Shown: one piece after another, positions 1 through 64,000 of the stretch
Layout: the number at the start of each line of letters is the position of its first letter
How positions within the stretch are numbered: position 1 is the first letter of the stretch
From: Parietichytrium sp. I65-24A
Taxonomy: Eukaryota > Sar > Bigyra > Thraustochytrida > Thraustochytriidae
DNA length: 64,000 nt
Reading direction: 5' to 3'
NCBI GenBank assembly: GCA_012862575.1
Contig: BLSF01000017.1
Coordinates: 372,001-436,000, forward strand
Notes under the pieces: generated by a model
Told to the model about the DNA's origin: nothing
The model's database searches: none
What the model saw: the letters and a program-made list of their open reading frames with translations, nothing else
Position numbers and translations under genes: made by a program

Positions 1-693
1 CACTTACCCCTCATGGCAGAGTGCTATTTCCGGTTAAGCGGCACTACCAGTTGCTGGTCCATACCAACTAGCCTAATCACTGCTACCACGTCGCACTTTG
101 CTATCCACTCGGAGTAGTCGCGGGTAACATGCGAGTGGTAGTGGTCATTAGATCCATTGAGTAATATGCCCCGGAGAAGACGTTCGTGCTCGCGCACGCT
201 TTTCGGCATTTAGTGCATCGCCGAAGCTGCGATAAATTTGCCGATAGAGGTTTTGTCTGGGGTTCTTAGAACAAGCGACGGTCGGTTAGGTTTGGTTCGT
301 CTGGCGTCTTTCGGTTTCGTGTCCTCTGTGTCCTTGAACGTTCGCACGTTCCCACTCTCGCACGTTCGCACGTTCCCACGTTCGCACGTTCCCACGTTCC
401 CACGTTCGCAAGTTGCCGCATTCTTGTGCTACTTGCTGCGAGTTTGGCATTTTGGCACTTTGGCACTTTGGCGTACATATTTTGTTTTGATTTGGTGGGT
501 GACACGCTTGGTGCGTTTAAGGGGGCGTTTGGCGAAGTTTTTGGCGAACGTGGGAGTTTGGAGTTTGTGGTGTGTTTAGTTTTTTATATCTCTGCTGTCA
601 ATCTCACTGACCCCGCGCTCTGGAAAAGCTGGAAAAGGTGTTTGTTTGAGAATCTGGACGCAGTCTTCTGGCTGCCGGAATTGGAGAAGGGGG
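1..693. other. Left edge and upstream region of the RING ligase gene
   Basis: No convincing gene is visible. A 61-codon open frame on the minus strand (209 to 24) begins with ATG but has no recognisable domain and could be chance. A block of 9-bp tandem repeats (about 345-412) and a short run of 'tttggcac' repeats (about 440-475) lie upstream of the RING ligase start. The tract from 475 to 600 is T/G-rich and may be promoter or 5' leader of that gene. Confidence 0.5.
345..412 (+). repeat. 9-bp tandem repeat, cacgttcgc/cacgttccc
   Basis: Seven or so imperfect 9-bp units alternate between cacgttcgc and cacgttccc. The block lies about 290 bp upstream of the RING ligase ATG. A related motif in the same sense relative to its gene occurs near 12766-12850. 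Confidence 0.8.
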
Positions 694-1662
694 ATGGGGA
701 ACACGTGGGGACAGCAGCGCGAGCAGCAGCAGAGTAACAATTTTCGGCAGCGGTCATGGGCAGACGTCGCGAACATGACGGCGCTGAATCATCGCGTGCT
801 GCGACAAGGAGACGAGCGGCTCGCTGCGGCGGCGCCTCCAAAGTTGAGGAAAGCAGACAGCGTGCGCAATCCCATGAATGTCATTCGTAACTCCCTGCAA
901 GCTTTGGGCAACGAAACCGGGCTGGGGCTCAAGTTCATGGTGGACTTGGACTGCTCCGCGACCGTAAAAGTGATGATCTTCGCGAAGATGGAGAAAGACG
1001 CCAAAGGTGACGCAGACTTCTCGACACTCTCGAGCGATTCCGAACAGAGCGTGGAGGTAGCTCCTGGAAAAGGCCAGAACATCGTCTTTGAAGCGATAAA
1101 AGACATCACCGGGGCTTCGGAAGCCCTTGTTTATAAAGACGAGTCTCTGGATGTTCCGCTTGTTCTGCAGATCATCCGAAAAGACGAGCGAGTGGAAGGC
1201 CAAACGGATGATGGAATGATTACAGATTTGTTGAACGTTTTTTGCAATATTGTAATGGACGAAGACGGTGGCATAACAATCAAAGAGTTCCAGAGGTCCA
1301 TAAGTGTAGGCGGCAAAGTGTATGTGATTAAAGACCTATACGGATCGCTTGACAGCTCCACTTCCTCATCCTGCTCGTCCTCGGAGGGTGCTGTCTCGGA
1401 AAGCGAAAATGGTGAAGAAAATGAAGAAGAGGTAGAAGCAGCGGATGCTACAGGTTTGAACGGAAAAGTTGTCCCTGATCTCGGTTTCTCGGACGACGGA
1501 AGCACAGAGTGTGTCGTGTGCTTGTCAGAGGAACGCAACACTACAATTCTCCCTTGCATGCACCTCTGTCTTTGTGCAGAATGTGCCGAACGGCTGACCG
1601 CTGCAAACGCAAAGTGCCCGTTGTGTCGAACTAGGATTTCTGAATTTTGGCAGTTGAGCTGA
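694..1662 (+). CDS. MGRN1/RNF157/LUL-type RING-finger E3 ubiquitin ligase, likely N-myristoylated
   Basis: A 322-residue protein, predicted E3 ubiquitin ligase. The C-terminal 50 residues form a RING finger (C273-x2-C276-x11-C288-x-H290-x3-C-x2-C-x10-C-x2-C) with a family-like short tail after it. The middle (about 60-200) resembles the DAR2/MGRN1 domain, with the RNPMNVIRNSLQ start and the VPLVLQIIRKDE strand. An acidic Ser/Glu linker (about 215-255) precedes the RING. The start is placed at ATG 694 because it gives an MGN N-terminus, a typical myristoylation site also found in animal MGRN1 and plant LUL proteins; the frame stays open 16 codons further upstream. It would ubiquitinate membrane-associated substrates. 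The next gene converges on it, with 315 bp between the stops. The RING call is firm; the MGRN1 assignment is good but by eye. Confidence 0.82.
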   Translation: MGNTWGQQREQQQSNNFRQRSWADVANMTALNHRVLRQGDERLAAAAPPKLRKADSVRNPMNVIRNSLQALGNETGLGLKFMVDLDCSATVKVMIFAKMEKDAKGDADFSTLSSDSEQSVEVAPGKGQNIVFEAIKDITGASEALVYKDESLDVPLVLQIIRKDERVEGQTDDGMITDLLNVFCNIVMDEDGGITIKEFQRSISVGGKVYVIKDLYGSLDSSTSSSCSSSEGAVSESENGEENEEEVEAADATGLNGKVVPDLGFSDDGSTECVVCLSEERNTTILPCMHLCLCAECAERLTAANAKCPLCRTRISEFWQLS

Positions 1663-1977
1663 CGAGCTTCTTTGGAAACGTACTTTTCCGCATCATTCTA
1701 AAATGTGTTATAATATCTCCGCAATTGAACTGATAATCTCCCTCTTTGGCTTTCACAGCCAGTGAACACGGTAATCTGCCCAATTCACTGTCGTTTTTTG
1801 AAGAAAAGACCGCGATTTAATCCTGCAGCCTTACCCAATGTAGCAAGAATCGAAACGTGTATAACTTTTTTAGTACCTCTCCCCTTCGACGACATCAATT
1901 CTACTCTTTGATAAATTAAGAAAATAAAGTTGCGCGATCTTACCCGCTGGCAACGCGCAACAATAACGTTCAACTCT
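1663..1977. other. Convergent 3' spacer
   Basis: AT-rich spacer between the stops of the RING ligase and the aspartyl protease. It presumably holds both 3' UTRs. No gene or repeat was seen. Confidence 0.6.
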
Positions 1978-3501
1978 TTAAAACTCAAAAGTGCCAAAAT
2001 GCGACCTCTTAGTTTTGTCACTGTCCATTTCATGAACGTGCTTTGAATGCAGGCCACGCGTGGCTCGGGCGCAGAGTATGATCTGAACTAGCAATCCAGC
2101 AAATATGGCCATTGTGCCGAGGGCAAGAGCTGTCGCTTCCGCGGAGCTGGACGCCCCTGCACCTGACCGGCGCCCATCTCCCGCAAGGCTTAATATTGGG
2201 TGTGAAGCAACGTTTCCGCAAACTTTGCGATTTGGTTGCGCAAACCCAAGCCGGCGGTGGTCCAGATCATAGATTACAGTGTATCCACGCAAAATGGTGT
2301 CTCCAAAAACGGTGCGCTCGTTGCCAGCCGGCTGAATACCCAAGCAATACACCTCTCGGTGGTGGTCTGGATCGACGTAGGTGATGAAGTACAAGCTTGG
2401 CGGAAGCTCCAAGCGCGGTCCGTTGGCCAACGTGAAAGAGATGTTGGGGAAATTGAGCGGTCGGGAGGTCAAGCAAACGCCAGCTTCAAAAATATTCCTT
2501 GGCGAACAGACCCCGGGGAGGCGGCAGAAACGCGTCTGAAAAAATTTGACAAGGCTCGACCAGAGGTCCTCTTCCAAGAGGAGAAGCGTGGTGCCCGAGT
2601 CTACTATGCATTGACGGGGTAGAGAGGACGATCCACTGCTTGTGGGCAGTCTTGTTGAACCGACATGGATGCTGCCGAGACCGACGCTGTAATAGGTTCC
2701 AAAGAGAGCCGTGGACATGACGGGGACGTACCGTGGCGTACCTACATAGAGGTTCTCGTTCTTCCCGTCAGAACCAAGTACCAATTTCCCACGGTCATCG
2801 CCCATGCACATCGAAAACACATTCGGCGCCTTCAGCTCTTCCAGAATGACGTTGTACGCTGGCTCAGAACAAGTTGGGTTGCAATTCAGTCGCGGATACC
2901 CAAGCCCCATAATACCGTCCACGCTCGTGGGCCAAGGGCCGGTTTCCTGCAAGGACTTGTATAATGTGATATTCTCGAACGCACTTCCGTCAAGAGTGAC
3001 CGTTTCGAGGAGCATGATGCCCTCGGCCGCGACGTGATAGTCGGTGTCCCCTCCATACTGCAGGAAAAACCCGCACGCATCGGGATCCTCCGCGCTACAG
3101 CAGGCTCCATTCACAGCGGCGCAGACATCGCTTCTACAAGCCCATCCAGCGCATGTGTTGGACCCACATCTGCTCGATGAACAGGCCACTTCCTCCGCCG
3201 ACTCGGACGCTTGAGCGTCATAGTTCCCGCCCGTCTTATTCCCCTCCCTCAAGCAGCTCGTACATTCGCTCGCGGCCACCACCAGAGACGAGGAGCCCGT
3301 GTCGACCTGGAGACGCACATTCTGCGGCGGGCTCCCAAGCCCAACTGTCGCGTAATACTCACCGATGCTCGCGATGCCGCCTTCCAGCTCCAAGACCAGC
3401 GAACTGTGCACTTTCTCGCCATCGCTCTCTGCCTTTCCAGACGAGGCCAGTGCGCCATTAAAACATGGCGCCACCAGCAGCGCCAACGCCAAACTGCGCA
3501 T
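1978..3501 (-). CDS. Membrane-anchored pepsin-family (A1) aspartyl protease
   Basis: A 507-residue secretory-pathway aspartyl endopeptidase. Residues 1-20 are a signal peptide (Leu/Ala-rich). The two catalytic motifs are present: DTGSS with Asp67 and DSGTT with Asp301. A cysteine-rich insert (about residues 80-145) follows the first motif, as in plant nepenthesin-like and many protist A1 proteases. A hydrophobic helix near 455-480 followed by a short basic tail predicts a type I membrane protein with the protease in the lumen or outside, like BACE or yapsins. The frame is uninterrupted, and the ATG sits directly before the signal peptide. The propeptide is short (about residues 21-45). Substrate unknown. 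It lies head-to-tail with the PP2C gene (797 bp apart). The family is certain; topology is inferred. Confidence 0.9.
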   Translation of the reverse strand: MRSLALALLVAPCFNGALASSGKAESDGEKVHSSLVLELEGGIASIGEYYATVGLGSPPQNVRLQVDTGSSSLVVAASECTSCLREGNKTGGNYDAQASESAEEVACSSSRCGSNTCAGWACRSDVCAAVNGACCSAEDPDACGFFLQYGGDTDYHVAAEGIMLLETVTLDGSAFENITLYKSLQETGPWPTSVDGIMGLGYPRLNCNPTCSEPAYNVILEELKAPNVFSMCMGDDRGKLVLGSDGKNENLYVGTPRYVPVMSTALFGTYYSVGLGSIHVGSTRLPTSSGSSSLPRQCIVDSGTTLLLLEEDLWSSLVKFFQTRFCRLPGVCSPRNIFEAGVCLTSRPLNFPNISFTLANGPRLELPPSLYFITYVDPDHHREVYCLGIQPAGNERTVFGDTILRGYTVIYDLDHRRLGFAQPNRKVCGNVASHPILSLAGDGRRSGAGASSSAEATALALGTMAIFAGLLVQIILCARATRGLHSKHVHEMDSDKTKRSHFGTFEF

Positions 3502-4298
3502 GCCTCTACCGCGTCTTTTGAGCTCCCAGCTCCAAAATTTAGAATTTAGCTCTCAGGGTGTCCTCTAACTCTCGCCCCTGATCGTAGCCCTTCTTAAACC
3601 CAGCTCCCCGAAGCAATCAGGCCGTCAGCTGATCTCCTTTCTGTCTTCTGAACAAGTCAAAGATGAAAAAGCAAGCACATAAAAAAGCAAGCAAGTACAC
3701 GAGCCCTCTCTCTCTCTCTCTCTCTCTCTCGCTTTCTTTCTTTCTTTCTTTGTTTCTTTGTTTCTTTCTTTGTTTCTCTTTTCCCTCTCAGAGTTGCAAG
3801 GTCCCTCCGGCCGCCGCCCACTCAGCAGCTTATCTGGGACGACTTTCGCTTCTTGCGATGCACACGAGGTGTACACGATGTACACTGTGGGGACGGGGCA
3901 CCCGCTCCAGCCGCACTAAGGGGGTATGCGCTGCAGATATCGGATACTATAGGAGTGGCGTGGATCCATGCGTAGAAAGGGATGCAAGGAGAGAGAGGGG
4001 ACTAATGTAAGTGTGTGGCAATCAATCTATTGGAGGTTGGGACTTTTGACTTGCAGCAGAGATGGTGAGCTTTTCTATCGTCTGCGGGAGACGTCTGCGC
4101 CAAAAAAAAGGGGTTCTGGCAAGCACGGAAGTGACTGGAGCAAGATTGAAGAAAGTTTGGAACTTGTGGATAGATTAATTTAAATTGACTTTGAGAAAAA
4201 AACATACGAATAAGCTTGCGCGAATAAAAAATAAAAAGGGCAAAATATGGTAGAGGTCTTAAACGCGTTGACGAGGGATGTATCTATGTGCAACAGCC
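3502..4298. other. Spacer between PP2C and aspartyl protease genes
   Basis: Holds the likely promoter and 5' leader of the protease and the 3' UTR of PP2C. A CT/CTTT microsatellite occupies 3704-3778. No other supportable gene. Confidence 0.5.
3704..3778 (+). repeat. CT and CTTT/GTTT microsatellite
   Basis: A (CT)n run grades into (TTTC)n/(TTTG)n, about 200 bp upstream of the protease start. On the protease sense strand it is a purine (GA/GAAA) tract. Confidence 0.9.
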
Positions 4299-5333
4299 TC
4301 AACGCAGCCAGATGACGATCACAGTCACGTTATCGGCGGTCCCTCTTCGCAAAGACTCCTCAACCAGGTACTTTGCAATTTTGGCCTTGCGCGTATCCAA
4401 GACGGCGCGCACCATATTGGCGTCCCCAGAATACTTGCGCATCCATTTCGTGAGAGGCCGGGATGCCCGGCGTGTCTTGAGCCCACGAGACTCGCTGCCT
4501 TGGCCCAAAGCTCCGACCGAGCCTGCCAAAATTTGCTGCACGAAGCGCACTGCCTCTTGACTGGACATGACATCCCACAGCCCATCGGAGGCTAGTATAA
4601 TGAAACGGTCAGTTTCAACGTTCCTTTCCAAACAAGTGACGTCCGGAATATCAGACACAAACGGTGTCTCGAGCTTATCGCCGAAGGCTCGCGATACGGC
4701 CAGGTTGCCATTGATTCTGTAAGCCCCCATACCATGCACAGGCTGTCGATCAGGACCGAGATATCCGTACCACCGGACATCGCCTCCTAGACCTTCTATG
4801 CGCGCCTTTTCGGTTGCAGAGTTTGGTTTGTGGTCCTCGGAGAGGTCTATGGCCTCTCCGTCACGGCAGAGGACGGCTCGCGAATCGCCGAGGTTGGCTG
4901 TCCAGATATTGTTCTTATCAAGCAAAACCGTGACCGCGGTGGATCCCTCGAATTCCAGTTTGGGGTTTGAAAGCACGCCGTCCGACACGCGCGCAAACGA
5001 GGACATGTACGCATCCTTGATGTCTTCTCCAGCGGAGAGGGACTTTCTGAACTCGTTCAGAAGATTATCCTTCGCATACTTGGACACTCTCGCCCCTCCG
5101 TGACCGTCAAACACCCCAAAAAACCTGTGGTCCTCGGATATCACGTGTTCGTCCTCCATGGCAGACCGCGGCCCGCGGGACGCGTAAACAGAAACAGACT
5201 TGCACAGAGGCTGTTCATCCACCGCCTGGCTGTGTGACTTGCTCCTATTAGTCATGAACACCGCCCCTGCCGCGGCGCCCGCTCTCACCGCCGCGCTTCT
5301 CCGCCCGCTAGACCACGCGTGTCGCACGAGCAT
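4299..5333 (-). CDS. PP2C-family (PPM) Ser/Thr protein phosphatase, possibly mitochondrial
   Basis: A 344-residue metal-dependent protein phosphatase. Family motifs occur in order: RGPRSAMEDEH (about 53-63), FDGHGG (Asp76, metal ligand), GDSRAVL, a long loop with GNLAVSRAFGD, ASDGLWDVM (metal Asp), and the C-terminal TADNVTVIVI. All acidic residues of the two-metal site that I can identify are kept. The start is ATG 5333; the open frame upstream begins only with a CTG. The first 30 residues are Arg/Ala/Ser-rich without acids, as in a mitochondrial presequence, so a mitochondrial location is possible but unproved. The 5' flank holds a repeated 'tctcgta' (5436-5463). Substrate unknown. The family call is firm. 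Confidence 0.9.
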   Translation of the reverse strand: MLVRHAWSSGRRSAAVRAGAAAGAVFMTNRSKSHSQAVDEQPLCKSVSVYASRGPRSAMEDEHVISEDHRFFGVFDGHGGARVSKYAKDNLLNEFRKSLSAGEDIKDAYMSSFARVSDGVLSNPKLEFEGSTAVTVLLDKNNIWTANLGDSRAVLCRDGEAIDLSEDHKPNSATEKARIEGLGGDVRWYGYLGPDRQPVHGMGAYRINGNLAVSRAFGDKLETPFVSDIPDVTCLERNVETDRFIILASDGLWDVMSSQEAVRFVQQILAGSVGALGQGSESRGLKTRRASRPLTKWMRKYSGDANMVRAVLDTRKAKIAKYLVEESLRRGTADNVTVIVIWLR

Positions 5334-5812
5334 CTTTGCTCCTTCGCCAACTTTTCTCTCCAGCACAATCCGCTCGTATTATTGCTTGTCGCTCGATACA
5401 CACTCGCCCAACACGGTTCGCCGTTCACCGATCTTGTGTCTCGTATCTCGTATCTCGTATCCGTAACTTCCAGTCTCCACGTATCTCCACGTCCCACTAA
5501 TTCCAATAGCCCCACTGCACATGCGAGAGCACACCGGTCCAACTTGTCCAACTGCTCTCGAAACACGCAGCGGATCTTCACGTCCAGCCCGGAACCCGCT
5601 CGGGCCCGGGCGCGCCCAAGGTTCTGCGCTTGCCTTCTCTTCCCGGTTCTCCCACCTGGAACCCGCGTCGGCCGCCAGCGCTGCAGTGCTGATGACGTTG
5701 ACGAGATGTGCTCTCCTTCTAAAACGCAACAAAACTTTGCGCCTATCTCTCTCCTGCAACACCTCACCACCTAGCGGATGACAGCGCGAACGTAAGGAAG
5801 GGTGGATGGATA

Positions 5813-5816
5813 TATG

Positions 5817-5847
<31 letters not shown>

Positions 5848-5850
5848 GGA
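5813..5850 (+). repeat. GATA tetranucleotide microsatellite
   Basis: About eight gata/tagatg units in tandem, in the spacer upstream of the PP2C gene. Confidence 0.9.
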
Positions 5851-7068
5851 TGGGTGGATAAAGGGCGGACCGACGGACGTACGAGTGATTGCGTTCCGCA
5901 GACGCCACAGCTGTGGGGGGTGTACGCGAGGACAGCCAGGGGAGAAAGTGCTCTGAAATGTGGGCTCGCTACGGGTTGAGGTAAGGCGCCGGTAATCATC
6001 TTGGGTAGTGGTTGGGGTAGGTGGGACTATAGGCGGACGGTGTAAGTGGTTGTAACGGTGAGGAGTAAGGGTTTCGTCGCTAAGTGATTGTATCTTTTGT
6101 ATGCATTGGATTGATTCATTGACAATTGATGATTGTGTTGGAAAGTTTAGCGTTTGTTGATTATGATTATGAATCAACATCGGCGGTGTGAAAATGTGTC
6201 CATCGCGAAATGGACATGGGAACGGATTGGGTTTACGTGTTGACCGAAGAAGAAGAAGAAGAAGAGAAGGACGAGCTGATGAGCATGGATTGATCAATGG
6301 AAGTGGAGGAAGCGCAATCGGCATTACATTCACTGTTTGACATCGAAACCTCATGCCATGATGAGCGAAGCGGACAAGCTCATCAGAGCCCGGAGCTCAG
6401 AAGGATCCAAGGAAACCACTTTGCACGTGTTTCATTGTAATCGCGCAATTGGAATCTTGGAATTTAAAGGTCCCGAGGGACATAGAAGGTCGGGAAGTTT
6501 CGCTTGACCTTGCTGCTGCGGGGCTGATGTCCTTTCCACTCCTCCGTTGTGGGAGGAACCAGAGAGAAACTCATCCGGGACCTCGGTTCTCGCTGGCGGC
6601 CAAGTCGATTCGGCCCCATCCGGGTTCTAGACCTTCGCACGTAAAGTGCGTCACGCTCGGCGTGGCATTCTGCAGCTCTTACTCTGCGACTTTAACAAGT
6701 GAAGAAAACTCGGATGAATTGAATTCTGGCAAGCCAAGACCCTCAAGTAAAAACATTGGACCTGTGTTTAATCCTACAAAAAAAGGGGGCGACTCCTTTC
6801 AGTGTTTCGAGTCGTGTCCGTTTGCTCGCTGATTTGAAGTGCCGATCAGCTCCATCCCACTCAGCTCTGGATTATAGCTCTCGCGGTCGGCGTAAATGTG
6901 GAGGACAACTCGTTCGATTGCGTGCTATCTTCTAAATTGTTTCCAAACTCGTTTGCTGATAATGAGCATCCTTCTGGCCCAGCCGATTTCAAGCTTTCGT
7001 TTCCACTCCCACTTTAGAACACAATTTTGAAGGTGTATTTATACAACATCCAAGCAGGGAAGGGGGTC

Positions 7069-7140
7069 CTACTTCTTGCCGGCCTTTTGCCGTTGACTTC
7101 AAAATACTACTTCTTGCCGGCCCTTTGCCGTTGACTTCAT
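7069..7140 (+). repeat. 38-bp-period tandem duplication
   Basis: A ~33-bp segment beginning ctacttcttgccggcc and ending gttgacttca occurs twice, starting at 7069 and 7107, with one mismatch. It lies in non-coding DNA. Confidence 0.85.
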
Positions 7141-8667
7141 GAACAAAATACTAAAAAAAATTGCCTTCGTGCTCTCTGACCAAAGGACAGCTTGCCATTC
7201 CGAAATTACCCGATTTACTTCTTTGTATATGCTTCGCTTCGCTGAAATTAGTCGAGTCTGACAAAGAATCATGCGCACAGACAGGACATAAACTTTGTGA
7301 AGCGATAGGGTTGGAGCGAACACAATCTTCCACGAGGCAGTTGATCTGAGGAAGCAGTTACTCCCACAAGCCTACAAGCTGAAAACTGAAAACTGAAAGC
7401 TGGTTTGGAGATGCTCGCGGTGCCCAACCCAACCCAATGGGCAAAACGTTGCCCAATAATTTTCGTAAGGCAACAGGTTCGTTTCAGATTGCAATCATTT
7501 CAGAATGGAGACTTCAATTGCGGGGCCGCCTTTCTTTTTCGATACTGAAAAAAAAAGAGGTTGGTCTCAGCTGACGAGCGCATTCTGGCATCCAAGCAAT
7601 CGTCAGATCAAAGGGCGTGCTTGTATTGCTTTGCTCCTCCCCACCGTCCGTGCGGAGAAATTCTGCACTCTGATAGAGAGTCATGATTCCCGCTTTTGCT
7701 TCTGAAATGCCACAATAAAGTTATAAGCCTGAAGTTTCCGTTGGTTACGCAGAGTCTCGTGTATCGCCTACAACTTCCCCTTCGGCAGACCCACGTGCTC
7801 CAAAGAAAATTGCAGTGTCTCTGCGCTGTTTGGCTACCTGGTGACGATTCTGTTTACTGTGGTGCTTGTGATTGTATCATCGGTTTTCAAGGAGAAAAGC
7901 CGGCGAGCTGGGATAGATTCGTTACTTTCGTGCTTTGGCCGTCATGCCTAAGTATCGATGTTGACTTAAATGCAGCTGCTCAGGTGCAGTGCCTTGCGTT
8001 GCCTTGCATTGCCCGGCCGGAGAGTCTCACAACGCGCCATCCAACTCATAGCCAGACGAATCTCCGCAAAACGCAGCCTGCAGCGAAAAGAAGTTATGGA
8101 TAACACAACACCTCCAATCAAAGCAAAGAAGTCGCAAATGCACGGCAATGGGGACCGGCGCCCGCCCGAGTGCCGCGAAAGGTACCAGTACTACTAGTCC
8201 CGTTTCCGATGCTTGCCGTGCGAATGTGACCAGTGGACGCCGGCGACAAGTGTAGCAGCGACTAGAACTCCTCAAGCTTTTGAGTTAGCGGTGCGTGCAA
8301 CGAACCTTTTCGCTCGCAGGTTCATTGAATGACCTCCGCTCAACTCGATCCTGGTGTTTGCATGCGCACAAATGCGTTCTTTACACTGCCACTCGAACGC
8401 CTAGTTTTCCCCTTTCGACAAGCCCGGCAGCCTCGCTCTCGTGTCCAAGGAGGCATGCATCAAACAACAAAAGCTAGTGATTGGAATAATAAATTAACGG
8501 AGTGGCACACAAGCAGTCCACGGACTTGACAGTGAACCCGTGAAACCTCCATTGACTTTAACAGAGTCAGAAAGAGAGAAAGAACGAGAACAATAAAACC
8601 CTCGCTCGAAAAACATTTTACTTTACACTCCAGTTGGCTCTTGCTTTGCCTTCCGATTTTGGCTGCA

Positions 8668-8928
8668 TTCGCTTTCACTTTCACTTTCACTTTCACTTTC
8701 GCATTCGCTGCCGGACATATTTTGACTTGGCACTAGACTAGAGTTAGGTGTCGCAGGAGTAGGTGCAAGTGCAAGTGCAAGTGCGAGTGCAATTGGCAGA
8801 GCACGTATTCGCCTATCCGTTCAGAGCAGCTCCAAGTTGAACTAGAACTTGTTGAACTTCGTTGTTAGCTTGAAAAAGTTGGAGCGAGAGCGTGAGTGAA
8901 GGAGAAGGAGAAGGAGAAGGAGAAGGCG
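8668..8928 (+). repeat. Three hexamer tandem repeats in the kinase 5' flank
   Basis: Runs of tttcac (8668-8701), gtgcaa (8761-8795) and ggagaa (8898-8928) lie within 450 bp upstream of the PH-kinase ATG. All have 6-bp periods. They may be promoter or leader sequence; no function is shown. Confidence 0.75.
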
Positions 8929-9102
8929 AGCGGACGGAGCGGGTGCGCGGCAATCAAAGAGCGAGCGTAAAGGAGAGCGACTGCTCGTGTCAGCTCACGG
9001 ACGGACAGCGCGAGGAGAAGGACGGACGGTGGTGCGAGTTGGCGGCCGGACGTGCGGTGGAGAAACATCGAGTGAGCAGGCTTTCCTTTGCTGTTGGCCG
9101 AC

Positions 9103-10585
<1,483 letters not shown>

Positions 10586-10882
10586 AAAAAGAAGATATAA
10601 AATGTGGTTCCATTTTCTGTGTTTGTAGGCTTCCAGTAGCTGCGCGGTGTTTTTTAATGGATCCGCGGAGAGCAGGTGCAAGAGCACGACGCTTCATGTA
10701 TCTCGCACAAAGGAACGAATACGTCTGAAACTCACAAGGAATATATTTTTTCTTACTGTTGACGGAGCTCAAGCATTCTTCAACACTTGTTTCCGTCATG
10801 AGCGTCCTCACTTGACTCAATAACCAACCCCTCGTTGTGAACTATAAGAAGCAGTGTCAAAGCCTCGCGGCTTCCCCGGCCT

Positions 10883-11187
10883 TCACTTGTTCCACAGATC
10901 GCTAAACTTGTCCCCCCACGGCCAGAATGTCTGCTCCTTTCCTCCGTTGTTTCTCACATGTCTATCATGCGTCTCCTTTTTCTTGCACTCCTTATACCTT
11001 TCGAAGAAGTCCTTGCACGCCTCTACCCAGACGCCCCAGCGCCAAATCTCGTCAGCAAGTGTTCCACAACCCCTCTCGAGCCCATCGCCCACTCACCTTT
11101 GCCCATATTATCCGCGTAGTTTCTCTCGATACAGTCCAGCGAGGCCTTGTACTCCACCTTGCACGGGCGACGCTTCATGTTGTCCAT
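10883..11187 (-). CDS. COX23: Cox23/CHCHD7-like twin CX9C mitochondrial protein, two exons
   Basis: A predicted 76-residue intermembrane-space protein. Exon 1 runs 11187 to 11097 and exon 2 from 11022 to 10883, with a 74-bp intron (GTGAGT donor, TAG acceptor). The spliced product has two CX9C motifs (CKVEYKASLDC and CKDFFERYKEC) followed by KKKE and a basic/aromatic tail, matching Cox23/CHCHD7 in spacing and in the residues around the cysteines. Members are oxidised by Mia40 and help cytochrome c oxidase assembly. ATG 11187 is chosen because it leaves a short N-terminus as in CHCHD7; the frame is open 10 codons further upstream but without ATG, so another 5' exon is possible. It converges on the PH-kinase (297 bp between stops). 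The family is secure; the exact N-terminus is not. Confidence 0.82.
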
Positions 11188-11912
11188 CTTGGCACTCCAG
11201 CTGACCAGATCTTCCACCGCGTAAGACTGCGCAAAGGAGACTGTTCGGTTCGTCGTTCTTGTCTGCGGACACTTTAATGTGCGACGGAATTCGCCTAATT
11301 GCCGACTTTGCGAGAGACTTGGAATACTCAGTACTCACAGGGACTTTTGCCGACACTTTACTCCGCGCCTGGAGAGTCCTAGCCGAGTAAAGCTCTGACA
11401 CTTGGCTTTTTGTGTGCGGTTTGTTTGATTTTGGTGTGTTGGTTCGTTTGATTTGGTTTGTTCCAAAGTTTGTTGGTTTGATTTACAGTTAGTTTGGTTT
11501 GGTGTGTTGGTTGGTTTGTTGGTTTGTGACAGGCAATGGAAGCGATCTCTTCGTCGATTGTTTTGCGTTCTCTTCAAAGAAAGGAAGTGGCAAATGGTGT
11601 AGGCTACCGAACGACTGAGTTCTGAAGTCGCAAAGCTGTGCGTGTTGGCTTTGGCTACGCAGCTGGCTGGTTGGATAGATTGATGCATCGTTGGAGCTGC
11701 GATGAGACATGATTGGGCGGGATGCCCTACTGTCCGACAAAAAGAAGTTCCGTTATTGCAAGACTGGACGATTAAAATTTTGATATTAAGAACGGCAAGA
11801 GAAGGTCGGGAGAGGGATGAGAGGCAAGAAAGCCTTAGGTTTGAAGATTCATTGATTACAAACCCTTTTGGGCACCTTTTTTCTTGGGCCTTGAGCGAAA
11901 CTATTCGGCGCT
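11188..11912. other. Spacer between Cox23 and the 156-residue membrane protein
   Basis: Contains a T/G-rich low-complexity stretch with 'ttggtttg' repeats (about 11415-11530). No gene with recognisable content on either strand. Confidence 0.5.
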
Positions 11913-12383
11913 TCAGTCCACATCGGTCGGGCTCTCCACGATTCTGTCCACTTCATTAGAGAGTATCCGGGATTCAATTTCGTGTATGTCCCTCGCTGCG
12001 GACTGAGCAACGATAATGACCCACGTGGTGATCCCGAGACCATTCTCGCACAGCTTTGGGTCTCTGAAGTTGATCGGTAATGAAAATGTTGGGAACGACG
12101 AGCGAAGGTGTTGTTCCATGATTGTGGGGTACTTTTTGGAGTATACCATTGCCATCTCCTTCTCTTGGCGCCACGTCGTCCACGAACTAAGCGCAAAGCC
12201 CGCTGAGGACAGCACCAGGTACGGCACAAGCGGGCCGACCGACGCTGTAAAGAAATTGGCTCCGATCACACCTCCGCAAACCCCGAACGTCAGTGCAGAG
12301 ACCGTGGCTTTGGCCAGGTGCTTGACCACGAACAGCTCCCGTTGCGGCACCGACCCAACATATTCCATCAGTACATTTTGCAT
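11913..12383 (-). CDS. Small two-helix membrane protein of unknown function
   Basis: A 156-residue protein I do not recognise. It has a hydrophobic pair around residues 25-70 (ALTFGVCGGVIGANFF and LVPYLVLSSAGFAL) separated by a short turn, then a soluble stretch with KYPTIMEQHLRSSFPTF and an amphipathic C-terminus. The frame is open six codons before ATG 12383, and a second ATG lies five codons in. A 19-bp TATATA run sits 77 bp upstream on the correct side. A longer open frame on the opposite strand (12016-13005) is Arg/Ser-rich low complexity and looks like a shadow. It lies head-to-tail between the 10-TM gene and Cox23. Location unknown. Confidence 0.6.
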   Translation of the reverse strand: MQNVLMEYVGSVPQRELFVVKHLAKATVSALTFGVCGGVIGANFFTASVGPLVPYLVLSSAGFALSSWTTWRQEKEMAMVYSKKYPTIMEQHLRSSFPTFSLPINFRDPKLCENGLGITTWVIIVAQSAARDIHEIESRILSNEVDRIVESPTDVD

Positions 12384-12459
12384 CTCCTCCGCTTCGCGCA
12401 ATCACGTCGCGCGACCTGCCTCAGCCCAGCCCGCGGCTCCGTCAACGGCCTCCACCTCC

Positions 12460-12478
12460 TATATATATATATATATAT
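12460..12478 (-). promoter_or_regulatory. TATA-like (TA)n run
   Basis: A 19-bp alternating TA run lies 77 bp upstream of the ATG of the 156-residue protein gene. The position fits a TATA box but it could equally be a microsatellite. Confidence 0.35.
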
Positions 12479-12765
12479 GCTCGCCCCCCACTTGCGCAAA
12501 CGCCCTGCCGCAATATCGCCTTCGCACCCGGCGCAGTCGACTGCGGCCACAACTGCAAGGACAGCAGAAGCAGAAGCAGAAGCAGAAGAAAGTGCTGCCC
12601 TCAGCTCTCTCTTTCTCTTCTTTTCTCTTCTTAGCTCTCTATCTCTCTCTGTCTGTGTGTGCGTGTGTGTGTGTCTCCCGCAACCGCAAAGTTGTGCGCA
12701 AACGCTTTTTATGGCAAACCTATCGCCCACGTAGCATGAAGCAGGCAGGCGCTTCTTTCGCGAAA

Positions 12766-12850
12766 AGTGCGATGGAAAAGTGCGAACGGAAAGTGCGAAC
12801 GAAAGTGCGATGGAAAGGTGGGGTGGAAAAGTGCGAACGGAAAGTGCGAC
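12766..12850 (-). repeat. Imperfect tandem repeat around gtgcgaacggaaa
   Basis: Five or so units of gtgcga(acgga/tgga)aaa. Read on the minus strand, the sense of the downstream 156-residue protein gene, the core is gttcgcactttcc, similar to the core of the repeat at 345-412, which is also in sense orientation to its gene. Confidence 0.7.
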
Positions 12851-12976
12851 AGGGCTGCATATCGCGGGACCGGGTCGGGATGGGTCGGGTTCTCGCTTGG
12901 GAACCGGGACGGTTGCGTTCAAGTTGGCCGTGCGGAGAGGACGCGCGACTGCGAAGGAGGACGACCAGGAGGCGGG

Positions 12977-14413
12977 CTAGTCAGAGTAAGGGACGCCGTC
13001 GGTGAGCGGGAATCGTTTGATGCAAAAGTCCGCTCGTACACTAGACTGCTTGATGTTGCCGGGCATGCAATAGCACAGGTCCCTCCCCTGGCACTGGGCT
13101 GATAAAGGGTCGCGGTAAAAGACAAAGAGCCAAATGCCACTTGAAGCAAAGACTGAAGCGAGCACCAGCACGAGCGCGAAGCCCCGCGGCCGGCACTTCC
13201 ACACGAGGCGAAGATTGTACCCACGCGCCTGTTCCCAGCGGAAACAAACTGTGTCAGTGAATATCTCGGCGAGGACCTGCAGCGTCGCGGAAAATAAAAG
13301 CTGACCCGCTTCCACTGGAGCATCGATGGAGGGGAGCGAGCTAAAATACTCGAGCGGAAGTAGGATCCGACCGTCGCGCTGAAACATGAACACCAGGAGC
13401 GCCGAAGTGATGATGGCCACGTGCTCGGAGATACACTCGCCGAGGATGACGACCGAGTGGAAGCCCTTGGCGCTCAGCTCCATGCGCAGCTGCCTGGACT
13501 TGGTCGAGCTCAGCGTTTCGCGCACGGTGCCCCGCGAGAACGGGACAATGAACGAGGTCGATTGCCGCCGGAACTGTCCGCTGCGCACTCTCGACCGAAT
13601 TGCGTAGATGAGACTGTCGCGCCGCGCTTGCGAGATGCGCATGGAGATCTCAAGGAAAGACTGGAAGACAAGCACCAGGTAAAAGCTGGTCTGACTCTCA
13701 AAGCGCGTGAAAAAGAGTCGGATGGTTAGACTTGTTGCCATTTGAAACCACAATGTGAGCATCCACGCATACTCTCGGCGCAATTCTGTCTGTCGGCCGC
13801 GCTTTTCCTTGGCTGTGATAAGGGTTCGAGCCGAATAGCGCAAAAGCGAATAGAAGAGCTCTCTGACAACGGGAAAGATCAAGCAGGCCACTAAAATTCT
13901 GTCCAAGTCAGTTTCTTGGGGCACTGCTCGAATAACGTAAAGGAAAACAACGCCAGCCAGAACGCACACGAACTGGGAGATCATAGCGAAGCGAAGAGTT
14001 GCCCCTCTGTCCACCACAGCCAGTGCACCAACACTGAGAGCCACTGGAAGAACTACCTTGATGAATTTGAGAATGCCCCCAAGGACCACCATCAGAGTGT
14101 ACCCCAGTGTGATGCCAAGCGACACGGCAACAACTCTGCGCCTTGTCACGCCAAGCAACAAAACAAACGCGACGGCGAGATAGATTCTGCATGGGAAGAA
14201 GATTGCCTCCATATGGACCAACTGCAGGGCACTCATGTCGTTGCTCACGATAATGGATTGATTTGTGCTTGCCGCAAGGTCCACGTGCCAACCTTTCAGC
14301 GAGGGGTGTCTGCTTCCCGGGAGCCAGAATAATACCAAGGGTGAAAGAGCTGGGATCGACCAAAGCAGCATTTCGCCCGCCAGGGTCAGCGACCTGCCCC
14401 ACGTAGACGCCAT
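12977..14413 (-). CDS. Ten-helix integral membrane protein, unknown family
   Basis: A 478-residue protein that I cannot place. About ten hydrophobic helices are visible, starting with a Leu-rich segment near residues 10-30 and ending with LVLVLASVFASSGIWLFVFY near 425-445. A basic cytoplasmic-looking loop rich in Arg/Ser/Thr (about 275-315) sits between helices 8 and 9 and may be phosphorylated. The C-terminal ~40 residues after the last helix carry several cysteines (CQGRDLCYCMPG), suggesting a disulfide-bonded outside tail. No transporter signature was recognised. The start is the first ATG, preceded by non-coding sequence. Membrane proteins of this general look are lineage-specific families in several stramenopiles (inference). 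Confidence 0.75.
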   Translation of the reverse strand: MASTWGRSLTLAGEMLLWSIPALSPLVLFWLPGSRHPSLKGWHVDLAASTNQSIIVSNDMSALQLVHMEAIFFPCRIYLAVAFVLLLGVTRRRVVAVSLGITLGYTLMVVLGGILKFIKVVLPVALSVGALAVVDRGATLRFAMISQFVCVLAGVVFLYVIRAVPQETDLDRILVACLIFPVVRELFYSLLRYSARTLITAKEKRGRQTELRREYAWMLTLWFQMATSLTIRLFFTRFESQTSFYLVLVFQSFLEISMRISQARRDSLIYAIRSRVRSGQFRRQSTSFIVPFSRGTVRETLSSTKSRQLRMELSAKGFHSVVILGECISEHVAIITSALLVFMFQRDGRILLPLEYFSSLPSIDAPVEAGQLLFSATLQVLAEIFTDTVCFRWEQARGYNLRLVWKCRPRGFALVLVLASVFASSGIWLFVFYRDPLSAQCQGRDLCYCMPGNIKQSSVRADFCIKRFPLTDGVPYSD

Positions 14414-15412
14414 CTTGGCTTCCCGCAGCCGCAGCCGCTGATGACGCTGCCGCTTGCACTCTAAATACTAGTGTCACTTTGCTTCGTCAACCATTTGCTC
14501 TCAGCTTTCCCCCCGTTCGTTCGGACTGGAGAGACTATAGTGCTGTTTCTCAGCTCCCAAACTGCAAAATCGCTAAAGTATATCAGAGGGTCCTGTCAAA
14601 GAATGAACTGGATGCACGGTACCTCGATGGGATTTCTCAAGAGAAGAAGCCTTTATGTGCTTGATGTGCTTGGTGTGCTTGATGTATGGCAAACTGAAGC
14701 GCTCCGAAGGACTTGTCACAACCCTGTGCCACACCCTTAATGAGCTGAAAATTTCGAGATGTAAGTTTCATTCGTTCAGCATAATCGGAGCTGGCCCCAC
14801 TGCTGTCGCTGTGGTACGCCACATGAACAACTTTTGAGTTTTGGTGTTCCAACCTCCCTGTTCCTCCTGCTTTACTGTTTGCAGTAGCTAACAATGATGA
14901 ACTATCACTAAGCTTATCACCACTCTCATACAACTGCGACCCCCTAAAGCTAGCTAGCTCTAACTCAGTGACTCAGTAGGCCAAACACTCGGCTCTCAGT
15001 ACTAGCTGCTAGCGCTCGCTTAGCAACGCACTCCATCAACGGATCTATAGCATGGTAGATGTATTGTTTATCTGTAGCACCGTGAGTACAGCGGTTCAAT
15101 CCTCATTGACTTCAACTATTTTTTAATCTTTTGGCAGGGAACTCAAAAAGTGGAACCGGTAGAGTACTCACAGTCAGTACAGTGATGTAACGGTCGAAAA
15201 CGGCCCGACCCGTCCGCGCCCCTGCAGCTATGCCGCTAGAGGTGTCCTCGCAACACATTTCTCACTCTCGCGAGCAACTTTGAAGGAGCTTGGTCCAGTC
15301 GACTCGCTGGCAAAGATCCGCCTCGTAAACATCCATCCAACCTTCTTACTTCTTGCGCAGCACTGGACAGGCCGCAACAATCGTCACACTCAGCCACACT
15401 CAGCCGAGAGCG

Positions 15413-15422
15413 TATATATATA
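15413..15422 (+). promoter_or_regulatory. TATA-like element upstream of PPP2R3C
   Basis: TATATATATA lies about 480 bp before the PPP2R3C ATG and about 50 bp before the 179-bp duplicated block. If it is the TATA box, the duplication would be in the transcribed leader. Confidence 0.3.
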
Positions 15423-15473
15423 GAAGCTAGTTGCTCTATTTTCGCTTGGTCAAGGCCGTCGGGATAATCGAGA

Positions 15474-15830
15474 TAACGAGCGACTTTGATACAACCAAAT
15501 CCAAGTACATATCTGGTCTCTCGTCTCTCGTCAGTGCGGAAAATCCTCCGTCACGCGCCTCCGGTGGGATCATTGTGGTCAGTGTTTCTGTTTTTCTGTT
15601 TTTCTTTTTCATTTTAGGTTTGTGTTCGTATCATACACGGGGACATTCGAGGTAACGAGCGACTTTGATACAACCAAATCCAAGTACATATCTGGTCTCT
15701 CGTCTCTCGTCAGTGCAGAAAATCCTCCGTCACGCGCCTCCGGTGGGATCATTGTGGTCAGTGTTTCTGTATTCTCTGTTTTTCTTTTTCTTTTTAGGTT
15801 TGCGTTCACATCATACACGGGACAAGTTCG
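15474..15830 (+). repeat. 179-bp direct tandem duplication
   Basis: Two nearly identical copies begin taacgagcgactttgata at 15474 and 15653. Each contains the tctcgtctctcgtcagtgc segment and ends with a T-rich tract followed by AG (…ttttag|gttt), resembling a 3' splice site. The copies differ at a few positions, so the duplication is fairly recent. It sits about 75 bp before the PPP2R3C ATG. Confidence 0.9.
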
Positions 15831-15903
15831 AATTTGGGCTTGCTTGCTTCTCGGGTTGGGCGCGCATTTTGAGCTGGTCTTGTAGTGGTGGGTGGACTGC
15901 GCA

Positions 15904-17454
15904 ATGGCTTCCGCGCGGGAGTGGGTGCGGCTGTTGCAGCAGTACGAATCCCAGCGTGCGATTCACGGTGAGATCGACGCCGAGCATGAGGTGCAACGCA
16001 AGCTGCGGCAAATCTTTGCAGACCGTCGCGAAGCCGCAGCGCGGCGAGAGCCCACTTTGCGCGCCATTCCGAGATTCTTCCCGCGCAAGCTGGCAGCCTT
16101 GGATCTTGAGGAGCAGCACGGGCAACATGGGCAAACTGGGCAGCAGCAGAACGCTAGCACGACGAGCGAGGAGGAGCAGGTGGCGCAGAGGCTGTTGCGG
16201 CGAGCAGCCAGGAAGAGGTTTTTGCAGCGGCGCACAGCCGAGTTGCTCTCGGAAGACGATCTGCGGGCGGTTTTGGCAGCGCTGAACACGCACCAGTCAC
16301 CACCGAGAGATCCGCGCAGGGTTGTGGGAGACGGGACTGTTCGAGCGGAGGACGAGCTGGGCTGGGTGGAAGAAGACGAGGAGGGGGGAGAAGGGGGCGA
16401 GCGGTCGGAGGTGATGAATAGCGGAAGGATCAACTACGACGATTTTTGCACGGCCAGGGATGAGCTGGAGCCGAGGTTAGCGAAATATTTTGATGCTGAC
16501 GGCTTCGCCAAGTTCCGTCGCGACGGCTGGGGTCGCATTGGGATTGGTATGTTCTTTCACTATGTGTGCAGGCTTGCCTCCCTCGCGCAGACGAGAATTC
16601 AGCTATCGATGTACGACACGCACGGGGACGGCTTCCTACGCGAACAGGACCTTGAAAACTTTATCTATGAGCTGATTCCGAGCTTGGAGGCGCTTTCCGA
16701 CCTCCAGGAGAACTTTTATCCGTTCTACGTCTTCACGGCAGTCAGAAAATTCTTCTTCTTCCTGGACCCGAAGCACTCCTGCAAGATCGCGATCAAAGAC
16801 CTCGTCACGTCACCAATTCTGCACGAGCTGTTGCATCTACAGAACATAGGGCCGGACCAGAGCAAGCCCGAGTCGGAGACCTTCAACTGGTTTTCTGCGC
16901 ACAACACTCTTCGAGTCTACAGCCAGTACCTTGAGCTCGACATTGATCACAACGGCATGTTAAGCCGGTCCGAGATCGCCGGTTATGGCACGGGGTCGCT
17001 CACAACTGCGCTTATTGATCGGGTATTTGAGGAGTGCCAAACCTATGATGGCGAAATGGACTACAAAACGTTTCTGGACTTTGCGCTTGCCATGGAATCG
17101 AAAAAATCTCCGCAATCCTTGATCTACTTTTTCCGACTTTTGGACATCAAGAAATGCGGGTATTTGGATCGCTTTACAATCAATTACTTTTTCCGTGAGA
17201 TCGCCCAGCGCCTCAGGGAACTCGATGGCGGGATAAACGGGGATATTGTAAAAGTAGACGACGTCATTGACGAGATCTTTGACATGTGCAAACCGTCCAA
17301 CCCGGCGCAGATCGCCTTGGACGACATTATTCGATGTGGGGTGGGCGACACCATCGTGACAATGCTAACAGACCTAAGCGGCTTTTGGGCTTATGACAAC
17401 CGCGAGCATTTGATTGCAGAAGAGGCAAGGGAGGAAAGAGAATTTGAAGAGTAA
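15904..17454 (+). CDS. PPP2R3C: PP2A regulatory B'' subunit, PPP2R3C/TON2 (FASS) type
   Basis: A 516-residue regulatory subunit of protein phosphatase 2A. The C-terminal two thirds match PPP2R3C/TON2 closely: FFHYVCRLASLAQ, the EF-hand-like loop YDTHGDGFLREQDLE, YPFYVFTAVRKFFFFLDP, NWFSAHNTLRVYSQYL, a second EF hand LDIDHNGMLSRSE, YGTGSLT, and TYDGEMDYKTFLDF. Both loops keep the Asp/Asn/Gly ligand pattern for calcium. In plants and animals this subunit acts in cortical microtubule organisation or at centrosomes and basal bodies; a similar role here is inferred. The N-terminal third has a Gln-rich stretch and an acidic Glu/Gly loop (about 155-170), longer than in human. ATG 15904 is the first in frame; four codons of open frame precede it. 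Confidence 0.93.
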   Translation: MASAREWVRLLQQYESQRAIHGEIDAEHEVQRKLRQIFADRREAAARREPTLRAIPRFFPRKLAALDLEEQHGQHGQTGQQQNASTTSEEEQVAQRLLRRAARKRFLQRRTAELLSEDDLRAVLAALNTHQSPPRDPRRVVGDGTVRAEDELGWVEEDEEGGEGGERSEVMNSGRINYDDFCTARDELEPRLAKYFDADGFAKFRRDGWGRIGIGMFFHYVCRLASLAQTRIQLSMYDTHGDGFLREQDLENFIYELIPSLEALSDLQENFYPFYVFTAVRKFFFFLDPKHSCKIAIKDLVTSPILHELLHLQNIGPDQSKPESETFNWFSAHNTLRVYSQYLELDIDHNGMLSRSEIAGYGTGSLTTALIDRVFEECQTYDGEMDYKTFLDFALAMESKKSPQSLIYFFRLLDIKKCGYLDRFTINYFFREIAQRLRELDGGINGDIVKVDDVIDEIFDMCKPSNPAQIALDDIIRCGVGDTIVTMLTDLSGFWAYDNREHLIAEEAREEREFEE

Positions 17455-17733
17455 CCAAGATTGGCCTCTCCTTCGGCAGTCCGTTTGTGGAAAAAAAGCA
17501 TGTGATGGGCATGACATTCTCAGACTTGGACTCAGTTTTTATGTACTACTACAAATCTTTAGGGAGCTAAAAGCTTGAAGCTACACTGTCTTCAGCAAGC
17601 CAGCTAGATTTTTGATAATTTTGTTCAAACATACCCCCTCTCACGGGACGCGGAACACAGCGAAGAGCTGAGTGCTCCTCTATCCTAGGATCAGGATGAG
17701 ATGAAAGAGAGAGGGGGTTGGCAAGGAAAGAGC

Positions 17734-18831
17734 TCAGCGGCTCGATGTCTGCCCTTTCCAGGAGATGGAGGATGCCGAGGAGCGCCTTCCATCTGAGATC
17801 GTTCTCTTGACCAGTTCCTTCTTTTCTGACGAAGCAGGATTGGATGCGGAAGTCTCTTCGCTCTCCTCTTCGTCATCAGGCTCGTCTGTCAAAGGCATTG
17901 TGGCCAAATTTCTTGCAAGGCGGATCGTATCCTTGAGAATCTGGAAGGAGTAGCCAAGCATGAGCACCTGCGTCGCGAGGTAAAGAGATTCGTCACCTGC
18001 GTACTGCTCTGGCTGCACCTGGTAATAGTAAACTAAGGAGAACAGCAACACAATCCCCCACACAGCAAATTTACTCACATTGTAGCCAAGGCGGATTCTT
18101 GCGCCGATGGTGGTGAACAAGAAGTATGGCAACAAAGCAACGTTGTTGGAGATTACGCGGCCAAGCATCACGTAGGGCAGAACCAAGGTAAAGGCGTACA
18201 GGTTGTGCCAGTCACGGGAGCTGATGAGGCCCTTGCGAACCAAAGTCATAAGGAACGCGGAAATTTGCACAGGCATGATCGTAGCAAACGCGAACTCTGG
18301 TCCCACGAAGGTAGAAATGGTGGCCTGGAACTGGGAAATGGCGTGGAACCTCTTGATTTGCATCTTGCGCGCTTCAGGAGTTCCTTTGGGGTAAGGCATA
18401 CCGCGCATTGTTTTGTCTTTGCTCTCAAAGAATTCGGAGATCCAGTTGGACGCCAGAAGCGTGAAGATGATCAGTCCCGAGGTCACCACAGGTACAACTC
18501 TGTCCGCACCGACGCTCTGCAAGACCTTGGTGAAGATGATAGCAAAGATTGGGCGGAACGCAAACAAGATGTTATGCGCGCGGAACTCTGGCCAGATCAT
18601 AGGCCTATCGGACTTGATCCTCATTCCTGGCAGTCTGAAGAGCAAGGACGTTCCGGAAAGGAGCGCATGGCACATCATCGTTGCCACCACGAACCACGTG
18701 CTGTCCTCCGCGAACCCCATCGACCCGAACATCACGAACCTCCCAAACCGGAACAGAAAGTGCAGCAGGCATGCTAGCCCGAGCACCTTGTGCACGTTGA
18801 AAGGGTCATGCTTGGTAAACAGTCGCGCCAT
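17734..18831 (-). CDS. Conserved-looking eight-helix membrane protein, unknown function
   Basis: A 365-residue protein with about eight hydrophobic segments. It begins MARLFTKHDPFNVHKVLGL, with conserved-looking His/Asp before the first helix, and has further polar motifs inside the membrane part (PEFRAHNILFAFRP, FVGPEFAFATIMP, YVMLGRVISNN). The charged C-terminal tail (about 320-365) is acidic, then Ser/Lys-rich, and is probably cytosolic. No signal peptide and no known transporter or enzyme signature was recognised; the buried His, Arg and Asp residues would be compatible with a membrane enzyme, but this is speculation. It converges with PPP2R3C (279 bp between stops). Clearly a real gene by composition and frame length. 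Confidence 0.78.
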   Translation of the reverse strand: MARLFTKHDPFNVHKVLGLACLLHFLFRFGRFVMFGSMGFAEDSTWFVVATMMCHALLSGTSLLFRLPGMRIKSDRPMIWPEFRAHNILFAFRPIFAIIFTKVLQSVGADRVVPVVTSGLIIFTLLASNWISEFFESKDKTMRGMPYPKGTPEARKMQIKRFHAISQFQATISTFVGPEFAFATIMPVQISAFLMTLVRKGLISSRDWHNLYAFTLVLPYVMLGRVISNNVALLPYFLFTTIGARIRLGYNVSKFAVWGIVLLFSLVYYYQVQPEQYAGDESLYLATQVLMLGYSFQILKDTIRLARNLATMPLTDEPDDEEESEETSASNPASSEKKELVKRTISDGRRSSASSISWKGQTSSR

Positions 18832-21004
18832 CTCGCTTTCACTTTCGCTTTCGCTGCACTGTCAACCCTTCGTACGCCAACGCCAATACGCTCTCCGCCA
18901 CCTGACTGCTCGACTCTTCCCACACTTCGTTCGTTCCTTCGTTCGTTGACCTCTTCCACTTGAGCGTTTGCGACTTGGCTTTGCCCGACTGCTCTGACTG
19001 CTCTCTCTCTTTGCTCTCAATGCATCTCATGCGCTCATTGCTCTCATTACTCTCGCCAGCCACCTCCTCACTCTTTCCCACTCTTACACGGCCACCTACC
19101 CTTACCAATAAGACTCTACGCCACCGCTGGGTCCCCTTCGTCTTTCCGGCCAGCCTGCTACCGCCGGTGCTATGGAAAGCAGTAGCCGAAATGAAACAAC
19201 CTTGCAACGTTTGGTTTTGACCCGACTGTTCTAGGCTGCTGCCTAACGGTTACAGTAGATGACGACGTACAGTATCCAGCTCTGGGCTACTACGAGGCTA
19301 TCTATTAAGTTAGTAAGGACGGGAGCATCTGAACTTTGAGTTTCTGATTTGAGACACCGACCGGAGTGTACCCTGCTTCTATCAACGGCCTAATGGATTG
19401 TACCGTGAGTGCACGTGGAGCAGAGGTAGCGCATGGTAGCGCCCAGTATCGACGAGCAAGTACCGTCAGTCAGTAGGTGCTAGTACAGTAGCTACTGTGC
19501 GGAACACGAAATGTACTCCGCCAGTGCCTGGTGAGATCAGCAGTCCTAGCATTTGATCTGTTCTCGCTCTGTCTCGCTCTCTTCTCTCTCTCTCTCTTTT
19601 CTATCTCTTCCAGACTATGTACAGTACCAGGTACTCAAGTATCAACTAATTACTTCATTTCAATTGATCTGTAATTGACTTGACTTGATTGATTGTGAAA
19701 GAGTGAGCGAGAATAGAGTTCACTTTCATTGCTTTCATTTCTCTCATTCAGCGCTGGATGTCAATTTGCAACTCGCAAGGTCAGTACTAGCACGCACAGT
19801 GAGCACTGTGAGTGCAACTCTCTGTCTCTCTTTCTTTGCTATTTCTAGCTACAGGTTCCGAGGGCTCTGAAGGTTCTGAGGTGGTACGTACACTACCACA
19901 CTTTCGTCGGGAGAAGTCTTGCAATTCGCCCGCATTGTAGGCACCCTTTCAAAATTCAATAAAAGTCATCGGAAGTCATCGGAATGATGGGAACGAAATC
20001 TCCGTTGGTTTACAGCTCTTTTTAATCAAGTTAAAGCAATAAACAATTGCTTGTGAAAAAGTAAAACTACTCTGATGTACCGTCAAACAAAGAGCAGTGG
20101 CTTGTGATTGGCTGGCGACTGAAAATTTTCGGTCTCCACATTTCAAACGATTTAAACTTTCGGCTAGCTACTATTAACGCGAAAACTTATCGGCTCATCA
20201 AGGGCAATCAACTCCACAAATTTTGGGGGTAGTACTATCTATAATTCCACATAGCCATTCCCCCGAATAGTCTGCACGCTCGCGCAGTGGAGGTGAACCT
20301 TGTCTCTCTTGTCTGTCTCTTTTGGAAGCAACGTAGGAGGCAGCTCAGGGTGACGCGCTGCTGGCTCTCACAATGCAAGAAAAGTATTTCGTTGGTAACA
20401 GAAGAACTAGTAGAATCGCTTTTAGAATTCAGAAGAAATCAGAAGGCGAGGAGGCGAGGTATTTTGGTTGGATCAAAGCCAACCCATCAAAAAGCCAATC
20501 AATCGAAACGAAAAGGAAATGGAAAGCCGAGGTAGTCGAGGACAGAGTTGATGCACCCTTCATTCAACCACGTGCGCAGACTTCCCTTGGACACATTTGG
20601 ACACTTTAAAAAAAAGAACAGAACGAGAACGAACAGAAAGAACATCTGGATGACAGGTGGACAAAAGCGTTCCCCACACCACCCCTCCTACACGAATCCT
20701 AAAAGATTCCCATGCGCAGTATCATATCTAATCCTTCGGCATAAGCCCTCTCGAAGAGCTGCTCGAGAGCACACGATCGTTCGCGAACAAGGAATCACAC
20801 CCTTTTCTGCGGAACCCAATCTCTTGATAGTCGCCAGACAACCTACGCCGGATCACGCGGGCCTATGAACGCCTATGAAGAATTACAAGTCCCCACAGTA
20901 GCCACAGTTTCCCACAGGTCGCAGCGCGTACTCGGGGTCCGCGCGAGGGACGATCGATCCGTTATTTTTTTTGTGAGGGAGTGAGAGAGTGAGAGGCGCG
21001 CGAG
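18832..21004. other. 2.2-kb divergent spacer
   Basis: No gene recognised on either strand. Hexamer repeats tttcac/tttcgc lie at 18836-18860 directly before the membrane-protein ATG. A region near 19380-19520 is rich in gtac and tagtac words with short palindromes and resembles parts of the spacers near 14950-15200 and 51480-51860. It must hold promoters for the membrane protein (-) and DHX33 (+). Confidence 0.5.
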
Positions 21005-23179
21005 ATGGGCGATCGTAGAGCGAGGTCGTCCGCGGCGGATCTGGCCAAGCGGCAGGAAGATCGGCACAAGAAAGGATCGTTGCCGGTGAACCGCGCGTAC
21101 GATGTGATCATGGACTGCTGCGGGAAGCACGCGACCGTAGTGGTGGTGGGGGAAACCGGTAGCGGGAAGAGCACGCAGATCCCGCAGTTCTTGGTGGAAC
21201 AAAGGAAGTTCGGCGGCAGAGTGGCCGTGACACAGCCGAGGAGGGTGGCGGCGATCAGCCTGGCGAAAAGGGTTTCGCAAGAGCGGAAAGTCCCCGTGGG
21301 GAGTTATGTAGGGTACACAGTCCGCTTCGACGACAGCACTGGGAAGAAAACAAGGCTGAGGTACATTACAGACGGAATGCTCCTGCGCGAGGCGATGCTG
21401 GACCCTGTTTTGAAGAGGTACTCGGTGATCATGCTGGACGAGGCCCACGAACGCTCGCTTGGGACGGACATTCTGTTTGGGGTGCTCAAGCGCGCGCAGA
21501 GAGAGCGCAAATCAACAAACATGCCATTGCGACTCGTCATCATGTCTGCGACGTTGGACGTCAACCTCTTTCTCAACTATTTTGCCACCCCAGACCTGCC
21601 GCGAGACCACTTTGACCAGCCGGCAGCTATTTTTGTCCAAGGAAGACAGCACCATGTTGACTTGTTTTACACGGCCGATCCCCAGTCCGACTACATGGAC
21701 TCCGCCGCCCTAACGGTGCTCCAGCTTCACGAGCGAGAAGGCCCTGGCGATATTCTGGTGTTCCTCACAGGACAGGAGGAGATCGAGGCGTGTGCAGAAC
21801 TGTTAGAAGAGCGATCAAAATCGCTTCCTCCAGAAACCCTCAAACTGATCGTGTGCCCGATCTTTGCGGCGCTGCCTGCCCACGAGCAACTCAAGGTCTT
21901 CCAGCCAGCGCCGAAAGACTCGCGCAAAGTTGTCTTGGCCACCAACATTGCTGAGACCTCCATTACAATCAGTGGCGTGAGATACGTCGTGGATACCGGC
22001 ATGGTAAAAACAAAGTCATACTCTGCGGCGACAGGCCTGGAATTGTTGCAAGTGAACCCCATTTCGCAAGAGCAGGCCTGGCAACGAACTGGTCGAGCCG
22101 GCCGTGAAACTTCAGGCAAATGCTATCGCCTTTACCGAGAGGCAGACTTTGAATCTCTCTCTAAACGCACTGTACCTGAAATCAAGCGCGTGGAGCTGTC
22201 TCAAGTGATTTTGCAGCTCCTCACTCTCGGAATTAATGACATCTCGGCTTTTGAATTCATTCAAAGCCCTCCTCGCGTGTCCATCGAAAACGCCATGTTT
22301 TTGCTAATGGCCCTGGGCGCAGTCAAAATACCATCGCAGCATCAAGCTGCGGCAGCTACCTCAGCCAGCCCCCATGGTTCCAATGCCCCGAAAGAAACGA
22401 AGCGGCTGCCCGAGCTTACGGACCTGGGGCGAAAGATGGCAGCTCTCCCTCTGGAACCTATGCACTCCAAATTTTTGCTTGATTCTGTGACCCTTGGCTG
22501 TACGGAACAAGCTCTCACAATTGCGGCCATGATGAGTGTCGAGTCCCCGTTTTTCGTGGCCCGCAGCAGTCGTTCTCAGGCTCTCAAGTCGCACGCAAAA
22601 TTCACATCCTACGACGCCGACCACTTGACGCTCTTGAACGTGTACGCCTCCTTTATAGAGTCAGGAAAAGACAAGCAGTGGTGTGTTAACAACTTCATAA
22701 AGTACGGCACCTTGCAAAAGGCGGAGCGAGTTCGCGACCAAATCACTCAGATGATCAAGTCTGTCTGCCCAGAGCTATCAAAAACTCAGATCCCTTCTGC
22801 TGGCGCCGAGACTGAGCCAGTGCTAAAGTGCCTCGTCTCTGCGTTCTCGCTGCGTGTCGCCCAGCGCCTTCCCAAGGATGGTCGTGGCCCTACACTGTAT
22901 AAAACGATGATGGAGGGTCTCGAAGTTAGTATTCACCCTTCCTCGTCGCTGTCCAAGCGCGACCCGCTGCCGGAGTGGGTTGTGTTCAACGAGCTGCTTC
23001 TAACATCGAAAAAGTACCTCAAAGGCATCGCTGCTATTGAGCAAAAGTGGCTCACGGAGCTCGCTCCATCCCTCTTCTCCGCTAAAGAGGCGCGGTCCAG
23101 GCAGACGACCATCGCGTCCAAGCGAGACGCGGATTCCGACCCGGCCTTGAAGAAACGCCGGATGTTGATGTGCGACTGA
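21005..23179 (+). CDS. DHX33: DEAH-box RNA helicase, DHX33-like
   Basis: A 724-residue ATP-dependent RNA helicase. Walker A GETGSGKST is at residues 49-57, followed by TQPRRVAA, MLDEAHERS (motif II), MSAT (III), FLTGQEEIEACAEL, TNIAETSITI (V) and QRTGRAGRE (VI). The winged-helix, ratchet-like and OB-fold (C-terminal) regions follow. The segments VDLFYTADPQSDYMD, VVDTGMVKTKSYS and LQVNPISQEQAWQRTGRAGRETSG match animal DHX33 better than the Prp2/Prp16/Prp22/Prp43 paralogues, and the short N-terminus also fits. DHX33 acts in rRNA synthesis and ribosome biogenesis, and in animals in innate sensing; the nucleolar role is the likelier one here. An Ala/Ser-rich linker near 450 is unusual. No introns. 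Confidence 0.9.
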   Translation: MGDRRARSSAADLAKRQEDRHKKGSLPVNRAYDVIMDCCGKHATVVVVGETGSGKSTQIPQFLVEQRKFGGRVAVTQPRRVAAISLAKRVSQERKVPVGSYVGYTVRFDDSTGKKTRLRYITDGMLLREAMLDPVLKRYSVIMLDEAHERSLGTDILFGVLKRAQRERKSTNMPLRLVIMSATLDVNLFLNYFATPDLPRDHFDQPAAIFVQGRQHHVDLFYTADPQSDYMDSAALTVLQLHEREGPGDILVFLTGQEEIEACAELLEERSKSLPPETLKLIVCPIFAALPAHEQLKVFQPAPKDSRKVVLATNIAETSITISGVRYVVDTGMVKTKSYSAATGLELLQVNPISQEQAWQRTGRAGRETSGKCYRLYREADFESLSKRTVPEIKRVELSQVILQLLTLGINDISAFEFIQSPPRVSIENAMFLLMALGAVKIPSQHQAAAATSASPHGSNAPKETKRLPELTDLGRKMAALPLEPMHSKFLLDSVTLGCTEQALTIAAMMSVESPFFVARSSRSQALKSHAKFTSYDADHLTLLNVYASFIESGKDKQWCVNNFIKYGTLQKAERVRDQITQMIKSVCPELSKTQIPSAGAETEPVLKCLVSAFSLRVAQRLPKDGRGPTLYKTMMEGLEVSIHPSSSLSKRDPLPEWVVFNELLLTSKKYLKGIAAIEQKWLTELAPSLFSAKEARSRQTTIASKRDADSDPALKKRRMLMCD

Positions 23180-23714
23180 TTTTAAAAAAGACAAACTTGG
23201 CTGCCGAGGGGCACGCCAAGACTCGCCTTTGCTCTATTTTTTTTAAAGTGTAATAACAGAAACTTGTGTTGTTCAACGCTTTCGATATTTTTTTTTTCTA
23301 TTTTGTACTTTGTATACTTGAATGTTATCGTGTTTATTTTTCCTTTTTTTTTCGTGATTTAGCATGTGTCTTGAGGAGAGCACACGTGCTTTACGCGAAC
23401 GAGGACAGCATCCCGTGCGCGCCCGCGCGTGCAAACTCCCAAAGGCTGATTGAGATACAGAGCGCCTAGCTCAAGCACCAGTGCGAATCTGGAGCAAGTG
23501 AATTTCGCTCGCCCATCGAGACCAGGCGCCGCTCACGGTCATCATCCATCCCCATTCCGAATTTGTGCAAACCCAAAAAGGCAAGAACAACACCGCCAGC
23601 CACGCACAACAGCCCCTCGCGCTCACGCACAAGCAAGCCCCAAACTCCACATTTCTTTCTTTCTTTCTTGCAAACCCCGCCGGCTGATGAATTCTGAAAT
23701 CTTCATCCACAAAC
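23180..23714. other. Convergent 3' spacer between DHX33 and NDUFA6
   Basis: T-rich 3' UTR-like sequence (23230-23360), then mixed sequence without a recognisable gene. Confidence 0.55.
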
Positions 23715-24068
23715 CTAAGCCCACTGCCCGGCGAAAAACTTTTGCAAAAACTCCGACTCGCCCTTGCGCTCCGCCAGCACAGGCTTCTTGTCCTCGTCGT
23801 AGCCGAGCAGCCTGAGGAGGTGCGCCTTCTGCTTCCACACCTCGATCACCTCCTGCAGGTCGATCTCTCCCTTGAGCAGGAGGTGATCCACCACGCGCGG
23901 GTCGGTGATCTTGTCGTGCTTGTCGAACAGCGCGCGCACTCTGCCGCGCAGCTCCGCCTCTGGCTGCTCCAAGTCGAACACCACTGCTGCGCGAGGTGCT
24001 TCGCGAAGGCACCGCCGGTAAAGGTCCACCACGCGCAGTTTGCGCACCAGCGCTGCTCCCTGGCTCAT
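23715..24068 (-). CDS. NDUFA6: Mitochondrial complex I LYR subunit NDUFA6 (B14)
   Basis: A 117-residue accessory subunit of NADH:ubiquinone oxidoreductase. The LYR motif is at residues 16-18 (DLYRRC). It is followed by the family's conserved block with VRALFDKHDKITDPRVVDH, LLLKGEIDLQEV and VWKQKAHLLRLL, corresponding to KN..VTDPRVVDLLV and VWKQRTHVMR in animal NDUFA6. The protein sits on the matrix arm and binds mitochondrial acyl carrier protein. Length fits the family (about 115-155). The start is the only ATG and gives a short N-terminus without a classical presequence, as usual for this subunit. A TATA-like run lies 110 bp upstream. Confidence 0.94.
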   Translation of the reverse strand: MSQGAALVRKLRVVDLYRRCLREAPRAAVVFDLEQPEAELRGRVRALFDKHDKITDPRVVDHLLLKGEIDLQEVIEVWKQKAHLLRLLGYDEDKKPVLAERKGESEFLQKFFAGQWA

Positions 24069-24881
24069 CTTTCTTCTCTCTTAAAAGCTCTTAATCTCTT
24101 TCTTCTCTCTCTCTTCTTCACGCCACCTACCCAATCCACTACTCACGCTAGCTAGCTGGTAGCACTACGGAGAATGGTATATATATGTATATGTGCGGGG
24201 TGCTCGAGGACACTTGCGAAGGTAACTGTGAAGGGTGCGCGGACGAAAAGCAGGAGTAGAAGGTGGGTAGTCCTTGTGTTAACGAACTACTACGTTTTGT
24301 GCATAGTAAGGGGTAGTGGTTTGTGCTAGTGACTGCAGTGAGAGCAGGGTAGAGGGGGGATTAATTGGATGGTTAGAGAGTCGCGTAGGAGAATAGTGGT
24401 AGTCTTTTGGGTGAGTGGACGGGTAAGGCGTGTGTGGACTTGCGAGGTTGAGTAGGTGCGCAGTGATGGAGCGGTAGGGAAGGGTAGATGATGAGTAAGA
24501 TCGGCAGTAGTGGATGCTATGCGCAATAGATGAATGATAGGTGGCAGAATAACGAAGGACTGTTAGTGACGGCTGGCATCCGATTTGTTGCGATCAAAGA
24601 GGCGAGACTCTCGTCACATAGGAACCCTTTGTTACAGATGGGACATCATCGAACATGGCAATAATGAACATGCTTGAACATTGAGTTTTGAGTTTTAATT
24701 GAAATGTCATGTCGCAAAAGCTTGTGAATCAAAAGGGATTGTCACTGCTGTCACTCCCGTCATCAGTAGTTGTCATGGGATGGTTTGAATTTGCTTGGCG
24801 TGGTCTTAGCACACTTTACAAAAGTTGGTCGGCGTAGATTGGGATCTCCGTGCCACTGGTTCCAGCATGTAACTTGCTGGT
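24069..24881. other. Spacer downstream of the transposase gene
   Basis: Contains the NDUFA6 promoter region with a TATA-like run (24178-24194) and GT-rich non-coding DNA. The part nearest 24881 has a minus-strand frame (about 24840-24870) encoding a Cys-Trp/Trp-His motif that looks like the end of the piggyBac cysteine-rich domain, out of frame with the transposase. No terminal inverted repeat matching the other side was found by eye. Confidence 0.5.
24178..24194 (-). promoter_or_regulatory. TATA-like run upstream of NDUFA6
   Basis: tatatatatgtatatg lies about 110 bp before the NDUFA6 ATG. The position is compatible with a core promoter; no other support. Confidence 0.35.
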
Positions 24882-27800
24882 CTACCATGTATTCTTTCGA
24901 GCATGCATGCCCACATTGCAAAAGCTGCACCGCGTCTGACACTGCGTGCCACAAACGACACAGGTAATGTTCTTCTTCTGGGAGATTTGCTCATGGTTGT
25001 TCGAAGACATGCGCATACGCTTTACCAAAGGCTCGTTTGCTCTTTTAATAATTTGTCTCTTACCCGAGATGAACGCCAAGGACTCCTCGTACTCTGTATT
25101 GGAAAGTGCACTTGAGGAAGTTGCTTGACCCGAGAGGCTCTCATCGTCTGCACCATCGTGAAATGGAGGGTCTAAGTGCTCCGATGCGCTTGAGGAGTTC
25201 GCTTGACCCGAGAGGCTTTCATTATTTTCACGTACGTGAAATGCACAGTCAAAGTGCTCCGATGCGCTCCTGAACCTGTCGGCATCTTCAATCAAACGTT
25301 TAGAGAGGCTGTGAACATAGTCTGGCATGCTAATTAGGCGGGAACATTTGTTTCGGAACCAGTCCAGTCCTCCCCAGAAAGGCTGTGTTTCCTTGTAAAC
25401 TTTCAACAGCCTCCAAAGAAGGCAAGAGTTGATGCAAGCGTCGAAGACCCGGCTCACTGTCACCCTGGTCTCCCACGACATATTGAGCGCGCGTGTCTTG
25501 AAGCTCTTCTGATATTCATCAATGCCATCCACACATTGTCTACCTTTGTTGTAGTAAAACTGCACGAGGGACCTGAAAAGGCGAATCGGTCGAAGAACGC
25601 CAATCTCATTGCGCTTGCGATGAAGTGCACGCCACAATGGAAATCTCGACTTCATCACACTGCGCTGCTCGGCGCTATAACCGAGACGCTCAAGCGACGG
25701 CCACTTTGGTCTCGCGTCAGTTTCGACACCAGTCCACGCCCATTCAACCATATCCCGCACACCGGAGAATACGTTCGCCCAAGCCCCAAGCTGTGCAGGC
25801 TCAAAAGTGATCAAGACCATGTACAATGTTTTTGCCTCACTGGCTACGCAAAGCACAACTCTTCGCCGCTGAAACACAATGGCCTGGTGAATGAGCTGTC
25901 CCCGATATTCCTGGGGGACAACTTTGAACCACAGCTTTGAACCGGCGGAGCAGGCGAAATAAGGACCAAACTTGTTTGCAATCTTTGTGGAATGATCCAG
26001 AGCTCGGGTACTTGTTTTGGTCTTGATCTCGAGGGGCGCGACGAAGACTCCTTCCGTGTCCGGGGCCCGTAGCACAATGATACCGTCTGCGCTAACTCCC
26101 AAGTGAGGATTGCGTCTCGATTGCACGAGCACGATGTCATACACTGCTTTAACAAATGACTTTTCCCGAAGCTCTTTAACAACCCCTTGCTCATTTCGTG
26201 AGCCTGTCACGAGAGCGCGATTTTGCTTGCTCCCAGCCGCCTTTGGAACGGAGAACCAGCCATCATACAAGGCCGTAGCTACCTCCTCCTTTGTGAGCGG
26301 CTCATAGTCTCCCTTTGTAGGGTCTTCGACGAACAACAGTCTTCGAACGATCGGATCCCGTGCAGCGATTCGTTGCGCGGTTGTGCCAGTCACCAGAAAC
26401 TGCCGGAAAAGAAACCAGTCAGCACATCGCTGGCCTGCAGTGAGAGGCTTGATGACGTTTTGGAGATTCATTTCCATTGTGTCCCGCGCCGCTCCAAAAC
26501 CGCCACAGTCCAAAGATTGAATCAAGGCGTCGTCCAGTACAGTCTTCGTGACACAGTCGTGAAGATCCTCGAAAGCCTCAACGCCGGCCCAAAAGTCGTC
26601 CACTGCGTTGAGACCACGGGATTTCTCTTCACTCACAGCGTCCCCTTCATCATCTGCATCTTCAACAGCGGAGTTGTGATTGCTGCCGTCTGGTTCCAGC
26701 TGGTCAGTAGAGTCTACTGTATCGTCGTGGCCACTGATACTGATGCGCTTCGCCCCATCATTCTCCTCCCTGTTGTTTCGGCGATTGTCCTCTTCAACAT
26801 GCTCATACTCGGTTTCCACGTTTACTTTGTCCAGGTCCTCGAGCTCGTCGTCCTCTTCGTCGCTGTCGTCCTTGCCGTCTTCCATCTCCTCGTCGTCTTC
26901 GTCGTCTTCCACCTCCTCATCGTCCTCATTGTCTTCCTCCTCGTCGTCGTCTTCCGCCCACCCCTCTCCCGCCCCCGAGATGTGATTTCCCTCCTCGTGA
27001 AAAGTGGCTTCGTTGTCGTTTTCCTTCCGCCGCCTTTTGTTTTTGGGAGCTGTGCTGTCTTCCAGATCATGAACATCAGCACGAGGATAAAAAAGCCAGT
27101 TCGCTATCGCATCCTGCCGAGCTTGAGGATAGTGCTCCATCACGAAGGAAGATTCCATACTGTCCATGAGGTCTTCATCTAGCATTACAACAAACCTCTG
27201 CACGAAAGTGCTGGATGAGTCACCGTGCTCGCGGACAGCGTAGGCCCGAGCTTCAACGGTCCAGCCGGAGCCCCTGGACATACTCTTGCGCGCAGAGAAA
27301 ATCTCCTGCCCCATCTTCGGATTGTCATCGATCACGAACGCCGGGCGGAAATCCATCATACTCTTCTGCATTTCCCAGCCCCTGCTCTCGTATGCCGCAG
27401 GGAGTTCAGCAAGTACCTTTTTGGTGATAAAGGGGTTGCCCTGCTGCTTCTCCTTGTCGTTGATAACGATTAACGAAAACCCGAGTTTGGCACAGCGACG
27501 ATACAGTTCAACGCTAGGATATTCACGATCGAGACAAATCTCAACCCCAGCAACATCGTGCATAACATCTTTGAGCTTGACTACAATTTGCTCAAAGACG
27601 TCGATTTGGCTGTACCCTGTGGTATACAGCGAGTTTAAAACCAAAAGACTCAGAGATGCATCCGCAGCTGTGTCCGAGCCAGCTCCATTCGTGTGTCTCT
27701 TTCTCGGCCTGTAGGCTTTCCCAGGATTCATCACAGACACGGTCCCAGTGTTCCGGTCATCGATTGTGATACGTATGTACTTGTTTGACACAACTCGTAG

Positions 27801-28592
27801 CACAAACTCGCTGAGAATTTCATCGAGAACCTTGAAATGTTTTGAGCTATCCGTGTCCGTGTGAGAGTGTTCTGTCGTTTTTTTGGGAGGCATGAAGCCT
27901 GATAAAGCGGACTCTATCTCGTTGAAGCGTCGGAGAGAAAGCAAGGTTGACCTGTCCACTTTCATCGAGTGCACTTGGCCCTCCAAATCATCGAAGCAAA
28001 GTAACTTGCTAATATTGGATTGCGACATACGCAGGAGTTGTCCAAGGAACGCAACCATTTCCCAAGCCTTGACCGGATTGCGCTTGAGTCTACGCAATTT
28101 GACATTTGTCCATTCACGGATTCGGTCGATACCAGGGCCCATGACGAGACGAAACATTTCAAGCTCGGAGATGTCTGAGTCTGAACCAGTTGAGACATCA
28201 TCACCCCTGTCGACCTCGTCCCATGCGTCCTCAAGATTGCTCCCAACGTGCTGCACGTGGCACTGCGCTCGAGCGTCAATCTTGCAAACTTTCATTGCCT
28301 CGGCTCTGGAGATGATGGTTACGTCCTTTTTGGAGCACTTGCTCCACTTCTGATGGAACATCTTCTTGGGTTCAGGAGAGGCTCTCTTGCTTGTATTTTC
28401 GGACTGCGGCGCGCCAGATAGGTCTAATGGAATCGCACTGCTGGCAATGCCATTTCCTTTCCGCAGCTTGCAACTCGAAACACGATCGTTCAGGTGGCCA
28501 CTCTCACCACATTCCTCGCAGATTACTTCGTCGCTATGCTCGCCCTCATTCACTATCATTGGTAACCTGCTCGCAGCTTTCCTCTTGACCAT
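24882..28592 (-). CDS. piggyBac-type DDE transposase with an internal YqaJ-like nuclease domain
   Basis: A 1,236-residue protein. The order is: CCHC-like zinc knuckle (C25, C28, H33, C41); a piggyBac-like N-terminal region with REWTNVKLRRL and RFNEIESAL; catalytic Asp 1 in ITIDDRN (about 278); Asp 2 in CLDREYPSVELYRRC (Asp355); a basic NLS-like KNKRRRK (517-523); a long acidic stretch (548-600); a YqaJ/lambda-exonuclease domain (about 720-930) with WFLFR, NEQGVV (E801), SADGII (D836) and LEIKTK (E855, K857); then the third piggyBac motif YYNKGRQCVDGIDE (Asp1022) with DACINSCLLW. A 78-bp in-frame tandem duplication (25123-25278) follows, and a CxxC...CxxC zinc-binding C-terminus. The nuclease thus interrupts the DDE domain between Asp 2 and Asp 3. 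ATG 28592 is the first in frame. It is either a mobile element or a domesticated copy. Confidence 0.85.
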   Translation of the reverse strand: MVKRKAASRLPMIVNEGEHSDEVICEECGESGHLNDRVSSCKLRKGNGIASSAIPLDLSGAPQSENTSKRASPEPKKMFHQKWSKCSKKDVTIISRAEAMKVCKIDARAQCHVQHVGSNLEDAWDEVDRGDDVSTGSDSDISELEMFRLVMGPGIDRIREWTNVKLRRLKRNPVKAWEMVAFLGQLLRMSQSNISKLLCFDDLEGQVHSMKVDRSTLLSLRRFNEIESALSGFMPPKKTTEHSHTDTDSSKHFKVLDEILSEFVLRVVSNKYIRITIDDRNTGTVSVMNPGKAYRPRKRHTNGAGSDTAADASLSLLVLNSLYTTGYSQIDVFEQIVVKLKDVMHDVAGVEICLDREYPSVELYRRCAKLGFSLIVINDKEKQQGNPFITKKVLAELPAAYESRGWEMQKSMMDFRPAFVIDDNPKMGQEIFSARKSMSRGSGWTVEARAYAVREHGDSSSTFVQRFVVMLDEDLMDSMESSFVMEHYPQARQDAIANWLFYPRADVHDLEDSTAPKNKRRRKENDNEATFHEEGNHISGAGEGWAEDDDEEEDNEDDEEVEDDEDDEEMEDGKDDSDEEDDELEDLDKVNVETEYEHVEEDNRRNNREENDGAKRISISGHDDTVDSTDQLEPDGSNHNSAVEDADDEGDAVSEEKSRGLNAVDDFWAGVEAFEDLHDCVTKTVLDDALIQSLDCGGFGAARDTMEMNLQNVIKPLTAGQRCADWFLFRQFLVTGTTAQRIAARDPIVRRLLFVEDPTKGDYEPLTKEEVATALYDGWFSVPKAAGSKQNRALVTGSRNEQGVVKELREKSFVKAVYDIVLVQSRRNPHLGVSADGIIVLRAPDTEGVFVAPLEIKTKTSTRALDHSTKIANKFGPYFACSAGSKLWFKVVPQEYRGQLIHQAIVFQRRRVVLCVASEAKTLYMVLITFEPAQLGAWANVFSGVRDMVEWAWTGVETDARPKWPSLERLGYSAEQRSVMKSRFPLWRALHRKRNEIGVLRPIRLFRSLVQFYYNKGRQCVDGIDEYQKSFKTRALNMSWETRVTVSRVFDACINSCLLWRLLKVYKETQPFWGGLDWFRNKCSRLISMPDYVHSLSKRLIEDADRFRSASEHFDCAFHVRENNESLSGQANSSSASEHLDPPFHDGADDESLSGQATSSSALSNTEYEESLAFISGKRQIIKRANEPLVKRMRMSSNNHEQISQKKNITCVVCGTQCQTRCSFCNVGMHARKNTW
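25123..25278 (-). repeat. 78-bp in-frame tandem duplication inside the transposase
   Basis: Two copies of a 26-codon unit (core gcttgacccgagaggct, starting 25123 and 25201) encode a repeated SEH...ESLSGQ peptide in the linker before the C-terminal zinc motif. The period keeps the frame. Confidence 0.85.
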
Positions 28593-29164
28593 GTTCCGAT
28601 TCCACTCACCCTTTGCTTTGTGGTCAGTCACGTGCTCGCGCGCTCTGTTGGTTCAAATGTATTTTTTCAAAGAGACTCTTGAAAAACCAGAATGAACTGT
28701 ACACGAAATGAGCTTTTTCTTCTGCGATGTACACATAAGTAAATAACGTTTTACCTTCACTTGTTCAATTTTGATCCGTTATTATAACTAAAGGTTAAAC
28801 TTCTCTTAGCCTTTAAACTTCTCTTAGCGATCATGGGGATTGTGTAAGTGGAGTACAACTAAAGGTTAACTTTTACTTAGCGATCATGGGGATTGTGTAA
28901 GTGGAGTAACAACTAAAGGTTAAACTTTACTTATCGATCATGGGGATAAATGTAGTATGTGGGACCCACAAAAAACAAAACCAGCAGGAGTGGTGACTAC
29001 GGATGACGACGGGACGAAGAGAGGGGGAAGGAGGGAGAGAGACAAGAGATCAATGCGACGATAAAAGATGATGATAAATGTCATTTCAAGAGATGTTTAA
29101 AGAAAATTCAAAGTTGACAGCACAGAATACTTAGTAGCTAAGCCGTTAGAGGAAAGGGGAGCGG
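28593..29164. other. Spacer between cyclase and transposase genes
   Basis: Holds the transposase promoter side and the 3' UTR of the cyclase. A three-unit repeat (28786-28953) is the main feature. GA-rich sequence lies at 29010-29060. No gene. Confidence 0.55.
28786..28953 (+). repeat. Three ~54-bp tandem units beginning aactaaaggttaa
   Basis: Units start at 28786, 28858 and 28912. Each has aactaaaggttaa(a)c, then a (t)cttag/acttat word, then cgatcatgggga; the first two continue tgtgtaagtggagta. The first unit is longer because an inner ~16-bp word is doubled. Each unit carries a TTAA preceded by AAAGG, whose reverse complement TTAACCTTT resembles ends of piggyBac-type elements. It could be subterminal repeats of the element or independent satellite. 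Confidence 0.85.
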
Positions 29165-32100
29165 TCAATTCTTGGTGGCGAAACGCGAGAACTCGAGGTT
29201 TCTGTGCACGGCGTGCCAGTACGGAGAACATGATGGGAATGTGTCGCTCAGAAGAGCGTACATGGAGTCTGCACTGAGCTGGTAGGCGCGGTGGTACTCG
29301 TCCTTCATGATGATGTGTGTTCGAGGACTGAGCTCCAACGAGTACCGGCGAGCCCACTCGCTGTGGAGCTGCATGCCTTTCGCGGCCGGGGAGAGCTTGG
29401 CGCACCCGATCACGAGCTCCATGATTAGTCCGTGATTCGAACAAGAAACTGCTTCTTTGGACTGACACATTTTGAAGGCCTTGTTATTCACCATATCCAT
29501 TGATACCAACAAGGTTTTCACCGTCTCAATGACCATGCTCGAATCCTCAGGTCTAAGATCCGCGAGCAAGTTCTTCATAAGCGGCGCCGCAAATGTGTAA
29601 GCAGATCCACTGACGCCACCGCTAAGGCCACCACCGGCTTGGCTGTCCTCCCCGTCAATGGCGCCTAAGCTCACAGTCGTAAGCTTCAGGCCAGGGTGCC
29701 CAAGACAATGGATTGAGGCAGCCAAGAACAGACTCAACAGCTCCAGGTTAGAGAAGCAAAGGTATGGCACCGCGCAGTCCTCTTCCGCGAGCCCCCATCC
29801 CATTGTTTGGATAAGCACATGCACCGCATGCAGCACATCCGCGGCATGAACGCTATTGTGATAAGGGGCGCGACTATTGTGCTGAATCTCTACGCGATGT
29901 GCAAACGTCGCCAGTTGATTCGGGTTGATCATATGAGCAACGCTGGGATACTGCGCAAATACAAGTTGGATTACTGTGAAGAGTGGCATCCTCTTGCAAA
30001 CGGTCTCGAATTGGAATATGTTGAAATCCCAAGAGTCAAATTCGTCAACGATACTCACAATGTCCTCCTGTGAGTACGAGGAGAAGCGGCTCGAAAATGC
30101 GTGGTGCGCAGCCAGTTCTTCGGCCTCAAATGTCTCAAAGTCTGCCCTCTTGTTTGTTACGTACTTTCTTGAGTGCGTTTTCTTGGCCCGGGGAAGACTG
30201 TTACCCAAACCCAGCGACTCTTGCTGGCCAGCCTGCAAGATGGCTGTCTCCTTCTTCGATAACCTGGTTGGAACCTCCTCCTCTGCCTCTGCCTCGGGCG
30301 AAATTTTGTAAGTCTTCCCCGCCTTCGCCGCTAGAAAATCCATCACAGCCCGAGAAACCCACTTCAGGACTGCAACAAGTTTGTTCGGCTGCTGTACAGC
30401 AGGCTTTGTGACGTCCGGGCTCAGCGGTCCCTGATTAATCACCGCAAGAGTTGGGCTGTGCATGATTCGTCGCATCTTCTCTTCCTCCTCCTCCCCATCC
30501 TCGTCCTCAACATATAAAAAGTCAATAGCCGCCAAGCTTCTCCTCATCAGGTCGCGATTGGCTTTGAGTGCTTCAGAGGGGCGGATGGTCACTTTGCGAG
30601 CGCGTGCAGTCAAAATGGCCTTTTCCATCATATTGCCCTGGGTCTGGAACAAGCTCACTGATGTGGTCCGGGTTTTTCGCATCATCAAACTTCCACTCGC
30701 GGGAGAAGTTATTTCGTCTCCGATGGAGCCCTCCACGGATGGCCGCTGAGGAGAGGACACTTTGGAGAGCAGCTTTTGCTGGCGGAAAGCCTCTACCAAG
30801 TCGTCAACATTGATGAGATGATAGATCAACGCTCTTCGGCACCCTTCCTGTAGGTCGTTCGACGTCTGCGCGGCTTCTGCTAGCTCCAGATACTCCTGAA
30901 GGACCTTGATCGCGCCATTGTGGATCTGCTTTCGCTTTGAGAACAGCATTCTATCGATGATAGCTTCGCGTAGCGCAATGCTTGGAAAGTAAAAGATCGA
31001 TCCTTTGGCAACGCCCGATGTGGGCTCAAAGGTGTTGATGGACGAGCACTCCGCCATTTTGGGGTCAGGGTTAGGGGATATGATGATAAGCCCTTCGCGC
31101 TGCAAGTTAATGGCCGTAGCCTCAAACTCTCGCAGCATCTCTGCTGTGACTTCCACTTGGGGTTTAAAGCCTGATGGCCCAGCTGCATTTTGGTAGAATT
31201 CTTTTCGGTGAAGATTGTTCGCCACTGCGACGAGGGTGCCAAAGTCAAAGTATGCACCAAAAATGCCGGACCCCCTTGCGAGTATACCAGCTACTTTGAG
31301 AAACACTTGCTCGTGCACAGTCAGCTTGTCGAAGGAGACTGGCACTAATGTTTCCTCCGCAAACGCAGACTTGCAGTCCTCTATTAAGACTTCAAAATCC
31401 ACAAAGTCTTGCCAATCTGCGACTCCGTCAGAGGACACGTGAATCCTATTCTTTAGACTGAACACCTTCAAGCAAGCGGTCAAAAGTCCAACCTTCCCTC
31501 CAGTCAGAAGCCACACCGACTCTAGGAGCGTCGGTGAGATTGTGGTGCCCCCCAACAAACGGCACAACACCTCCTCGACTTTGGTGATGTGCAAGTGACC
31601 GACAGAAAGAGAAAAGGTGTTGAGGCGCCAAATCAGGTCGCTGTAACCTTGGCACGGCCCACGTGAAAAGGATGGCCAGTATGCGCGCTGATGCTGTGGA
31701 AGGGTGCTCATCACTAGAAATAGCCCGGATGCCGTTTTCTCCATCAACTCATTAGAGAATTTCCATTCACACGGATGCAGAAGCTCCGCATTCTCAATAC
31801 AAATCACTATTGTTCCTCGACTCTCAGCCTGAACTTTGGCGACTGCCTGCTGCATTACACTGCAGCCGAATTCAAACGCAGCAGTCTCGTCTCTGCGCGT
31901 TGCCTCGATTCCAACCGTGAGTCCCTCCAGGTCAACCAAAATATTTCTCTCAAGAATGCCGCCACCAAACCAGCCATATTGCAACAGCTCGTTGGCGAGA
32001 TTGTCTCCAAGATTGAGTGTCTCGATCAGTGTCATGAGAATGCGCGACCACACGGACATGGTTTTGAAAGAGGTTCTAGAAGCAAACGCCTGGGTCCGGA

Positions 32101-34024
32101 TGACAATAGAAGGTTTTTGTTGGTCTTTGATCAGTTGCAACGAAGTGTTTGTGTGCTGCCGAACGAGCGGTTTGTTTGGCGACCTCTCCTTCTTGGAGTC
32201 GCCTTTACGAATCCATACACCCAACACTCTCTCCGCACGACTCTCGGGGTTGCTGACCTGTTCTAAATTGAAATCTGACTGCAATGAAGTAATAAACTTG
32301 TCCACCAAAAAGAGTGCGGCAGGGCCAGGGTCGGTGAGAACAAAGAACGCCACGCTGACTTGCTTGTGGGACACGGAAAATCGATCAAAGGCAAAGAACA
32401 TGTTAAGTGCCAGGGTTTCTGACCCCATCCGCAAGGCATTCATGTATACCAGCGGAGCGGAGGTAGAAAGTATCGAACTGGACGCCAGTCGGTCCAAAAC
32501 ATCCCCTCCCTTGCGCAAAGAAGGGAGCTGAAGTCGATCGTCTCGCTCAAAATGATGCGCCCAACCAGGTTGAAAAACAGGGAGAGCCTCGAGTTTGCCC
32601 TTCAGTTTAAGCGTTCCGGCCGCTCGAAAGCACAACTCCGAATGTGCGCAGGCGAGCCCGCTTCCGGCACGCGACCTCGTCTCAGAGTCGCACAAGATGT
32701 ATCCACAATACATTTCAGTCTGGACCATCATGTTGCAATATTGTTTAGCAGACTGCATTAAACGAGCAGCGGTGTTTACGAGATCTCCGAGCATTGTGTA
32801 CTCTCTCCTTGAGCCACCTCCCATTGGGCCACAAAACACTTTTCCGGTTGTCACACCCATATAGCATCGGTTTCTGTACTGCAGCTGCGACTTGAGTGAC
32901 ACCACAATGTCGAGGCAAGCACTTACGGCACGGATCGAGTCATTCGCGTGAGATAAAGGCGGCAAGCCAAAGGCGATGAGAGCTGTGCTTCCCTTGTCGT
33001 CCAATAAAAACTTGTTTATACTTCCTTCGTGGCGATAGGTCTCGCGCTGGACTACCTTGAAGACGTCCTGCAAGAGCTGGAGGTTTTCCATGGTCACGTC
33101 TTTTTGAAACATGGCTGACCCAAAGCCAAGATTCAAAAACGCCACAGAAACAGTTCGAAGCTCGGGAAGCCATGTGGCATAAGAGTGCATGTACTGCTTA
33201 ATAGATGCTGGCGCATATCGCAACAAGGTGTGGCGTAGCTCAAGTGAATCCAAGAGCTCTCCACGCTTAACAGACACGTCCTTCACACGTTCCCTCATTT
33301 TCAATAGTCGTACATACTTTGCATCCACAGCTGACTGTTTTGTGCTCGCGTTCGCATTTGGCGACCCCTTGCCGCTGTGAGTGGCGTTTGAAGATCGAAC
33401 CTCCTTACCCTCGAACGGGCCTGCTCCCTTCCCAAGCAGCATCCACAGTGCCTTCGACACGACAATATCTCCGGGCGTACATTGCCCTTCGCAGGACAAT
33501 GCTTCGCCCAACGCGGGTCCAGCCACGACATACTCGAGGCGGTCGTAGGTGCCTCCAACATGCAATACATAAGCGCTACCTTTGCCGATGCCAATTTTAA
33601 TAGAAAACGAGACTCCCTCCGCCAACTCGGCATCGTTGAGGACTGCTTGCAGCTCGAATGCACACTGCGCGGCACGATGTGCCACCACTGCCATAGGGTC
33701 CTGCTCCACCTCTGGTTCGTCTGGTGTCCACAGAACGAGGGCGGCATCCCCTGCAAACTTGAAAATGTCTCCGCCGCTTTTACCCAAGAGCTTGACGATC
33801 TGCTCAAAATACCTGTTGAGAAAGAATGCCATCTTTTCAAGGCCTCGCTCACCCTGTTGTCCCAGCTGCTCGGTCAGCTTGGTAAACCCGCTCAAATCGA
33901 GGAATAGTACAACGCATTCCAGCTTGTCCATAAACGGCGCAGCCGGGAGTTCGCCCACGCTGAGCCTTGCAAGGACTTGCCGAGGCACGAACTCCTCCAC
34001 TCGGAGGCGAAGTTGTTTGTCCAT
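29165..34024 (-). CDS. Soluble-type (ADCY10-like) adenylate cyclase fused to a C-terminal phosphodiesterase-like domain
   Basis: A 1,619-residue protein without introns. Two class III cyclase domains lie at the N-terminus, as in animal soluble adenylate cyclase: C1 (about 36-200) with LFLDLSGFT (Asp43) and GGDIFKFAGDAAL (Lys89, Asp93), and C2 (about 288-450) with INKFLLDDKG and EYTMLGDLVNTAARLM (Asp414, Asn417, Arg421). Both metal aspartates, the adenine-selecting lysine and the transition-state Asn/Arg are present, so cAMP synthesis is expected. A large middle region matches the sAC NTPase/TPR-like part, with a Walker B-like ICIENAELL but no clear P-loop. The last ~300 residues are PDE-like (LDSWDFNIF-like start, PYHNSVHAADVLHA) but lack metal ligands. 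No membrane helices. ATG 34024 is chosen; upstream frame is only a GT repeat. Confidence 0.92.
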   Translation of the reverse strand: MDKQLRLRVEEFVPRQVLARLSVGELPAAPFMDKLECVVLFLDLSGFTKLTEQLGQQGERGLEKMAFFLNRYFEQIVKLLGKSGGDIFKFAGDAALVLWTPDEPEVEQDPMAVVAHRAAQCAFELQAVLNDAELAEGVSFSIKIGIGKGSAYVLHVGGTYDRLEYVVAGPALGEALSCEGQCTPGDIVVSKALWMLLGKGAGPFEGKEVRSSNATHSGKGSPNANASTKQSAVDAKYVRLLKMRERVKDVSVKRGELLDSLELRHTLLRYAPASIKQYMHSYATWLPELRTVSVAFLNLGFGSAMFQKDVTMENLQLLQDVFKVVQRETYRHEGSINKFLLDDKGSTALIAFGLPPLSHANDSIRAVSACLDIVVSLKSQLQYRNRCYMGVTTGKVFCGPMGGGSRREYTMLGDLVNTAARLMQSAKQYCNMMVQTEMYCGYILCDSETRSRAGSGLACAHSELCFRAAGTLKLKGKLEALPVFQPGWAHHFERDDRLQLPSLRKGGDVLDRLASSSILSTSAPLVYMNALRMGSETLALNMFFAFDRFSVSHKQVSVAFFVLTDPGPAALFLVDKFITSLQSDFNLEQVSNPESRAERVLGVWIRKGDSKKERSPNKPLVRQHTNTSLQLIKDQQKPSIVIRTQAFASRTSFKTMSVWSRILMTLIETLNLGDNLANELLQYGWFGGGILERNILVDLEGLTVGIEATRRDETAAFEFGCSVMQQAVAKVQAESRGTIVICIENAELLHPCEWKFSNELMEKTASGLFLVMSTLPQHQRAYWPSFSRGPCQGYSDLIWRLNTFSLSVGHLHITKVEEVLCRLLGGTTISPTLLESVWLLTGGKVGLLTACLKVFSLKNRIHVSSDGVADWQDFVDFEVLIEDCKSAFAEETLVPVSFDKLTVHEQVFLKVAGILARGSGIFGAYFDFGTLVAVANNLHRKEFYQNAAGPSGFKPQVEVTAEMLREFEATAINLQREGLIIISPNPDPKMAECSSINTFEPTSGVAKGSIFYFPSIALREAIIDRMLFSKRKQIHNGAIKVLQEYLELAEAAQTSNDLQEGCRRALIYHLINVDDLVEAFRQQKLLSKVSSPQRPSVEGSIGDEITSPASGSLMMRKTRTTSVSLFQTQGNMMEKAILTARARKVTIRPSEALKANRDLMRRSLAAIDFLYVEDEDGEEEEEKMRRIMHSPTLAVINQGPLSPDVTKPAVQQPNKLVAVLKWVSRAVMDFLAAKAGKTYKISPEAEAEEEVPTRLSKKETAILQAGQQESLGLGNSLPRAKKTHSRKYVTNKRADFETFEAEELAAHHAFSSRFSSYSQEDIVSIVDEFDSWDFNIFQFETVCKRMPLFTVIQLVFAQYPSVAHMINPNQLATFAHRVEIQHNSRAPYHNSVHAADVLHAVHVLIQTMGWGLAEEDCAVPYLCFSNLELLSLFLAASIHCLGHPGLKLTTVSLGAIDGEDSQAGGGLSGGVSGSAYTFAAPLMKNLLADLRPEDSSMVIETVKTLLVSMDMVNNKAFKMCQSKEAVSCSNHGLIMELVIGCAKLSPAAKGMQLHSEWARRYSLELSPRTHIIMKDEYHRAYQLSADSMYALLSDTFPSCSPYWHAVHRNLEFSRFATKN

Positions 34025-34720
34025 CTCACCGACCCAGACGCACACGCACACGCACACCCACACGCGGCAGCTTGGCTGTCGCCAAGGCCTTCCTCGAGGC
34101 TGCTCACGGCGACTTGCTTCCTCTCCCTCCTCCCAACGCGAAGGCTGTGTCGACCCTACGTCCGTGCGGCCTGGCGTGCCGCGTGCTGTTCGTCAACTTG
34201 CTCTCTCGCTGTTCAAAGTCGGCGCTGTGTCTTCAGAGCCTGGCTCTGTTTACTCTATATTTAGACCTTAGCCTCTGCCGTCTCGACTCTCTGCTTATTA
34301 TCACCGAGCGAGCATTGGCAAGGTCTGAAAACAACGCCTCCTTCTGCTTGCCAACACTACTGTACTGAGTACCAGTGCAACACTCTATCAGTTTACGACC
34401 GAGTCGAGTCTTTTGCTCATTCACGATTCCCAAAGGCACTTGGCGCTAGGCGCATTGGTGCCACTCTCTCTTCCTTCTATCCGGCCAGGCCTTCCTCCTT
34501 CTTCCCGCTGTTTCGTAGAACTGTCTGTCTGCACACAACTCTGAATTCAGAATATTCAGATTGGCTCTCGGAAGACGCGAGCACTTGCCTCTTCCTCGCC
34601 GCCACCGCTCTTTCGTGCTCGCTCTTTCTTTTCACTGTCGCAAGCGCCAACCAAGACCCAACCTCTGGCCGTTTAAGCCAATCGATTCATTCATTCACTC
34701 TATCTCGCTCGCTGAGTGCC

Positions 34721-34780
34721 GAGAAATTGAGAAACTGAGAAATTGAGAAACTGAGAAACTGAGAAATTGAGAAACTGAGG
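34721..34780 (+). repeat. 9-bp tandem repeat gagaaa(t/c)t
   Basis: About seven units alternate gagaaattga and gagaaactga in the cyclase-HECT spacer. Confidence 0.85.
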
Positions 34781-35583
34781 ACCTGCACCTCAAAAGGAAA
34801 CAAAGAAACAGCGTCTTCCGCCAACATCCATAGCGGCCGTGAGTGATGGGTGATGAGTGATGAGTGAAGATTGAAGAGTGAAAAGTGATGAGTTTCGATG
34901 AGTGAGTGATGAATATCGGTTAAACAAGGTCACCGTGCGGGATGTCTGACAGTTCACAGTGGAAAACGCCTTCTTCGCAGACTTCGCAGAGCGACGACTG
35001 CCAATATATAGAAATACAGAGAGCACAGACTGGCTCACTGACTGACAGGGAAAGAGAAAAGAAGAAGGGAGAGAGAGAGAGAGAGAGAGAGCCTCAGTCT
35101 CACACTCCTGCATTGCACACTAATCAAACTGCAAACTCCTCTCCTCCCACATTGCGCCACACCCAATAGGACCTCATCGTTTGCTAGAGCAGAGCCTAGC
35201 AGAGTTGAGGTAACAGTAACACTCGGCAGTGCATTTCGAACGGATCTATTTTTGAAACGGATCTACAGTCGCACTTTTTCTTTTTCTTCTTTTTCTTCTT
35301 TTTCTTCTTTTCATGAACAATTTATTTTATTTATTTATTTATTTCGTTCATTTTATTTATAGCTTATTTTCATTTGTTGTTATTTATTCTGACGCGAGGG
35401 ACGTGTCGAGCAAGATGGTGGACGTGGACGTGGGCGTGCGACTGGGGTTGAACGTAGCGTGGCAGCATGACAATGTGACAATGTGACCTCGTTTCCTTCC
35501 GTTTTACGGATCCATCTCAGGCTTGATGATCGATGGCTATGAATCGCGCAGTGCCGTGAGCGCATGCTGGACGATGCGACAAG

Positions 35584-35625
35584 ACGGCAAGAGGGCAAGA
35601 GGGCAAGATGGCAAGATGGCAAGAC
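35584..35625 (+). repeat. 9-bp tandem repeat gcaaga(g/t)gg
   Basis: Five units, first gcaagaggg, then gcaagatgg. Non-coding position. Confidence 0.8.
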
Positions 35626-36381
35626 GACAGATCCCGAGACCACACTGGAGAACTGTCGGTCGCCGCGACGCCTGTTCAATTGTTCAATTGTTCAACTGTT
35701 TACCTGTTTTTACCTGTTTACGTGTTTGGAGCTCGCTAAACGGCGGGTAACTCACGGCACGAGCTCGCGAGGTCGTTCGTGGCGATGTCTGCACGTCGGC
35801 CTGATTTCGTGCGTTGTGTGGTGCTCGGCGGTTCCGGCTCCGAGGGCTTGCTAGTCCCGGTGTGCGTGGCGTGGCCAAGATTTGGACTTTTTGAGCTCTC
35901 CAAGGTCAGATCTCGGCAAGGGTTGTCAAGAGTGAAACACGCTTCAATCCGGCTCTTTCCTGCCGTAGAGCGTCGTCTCGTGAGAGAGAAAAGAAAGGAG
36001 AAGAAAAGAAGTGAAATGAAATGAAATGAAATGAAGGAGGCACATAGCAGCAATCAATCAATACCTTTCTTTGAGAGCCTCTCTCTCTCTCTCTCTCCTC
36101 TGTCAGGCATGGCATGGCAGGTAGTAGCGCAGTGCATCGGAAGCGGTTGGTAACCTTTGACGCTGGCAAGCGCTAGCTATGCTCCAGTTGTTGCATTATG
36201 TGCCGGGTACTACGCTCACGGCCGGTTCCGACTCCGCATCTTTTTGGCCGCATCTCATCATCACTTTGCACACCTCCACGTCCTCATTCTCTTATGAAGC
36301 GCAGCAAAAGCAAACGAAACAAAAGCAAAAAGTCTAAAGTCAAATCCAATGGCCAGGTTATGGTAAAGCCAAAATGTTCAT

Positions 36382-36448
36382 TGAAGATAGCTGAAAGTAG
36401 CTGAAGATAGCTGAAAGTAGCTGAAGATAGCTGAAGTAGCTGAAGCAT
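36382..36448 (+). repeat. Tandem repeat tagctgaaag/tagctgaaga
   Basis: About seven tagctgaa-based units upstream of the HECT gene. Confidence 0.85.
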
Positions 36449-37057
36449 AAGCAGGGCAGAAGCGTTTCGCAGAACAACGAACGCATTCCGAGAACCGAAT
36501 CTCGCTGACGGTCATTTATGCTGTCTTATCTGTATTTGATAGCCGAGAATCTCGTCCCGACCCCCATGCGCATTGTTGACCCTGGCGGAAATTCCAATGA
36601 TCAACAAACAATGCTGTCCAGGTTGGGAGTGCGAAATGCGAGTCCGATTCGCGGAACGGTCTCTTCCACACACGAAACGCACGACGCACGCGACATACAA
36701 AACGCACGAGCGCAGAGGAAGCGGGACGGACGGCTGCGGCGACCGGGGCTCCAATCGTGTCTGCGAGCGAAGAAAAGTCCGGCTCAACTGCAGAGCCGAA
36801 GGCCGTTTGGATTGTTTGGATTGTTTTCTTGAGAGTTGAGAGTTGAGTTGAGCTCGTTCCGTGGTTTGCTTTATTACCTTGCCGGCAAGCTGCTTGATCT
36901 GTGCTTATCTTTAACTCTGCGTTCGATTGCACGTTTCGGCACGGCGTGGTGGGTTTGAATTGGAGATTGTTTGGAAGATCTCCAGTCGGAGGTGTTCGAT
37001 TTGCGTTTTGACTCCTCTGGGTTGGGTTGGAGAACGTTGGGCTTTGGATGTGGCGCA

Positions 37058-39892
37058 ATGGCGCGCAGAGCTGTGGCCGCAGTGGAACGCAGCGCTGAGG
37101 AATTGCGACGGGCATTGGACGATCTCAGATCTATAATCGGACCGGAAGCTATGGTCGCGGAGTGGGAGGAAGTCGATCGAGCTACCCGGAAAGCTGAAGC
37201 GGCGGCTCAGAGACAGCTTTCCGCGCTGGCCGAGGACGATGCTGACGGCAAAACCTCGGATGAAAATGCTTCTTCAAACAACCAAGAACCAGACGATAAT
37301 GTAGAAAATAGTCGTTCAGGTGGCACAGATCCTGGAAACGATGCTTCCCCTGCTCTTCAAGAAAAGGGCGGCGAGCATGTGTCTGCAGCAGCAGGAACTA
37401 GCGATGGTTGGTCAAACCTGGCTCTTGGTGTGGTTGTCGTGTTCACTGCGATGCTTGGTGCCGCCTATGTTGCAAATTGGTTCGCAAGATTGTGGATCGG
37501 ATGGGCCATCATGCCTTGGACGAGAATGGAAGTCCCGATGTTGTTCGCCACGTTTACCGTGAACGCTTTGATTCGGTCAGGGGAAGAAGCTCGTGACAGC
37601 GCACAACCTGAGTCCGCAGAATCCCCGCCCACTCCTTCTTCTCCGACCGATCCACAGGACGGGGAAGTGGCCAGCACAGGTCGTCGTCGCCGTCGTGCGC
37701 GCAAATTCTTTACAAGAGAGAGAATAAAGCGAATCCGCGAGAAGCTGTTCGAAACCTTGCTGGCATTCCGCTTAATTGTAGGGTTTCCTCTTTGGCACAT
37801 AGCTGTGGACCGATTAACTGCCTATACAACCTCCAGCTTGGGATTCAAGGAGCACTTTGGGCTCAACTTCTCCCTCCTGGCGTCTGTGTACTGTGCGTTC
37901 CGATTCAGGTCCCTATTGGTCCGTAATGTGCTCCCAATATTCGCACTATACTATATTTGGCTGCTTGTCGGCAAGGCCTGTGCAGAAGCGCTAACCTTCC
38001 CGTTCGAGGTCATTTGGAGAGTCGTGGACGTCATCGCGGTGTCCACGAGTGGGCTGAGCATTTTTCGTGGACTGGTCTGGTCCAAAATTGTCAGCTTCCA
38101 TTTGCGATTTGACATAAATTTGACTTGGATGTGGCCGGACCCTATTTGCGACGATGCCTATTTAGCAGTGTACCCAGTTGAGATGCTCGACGCCAGCAGT
38201 GTGGTACACATTAAAAACTCTTCATGTCCACGAGCTTCCCTAAACGAACTGTACGGGATGCTTTTCTCATGGCAAGGCGCATTGAAGATGCTCGTTCTAC
38301 GCGGCTTCGTTGCCTTGCTGTCGAAGTTTCGCGTTCCTGCGAGGATTGCAAATTGGTGGCGAGAAAGAGACGGTGCACGTGAAGAGCTTCACAAAGTGAT
38401 TGCGTACCGAAATCGGGTCATAAGATATGCCAAGTCGAACCCGTTCCGGGCGAGACTGCACAATGATCCGAAAGAATTTATCACGGCTGGTCGCGGGCAA
38501 GCCTTGACGGAGACCCTGAAGGATGTTATCCCAGACCTTGGAATCAAGTCCTCCTTGCTTCGGATTCAAGCCTCGCTTCGCCGTAGCGATGGCATGGCTC
38601 TGTTCGCGGAGGAGCTCGGAGAAAGAGCAAAGTCCTCTACTCATCTGGGCCGAGTTGAAGCCATGCGAGACGGACTAATAGCCGCGCACGGTAAACCTGA
38701 CGCCTATGAACTTCTGTTTCAAAAGGTAAAACTAGCAGTCACGCGAAACTACGAGGACAGCAAAAAGAACGTTTTTTTCCAAGTGGCGGACCAGTTACTC
38801 CAACACTCGATGAAGTCCTTGAAAAATGGCCTCTGTGTAACGTTTGATGGCGAATCCGGGGTTGACGCCGGCGGGCTAACAGCGGAAATGTACAAACTGT
38901 TGGTGGAGGACCTCACCCCTGGGAACGGCAATGTGGCACATACACCGTCGCAACAAATGCATAAAACCGCGGATTTGCTCAAAGTGCTTGAGGACGGGAC
39001 ACTGATGCTGAGCGCAAACGCATCGCTGGACCTTGAGTATTACTTCGTTCTTGGAAGAGTCGTAGGTCTTGCTTTGCTACACCAAACTGGGTTCAGACTT
39101 CCCCTTAGCTCCGCAATGCTCAAGATGATGCTTGACAGAGAGATCGACAGCGAGGACGTGCGTGCTCTTGATCCCACGTATTTTGAGAATAGAATGCTTC
39201 TCATTCTCGAGCCAGGCGGCGTTGACTTGATGAAGCAGGCTATGAGTGTGAGCGAGATCCCCTTCGCGTGGGTGGACAACGACGGTCAGCTTGGCGACGA
39301 ACTCTGCAAGGACGGGGCGCAACGGTATTTGGACGAGGAAAATAAGATCGAGTACATTCAGCTTTTAAGTGAACACTATGTCTGTGGCGAGGTTCGGCAG
39401 CAGATGCAGATATTCCTCTCAGGGTTTCATGAGGTCATCCCGATCCAGGTACTTCGGGATGCGTCTATTGACCATATCGACCTCGCCATTTTATTGCGCG
39501 GAACTCTAGACATTGACGTCGTGGACTGGCAACAGAACACCGTAGAACCAGACTCGGTGACTAGCTACGAAACAGCCCCAGGAGTTGTTGTGAGCTCGGA
39601 CACTCTTATTTCTTGGTTTTGGGAATGCGTGCACAACATGGACGGAGAGCAGCGCACGAGAATGCTGCAGTTCTCTACAGGGCTCAGCACGCCACCTGTA
39701 GGCGGCTTTCAGAATCTCAAGCCCCGCAAATTTAATGTTGTTATCGATCCAATTGAAGGGCATTTGCCCTCTGCTTTAACCTGTTTTGCAACGCTCAGGA
39801 TACCTTTGTGCTCGAGCAAAGAGCAACTCTGTGCCAGCTTTCGGAAAGTTTGCTCGCAGAAGCATCTCACGGAAACTTTTGGTGAACAGTGA
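37058..39892 (+). CDS. Membrane-anchored HECT-domain E3 ubiquitin ligase
   Basis: A 944-residue E3 ligase. The C-terminal ~350 residues are a HECT domain: VTFDGESGVDAGGLTAEMY, the LEYYFVLGRVVGLALLH stretch, and the catalytic LPSALTCFATL with Cys909, 36 residues from the end. The N-terminal half is unusual: after a coiled-coil-like and acidic start (about 1-115) come several hydrophobic segments (about 119-144, 230-250, 265-315 and more to about 400), so the ligase is predicted to sit in an internal membrane with the HECT domain in the cytosol. No WW, C2, ankyrin or ARM motifs were recognised. It would ubiquitinate membrane or membrane-near substrates. ATG 37058 is the first in frame; 29 open codons precede it. 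It converges on BRR2 with 120 bp between stops. Confidence 0.88.
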   Translation: MARRAVAAVERSAEELRRALDDLRSIIGPEAMVAEWEEVDRATRKAEAAAQRQLSALAEDDADGKTSDENASSNNQEPDDNVENSRSGGTDPGNDASPALQEKGGEHVSAAAGTSDGWSNLALGVVVVFTAMLGAAYVANWFARLWIGWAIMPWTRMEVPMLFATFTVNALIRSGEEARDSAQPESAESPPTPSSPTDPQDGEVASTGRRRRRARKFFTRERIKRIREKLFETLLAFRLIVGFPLWHIAVDRLTAYTTSSLGFKEHFGLNFSLLASVYCAFRFRSLLVRNVLPIFALYYIWLLVGKACAEALTFPFEVIWRVVDVIAVSTSGLSIFRGLVWSKIVSFHLRFDINLTWMWPDPICDDAYLAVYPVEMLDASSVVHIKNSSCPRASLNELYGMLFSWQGALKMLVLRGFVALLSKFRVPARIANWWRERDGAREELHKVIAYRNRVIRYAKSNPFRARLHNDPKEFITAGRGQALTETLKDVIPDLGIKSSLLRIQASLRRSDGMALFAEELGERAKSSTHLGRVEAMRDGLIAAHGKPDAYELLFQKVKLAVTRNYEDSKKNVFFQVADQLLQHSMKSLKNGLCVTFDGESGVDAGGLTAEMYKLLVEDLTPGNGNVAHTPSQQMHKTADLLKVLEDGTLMLSANASLDLEYYFVLGRVVGLALLHQTGFRLPLSSAMLKMMLDREIDSEDVRALDPTYFENRMLLILEPGGVDLMKQAMSVSEIPFAWVDNDGQLGDELCKDGAQRYLDEENKIEYIQLLSEHYVCGEVRQQMQIFLSGFHEVIPIQVLRDASIDHIDLAILLRGTLDIDVVDWQQNTVEPDSVTSYETAPGVVVSSDTLISWFWECVHNMDGEQRTRMLQFSTGLSTPPVGGFQNLKPRKFNVVIDPIEGHLPSALTCFATLRIPLCSSKEQLCASFRKVCSQKHLTETFGEQ

Positions 39893-40012
39893 GATCCAGC
39901 ATTTGTACCATGATCTTTCTTTTCTTCTATGCGCCGGTGGAAGGCAGGCGTTTACGTATACTCTTCACATCTCCGATGAACTCGTTAATCTTGATTTTTA
40001 GTTAGATAGAAG

Positions 40013-43000
40013 TCACTTCTTCGAACCCGATTTGCTGCTGTCGTCGCTGCCGCTGTCGCTGCTATCGCTATCGCTATCGCTCTCTTGTCCGTTCCCTTCT
40101 TCCACTTGAAGCGCAAAATCATGCGCTTGGTCAGCACCAATGACAGAGTCACACATGAGGTAAATTTTCAGGGCATGCGCGCCGGCTTGTTTCGGCGCAT
40201 CAAACTGGAGGGGCACACGAAGCTGCTTGGAAAGAGTGACTCTTTTGATTGCAAACAACCGATTCGCTTCGGGGTCGCCGATAACGATCCAGTAGGCCTC
40301 AAATCGAGGCACCGGATAGTGCGGCGCAAAAACTTTACCCAAAACCTTACTATCTTCCTTGCTGTCTTCATCCTCGTCTTCGTCATCCTCGAGGCGTTCC
40401 AAGGTGAGATCCACATCCACGAGCTGCCCTGCGGAAACTGCAGCTTTGCCAAGTCTCTTGTAGTGAAGCTCGACATTTGGATACGCATTGTAAAACTCTT
40501 CTGCCTCTTGCAATTGCGCGGGTTCCAGCTTCAGTACTGAAGCCATCTGCTCCTCATCCAACTGATCCATGTCAAAGACCCGCTTGACGCCCACTTTGGC
40601 GCAGCGTTCTACGATTTCTGACGTAAAATGCGGCACCTGTAGCAACGGAGGATCGGTATTCCATCTGGCTTGAACGATCATTTGCGAGAGTTCCATGGCT
40701 GCAAGAGCAGGCCTCAGCCATCCATTCGAATTGATGATATCTACCATAGCCTGGATCAGAACACTCGTTCGTGGTAAAATCTTATTCAGATCATCTTGCT
40801 GATCAAGCGTGAGCGGCTCTCTCGAGAAGTGCAACTGCAGAAGAATGTAGGCCTTCGTACTAGGTGCAGTGAAGTCGGGCTCATGAAGAGGAAGCCGGAG
40901 ATGGTTGGCGAGCTTAGCTAGCAAGGTGTCCTCTTTGTAGCGAACAGGGACGTCTTCAAACTCTTCCGCTGCGACGAGCACGTTTAATACTCGGGCAAGA
41001 CTGGAGCGAGGCTTTAGGTAGGTGGCAAACAGCTTGATCGTAAGATGCTGAACGTAGTAGTAGGACGCGATCATACCCAAGTTAAGCGCACCAACATCCA
41101 TCTCGTTCTCGTCCACAAAGATGCACTTGCTGGTCTCCAACTCCTCCAAAGTGGTTTCTACCAAGTCGGAGAGAAAATCTGAAACCAGCTCACTACTCGA
41201 CCCGGCGAGATTGTAGTAATTTGGATTCTTGTCAAGACGGCGATAGAACAGCGTCCAGGTGAGATAGTCCACCGCATCCTGCTTATTTTTAATCACCCCA
41301 GACACAATTTCTGCGCAAAAATGATCTTCTAGATCGAGGTTGAGGTGGCTCTCCACAGGTAGCGGATCATGGAGAAACTTCTTGTAGAAGCTTTTCTTCT
41401 TTGAATGGCACATGACTACGCACTTGGCAACGTCTCCTTTCGTTCCGGCGCGACCTATCATTTGCACGATGTCTGAAATCGGGTAATCCACATATCCATA
41501 CATGGCGCCTTCGTACCGTGATGTCTCCATCACAATGACCAGATGAGCAGTGTGCCGAAGGCCCCAACACTGTGTTCCAGTTTCAATAAGAACCTTGATC
41601 ACGCCCGAATCAAACAGAGACTCCACAATAGCGCAATCCGTAGCACAGACATGTTCGTGCAAGAATGCCACACCATATTCCAAGGTCTTGCGAAGCGTTT
41701 CATCTTTGACTTTGGTAATCACCTTCAAAAGCGACTCTCGATTCTGAGGATCGACAAAAAGGTCTTTACCGACGTTGGCCTCCCACTCCTGCGATTTCTC
41801 AGAACTAGTTACGCTTTGCCTTGCAGCCGCAAAGGTCACAATATCGACTGCCGTGACTTTGGCTTGCCTGCGGGATGGGACAAATATGATAGTGCTCTTT
41901 TTTCCGCCGTAAGCATGATGCATAATTGCATCAAAAGTGGGGCGCGCCATACTTAGTAGTCGAGTTCCAAAGTGATTTGTATCGAATCCTCGAAGCTCGA
42001 TCTCTAGGCGGTTCGGCCTGGTGGACAAGTGGAAATTGAACGTCGACTGCTTTGGAGCCCCCAACCATTCGCCCAAGTCTGAGCCATTCGCCACGGAGGC
42101 GCTAAAGCCAACGATTCTTGTTGCCCTCGTCGTGCTCGATATAAATCTCATTCGGGAGATGATGACTTCGTACACTGGCTTTTGCAGACTTCCTATGAGC
42201 TGCAGCTCATCAGCAATGAAGAGTCCTACTTCTCTCACAGCTTTCCTCTTCTTCCAGAGCCTTGACACCTTATCCCAATTTTCTGGAGTCGATATGATGA
42301 GAGTGGCGCTTGCCAAAAGCCGCAGGTCAGTGGTCAAATCTCCAGTGAACATCACAGTGTGCACTCCCAGCTGCTCCCCAAAGGACTGCGACCACTCTAC
42401 AAATCGCTGCTTGCAGACTGCTTCGATTGGAGCAATGTACACGCACCTGGTTGTGGATGCGGCAGCGAGGGCGCGTGTGACCGCAATCTCTGCGCAAACA
42501 GTTTTCCCAGAGCCACTTGGTGAAGCGAGGAAAACATTTTCAGACGAATGAAATAGTGCGGGGAATGCTTGAGTCTGAATCGGATTGAATTGCGCGAATC
42601 TGTCCGCGAAGAGCGTCTTGAAGGCAGCGCTGGTGAATTTTGGGTCCAGCTCACTTGTTTCGGGGTTTTCGAGTGCCTCCTCTGCAGCCCTTGCAGTTGG
42701 CATCGGACGCATATCGAGCAGCTCTGTGGGAGGCTGATATCGCTCAGGTAACACCAGCTTCCGAAATGAGATGGGGAGCATTGCTGTTGAGTGCAAAAAC
42801 CGATCGCACACCACCTTACAAAAGTATTGTGGAGCAAGAGGGGCAGAAAGCGGGAGGGTGAAGTGGATTTCCTGTGATGCTTGTATGTTTTTCGCCGTGA
42901 GCATAAACATTTCATGATGAAGAATATTTTCACCATCACAATCTTCCACGATGACCCAAAACGGTAGTGCGGCTGCTCCGTACAGCGTCTCATCAAACTG

Positions 43001-46000
43001 GAAGTCAGGGGTGACGGTCAGATCGACTCGCAGCACCGAGCGAGTAATTGGTTGAACTGACGCAGAAAGGTCAACGCGAGGAAAGCAATGGATTACCCGA
43101 TGTAGCGCAGACCCGGTCTTGATGCCTCCCCCGCTCAGCTCGCCGAGCTCTTGCGGACTGAGATTAAACCACTGGTCCACAGCAAGATTGTGGCGCTCAA
43201 GCTTTGTAAGCAAATCCGCACTGAGGTTGGTGTTTTTCAACTGTCGGAGGAAGATATGAGTGGGCCAAACTCGATGCTCGCACATGTTTGCCATTTCTAG
43301 GCAGCGAAGCGCCATTGAAGCCCAGCCACGAGCCTGACAAAGCTCAAAAATTGCACGGATAATTCTACTAGCGTTCTGTTGAATGAACACTAGATCACAA
43401 GCCAAGGCGAATCCATCAAGCCTCGAGCCGCTAATAAAATTCTGCAAGAGGATGTTGACTTTAGCGGAAGGCTCATCCATGCTTTCTTTGATGGGGATTG
43501 GCGCCAACCCAGACAGATGCGCCAACTCGACCTTTTCCTCTTCGCGAACAATAATATTGGCGAACTCGCTGGAGAGACTGAAGACACGAAACAGGTCAAT
43601 GTCAGACATGGTGGAGCGCAAAAAGTCATTGAATCGCTGAATGGTGTCATGCGTCACATAATAGTGCGAGCCAATCCTTCCGAGAGGAGTGACCTGCATG
43701 TAGCCGGTTCGGCGGTCATATCGAATCAGCTGAGCTTGGTCGAGTTGCAGCGCAGCGCTGTGCGCGAGATTGATGCGTCGTTGGAAGAGCGTGCGGTCCT
43801 GGTCGAGCTCATCTTTCGAAATGCCGTACTGCGAAGGGCTCTGCAGCATTCGAACATAGAGGTAGGTGTAGCCAATCCATCGAGCGGCATCTTGGAGCGT
43901 TTGAACGGAGCCGCTCACCAGCTCAGCATTCAGGGAGTCTGTGAGGCGACGGATGAGCTGTGATTCGATCGGAAGCTGCTCGTTCAGCAGCGAGAGGTAG
44001 TACTGGAGCTCTGCATGTGTCGTAATAATGATCCCTTCGCCGTCTGTGTCATACTGGGGTCGACCTGCGCGACCGAGCATCTGTAAAATGTCCAGGTGAG
44101 AGACTTCAGTCCAGCGGCCTTTCTCTGGGTTGTAAACCTGCGTGCCCTTGATAATGACGGTGTGGGCTGGCAGGTTGACACCCCACGCTAAGGTGGCCGT
44201 ACAGAATAGAGCTTTGATGTAACCAGCTTGGAAGAGCTCCTCCACTGAATTGCGATCTTTACGAGTCATTCCTGCGTGATGAATGCCAATTCCAAATGGC
44301 AGGAGCTCCTTGAGGTCTTTAGTAACCACTGAGGTCTCTGCCTCGGTTTGAAGCACCTCCTTGGTTTCAGGTTTGTCGCCATTGATGAGAATGTCGAGGA
44401 CGCCTTTCTCCTCAGCAAGGTCGCGGATTGCGCGACCCGTCCCGGCGGTCTCTTTTCTGCTGTGCACAAAAATGAGGATCTGGTCCGCAGGATTGTGCCT
44501 GAGCGCCGTTGAAATCTTCTCGAAGCAAATCTCGTTGCTTCGCTGCAATCGCTTCAGAGGCTTGGATTCGCTGATGCCGATGTATTGCTGCTGAAGGGGC
44601 ACTGGGCGGTACGAATTGTCAAAGAAAAATAGACCTTTGGCGAGCGGCACTCGGCAAAACGCAGCTACATCCTTGTAGTTTGGGAGCGTAGCGGAGATGC
44701 CTACGAGGCGAACCGGCTGCCGAGTGACCTCTTGCTGGCGGATCATTCTTGCCACAATAGCTTCCAAGACAGCCCCGCGCTCGTTGTGGAGAAGATGGAT
44801 CTCATCAATAATGACGAGGCGGACGAGCTGAGTGTAAGCGCGCTCGCCAGCTTTGCGGGTGACAATGTCCCACTTTTCTGGAGTGGTGACGATGATCTGA
44901 GTCTCGGATATCTCCGAACGGCTAAGTTGTTGATCCCCCGAGAGCTCGCGAACGACAATGTTGTAGTCCCTCAATCGCTGCGAGAAGTTTACCACGACTT
45001 CCTGCACCAGCGCCTTCATGGGGGCAATATACACAATTTTCATGCCCTCCTTCATCCGCAAAGTTTCCACCTTGCCAGATTTTTCGTCCACAAACTTGCC
45101 GATCTCCCGAAGCATTGTGAGCATGGCCACGTTCGTTTTTCCTGCACCAGTGGGCGCGCAAACAAGTAGGTTACAATCGTCAGTCATAGCGGTTGGGTAA
45201 ATCGTGGATTGGACCAAATTTAGCGAGGTCATCTTTTGGAAAGCCGGGCGGGCGAATGGAGGCAGATCTGCTATCCTGATCGCCTCATCTTTGCTGAACG
45301 TGCGCGGCTTGGGAGGAGGAATGTGCACCTCCTCGTAGCCGGCGTGAGATTTGCGCCATGCCCCGGTTGGAAGTTTCACTTTCTTGTTCGTCATGGTATG
45401 GTCGCCAGAGCCGAACGCCAGAGCGGCGAGGTCCAGCTTGGTGGGCGCCTCATAGGAGTCGGACTGGTTGACGACGTAGCCCTCGCCCTTGGCAATGGAG
45501 TCATCGTGGTCGACAACTTGAAGCTTCGACTTGGCGTTTTTCGCTGCAGATCGCTGCCGCCCGGAGGACGATGACGCATTCTCTCCATTTTCTAGCATCT
45601 CAAGAATCTCTTCCCCGCCGCCCGGCGACCGGTCTTTGGCCATTTGGTCCTTGATATCGTTGCGTTCTTGCTCGGACCGGGCTTGCTTGAGCCTGGTGCA
45701 GAACCAGAGCCTCTTTTTGTTCTGCAGGAGCACTTTGATGAGGTCGAATTTGTCAAAGTCGAGCATGAGAACCAGTCTATTCTCGCACGAGCGCTCGTCA
45801 GCGTCGCCAAGCGCCTCCAGAACCTGCGCCGCAAGCTGCTGGGCTTCGCTGGCCTCCGGGTAGTACTTGGCCAGCTGCCGCTGTATCCAGTACGCATCGA
45901 TGTCGCTAACGGGAACGTTGCCAGACGGGTCCGCGGTGGCCGCGCCTCTCCGCCTCGCCCGGCGTTCGCGCCGCTCGCTGCTTCCCACGCTTTCCCCGTC

Positions 46001-46747
46001 GCTCGTCCGAGCTGCATCCTTGGCGTCCTCTTCGCCCTCGTCGCTGCTGCTGGACTCCGAGTCCTGCACCACGGACGCCTTTCCCGCGTCCGAGCCGCCG
46101 TCCTCCGAGTCCTCCTCGTCGTCGAACACGACCGCCACGCCGATCTCCCTGTCAAATCCCTGCTCCCCGTGCTTCCCGTGGCCCCCGTGGCCCTCGTCGT
46201 CGGGGTCGGCCGCGGCCGGCGCAAAGTCCGTGACGGCGTCGCACAGCGTGAGCAAGTGGGCCAGACGGTGGTCATCTTTGTCCCTCAGCAGGCGGCCCAG
46301 CGCCGCCAGCTTGTCCTTGGCGGTCGTCTCGCGGTCCTTGGCCAGCGCCAGCGTCTCCTCCGCCGCGCCCAGCAGCACCTCCCTCGGCTGCGCGCCCACG
46401 GACTTGTCCAGCGCCGCCAGCAGCGCCTCGAACGCGGCCGCGGACTCGCGCGTGCGCGGACGGTACGCGGAGGGCGGGTCCCACTCCGCGCGGTCCTGCC
46501 GCTGCGTCCGCCTGCGCTCCTTCTCCTTCTCCTTCGCCTTCTCGTTAGGGGTCTGCTGCTGCTGCTGCTGAGGACGGCCGCGCGCCACGCGGGATCCCAT
46601 CTCGGCGGCATGCACGCGGCCCACCAGAGACTGCGCCTCGCCAGTGGGTTCCGCAGAGGCGCCTGGCTGTCGCCGACGGTTGTCGATGACTAGGTTCGAG
46701 TTGGCGGCATAGTCGTACAGCCTGTTCCGCGCTTGTTCTTCCGCCAT
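40013..46747 (-). CDS. BRR2: U5 snRNP helicase BRR2 (SNRNP200)
   Basis: A 2,244-residue spliceosomal Ski2-like helicase that unwinds U4/U6 snRNA. The N-terminus (SNLVIDNRRRQ, then PTGEAQSLVGRV and an MG pair) matches BRR2 rather than ASCC3/SLH1. Two helicase-Sec63 cassettes follow. The first is intact: APTGAGKT, IDEIHLLHNERG, SATLPN, GRAGRPQYD. The second has SPSGSGKT, ADELQLIG in place of DExH, SASVANG in place of SAT, and QMIGRAGT, agreeing with the known catalytically weak C-terminal cassette that serves as a regulatory platform. The C-terminal Sec63 domain ends in a Ser/Asp-rich tail. Length is close to human (2,136) with an acidic insert near 190-250. No introns. Its presence shows that splicing is retained despite few introns. 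Confidence 0.97.
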   Translation of the reverse strand: MAEEQARNRLYDYAANSNLVIDNRRRQPGASAEPTGEAQSLVGRVHAAEMGSRVARGRPQQQQQQTPNEKAKEKEKERRRTQRQDRAEWDPPSAYRPRTRESAAAFEALLAALDKSVGAQPREVLLGAAEETLALAKDRETTAKDKLAALGRLLRDKDDHRLAHLLTLCDAVTDFAPAAADPDDEGHGGHGKHGEQGFDREIGVAVVFDDEEDSEDGGSDAGKASVVQDSESSSSDEGEEDAKDAARTSDGESVGSSERRERRARRRGAATADPSGNVPVSDIDAYWIQRQLAKYYPEASEAQQLAAQVLEALGDADERSCENRLVLMLDFDKFDLIKVLLQNKKRLWFCTRLKQARSEQERNDIKDQMAKDRSPGGGEEILEMLENGENASSSSGRQRSAAKNAKSKLQVVDHDDSIAKGEGYVVNQSDSYEAPTKLDLAALAFGSGDHTMTNKKVKLPTGAWRKSHAGYEEVHIPPPKPRTFSKDEAIRIADLPPFARPAFQKMTSLNLVQSTIYPTAMTDDCNLLVCAPTGAGKTNVAMLTMLREIGKFVDEKSGKVETLRMKEGMKIVYIAPMKALVQEVVVNFSQRLRDYNIVVRELSGDQQLSRSEISETQIIVTTPEKWDIVTRKAGERAYTQLVRLVIIDEIHLLHNERGAVLEAIVARMIRQQEVTRQPVRLVGISATLPNYKDVAAFCRVPLAKGLFFFDNSYRPVPLQQQYIGISESKPLKRLQRSNEICFEKISTALRHNPADQILIFVHSRKETAGTGRAIRDLAEEKGVLDILINGDKPETKEVLQTEAETSVVTKDLKELLPFGIGIHHAGMTRKDRNSVEELFQAGYIKALFCTATLAWGVNLPAHTVIIKGTQVYNPEKGRWTEVSHLDILQMLGRAGRPQYDTDGEGIIITTHAELQYYLSLLNEQLPIESQLIRRLTDSLNAELVSGSVQTLQDAARWIGYTYLYVRMLQSPSQYGISKDELDQDRTLFQRRINLAHSAALQLDQAQLIRYDRRTGYMQVTPLGRIGSHYYVTHDTIQRFNDFLRSTMSDIDLFRVFSLSSEFANIIVREEEKVELAHLSGLAPIPIKESMDEPSAKVNILLQNFISGSRLDGFALACDLVFIQQNASRIIRAIFELCQARGWASMALRCLEMANMCEHRVWPTHIFLRQLKNTNLSADLLTKLERHNLAVDQWFNLSPQELGELSGGGIKTGSALHRVIHCFPRVDLSASVQPITRSVLRVDLTVTPDFQFDETLYGAAALPFWVIVEDCDGENILHHEMFMLTAKNIQASQEIHFTLPLSAPLAPQYFCKVVCDRFLHSTAMLPISFRKLVLPERYQPPTELLDMRPMPTARAAEEALENPETSELDPKFTSAAFKTLFADRFAQFNPIQTQAFPALFHSSENVFLASPSGSGKTVCAEIAVTRALAAASTTRCVYIAPIEAVCKQRFVEWSQSFGEQLGVHTVMFTGDLTTDLRLLASATLIISTPENWDKVSRLWKKRKAVREVGLFIADELQLIGSLQKPVYEVIISRMRFISSTTRATRIVGFSASVANGSDLGEWLGAPKQSTFNFHLSTRPNRLEIELRGFDTNHFGTRLLSMARPTFDAIMHHAYGGKKSTIIFVPSRRQAKVTAVDIVTFAAARQSVTSSEKSQEWEANVGKDLFVDPQNRESLLKVITKVKDETLRKTLEYGVAFLHEHVCATDCAIVESLFDSGVIKVLIETGTQCWGLRHTAHLVIVMETSRYEGAMYGYVDYPISDIVQMIGRAGTKGDVAKCVVMCHSKKKSFYKKFLHDPLPVESHLNLDLEDHFCAEIVSGVIKNKQDAVDYLTWTLFYRRLDKNPNYYNLAGSSSELVSDFLSDLVETTLEELETSKCIFVDENEMDVGALNLGMIASYYYVQHLTIKLFATYLKPRSSLARVLNVLVAAEEFEDVPVRYKEDTLLAKLANHLRLPLHEPDFTAPSTKAYILLQLHFSREPLTLDQQDDLNKILPRTSVLIQAMVDIINSNGWLRPALAAMELSQMIVQARWNTDPPLLQVPHFTSEIVERCAKVGVKRVFDMDQLDEEQMASVLKLEPAQLQEAEEFYNAYPNVELHYKRLGKAAVSAGQLVDVDLTLERLEDDEDEDEDSKEDSKVLGKVFAPHYPVPRFEAYWIVIGDPEANRLFAIKRVTLSKQLRVPLQFDAPKQAGAHALKIYLMCDSVIGADQAHDFALQVEEGNGQESDSDSDSSDSGSDDSSKSGSKK

Positions 46748-48623
46748 CTCTCTCTATCTCTCTATCTATCTCTCTGCGATCTTGTCTCTGTGCAGGGATC
46801 CCTCACTCCCTGTTCCCGCGCTGTCTCTGCCCTGCTCCTCTCTCTCGGATTGCGCCAGTGGAGTGAGTGCGTTTCGGTGCGGGTTTCTCCTGTCCGCCCC
46901 TGGTGTGACAGGGTGTCCGCGCGTACGCCGGACTGTGGGGGTTTGTACGGTTCTGGACGTGACTGGTGGGTTGGGTGCGGAACGCAAATGGAAGAACTTC
47001 TATGACGTTCTCTGGAGAACCGGCGTCATTATGGCACCATTTTGAGGTTTCATCATCAGCAATGCTTCATCCGAAATTCGCATCCTACTTTGGTGTCAGT
47101 GGTGTGGAGATTGTGGAGATGGATGGAGGACTTGGAATCGGGCTATTTTTCTATTCTACTTTTTTTTTTCGTTTGCACATGTATGTAAATATGTATAATG
47201 TTCATCTGCTAGGAGTCGGGGCGTGTTTTGTTCATGCCTGTGCTTTTCACCAGACGAAGGCGGGTGTTCGCTTCACTTTTTATTTCCAGGATCCGAAAAC
47301 AAAATTTAGGAGTTGACCCCGTCGAGCGCCAGCATCTTATTGTCTAGATGGAAACAGCCTTTTTAGGACCAAAGCGAGTTAGCCAAGCCCTTTCTCTTCC
47401 CTCTTGGAATTGATCTTTCTCCATTTCCGGGAGTTCTAGCTGGCGTACAGGATCGCGAATCGAACAAAACGCGCCGCTCTTGAACGCCTTGTCTGCGACC
47501 CTTTCGCTTCGCAAGTCGCTACCTTGTAACCTCCGTGTCAAAGCTCGTTTGCGTCCAGTTCAGCCTTCTCTTCCTTTTTTTCACAACTCTTCGCGCCAAT
47601 ATTACTGATCTGAGAATGCGAGCGACGCTGTGAAACACGTGACTTTTTCGCGAAAGCTGCCTTTTCTCACCGAGGTTGGCCATTTGAGGTGGCGATTCGC
47701 TCCCAAGTTCTGACTCCAAACGAACGTGTTCACCAAAGGGCATTCCAGCGGTAGTGCGCTGCAGTACCCATGGTGGGGTGGGTCACGAGCAATGCGGACT
47801 CCCTTCTCTTTGCACATAGCACAGATTTGCGTTGAGTGAAGAACTCTTGCCTTGCAAATCCTTGTGAAATTAGTCCCACTCCACCAGGTGAGCGATTGCT
47901 AAGACATTCGCTCGCAGTCAGTCACTCGACCGTCAGACAGATGATGTCAAATGATGTCAAATGCCAAAGGTCAACTGATGGCAAAGGTCAAAGTGGTCAA
48001 AGATGGCAAAGGTCGACCACCCACTGTGGCACCTGCACAGTGACTGTGCTTAAACTAACGGTGCTTACACTCCTAATTCTACCACCGGCACTGGTACTAG
48101 CTAGTATGAGGGTGTAAAACCCTGTGCACACATAAATAAATATTCTCCGACGCCCAGTTACGTTAAGAGTTAAAAGCACTGGCACGCTTCATATTAGTCA
48201 GCTATCACTTCCAGTAGCTTCAGAGACTTGGAGCAGCTGTTACTCTTGTCCCGCGAAAAAGAGTACTTCTAATTGACTGCTATGGTAATGGGTATATAGG
48301 CTGGTAGACGCTGTCGGCTGGGCTTGAAGCTGGGATGGATTAGCCATTTGATAACGACAGTAGTGTTTTTTAGGATGCTGGTGGAGAGAGTGGGAAAGAG
48401 GGACGGGAAGTTGAACATGTTACAACATACAACATACAACAGCTGAGCGTGGCAGTGAGTGGCAGACAGCGAACGAGTTGCGCAACACAGACAGCGCAGA
48501 CAGCTCAGACAGCGCGGACGGAAAAGTGAAAAGCTTGGGCGGTTGGATTGCAGCGCCAAAAGTCTCTGGATCTGGTTGGGTGTTGTCCGCACTCGCGTTG
48601 TGGCAAGCCGGAGTTGGTTGAAG
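46748..48623. other. 1.9-kb divergent spacer between BRR2 and the P2X-like gene
   Basis: No gene recognised. A CTAT/CTCT tract lies at 46751-46775 next to the BRR2 ATG, and repeats of atgatgtcaa and caaaggtca at 47941-48016. A gtatata word at 48292 lies about 330 bp before the P2X-like ATG. A cagacagc repeat (48465-48520) is in the leader. Confidence 0.5.
47941..48016 (+). repeat. Short repeats atgatgtcaa and gcaaaggtca
   Basis: Two atgatgtcaa units are followed by four spaced copies of aaaggtca/ggtcaa. This may be promoter binding sites or simple repeat; no support for either. Confidence 0.6.
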
Positions 48624-50116
48624 ATGGGTTTCGCGCTCCCGGAGACCTTGTGCGGGCACGATGTGGACGTGCTTTTCAAGTACAGGACGCCGGTCGTTGT
48701 TGCTATTAGGGACCGGAGACTTGGGATGCTCAATCTGTGCTTTCTGACGGCAACACTGTTGTACGTGCTGGTGTATCAGATCCTGTACAATACGGGGTAC
48801 TTGCTCGTGACCACGCCTACCGCGGGTCACCGGTTTTCGCTTCGGCAGCCGACGAACGTGTTGGGGTGCGACCCGCTCTACGACGCAGGCTGCTATGGGG
48901 ATTACCCAGATCTGGCGGGATTGGCGTACTGCAGCCAAAATACGTCCGCATCGGACACCTGCTCGGCCACGACTTACCCGCTAGTGGGCAGTTCCGTTTG
49001 TGGAAAGAGACGCACCTGCCAGCTTGCGGACGACCTTGATGTTGGCGTCCTTGACGGCGGGGATCTATTGGTGACCACAAGGCTGTCAAAGATGTCTCAG
49101 TCCCAGTCCTGCAATGAAACGTCGCCTACAGATTGCCCTATCTTATGGGAAACTGTGGCTGGGAGCTCCTCGGATGCGTACGTCGCTGGCGTTAGCGATT
49201 TCACGCTGTTGATCGACCATGCTATGCGCGACAGTACTGGGGATGTTGGCGTCAGCGCAGTTGCTGAAGGCATGGATGGTGTGCTATACATTCCGGAGAA
49301 TTCTGATCTCTGCAAAAGCTTGAGTGACAAAGGTAGGATTGTGGCGTCGGACACAGACTTGACGGATCTCACCACGGAAGCTCCGTGTTATGTCGATTCC
49401 GCTTTAGAGGCCGCGGACAACAATGATGTATTCACCATTGGCGAGTGGCTAGGGGCTGGTGGAATTGATCTAGATAAACTGGCTGGTAGTGGAAACCAGG
49501 AGCCTATTCGCGCGCGTGGGTTGATTGTCCTGGTGACAATTACCTACACCAACATGTAAGTTTTTTTCGGCAGTGTCTGTAATCTGTTTTGATATCATTT
49601 GCTCACTTGTCTGATCGACACAGCATACCGTGGCGAGGCACCTCGGATAAAGTTCGATACACGTACACAGTGACGAGCCTCCCTGGCAGCTCGTACAAAC
49701 TTTTTGACAGTGTGGAGGTGGGAGAGGCCAACTCAACTGACGTTCTTTCCCGAACAATCAAGCGGCGATACGGAATAAAGATTGTGGTCGCTACTTCAGG
49801 CCGTCTTGGTGTCTTCGATTTCAACACTTTGCTGCTTCAGCTTGCTGCTGGATCTGCCCTTTTAGGAGTGGCGTCTTTGCTGACAGACTGCCTTGCGCTG
49901 AACGTGCTTCCGGAGCGACACCTGTACTCCGAAGCAAAGATCAAGCACACGGAGGACTTTGGCGACTTGCGAAAGAAGCAGTATGCAGAAATGAAAAGCG
50001 AGGGCTCACCTGGTTCAAAAACCGTGGAATTGAATGATTCCAGTAACGATGGCAAAAAGTCGTTCCCGTCCATCGAGGGGTCTGAGAGCCAGCATCGTAC
50101 TGTAGCGCAAGCATGA
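48624..50116 (+). CDS. P2X-receptor-like ligand-gated cation channel, two exons
   Basis: A 474-residue membrane protein. Exons 48624-49555 and 49624-50116 flank a 68-bp intron (GTAAG donor, ACACAG acceptor) with the frame kept. Topology is P2X: a short N-terminus, TM1 (about 34-56), a large cysteine-rich ectodomain with NxT/NxS sites, then TM2 (about 376-400) and a cytosolic tail. The C-terminal part matches P2X best: RRYGIKIVVATSGRLGVFDF before TM2, GSALLGVASLLTD in it, and the YxxxK motif (Y412-K416) just after. P2X channels are trimeric, ATP-gated and cation-permeable, at the plasma membrane in animals and the contractile vacuole in Dictyostelium. The lysine pair that binds ATP in animal P2X (in VTTKVKG) appears as VTTPTAG (62-68), and no NFR motif was found, so the ligand is uncertain. 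Confidence 0.8.
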
Positions 50117-50526
50117 GCTGACGGAGTACAGATCTAGTCGTTGGCAGTTGTTAATATCCGCCTGAGCGAGTGCGAGTTGAGGATAAAGTTGTAATGCGAT
50201 ATGACAGTGAATTCATATATTTCTGTTAGGTTCGAGATTCATTTGTCTCTTCTAGGGAAATATATCCTTGTAATGCGAAATGCATCTACGTTCTAGTTCT
50301 CGTGTTTGGCTCATGAGCCCTCGTCTTTCCTTTATGTTCCGCTTGATCCGAGAACAGGTGCTAGTGGCACTTCGAACATCCCAAGTTTGATTGCCAGTGA
50401 ACAGCACTATTTGCGTGACAAAGGATGAAAACAAACACGTGCAGATTTCTTATGATCATTGGATATTATAATTTTAACTGTAAAAAAAGAGAAACGACGC
50501 TGGAGGCATGAAGAGGAAGGAGAACG
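50117..50526. other. Convergent 3' spacer
   Basis: AT-rich 3' UTR-like sequence of the P2X-like and zinc-ribbon genes. No gene seen. Confidence 0.55.
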
Positions 50527-51138
50527 TTAGTTCATACCGTACTGCGGCTGGAACTTTTTGCGTTCGTTTTGTTGAAAGTTCTGAAAGAATGCAGCCCCTG
50601 AGGTGGAAGTCGTTGTAGAAAGCTTGTTATTGAATTCCTGGGAGCTTTGCTGGCCAGGTGGTGGGGCGCCAGGCGTAGCAGATCCGCGAGAACCGGACAA
50701 GCGCTTGGTTAGACGGCGGAAGAGACCACCGCTAGCCCCAGAGCCGCTCTTCTCTTGCTCCTTCTTGTGCTTTTCTTCTTCATGATCGTGGATCTTCTTG
50801 TCCAGTGTAGCACGGAAAGTGGAACCGCCCACGCTCCCAGCCTTCCGAGGCGCAGGCTCTGGAACAGTCCCGTCCCGCGAGAACTCCTCGATCTCTTGAA
50901 GCGACTCGTCTAGGGTGATTCCCTTTTCTCGCTGATAATTTGTCTCGAATAACTTCCAGTGCTGCTGGTTGTAACGAGCCTCTTTTTTCTCGTCCGACGC
51001 ATTCTCGTGAAACTCGCGAACAGCCCCGGTGACAGCCTCCAGGTCGCTCACATTGCCCTCCGCCAACTTGGCGCCACAATGCACGCAGAAAGTCGGGCTG
51101 CCCTTTATTGGTTCGCCGCACTTGCAGTAACCCTTCAT
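50527..51138 (-). CDS. Zinc-ribbon protein of unknown function
   Basis: A 203-residue soluble protein I do not recognise. The first 25 residues hold a four-cysteine zinc ribbon (C-x-C-x10-C-x2-C, in KGYCKCGEPIKG and FCVHCGAKL). Next comes a helical, acidic region with WKLFETNYQREKGI and SLQEIEEFS (about 60-90), a Lys/Glu-rich coiled coil (about 110-135), an Arg/Ser-rich basic patch GLFRRLTKRLSGSRG, and a low-complexity C-terminus ending FQNFQQNERKKFQPQYGMN. The protein may be cytosolic or cytoskeletal by composition, but this is guesswork. ATG 51138 is the first in frame. The ribbon at the very N-terminus supports this start. Confidence 0.72.
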   Translation of the reverse strand: MKGYCKCGEPIKGSPTFCVHCGAKLAEGNVSDLEAVTGAVREFHENASDEKKEARYNQQHWKLFETNYQREKGITLDESLQEIEEFSRDGTVPEPAPRKAGSVGGSTFRATLDKKIHDHEEEKHKKEQEKSGSGASGGLFRRLTKRLSGSRGSATPGAPPPGQQSSQEFNNKLSTTTSTSGAAFFQNFQQNERKKFQPQYGMN

Positions 51139-54100
51139 TCTCTCCAAAGCCAGCAAAGTCCCTGCCCTCTCGCAACGAACAGACTCCGTGAGCTACCGAG
51201 CTACGCGATACTCTTCAACGCCAAGCAGGACCAGCCTATACCAGCCTCCACAACCCCGCACCGACCCCGTGCCCAGTGTCTTGCAGTGTCTGTGTGTTGT
51301 CTGTGTGTTGTCTGTGTGTTGTCTCTGTGTCGTCTATGTGTGCGAACGTTGATTGTGGAGAGGGAGTAGAGGGAGAGGGGACGTGGGAGAGCATAGCAGC
51401 TCGGGCGAGGGTCGCCTTTTCTTATAGTTTGTAATAGCGAACGTTATACTGATGAGGGTATGCCAACGTTGCCAACGCGGGAGGCTAGTGGTGCCTAGTG
51501 CGACTTTAGGCCCGCTCGCTCTCTTGATCCAGGGCTGCTCGTAGGACTCGCATAGTCAGTAGTAGTACCGGCGCCCGTGTCTCCCCTTTGGTATCGAGCG
51601 ATAGCGAGAAGCGGTAGGTATTAAGTAGCCTCTGCTGTAATACTCGGTTTATGTGTGTGTCTCTCCTACGTCTGTAAGTCCGTCATACTACGGGATTCCC
51701 TTGGTCTCCAGCGATAACATATGCTAACATATGCTAACATGCTAATCGAAGGCTAATAATGGGAATCACTCGCAAATCACTCGTTCGCAGATCCCTCGTT
51801 GCACGAGTCGATCAGGACTATCTGGTGTAGTAGCAGAGCGCTAAAGTGCTGCGGTGCTATCTCCCTTTGATGTACTGTTACTTCGGGAGAGAGACTGCTG
51901 TGTCGGTTGATTTACGCGTTGGCCCAACCGGGACCCTTTCAATTTGACTCTTCTTTTTACGTTTTTGACGTTTATAAAGAGTTGGTTCTGCTTTCCCGAA
52001 ACCTCATGCTAGACATTTCTAAACTAACTAAACTTTCTCTCCCGATCTTTCCCACACTCGTCGACCAAACCATAAGTGGTTATCAGAGGCTACCACAGTG
52101 AGCAGTAGTAACCTTGGCCATATTCGAGCCGCTAGATGATACTAATAACTTTACCAAGCTCGTAACGAAGGTTACTAGGAATGAGAGAGCAGTTCCCCAG
52201 CTTTGAGGAACGAAAACTGTGAAGAAGCGTTCATGTCCGCTGTGTTCATCTGTGTTCTCTGTGTTCGCTGGTTTTGGTCAGATTTTTGAGGAAGGTTTCG
52301 CGACGTGAGGACGGAATTGGAATCGGTCACTGTGACTGTAAATTCTAAACTGACAGTGAATTCTGAATTCTGGAATTGCAAGATTTTGGAATTGTGGAAT
52401 GGCGCCGCAGCTGCCGGAGAAGCAGTTGCTTTGTTAGGAGTTAAACGGGAGTCATGACTCGGCCAAATTGCAATTTCGCCTTTTTGAAAAAGCAGGGCTA
52501 TGCTGGTGCAATGCCTGAGCTCAAATGGATTCTCGCAGGCAGCACTCGCAGCTTGTACTAGGTACGATAGGTACGAGCATCATCAGATTCGCGCTCTGAT
52601 CTTTGTGAGTCAGGGGCCTTTTGGCTGTCCAAACGTGCACGTCCAGCGCAATGGCGACAGTGCAGAGACCAACAGCAAAGTGAGCTTGTGCCTCCTGCCC
52701 AGCTCTTACCAGGTCAGTCATCGCATCGTATTGCAATGTGACCGGTCGCAGCTGTCTTCGCTTTAGCTGCGTGGTCCGAGCCCGGTGCACGCCAGTGCCT
52801 GTACATTCACAGCCCCCCAGGATGAGCCTTTGCAGTCTTTAGATTGCTTTCCTAATTCCATGCTGAGCGAACAAAGATAGCGCTCTTGGTTCTTCAATCT
52901 ACTTTCTGCAGCTTGTGCTTTGCCAGCCGCCTTGTGCATTCTGGTATGCATGCATCCTCCGAGTCCAAATGTTGGGCAGGGCGAGCTGGCAGCACATGGC
53001 AGCCCCAAGAAAGTCGACAGACGGGTAGGCGGAGTGGACATGAGTGGTACTGAAGTATTTAGTGCAGCAAAGATAGCGAAAGTCGACGAAAAGTGGCGCA
53101 AGTCAGGTTGACAATGAGACTTGTTGTTGATGATGGGTGTGCAGAGTGTGCAGGCTGCGGCCTACCCTGCACGCTAGAAGGTTTCACGCGGCGGCTCTCC
53201 CAGTGGAGGAGCGTGGGACTCACTGCTGGACAGCACTAGCGAAGACATGTCCACTGGAATCGCTAACGCTTCACGATTTTGAGTGCGCCAGTCTCTATGA
53301 TAAGCTTAAGCTTCTTACTCCTTTCTCACAGTCAAGGGAAGGCTCCTTAGTCCGCAGCTTAGCCCAACTAATAGAGATAGCTAGTTCTAGCCTTGGACCT
53401 CGTGGTTTAGGGGAAACTGGAGCCAAGTCAGGCCAACGCCAGCAAAATCATTCAGTGAACACACAATCTTCAACACCATCCTCATCCTCATCCTCATCCG
53501 CCCTCTGCCAAACATTAAACGTTAAACTTTCCTCTCACCAGTGTACGAGTACTGACTTTAAGCGTGTTATGCCCTTGTCACGAGCTCAGCACGAAAAGTA
53601 AAAAAGCCCTGTGGCCATTTCAGATTTCAACTCCTCCGTTTCTTCCATGAGGAAAAGTCTCACAAGGCATAGAAGGATGTGAGGGAAACGTCTCCTCGTG
53701 CTCTGCTGATTACACTAGTTCCGCAATCTTTACTCAAGGCTCTGTCACTTGGTTCATTGATCCCCCATAAGTACTTGGCTGATCGCTCATGGTGAATGAG
53801 CAAGCCAGTATAGAACCTGATCGGTCGTTTGAGGGAAAAACGCTCAGGAGATCTCAGGAGTGAAATTCTTGGAAGCAAGGAACTCTACTAGTACTCGAGT
53901 CCAATGGCTAACGATTACTATACAAGTACCAGTACTCAGTACCTTTTGAACTGGTGTGAGTCGGTGTGCGACGAGAAAAAGTGAGTACCTCTACGATAGC
54001 TTAACTGTTCGATAAGGTTGAAGTTGAGAGTTGAGAGTTTGCGTGGCTACCGACGGCGAAGTGTCTGAGAGAATTTATGAAAATGTGCGTCTGTCTTGCT

Positions 54101-54738
54101 CAGGCGCTGGGCAGTGCATCGCTGAAAACGAGTCCACTCGTGGAACTATGAGTTGACGTTCGAAGTTTCTTTTTCATCTGAGGAAAATCTCGCGTTCTCA
54201 ACTTTGACCTTGCGTGCTCTATATGCTCTGCGTTCCGGTTTTGAAAAGGGTGGTTTAGACGCTTTGTCTCGGTCTTCAATATATTCACAATTCAGAATTC
54301 ACAGTCAGACTTCTGCTGCTTTAGAGCAGGATAGTGAAAGATGCTTCCAAACCGGCCACAAATCCCTCTCTGCACACTATTACTTCTCTCGAGTCACTAG
54401 TTTTGTCGCAGTGTTCACCACGACTCGCTAGCACGTCGTGGATGTACTTGCAGTCCTACAATTCAGCAACCAACCTCCCTCCCTCCCTCCTTCCCCCAAG
54501 CAAGCCTATGCAGACCACATTTGCGAGCTAGGGAGACCGGGCGGCAAACGTTCGGCCAAGTCAAAAGGAGCAGACCCACATCCAGGACGTGCCATCGCGG
54601 ATCTCGGCACCGAGAGGCAAACTCAGAGCGGAGCAAACGAGTAAACGAGTCTGGCTAACGGAGGTCCGCTTCGTTTGGAAGGTTCGAGTCTGCGCACAGG
54701 AGAGGCGGGCTTCTTGCCAGCAAGCAAAACAAGAAAAA
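51139..54738. other. 3.6-kb divergent spacer
   Basis: No gene recognised. It contains a gtctgtgtgttgt repeat (51286-51340) in the zinc-ribbon gene's flank, aacatatgct repeats (51714-51745), a region rich in gtac/tag words (51440-51860), gaattctg repeats (52330-52400), and a cctccct tract (54473-54500). A 72-codon minus-strand frame (53878-53660) and a 154-codon plus frame (53137-53601) have no domain. Confidence 0.5.
51286..51340 (+). repeat. 13-bp tandem repeat gtctgtgtgttgt
   Basis: Three to four units in tandem, about 150-200 bp upstream of the zinc-ribbon gene's ATG. Confidence 0.85.
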
Positions 54739-54930
54739 ATGGACGACTGGAAACTATTTCAGTTTTTTGCAGGGATCGTCGTGTACACAATATGCATATA
54801 TTTGATCGTGATGAATCCAAACTGGAGCACAGTGGACAAAACGGGAAACGGGACGACACTTTCTCTCATCACAGCTATCTACACAGCTGTAATTGTTCTG
54901 CAATCCAAGGCCGGACAGTCGAAGACATAA
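54739..54930 (+). CDS. Possible 63-residue two-helix membrane protein
   Basis: A small open frame starting MDDWKLFQFFAG in a good context (aaaaATGG). It encodes one clear hydrophobic helix (about residues 8-26), a polar hairpin (NPNWSTVDKTGNGT) and a second helix (about 40-55), then a short basic tail. The alternation of hydrophobic and polar parts looks protein-like rather than random, and similar tiny proteins occur in the ER or mitochondrial membranes. No family recognised and no domain; it may be spurious. It converges with the lysA gene (384 bp between stops). Confidence 0.4.
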   Translation: MDDWKLFQFFAGIVVYTICIYLIVMNPNWSTVDKTGNGTTLSLITAIYTAVIVLQSKAGQSKT

Positions 54931-55314
54931 GTGGCCACGGGCAACGTGATGCGCTCTTCTGCAAAGACTGCCGACTAGCTGGACAGTTTTGCGGAGCGGT
55001 CTTCCAGGATCGGGGCATATTTGAGAGTGTTAGCATAGTGTTTGAATTCCGTCTGCAAGTGCCCATGTGCAGGGCTGAAGGGCTGAAGGGGTCGTCAGCG
55101 CTAACCTTCGTATTCACAGTCAAGGCAGGTCGAGATCAAAGGTGTACATTACTTCATACTTTTTCGGAGATTTAAAAAATCGCATGGTATGTATCTATAT
55201 TTATATTTCTTTCTCTTTTTAATGTGCTTGGCTTGTGTTGACGTCAATAATACCGGAGGCGGCTGACGAAGCCATGCGAAACGTCTCCTAAACATTCACA
55301 GAATTAAGGACGTA
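54931..55314. other. Spacer before the lysA stop
   Basis: Probable 3' UTRs. T-rich near 55190-55220. No gene seen. Confidence 0.5.
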
Positions 55315-56595
55315 TTATTGGAGATCTTCAGGGATCCGAGTGTTGGCATAGAGCCCTTCGATGGTCTCTCTCTGGCGAATGAGTTCATCAACTTCACGAT
55401 CCTCCCCGCGCAGGAGCACCTCTGGAGCACGGAGCTTGCCGTTGTACTGGAAACCCATCGAGTGTGAGTGTGCACCTGTATCGTGTATCACAAAGATGTC
55501 TCCGGCCTTTGCCTGAGGCAGAGCGCGATTCTTCGCGAACCAGTCATTATTTTCGCACAAAGATCCGACCACATTGCACTCCTTGACAGGCTCATTCCTC
55601 TCTTCGGCGGTGGGGATAGAAATATGGTGATAGCTGCCGTACATGCCTGGGCGCATCAAGTTTGCCATGCAGGCGTCCAGTCCGTAATACACTGCATAGG
55701 AGTTCTTCACAGCCTCGCATGTGGAAACGAGCCAGCCATATGGACCGGTGATATATCTACCGTTCTCCATGTAAAGCTTGGGCCACTTTGACTGGAATGC
55801 CGGAGGCATTTTTTCTGTGAATTTAGCCTTGAGCTTGGGCACAAGCGTTTCCAAGTTCACCTGCTCTTGGCCCGGTTTGTACGCAACACCAAGCCCACCA
55901 CCAATATTGACAAATTCAAAGCTTATACCGAGCTCCTCATTCATTTTGCCGATGGTTTCCAGCAAGACACTCACGGTCTCAAGCCAATAGTCTTCGTTCA
56001 GCACACAGCTACCAGTCATCATGTGTATGCCAAAGCGCGTGGCACCGTTTTCTTTCGCCTTGCGGTACGCCTCCAGAATCTGGAAAGGAGGGACCCCAAA
56101 CTTGGCATCTGGACCGCCAAGCACATTACTCGCGGTTTCAGAGTCAGTTCGCCCAAGCCCTGGATTGAGCCTGAAGGAAATTAGCTCCGGGCACTTTCCT
56201 CGAACTTCGACCAGAGAGTCCACCAACGAGACGTCGTCCAAGTTCATGACGACACCCTGATCAAAAGCGATCGCGAGATCCTTTTTCGAGGTGTAGTTCG
56301 AAGTATACATGACCTTCTCGGGAGGCACGTTGAGCTGCTTGGCAATATGAAGCTCGGCAGTAGACGAGCAGTCCAACCCAAATCCTTGCTTTACAAGCAA
56401 GGCAAGGATTGCGGGGTTCGGGAGCGCCTTCACCGCAAAGAATTGCTGAAACCCTTCAAACTCCGAACTGAACGCCTGCAGGAGATTCTGAGCGTTCGCA
56501 ACCATCAAGCGCTCATCATAGAGCTGCAAGGGGGTTCCATACTTTTGCACGAGCTCCTTTAGCCGCGCGGCAGACACTGGAAGAGGCAACGGCAT
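55315..56595 (-). CDS. lysA: Diaminopimelate decarboxylase (LysA), PLP-dependent
   Basis: A 426-residue fold-type III PLP enzyme that decarboxylates meso-diaminopimelate to lysine, the last step of the DAP pathway. The PLP lysine is Lys56 in FFAVKALPNP. Other motifs are DCSSTAELHIAK, HMMTGSCV, the glycine-rich phosphate loop NIGGGLGVAY, a PLP-ring ENGRYITGP, the catalytic cysteine region GSLCENNDWF, and HDTGAHSHSMGFQYNGK. The GAHSHSMGFQYNGK form belongs to the variant shared by some bacteria and protists rather than the plant/E. coli LysA. The cell can thus probably make its own lysine. No presequence is visible, so a cytosolic location is likely. ATG 56595 is the first in frame; five open codons precede it. 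Confidence 0.92.
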   Translation of the reverse strand: MPLPLPVSAARLKELVQKYGTPLQLYDERLMVANAQNLLQAFSSEFEGFQQFFAVKALPNPAILALLVKQGFGLDCSSTAELHIAKQLNVPPEKVMYTSNYTSKKDLAIAFDQGVVMNLDDVSLVDSLVEVRGKCPELISFRLNPGLGRTDSETASNVLGGPDAKFGVPPFQILEAYRKAKENGATRFGIHMMTGSCVLNEDYWLETVSVLLETIGKMNEELGISFEFVNIGGGLGVAYKPGQEQVNLETLVPKLKAKFTEKMPPAFQSKWPKLYMENGRYITGPYGWLVSTCEAVKNSYAVYYGLDACMANLMRPGMYGSYHHISIPTAEERNEPVKECNVVGSLCENNDWFAKNRALPQAKAGDIFVIHDTGAHSHSMGFQYNGKLRAPEVLLRGEDREVDELIRQRETIEGLYANTRIPEDLQ

Positions 56596-57133
56596 TTTCG
56601 CCGTCTCCACCTGACTCCAAGCTGTTCACACGCTCCCTCCTGAGCGCTAGCAAACACGCTGCAATGGCTTCCCTCGTCCTCTCGTTCTCTCGTCCTCCTC
56701 TCCGCCGACAGCTGCTGGTCTCTCCCGCCCTCTTCCTGTCGCTGTGTTCCTCACAATACTATTGTGACAAAGCGAGCTGAGCGGCAACAGTGAGACGGAC
56801 TCTTGAGACTCTTGAGACCGTCGTCGACGGACGTGAAAGTGAAGGACGTTCACTTTGGTTTCCCAATCAGCATTGTAGAGTTTAGTTACTCAGTACTACC
56901 GGGACTGGTAATGGCTCATCAGAGTGCTCTTGCTGTTGATAGTGTCAGTATCCCCGTCACTAATAGTACTTTCGGGTCATCACCTCAACTCAACGAACGA
57001 AGCGATCCTGGAAATGTCGAATGTATAATAATTTTTTTATTTTTGGCAGACTAATCGCAGGACACATAGCAGTCCCAAAACAAAAGGGATGACAGTAGAA
57101 ATGGGAAACAGAAAATGCAGATTGAGCGCATGT
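56596..57133. other. Spacer between the giant membrane protein and lysA
   Basis: Holds the lysA promoter side and the 3' UTR of the giant protein gene. No gene or repeat seen. Confidence 0.55.
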
Positions 57134-60100
57134 CTACACAGCGATTTCTGGAGCAGTAACCTTGGATTTGAACAAGGGGTTGAAGACGCTACGGGACGCT
57201 GGAGTCTGCGGAGTCTCCTCGAATTGGTCGCTAGGAGTGTAAAGAGATACACTCGATTCTTTGGAGTTGACATTCACGCGAGCCACTGGTACCGTCAGAA
57301 GCTTCACGAGGCGTCGTCGCAGAGCAAGCTGTTTGCCTTCAACAGGCTCCTTTGGATTTTGGCAATCCTTTTTCTTGTTCAAGCGGAAGCGATCCTCTAC
57401 GGCCGCATCCATGAGACGGTGGAGAATAAAGACGACTAGAACGAGCAAGACTGCTCCTAGGATGATGACCACACTTGAGCTTTCCATGTACGCGATGACA
57501 TCGAAGCAGCGAGACTCCTGTTCCGAGATGTCTCTGTTCATAAGAAAGGTCTGAACGTTGGCGCACAGAGAACCAGACAAATTTTCGACGATGTATTGCG
57601 ACAGATCACTGATCTGAAGAACAGCTGCAGCCGCACTGCACACAAACACAACAAGGGCTTCCCACGCCGAGAGAATCCGGGCGACGAAGAGTATCCTTTT
57701 CTGTTCTTGGAGGCGGAGAGGAGCGTACCAAAGCACTGCAAACACGATGATGAGCGCCAATGGCACTATAAGTGCGAACATGAGATAGATGACCTGAATA
57801 AATAGGATACCCATCCGAGTTCCAGCGTCGGTGCTGGCTCCGCTAACCAGAGCAGTGGCAATGCTCGCCAACGAGAATGTTTTCGACCCCAGGTCCCCCT
57901 CTAGGACGCTCAGAACAGCCCCAGTCACACCGCGGAACTCGAAGGTGATGAGATCCACGACTGAGCCGATGAGAACAAGCAAAAACGAAATTACTAGCAA
58001 AGCACCAACGGAGAGTTTTGTCCCCGGACCAAAACCATAGACCCTGCCAGAGTGGTCGGCTGCTGCAAATCTGTAGTTTTGAAGAGCGACTTTCGCGGTG
58101 GGGGTTTCTTCAACAAAGGTTCCAAGGAGTTTGTCCTCAAAATCTTCATCCGAAGCAATCGCCTTGAGATGAAGGTGGATCATGACGTGATTGATAAAGA
58201 GAGAGCCGATTGCACCAAGGCAGAAACCATGGATACCCCATTTAGGAGACACGACCACGTTGAGCTCCACTGCATCATCCGGGATAAACTCGCTCATTGA
58301 AGGGACATACGTGGTGGAGATGTAGAATCGAAATGCAATGGTGAGCATGACTAAAACGTAAACATCAATCAATGCCCACTTTCCAAGAACATCCAAAATG
58401 TCAAGTAGGCCTCCGCGCCTCGAGTTACTCAAGACCGTTGCAGGCGCAAACCAGCAAAAGAGCAGCAGGACGTTTTTGAGGTACGGCCACAGGCCCGACA
58501 ACAGCGCGATTGCCAAAGCCAGGAAAACGGTCCCTGCATTCCACATATCGTTGATTGAGCTTGCGAGTGTGAAATCGATTGCAGAAATGGGTTTTGAGGT
58601 ATCTCCAAAGAATGAGATCGTGAATTGCACCGAGGCGCCAACAGAGCCAAATGTCGCTGTTGCGAAGAGGACAATGTTCAAAACAATGATGACCGGTACC
58701 AAATACCTCCATACGAGAGGGACTGAAGGGTGGCGAAATGCGGATGAGAGCTTACGCTCTTGAAACACAAACTCAGCTTGCTCAGCACTACCCTGGGCAG
58801 CGGACTTGAGCAGTGCAGCCTTCATGATCAAATCGCGCCGTTTGAAATGAACCGGAACGAGAAATGCAAATGCAACGACAGAGGCGAGTAAGCCACTCAA
58901 CGCAACAATGCCCATGTACGTTGCCACCTCTTTAGGTTCCTCCGAGTCAGTCTCGTCGGGATATGCCAAGCGAATACAGTTCTCGGTCGAGTGATCAATC
59001 TCATTTTCCAATAAATCTGAGAAATCTTCAGACTTTATGTAGACATTGAGCAAATTGACAGTCTGATTCACCATCGATGTCAGAGCAGCGTTCAGCTCCT
59101 CATCCTCCTGGGTGTTCCCGTCCTCCAGGAATTTAAGATCCGGCGAGTTGCAAACATCAGTACAAGCAAGAGAGGCGCGCACATCCCCGAAAGAGACCAA
59201 AAAGTCTTTAATTTGTAGCCCATTCTCGGGAAAGGCCTCCAGCACACAGGGGTACTGCGCCAGGTCTAGAAAAGACGTGAGCTTGATCTTCAAGAGGGTG
59301 GGAATGTGAAGTTTCGTGTACGCGTCGAATCCTAGCTGGAGGTAGGAGAACGACAAGGTGAGACTCAGATCGTTCTCCACACGAGTCGCAGCGCCATCGT
59401 CGGTGGTCGCCATGCCTGGACGCGTCTCGAAGAGATCATCGAAGATCATGGAAAAGTAAACTTGCACCGTTACATCAGTGTCCCCTGCACCAGTTCCAAG
59501 CACAGTTCGGGTTGTGTAGTCGTGGATGTCGTCTGGATAGGTGTTGTAAACTGGCTGCCAGTCGAAAAGCATGAATTGGTCAAAAGTGTTGAGGCCAGTG
59601 ACTGTGACTCGTTCCACTGCGATGGTGGCGGACCCAAGGACACTGTCGTCAGTAGATAGAGGCACGTTTTCGAATGAAAACTGCAACGACTCGAGCGCTC
59701 CATTGAAGAAAAGCTCCATGTAATTATTGACTCCAAACGCACTGCTGTCGTCCAGGAACCGCTCTTGACCCCATGCATAAAACTCGAGCGCCTGCTCCGA
59801 ATGAGCGATATTGAAGTATTCGTCCTCGCCTTCGAGAGGAGGGGGAGTCGCGTATGGGCACCGATCTCCATTCTTTGAATCAGCAAGCATGATTAGCAAT
59901 TGCTCGTTTACCCACTCGCGAATCGGTCCCTGCGTAAGATCAGACATATAATCTTTGTACACTTCGCTCAGAGCATCCAAACCCGCCCCGAATACCTTTG
60001 CAGCAGCGTCCGTGAACAGTTTGGAAGGCTCCAGATCTCCGTTCAGTGGGCTAACCGTAGCCTTCCGGACCTCCCCGTAGGTGATTTGAAATCCAGGAAC

Positions 60101-63100
60101 TGAAACTCCCTCATCAAACACCGGCTTGAGGATACAATTCTTGATGTCCGTCCTCAAGCTAACTCGCTGATTTTCGTCGACTTGAATAAAGGTGCTCACT
60201 TCAAGGTCTTCGAGCTGATCCAGATCGACCGCGAGGAAGGTCACCACATCCAGAGCAAGATCCGTGACAACAAAGTCAATTCTGACTTCCTCCTTGGCAA
60301 TGGTTCCCACTGGGTCACCCACGAACGGCCCATCCGTTTCAATGTAGAGAATCACAGAGGCATTGAGTGTCTCCTCAAAGAGAGCAGTGTGCTTAGTGGT
60401 GTAACGAGCATCCGGTTCATACTCCTGGAAAAGGGCAAACTTTGCCCGCTCCATTCTCTCGAGCGTAAACTCGCCAAATGTCACCTTCAAGCCTTCGATG
60501 AAATAATCATTCTCAATTGGTGCGAAAAATTCGGAGAGATCAATTTTCAGGTCCACGCTGTTGTCCTCGTTCAACGTCAAATAGTCGCTGAAGAACGTCG
60601 TATTTGTCATTTCTCTGACAGTGTCGGCAAGACCGTTGGAGTTGACGTAGTCGCGCAACTGCCCCACAAGAACGTTGTCGCGGATATCAAACGCACGCCG
60701 GTCCTCTAGCTCAACCTTTTCAATGATGTTTTGTTCCCAGGTTTGGGAAGGGTACTCTACCGAGACCAGAGACTCGTTTCCATATGGCCAGTATTTCACT
60801 AGAGGTTGCGAAGCAAGATCGCTTGAAGGGAGTGTCAAATCAAAGATCGCGTCCCATTCTGCAGTGTCAAACTCAAACGTGGACGACCCGCAGTTCTTGG
60901 GAAGGATTTTCCCGTAATTAAGGTCAAAAGAATCCTGGAAGAACTGGCTAAAGTGCCCAGCGAATCTCTGCACGAGGTAACGGGCCTGATTTGTGGTAAT
61001 GGTGTACACCTCCTCTTTGTCGAGTTCGGCCTGAAGCTCGAGCAACGCAACACCCATCGGCGAGTTGGTGAAAGACATCTCATCGTTACCTGGGGAAATG
61101 CTCGGGCGAAATCTCGTAGTGTTGAGCAGAAGATTCTTCAGCGTCATCGCCCGTAAGCAAGAGTAGGCGCACTCGAACGTCTGAAAGTCGTTGTACGTCA
61201 ATGTCATCATCCTGTTAAAGTCGAGCTCGGCGTACACATCAGTGCTCAGATAAAAGTCGAATTCGAGGTTGACGACAACTTTGTCATCCTCGTCAATCAG
61301 ATAATAACCATCAGGACCTTCGCCCGGGCAGACTCCATTTCGACAAACCTTTCCGCCGACAAGAAATTGGATATTCACCCGTTGTGTGTTGACGTTTTGG
61401 CCGTCACGAAGAGCGCCAATTTCTCCAATCACACTGATTTCCCTCGGCTGTACAATGTCTCCAAAAGCCAGCCGAGTAAAGGTGTTGATATTGCTGAACT
61501 TGAGATCTTGGGCATAAAAGTTGGAGACATCATCGCGCGAGGAGACTTTGAAGAGCTCTGCAGGCTCCACGGAGAAACTTCCAACGCCATCATGCACGAA
61601 AGTACGATTGAAGCGGGACAAGACGTCCTGTCCATACTTGCCCAGCCCGTAATCAATGAGCTCATTGATGTTGTAAGAGGTGTCGACGATCGGGTTGCCA
61701 CCAACGAACTCATTCATGATGCTCATCGCCTTGGCGGGTACCTCCTCAGTGAAATCGACGAGCCGTATGTCCCCTTTCGTTGCATACGCACCGCAAGATT
61801 GGCTGGACGTAAGAAACTCTTCAGCGTACTCTGAAAGCTTTGCAGGGAGGAATCTGTCAAGGTACGCAGGCAATCTGTTCCTTAGAAACCCAAGAAAACT
61901 AGCCTTGCCGATAGAAAACAGCCCTTGAACCAAGGCTCCTGTTTTGGCATCCAAGTCGGTCAGTTCCAGAGAGGCGTCGGTAAAATCAGCTTCCATCTGA
62001 GACGAAGAAATGAGAAAAGTGGCGATCGATGTGAGGAAGCAATTGAATGCGACTTCATAAGTGCCTGTGCCATTCTCTTCATCGGAACCAAGGTCAAAGA
62101 ACACACCGAGTTTCTTGTCCATGAGACGAGTGTAATCCCACGGATGAGCAGTCTTCACTGACAATCGCGGATTTTTGGGGTTAAGCTTGATTCCGAATAC
62201 GGATGTCTCTGGTGACTTTTTGGTCTTCGCCCAGCTACCGTCCGAAAGCTCGATTTTCACATATGCCTGTACAGTAAGTTCCGACCACTGGACTTGATGG
62301 GTCAAGGAGTGGGTCAGCACCTCGCCGTCGATCGTGTCCATCAAATGCCAGTTGTCCAGCACTTTATGAAGCCCGGAGACCGTGTAGCTCAGGAGCGTAA
62401 ATTTGAAGTTCACCATGCCAGTCTCAACCACTTTATCGAAGAAGCCAGCTTCAAAGAGATCCTCGTCGGAGTTCCAGGGGTTGTAAGGGTTGCTCACCTC
62501 AAACTTTCCATCAGGTAGGATGTCTTCAATGAGTTCCACCAAGCGAATCTGTCCAGCGTGGTCAGGATTTGGAGACTCTTCCCCGAGAAAATCGTTGAGA
62601 AGGCCCCGGACGAACTCGAAGGTTTCGTCCGAATAAAAGTTGGTGACGTTTGTCCAGCCAAGATTTGTGGAGACAGCAGCTGCGCTGCTGTCCGCAGCTT
62701 GCCAGTCACTCAAAACGGTTTCTCCCTGCTTCACGTAGGTGTAAATGGAATCATAGAACTCCTTGTAAGCTTGATTCACCATCCCGGCTCCATCGCCTTC
62801 ATTAATGTCAAACATCTCGCTCATCAGGCCGCAAGTTGTGACTTTAAAAGTGTGCGTTAGCATGTCCTTGACCGCATCTTTTAACTGGTTTGTAAACAAA
62901 TTAATGAAGCCGGTAATCGCGTTACACCACGTGTCCCCGACCCAACCCCAACCCCCTTCATATGTGAGTACTCCTTCAAGGCCCAAATTTGAGGTGTCCA
63001 AGGTTTCATCTATGTCGCCCAAGTCACAAACGTTTTGGTCGAAAGAAAAACGATGAGGGAGGTCCTTAGTCAAGTCTCTCCCTGATTCTGCGTACATGTA

Positions 63101-63787
63101 GAACTTGAAATAGAAGTTCGAGGTCGAATCGCCCAGTGCAATACTACGAGTAGCTGATTTATCCGTGAATTTTACCCCGGCTACACACCCCGCTTTTCCA
63201 CACGCTGTTTTCAGCACTCCCAAATCTATCTCCAGATTGTTTCCATATTTCAAAGAAGAGCCTACCCTCATGCCGCCACTGATATAAGTTGAAAAGCTTT
63301 GAGTGGAAGAGTCCCCTTCCACACTGTTGAATTGAACGGTGGAGATCAACATTTCTTTGAGAGTCATAACGCCCGTATACATCTTGTCGTTTTTGAACAT
63401 GTCCTTGATATACATACGATGCGGATTTGACACGCCACTGCATTGACTTGTGTCAATGGCTACGTCTACATACATCGCTGCGATATCTGCATCCAGATTG
63501 TTGAAATCCACGAAGCAATCAGTCAAAGTTGGACATGGACCGGGGTCTGCGCCATATACATTATTGCTGAACAAGTTGTTGAACCCGAGCCAATCACTGG
63601 ACGCCAACGATCGAAGCCGATCATCCCATGCTTCAATCGCTTGCGGTGAAGAGAAATCAAATTCCATTTCTGTGCCCGGGATGATGACCTCCGTGTCGAA
63701 CACAACCGACCGCAGGGCGTCCTTGCCACCACATGCTGCGGCAACCAGCACCGAGGCCGCGCAGCACACCAACAATGGCTTCGTCAT
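57134..63787 (-). CDS. Giant secretory membrane protein with PqiA/LetA-like C-terminal transmembrane domains
   Basis: A 2,217-residue protein. It starts MTKPLLVCCAASVLVAAACG, a signal peptide. Residues about 25-1620 are lumenal or extracellular and appear to be four or more diverged repeats. Each has beta-rich stretches, a motif like FxITYGEVRKAT, LKVTFGEFTLER or FLVSFGDVRASL, paired cysteines and helical NxL segments. The membrane part (about 1622-2130) has two halves. The first carries SGLWPYLKN (about 1765) and LGKWALIDVYVL (about 1806), the signature of bacterial PqiA/LetA proteins (SGVWPY.K and GKWSM.DV). The second has a degenerate LSAWEALVVFV (about 2044). PqiA/LetA act with MCE proteins in envelope lipid transport. 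The C-tail is cytosolic and basic. Lipid handling here is inferred. ATG 63787 fits the signal peptide; the upstream frame lacks an ATG. Confidence 0.8.
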   Translation of the reverse strand: MTKPLLVCCAASVLVAAACGGKDALRSVVFDTEVIIPGTEMEFDFSSPQAIEAWDDRLRSLASSDWLGFNNLFSNNVYGADPGPCPTLTDCFVDFNNLDADIAAMYVDVAIDTSQCSGVSNPHRMYIKDMFKNDKMYTGVMTLKEMLISTVQFNSVEGDSSTQSFSTYISGGMRVGSSLKYGNNLEIDLGVLKTACGKAGCVAGVKFTDKSATRSIALGDSTSNFYFKFYMYAESGRDLTKDLPHRFSFDQNVCDLGDIDETLDTSNLGLEGVLTYEGGWGWVGDTWCNAITGFINLFTNQLKDAVKDMLTHTFKVTTCGLMSEMFDINEGDGAGMVNQAYKEFYDSIYTYVKQGETVLSDWQAADSSAAAVSTNLGWTNVTNFYSDETFEFVRGLLNDFLGEESPNPDHAGQIRLVELIEDILPDGKFEVSNPYNPWNSDEDLFEAGFFDKVVETGMVNFKFTLLSYTVSGLHKVLDNWHLMDTIDGEVLTHSLTHQVQWSELTVQAYVKIELSDGSWAKTKKSPETSVFGIKLNPKNPRLSVKTAHPWDYTRLMDKKLGVFFDLGSDEENGTGTYEVAFNCFLTSIATFLISSSQMEADFTDASLELTDLDAKTGALVQGLFSIGKASFLGFLRNRLPAYLDRFLPAKLSEYAEEFLTSSQSCGAYATKGDIRLVDFTEEVPAKAMSIMNEFVGGNPIVDTSYNINELIDYGLGKYGQDVLSRFNRTFVHDGVGSFSVEPAELFKVSSRDDVSNFYAQDLKFSNINTFTRLAFGDIVQPREISVIGEIGALRDGQNVNTQRVNIQFLVGGKVCRNGVCPGEGPDGYYLIDEDDKVVVNLEFDFYLSTDVYAELDFNRMMTLTYNDFQTFECAYSCLRAMTLKNLLLNTTRFRPSISPGNDEMSFTNSPMGVALLELQAELDKEEVYTITTNQARYLVQRFAGHFSQFFQDSFDLNYGKILPKNCGSSTFEFDTAEWDAIFDLTLPSSDLASQPLVKYWPYGNESLVSVEYPSQTWEQNIIEKVELEDRRAFDIRDNVLVGQLRDYVNSNGLADTVREMTNTTFFSDYLTLNEDNSVDLKIDLSEFFAPIENDYFIEGLKVTFGEFTLERMERAKFALFQEYEPDARYTTKHTALFEETLNASVILYIETDGPFVGDPVGTIAKEEVRIDFVVTDLALDVVTFLAVDLDQLEDLEVSTFIQVDENQRVSLRTDIKNCILKPVFDEGVSVPGFQITYGEVRKATVSPLNGDLEPSKLFTDAAAKVFGAGLDALSEVYKDYMSDLTQGPIREWVNEQLLIMLADSKNGDRCPYATPPPLEGEDEYFNIAHSEQALEFYAWGQERFLDDSSAFGVNNYMELFFNGALESLQFSFENVPLSTDDSVLGSATIAVERVTVTGLNTFDQFMLFDWQPVYNTYPDDIHDYTTRTVLGTGAGDTDVTVQVYFSMIFDDLFETRPGMATTDDGAATRVENDLSLTLSFSYLQLGFDAYTKLHIPTLLKIKLTSFLDLAQYPCVLEAFPENGLQIKDFLVSFGDVRASLACTDVCNSPDLKFLEDGNTQEDEELNAALTSMVNQTVNLLNVYIKSEDFSDLLENEIDHSTENCIRLAYPDETDSEEPKEVATYMGIVALSGLLASVVAFAFLVPVHFKRRDLIMKAALLKSAAQGSAEQAEFVFQERKLSSAFRHPSVPLVWRYLVPVIIVLNIVLFATATFGSVGASVQFTISFFGDTSKPISAIDFTLASSINDMWNAGTVFLALAIALLSGLWPYLKNVLLLFCWFAPATVLSNSRRGGLLDILDVLGKWALIDVYVLVMLTIAFRFYISTTYVPSMSEFIPDDAVELNVVVSPKWGIHGFCLGAIGSLFINHVMIHLHLKAIASDEDFEDKLLGTFVEETPTAKVALQNYRFAAADHSGRVYGFGPGTKLSVGALLVISFLLVLIGSVVDLITFEFRGVTGAVLSVLEGDLGSKTFSLASIATALVSGASTDAGTRMGILFIQVIYLMFALIVPLALIIVFAVLWYAPLRLQEQKRILFVARILSAWEALVVFVCSAAAAVLQISDLSQYIVENLSGSLCANVQTFLMNRDISEQESRCFDVIAYMESSSVVIILGAVLLVLVVFILHRLMDAAVEDRFRLNKKKDCQNPKEPVEGKQLALRRRLVKLLTVPVARVNVNSKESSVSLYTPSDQFEETPQTPASRSVFNPLFKSKVTAPEIAV

Positions 63788-64000
63788 CCTCGTTGAACGC
63801 GCGTACGAAGCAGAGACTCTACACTTGGCTCTTTCGAGGTTTGCCACAACTTGGTCTCCCCCTTTTTCTCCCCTTCTTCCCCCCTGCTTGGCTCTTTTTA
63901 CCCTTTCTCAGTGTGTGGAGATGAGATATCAGTAATGAGGGATTCTAAGTAATGTTACTGTGAGGAGTGCACACTTGCTCACTCCAACACAGCATCTTTG
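63788..64000. other. Right edge, upstream of the giant gene
   Basis: Likely promoter/5' leader of the giant membrane protein gene; C/T-rich at 63850-63905. The upstream gene is outside the window. Confidence 0.5.

Follow-up and report, generated by a model that had tools for sequence, protein, structure and literature searches.

A predicted transposase gene with a nested nuclease domain

We analysed a stretch of 64,000 nucleotides from Parietichytrium sp. I65-24A (hereafter, the window). A minus-strand frame at 28631..24882 opens at a GTG codon and contains no internal stop. Its first ATG lies at 28592, and from there a single uninterrupted frame (24882..28592, stop included) runs for 1236 codons, giving a predicted protein of 1236 amino acids. 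The open frame, Pfam, the predicted fold and a family profile identify it as the coding frame of a piggyBac-type transposase with a nested YqaJ nuclease. Neighbouring frames match eukaryotic families, namely a cyclase/phosphodiesterase, a HECT ligase and a DEAD/HA2-type helicase. From the sequence and the structural model together, we regard it as very highly probable that the protein is a piggyBac-superfamily transposase with a lambda-exonuclease (YqaJ) domain set into its DNA-cutting domain.

All features described below lie on the minus strand. The N-terminal region carries a knuckle-like CxxC-GH-C motif (residues 25-41; 28470..28520), which is also present in some relatives and may bind zinc. 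It is followed by the N-terminal half of a putative helical dimerisation/DNA-binding domain (residues 143-267; 27792..28166), recognised by the helices of the model and lying inside the range aligned to the structure 6X67. Strands 1-5, forming the first half of an RNase H fold (residues 272-378; 27459..27779), are supported by the model, the 6X67 alignment and the family profile. This half holds the first two predicted catalytic aspartates, D278 (27759..27761) and D355 (27528..27530), both placed by family alignment and profile. Three further modeled strands (residues 430-469; 27186..27305) resemble the three-stranded insertion domain that PMC7351741 describes for piggyBac, to which they probably correspond. 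A partly acidic linker of low confidence (residues 507-678; 26559..27074; pLDDT < 50) then leads to a YqaJ/lambda-exonuclease-type nuclease domain (residues 706-930; 25803..26477), recognised by Pfam and by its predicted fold. Beyond the nuclease, a helix (residues 1009-1028; 25509..25568) found in the model, alignment and profile bears the pair Y1014 and N1015 and the predicted catalytic Asp 3, D1022. The C-terminal half of the helical domain follows in the model and the 6X67 alignment (residues 1040-1125; 25218..25475). The protein ends in a cysteine-rich domain (residues 1194-1236; 24885..25013) whose four cysteines are retained in 17 of 17 family members, and the family profile matches the end of piggyBat here.

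Relationship of the transposase part to piggyBac

The original prediction, made from the sequence alone, had read piggyBac hallmarks in this protein, and we located them: REWTN, ITIDDRN (containing D278), CLDREYPS (D355), YYNKGRQCVDGIDE (D1022), ACINS and the C-terminal CxxC...CxxC. It had also named failure of either Pfam profile as counting against it, and here the outcome was divided. The YqaJ profile scored 24.9 bits on the window protein, over a cut-off of 22 (E = 2.8e-5), but DDE_Tnp_1_7 gave no match at E ≤ 10 in the window protein or in any tested family member (13 of 13 negative). In the Pfam scan, zf-Tnp_2 was found in one of 13 members (E = 0.012), and the window protein by itself, searched against solved structures, returned no match.

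Despite the failure of DDE_Tnp_1_7, we retain the piggyBac relationship because of the comparison of a family profile with solved structures and because of the predicted fold. The 17-member profile matched piggyBat at E = 1.7e-13 over three stretches and T. ni piggyBac at E = 3.2e-9, and the relationship to the superfamily spans the helical, catalytic and cysteine-rich parts. Taken singly, the piggyBat catalytic stretches are weak (i-E 0.21 and 0.34); the cysteine-rich stretch at 514-576 is the sole strong one (i-E = 3.3e-6), and in T. ni piggyBac the cysteine-rich stretch scores below zero and is not significant. The strength of this sequence evidence is in the sum and the order of the stretches. 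The predicted fold aligns to 6X67 across model residues 41-1046, and its RNase H part closes around the nuclease. The model places the DDD triad within an RNase H-like fold of piggyBac topology, and the protein has the C-terminal cysteine-rich zinc domain of the superfamily. A second predicted model, of a distant family member, was unusable (mean pLDDT 50.7).

The nuclease domain, its linker and the insertion point

The nuclease residues picked out beforehand proved right in the family alignment: E801 (26190..26192), D836 (26085..26087) and the motif E855-x-K857 (26022..26030). The window protein has the predicted YqaJ/lambda exonuclease fold together with this E-D-ExK active site. A candidate 5'-phosphate pocket is formed by R730 and T737 (26382..26405) with S834 (26091..26093) and Q899 (25896..25898), four residues that are conserved together in 15 of 17 members and that we take to be the counterparts of R28, S35, S117 and Q157 in lambda exonuclease. 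The acidic stretch noted ahead of the nuclease is also present (residues 540-601, 65% D/E), inside the low-confidence segment of about 170 residues. At its position, this acidic linker is confined to the clade that includes the window copy; the sister clade has no counterpart there.

The nesting proposed between Asp 2 and Asp 3 holds, with the nuclease interrupting the piggyBac-type RNase H fold. As described in PMC7351741, a three-stranded insertion domain (372-433) splits the piggyBac catalytic domain (263-457), at a position where other DDE transposases also hold insertions; its active site comprises D268, D346 and D447, and Y439 and N440 touch the TTAA hairpin. Since the modeled strands at residues 430-469 resemble this native insertion domain and the nuclease follows them, the nuclease seems to have been added to it rather than to have replaced it. 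The lambda-exonuclease (YqaJ) domain would have entered at the distal edge of that insertion domain, directly before the Asp 3 helix.

A family of nested proteins in the host genome

Protein searches and frame analysis of the host genome assembly (42.5 Mb, 172 contigs) yielded 16 long open frames with the nuclease region, encoding 998-1341 amino acids. A seventeenth member, C3 (used as C3p), has its front half in another frame. The protein start lies in a different frame in C5 and C14a, and C33 lacks the D1-D2 stretch. C3del, which has neither D2 nor the insert, was excluded from the tally of 17; C63, a copy with stops, and several further fragments were excluded from all alignments. In all 17 members, on many contigs, one frame carries the nuclease region together with the D3 and cysteine-rich parts; in 15 of them, C33 and C3p being the exceptions, that frame also carries the D1-D2 half. 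The layout of the window protein is that of a family; because related long frames with the nuclease in the same position recur in the same genome, we dismiss a chance fusion. The nested arrangement is a real protein family.

Pairwise identity was 23-65% among the 25 pairs listed. Third codon positions were 44-51% identical in the three closest pairs and 28-36% in the other 22, and in every one of the 25 pairs identity at first and second positions was above that at third positions. Seven pairs were scored for dN/dS, four of which were saturated; the other three gave whole-length values of 0.17, 0.14 and 0.20. For the nuclease, dN/dS was 0.12 in each of the three scorable pairs, and for the first transposase half it was 0.16, 0.15 and 0.23. 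The nuclease value was the lowest among scorable parts in the three closest pairs, with a tie with the D3 part in one.

Trees of the transposase and nuclease parts were compared for 15 members (C3p and C33, both without the D1-D2 half, were excluded). Their Robinson-Foulds distance is 6, with most conflicts at support below 80, and C67p is placed differently in the two trees (support 97 versus 83). The transposase tree is acceptable for the nuclease data (AU 0.074), and the nuclease tree is narrowly rejected by the data of the transposase part (AU 0.049). The simplest reading of these sequences is a single insertion that preceded diversification of the family, followed by joint inheritance; the nuclease was probably inserted once and long ago. 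In collections with apparently few or no eukaryote genomes, no relatives were found with the window protein (E ≤ 0.001, 7998 candidates), the 13-member alignment from D2 to the end (E ≤ 0.01, 8000 candidates) or the 17-member alignment (E ≤ 0.01, 7999 candidates). Pattern matches in viral contigs (21) and in bacterial or archaeal contigs (65) included none that was confirmed.

Active sites and possible traces of mobility

We scored catalytic losses from a MAFFT alignment of the 17 members, so a shifted residue counts as lost, possibly including that of C6b at D3. All seven catalytic residues (three D for the transposase; E, D, E or D, and K for the nuclease) are present in five of 17: the window copy, C29, C98, C6 and C78. 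Four members have only the nuclease set (C52, C25, C67p and C6b), two only the DDD set (C67m and C14b) and five neither set (C5, C14a, C33, C16b and C38). C3p keeps the nuclease set, its D1-D2 half lying outside the frame used. Residues of at least one active site are therefore lost in 11 of 17 members, and C3p is besides without the part in which D1 and D2 would be seen. Sequence and model agree that the window copy has complete residue sets for both sites.

At the DNA level, the window gene has no copies in the genome apart from three conserved stretches of coding sequence shared with C29 and C25 (67-71%); its acidic part gives short matches, and the 5' flank occurs nowhere else. For 13 copies, which are old, flanks of 0.7-1.8 kb were searched for inverted ends flanked by TTAA, and none was found. 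In 12 of these copies the best 20-mer inverted match between flanks did not exceed the best result from 20 shuffles, and in C14b it exceeded the best shuffle by one match. The window copy has no recognisable element ends. Flanking sequence shared between copies consisted of the common spacer of the C67 pair, one dispersed repeat that occurs in at least 41 places, and 35 bases in C29 and C5. The scatter over many contigs and the broken fragments suggest past transposition, and the single copies that are intact and under constraint point either to several old lineages having been active recently or to use by the host.

Discussion

The family resembles piggyBac and piggyBat (PDB 6X67, 9C0F) in its DDD triad within an RNase H fold, flanking helical domain, YN pair before D3, beta-stranded insertion and C-terminal cysteine-rich domain. 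It departs from piggyBat in that 44 residues separate the matched D2 and D3 stretches there, compared with 448 profile positions here, which hold the nuclease; a further apparent difference is that TTAA ends were not found in the 13 copies with flanks. Like this family, ISL2EU (PHIS superfamily) is reported to pair a DDE transposase with a YqaJ exonuclease in a DNA transposon; however, its YqaJ lies on a separate ORF, its transposase is Harbinger-like with THAP/HTH, its target duplications are AT, and it has been reported from animals (PMC4482050, PMC9179366). We rejected identity with ISL2EU, given the single ORF here and the best structure and profile matches to piggyBac and piggyBat. KolobokE also has a lambda-exonuclease-like PD-(D/E)xK nuclease with a DDE transposase, but PMC9587614 places that nuclease downstream of the transposase domain and assigns the element to the Kolobok superfamily, with a C/DxxH signature; in the window family, the nuclease lies ahead of D3 and of the second helical half. 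In Dada elements from Laccaria and Ectocarpus, an exonuclease domain is nested between the catalytic D2 and DxxH, as described in PMC3706591, which gives the nesting of a nuclease after D2 a precedent. The Dada enzyme is, however, a DEDDy 3'-5' exonuclease of another fold and polarity in another transposase superfamily (PMC3706591), and we rejected identity with Dada because the window nuclease is of the lambda-exonuclease type. Paramecium PiggyMac and the PgmLs likewise comprise several diverged piggyBac paralogues per genome, the PgmLs without a full DDD triad, but the available text of PMC6143343 describes no nested nuclease. As had been supposed, a lambda exonuclease nested in a piggyBac transposase was not found in the open-licence full-text literature searched. 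The fold and E-D-ExK residues are those of the lambda exonuclease, RecE and YqaJ nucleases, which are free-standing enzymes and are not known to be nested in a transposase.

Excision by piggyBac leaves donor flanks with complementary 5'-phosphorylated 4-nt overhangs. According to PMC7351741, a hairpin arises when the 3'-OH attacks the flank at a distance of four nucleotides, and a channel for target DNA is bordered by the insertion domain. As a whole, the explanation that we consider reasonably likely is a piggyBac transposase with an inserted lambda exonuclease that couples excision to resection of the donor flanks; coupled excision and resection in itself we regard as plausible but tentative. 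The nuclease may process ends or assist recombination, as the original prediction had suggested. Weighing against the explanation are the individually weak piggyBat catalytic stretches, the negative DDE_Tnp_1_7 scan, the TTAA-flanked ends not found in 13 copies, the window gene's lack of DNA-level copies, the residue losses in 11 of 17 members and the conflict between the two trees. The DDD site would nick and hairpin the element ends as in piggyBac, leaving such overhangs on the donor flanks. The tethered exonuclease, beside the channel for flanking or target DNA, would load on the 5'-phosphates and resect the flanks 5' to 3'. After resection, the donor site would be repaired through homology or annealing instead of seamless TTAA rejoining, and such repair could restore the element there and raise its copy number. 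Several paralogues have lost one active site or both; these may be partner subunits or have a function for the host.

That the frame is an artefact, whether of read-through across two genes, a missed intron or a chimeric assembly, is exceedingly improbable: nothing was found in its favour, the in-frame continuity of the nuclease with both transposase portions recurs on many contigs, and constraint is continuous across the insert. We also consider it quite improbable that the nuclease is mainly a structural or DNA-binding appendage whose catalysis is irrelevant. Nuclease residues are lost in the seven of 17 members with only the DDD set or neither set, as that would allow, but the full nuclease set persists in ten of 17, four of them with a broken DDD triad, and its dN/dS is the lowest, or tied, in the closest pairs. 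Relic transposon lineages are unlikely as well. Their inserted copies would be drifting, with the nuclease useful while they were mobile and the window copy now without a role. The frameshifts or losses in C3, C5, C14a, C33 and C3del, and the stops in C63 and the fragments, fit such decay, but prolonged drift in every lineage would be expected to leave fewer than sixteen long frames open at the identities observed, and the window copy retains an unbroken frame and its full set of seven catalytic residues.

A further possibility, which we hold to be somewhat unlikely, is that the ex-transposases form a domesticated multigene family serving the host in programmed DNA excision, break repair or defence against elements, with catalytic and non-catalytic paralogues assembling as do Paramecium Pgm and the PgmLs. 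It would account for frames that stay long and open despite near-saturated third positions in most of the pairs listed, for dN/dS of 0.14-0.20 in the three scorable pairs, for a window gene without DNA-level copies or TTAA-flanked ends, for the 11 members with dead sites in open frames and for the invariant C-terminal cysteines. There is precedent in the PgmLs, each group of which is required although none has a complete DDD triad, according to PMC6143343. On the other hand, the members are dispersed over many contigs without shared flanks indicating segmental duplication, and several copies or fragments are broken by stops, both of which look like a mobile past; purifying selection possibly dates from that mobile period. 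By analogy, one could picture a domesticated multi-paralogue excision-and-resection machine, a protist counterpart of PiggyMac with a built-in exonuclease, in which subunits with both sites, nuclease only, transposase only or neither would assemble, excise defined segments and resect the ends; we think this decidedly unlikely.

Together, ISL2EU, KolobokE, Dada and the window family suggest that eukaryotic DDE transposases have repeatedly recruited exonucleases. Paralogues in which just one active site survives provide a natural way to compare the two functions separately. PiggyBac is prized for footprint-free excision. This natural lineage sets a predicted 5'-3' exonuclease beside the same active site. 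The nested exonuclease suggests that the fate of donor ends is under selection and may be switched from rejoining to resection.

Separate piggyBac and YqaJ proteins and arrangement of copies

The only piggyBac protein of the genome (G000) that is detectable with Pfam has 798 amino acids, maps to C1:162637-163833 (locus L036), and is without a nested nuclease. When its sequence was read by eye, the third Asp appeared to be substituted (FNNRV), and the protein may therefore be inactive or domesticated. A free-standing YqaJ protein of 316 amino acids (E=4e-23) maps to C42:80332-80712 (locus L037) and shows only weak similarity to the nested nuclease domain.

At C98:54085-59807 (loci L049, L025, and L011), a partial second copy lies directly upstream of the full copy and is composed of a 172-base repeat (100%) and 1 kb of the 3′ end of the element (98%). 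A single N is present between the two copies, at position 55258 of the contig. This doublet is perhaps a deletion allele or an assembly join, instead of a true tandem. Two family members, which belong to different clades, are positioned head to head at C67:191632-199179 with about 0.7 kb between them, an arrangement that could reflect either a promoter in common or a nested insertion.

Sequences flanking family members

The upstream flank of the window copy is unique in the genome and contains 2.5 repeats of a 53-base unit that includes TTAACCTTTAGTT (window 28813-28947), possibly a remnant of an element end or a regulatory repeat. A single frame of 1632 amino acids at window 29165-34063 matches guanylate/adenylate cyclase domains in two stretches and a cyclic-nucleotide phosphodiesterase domain.

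A dispersed repeat, up to about 155 bases long, adjoins member C52 (C52:111061-111244) and occurs at no fewer than 40 other places, with copies 78-95% identical to that one. It is close to three family members, yet is spread genome-wide, and is SINE- or MITE-like.

The flanks of C14b (contig C14, frame 621465-624800) carry an inverted pair (163 bases, 68%) situated about 1 kb from either end. Because the arms appear coding, they are perhaps two related genes in opposite orientations on either side of the element.
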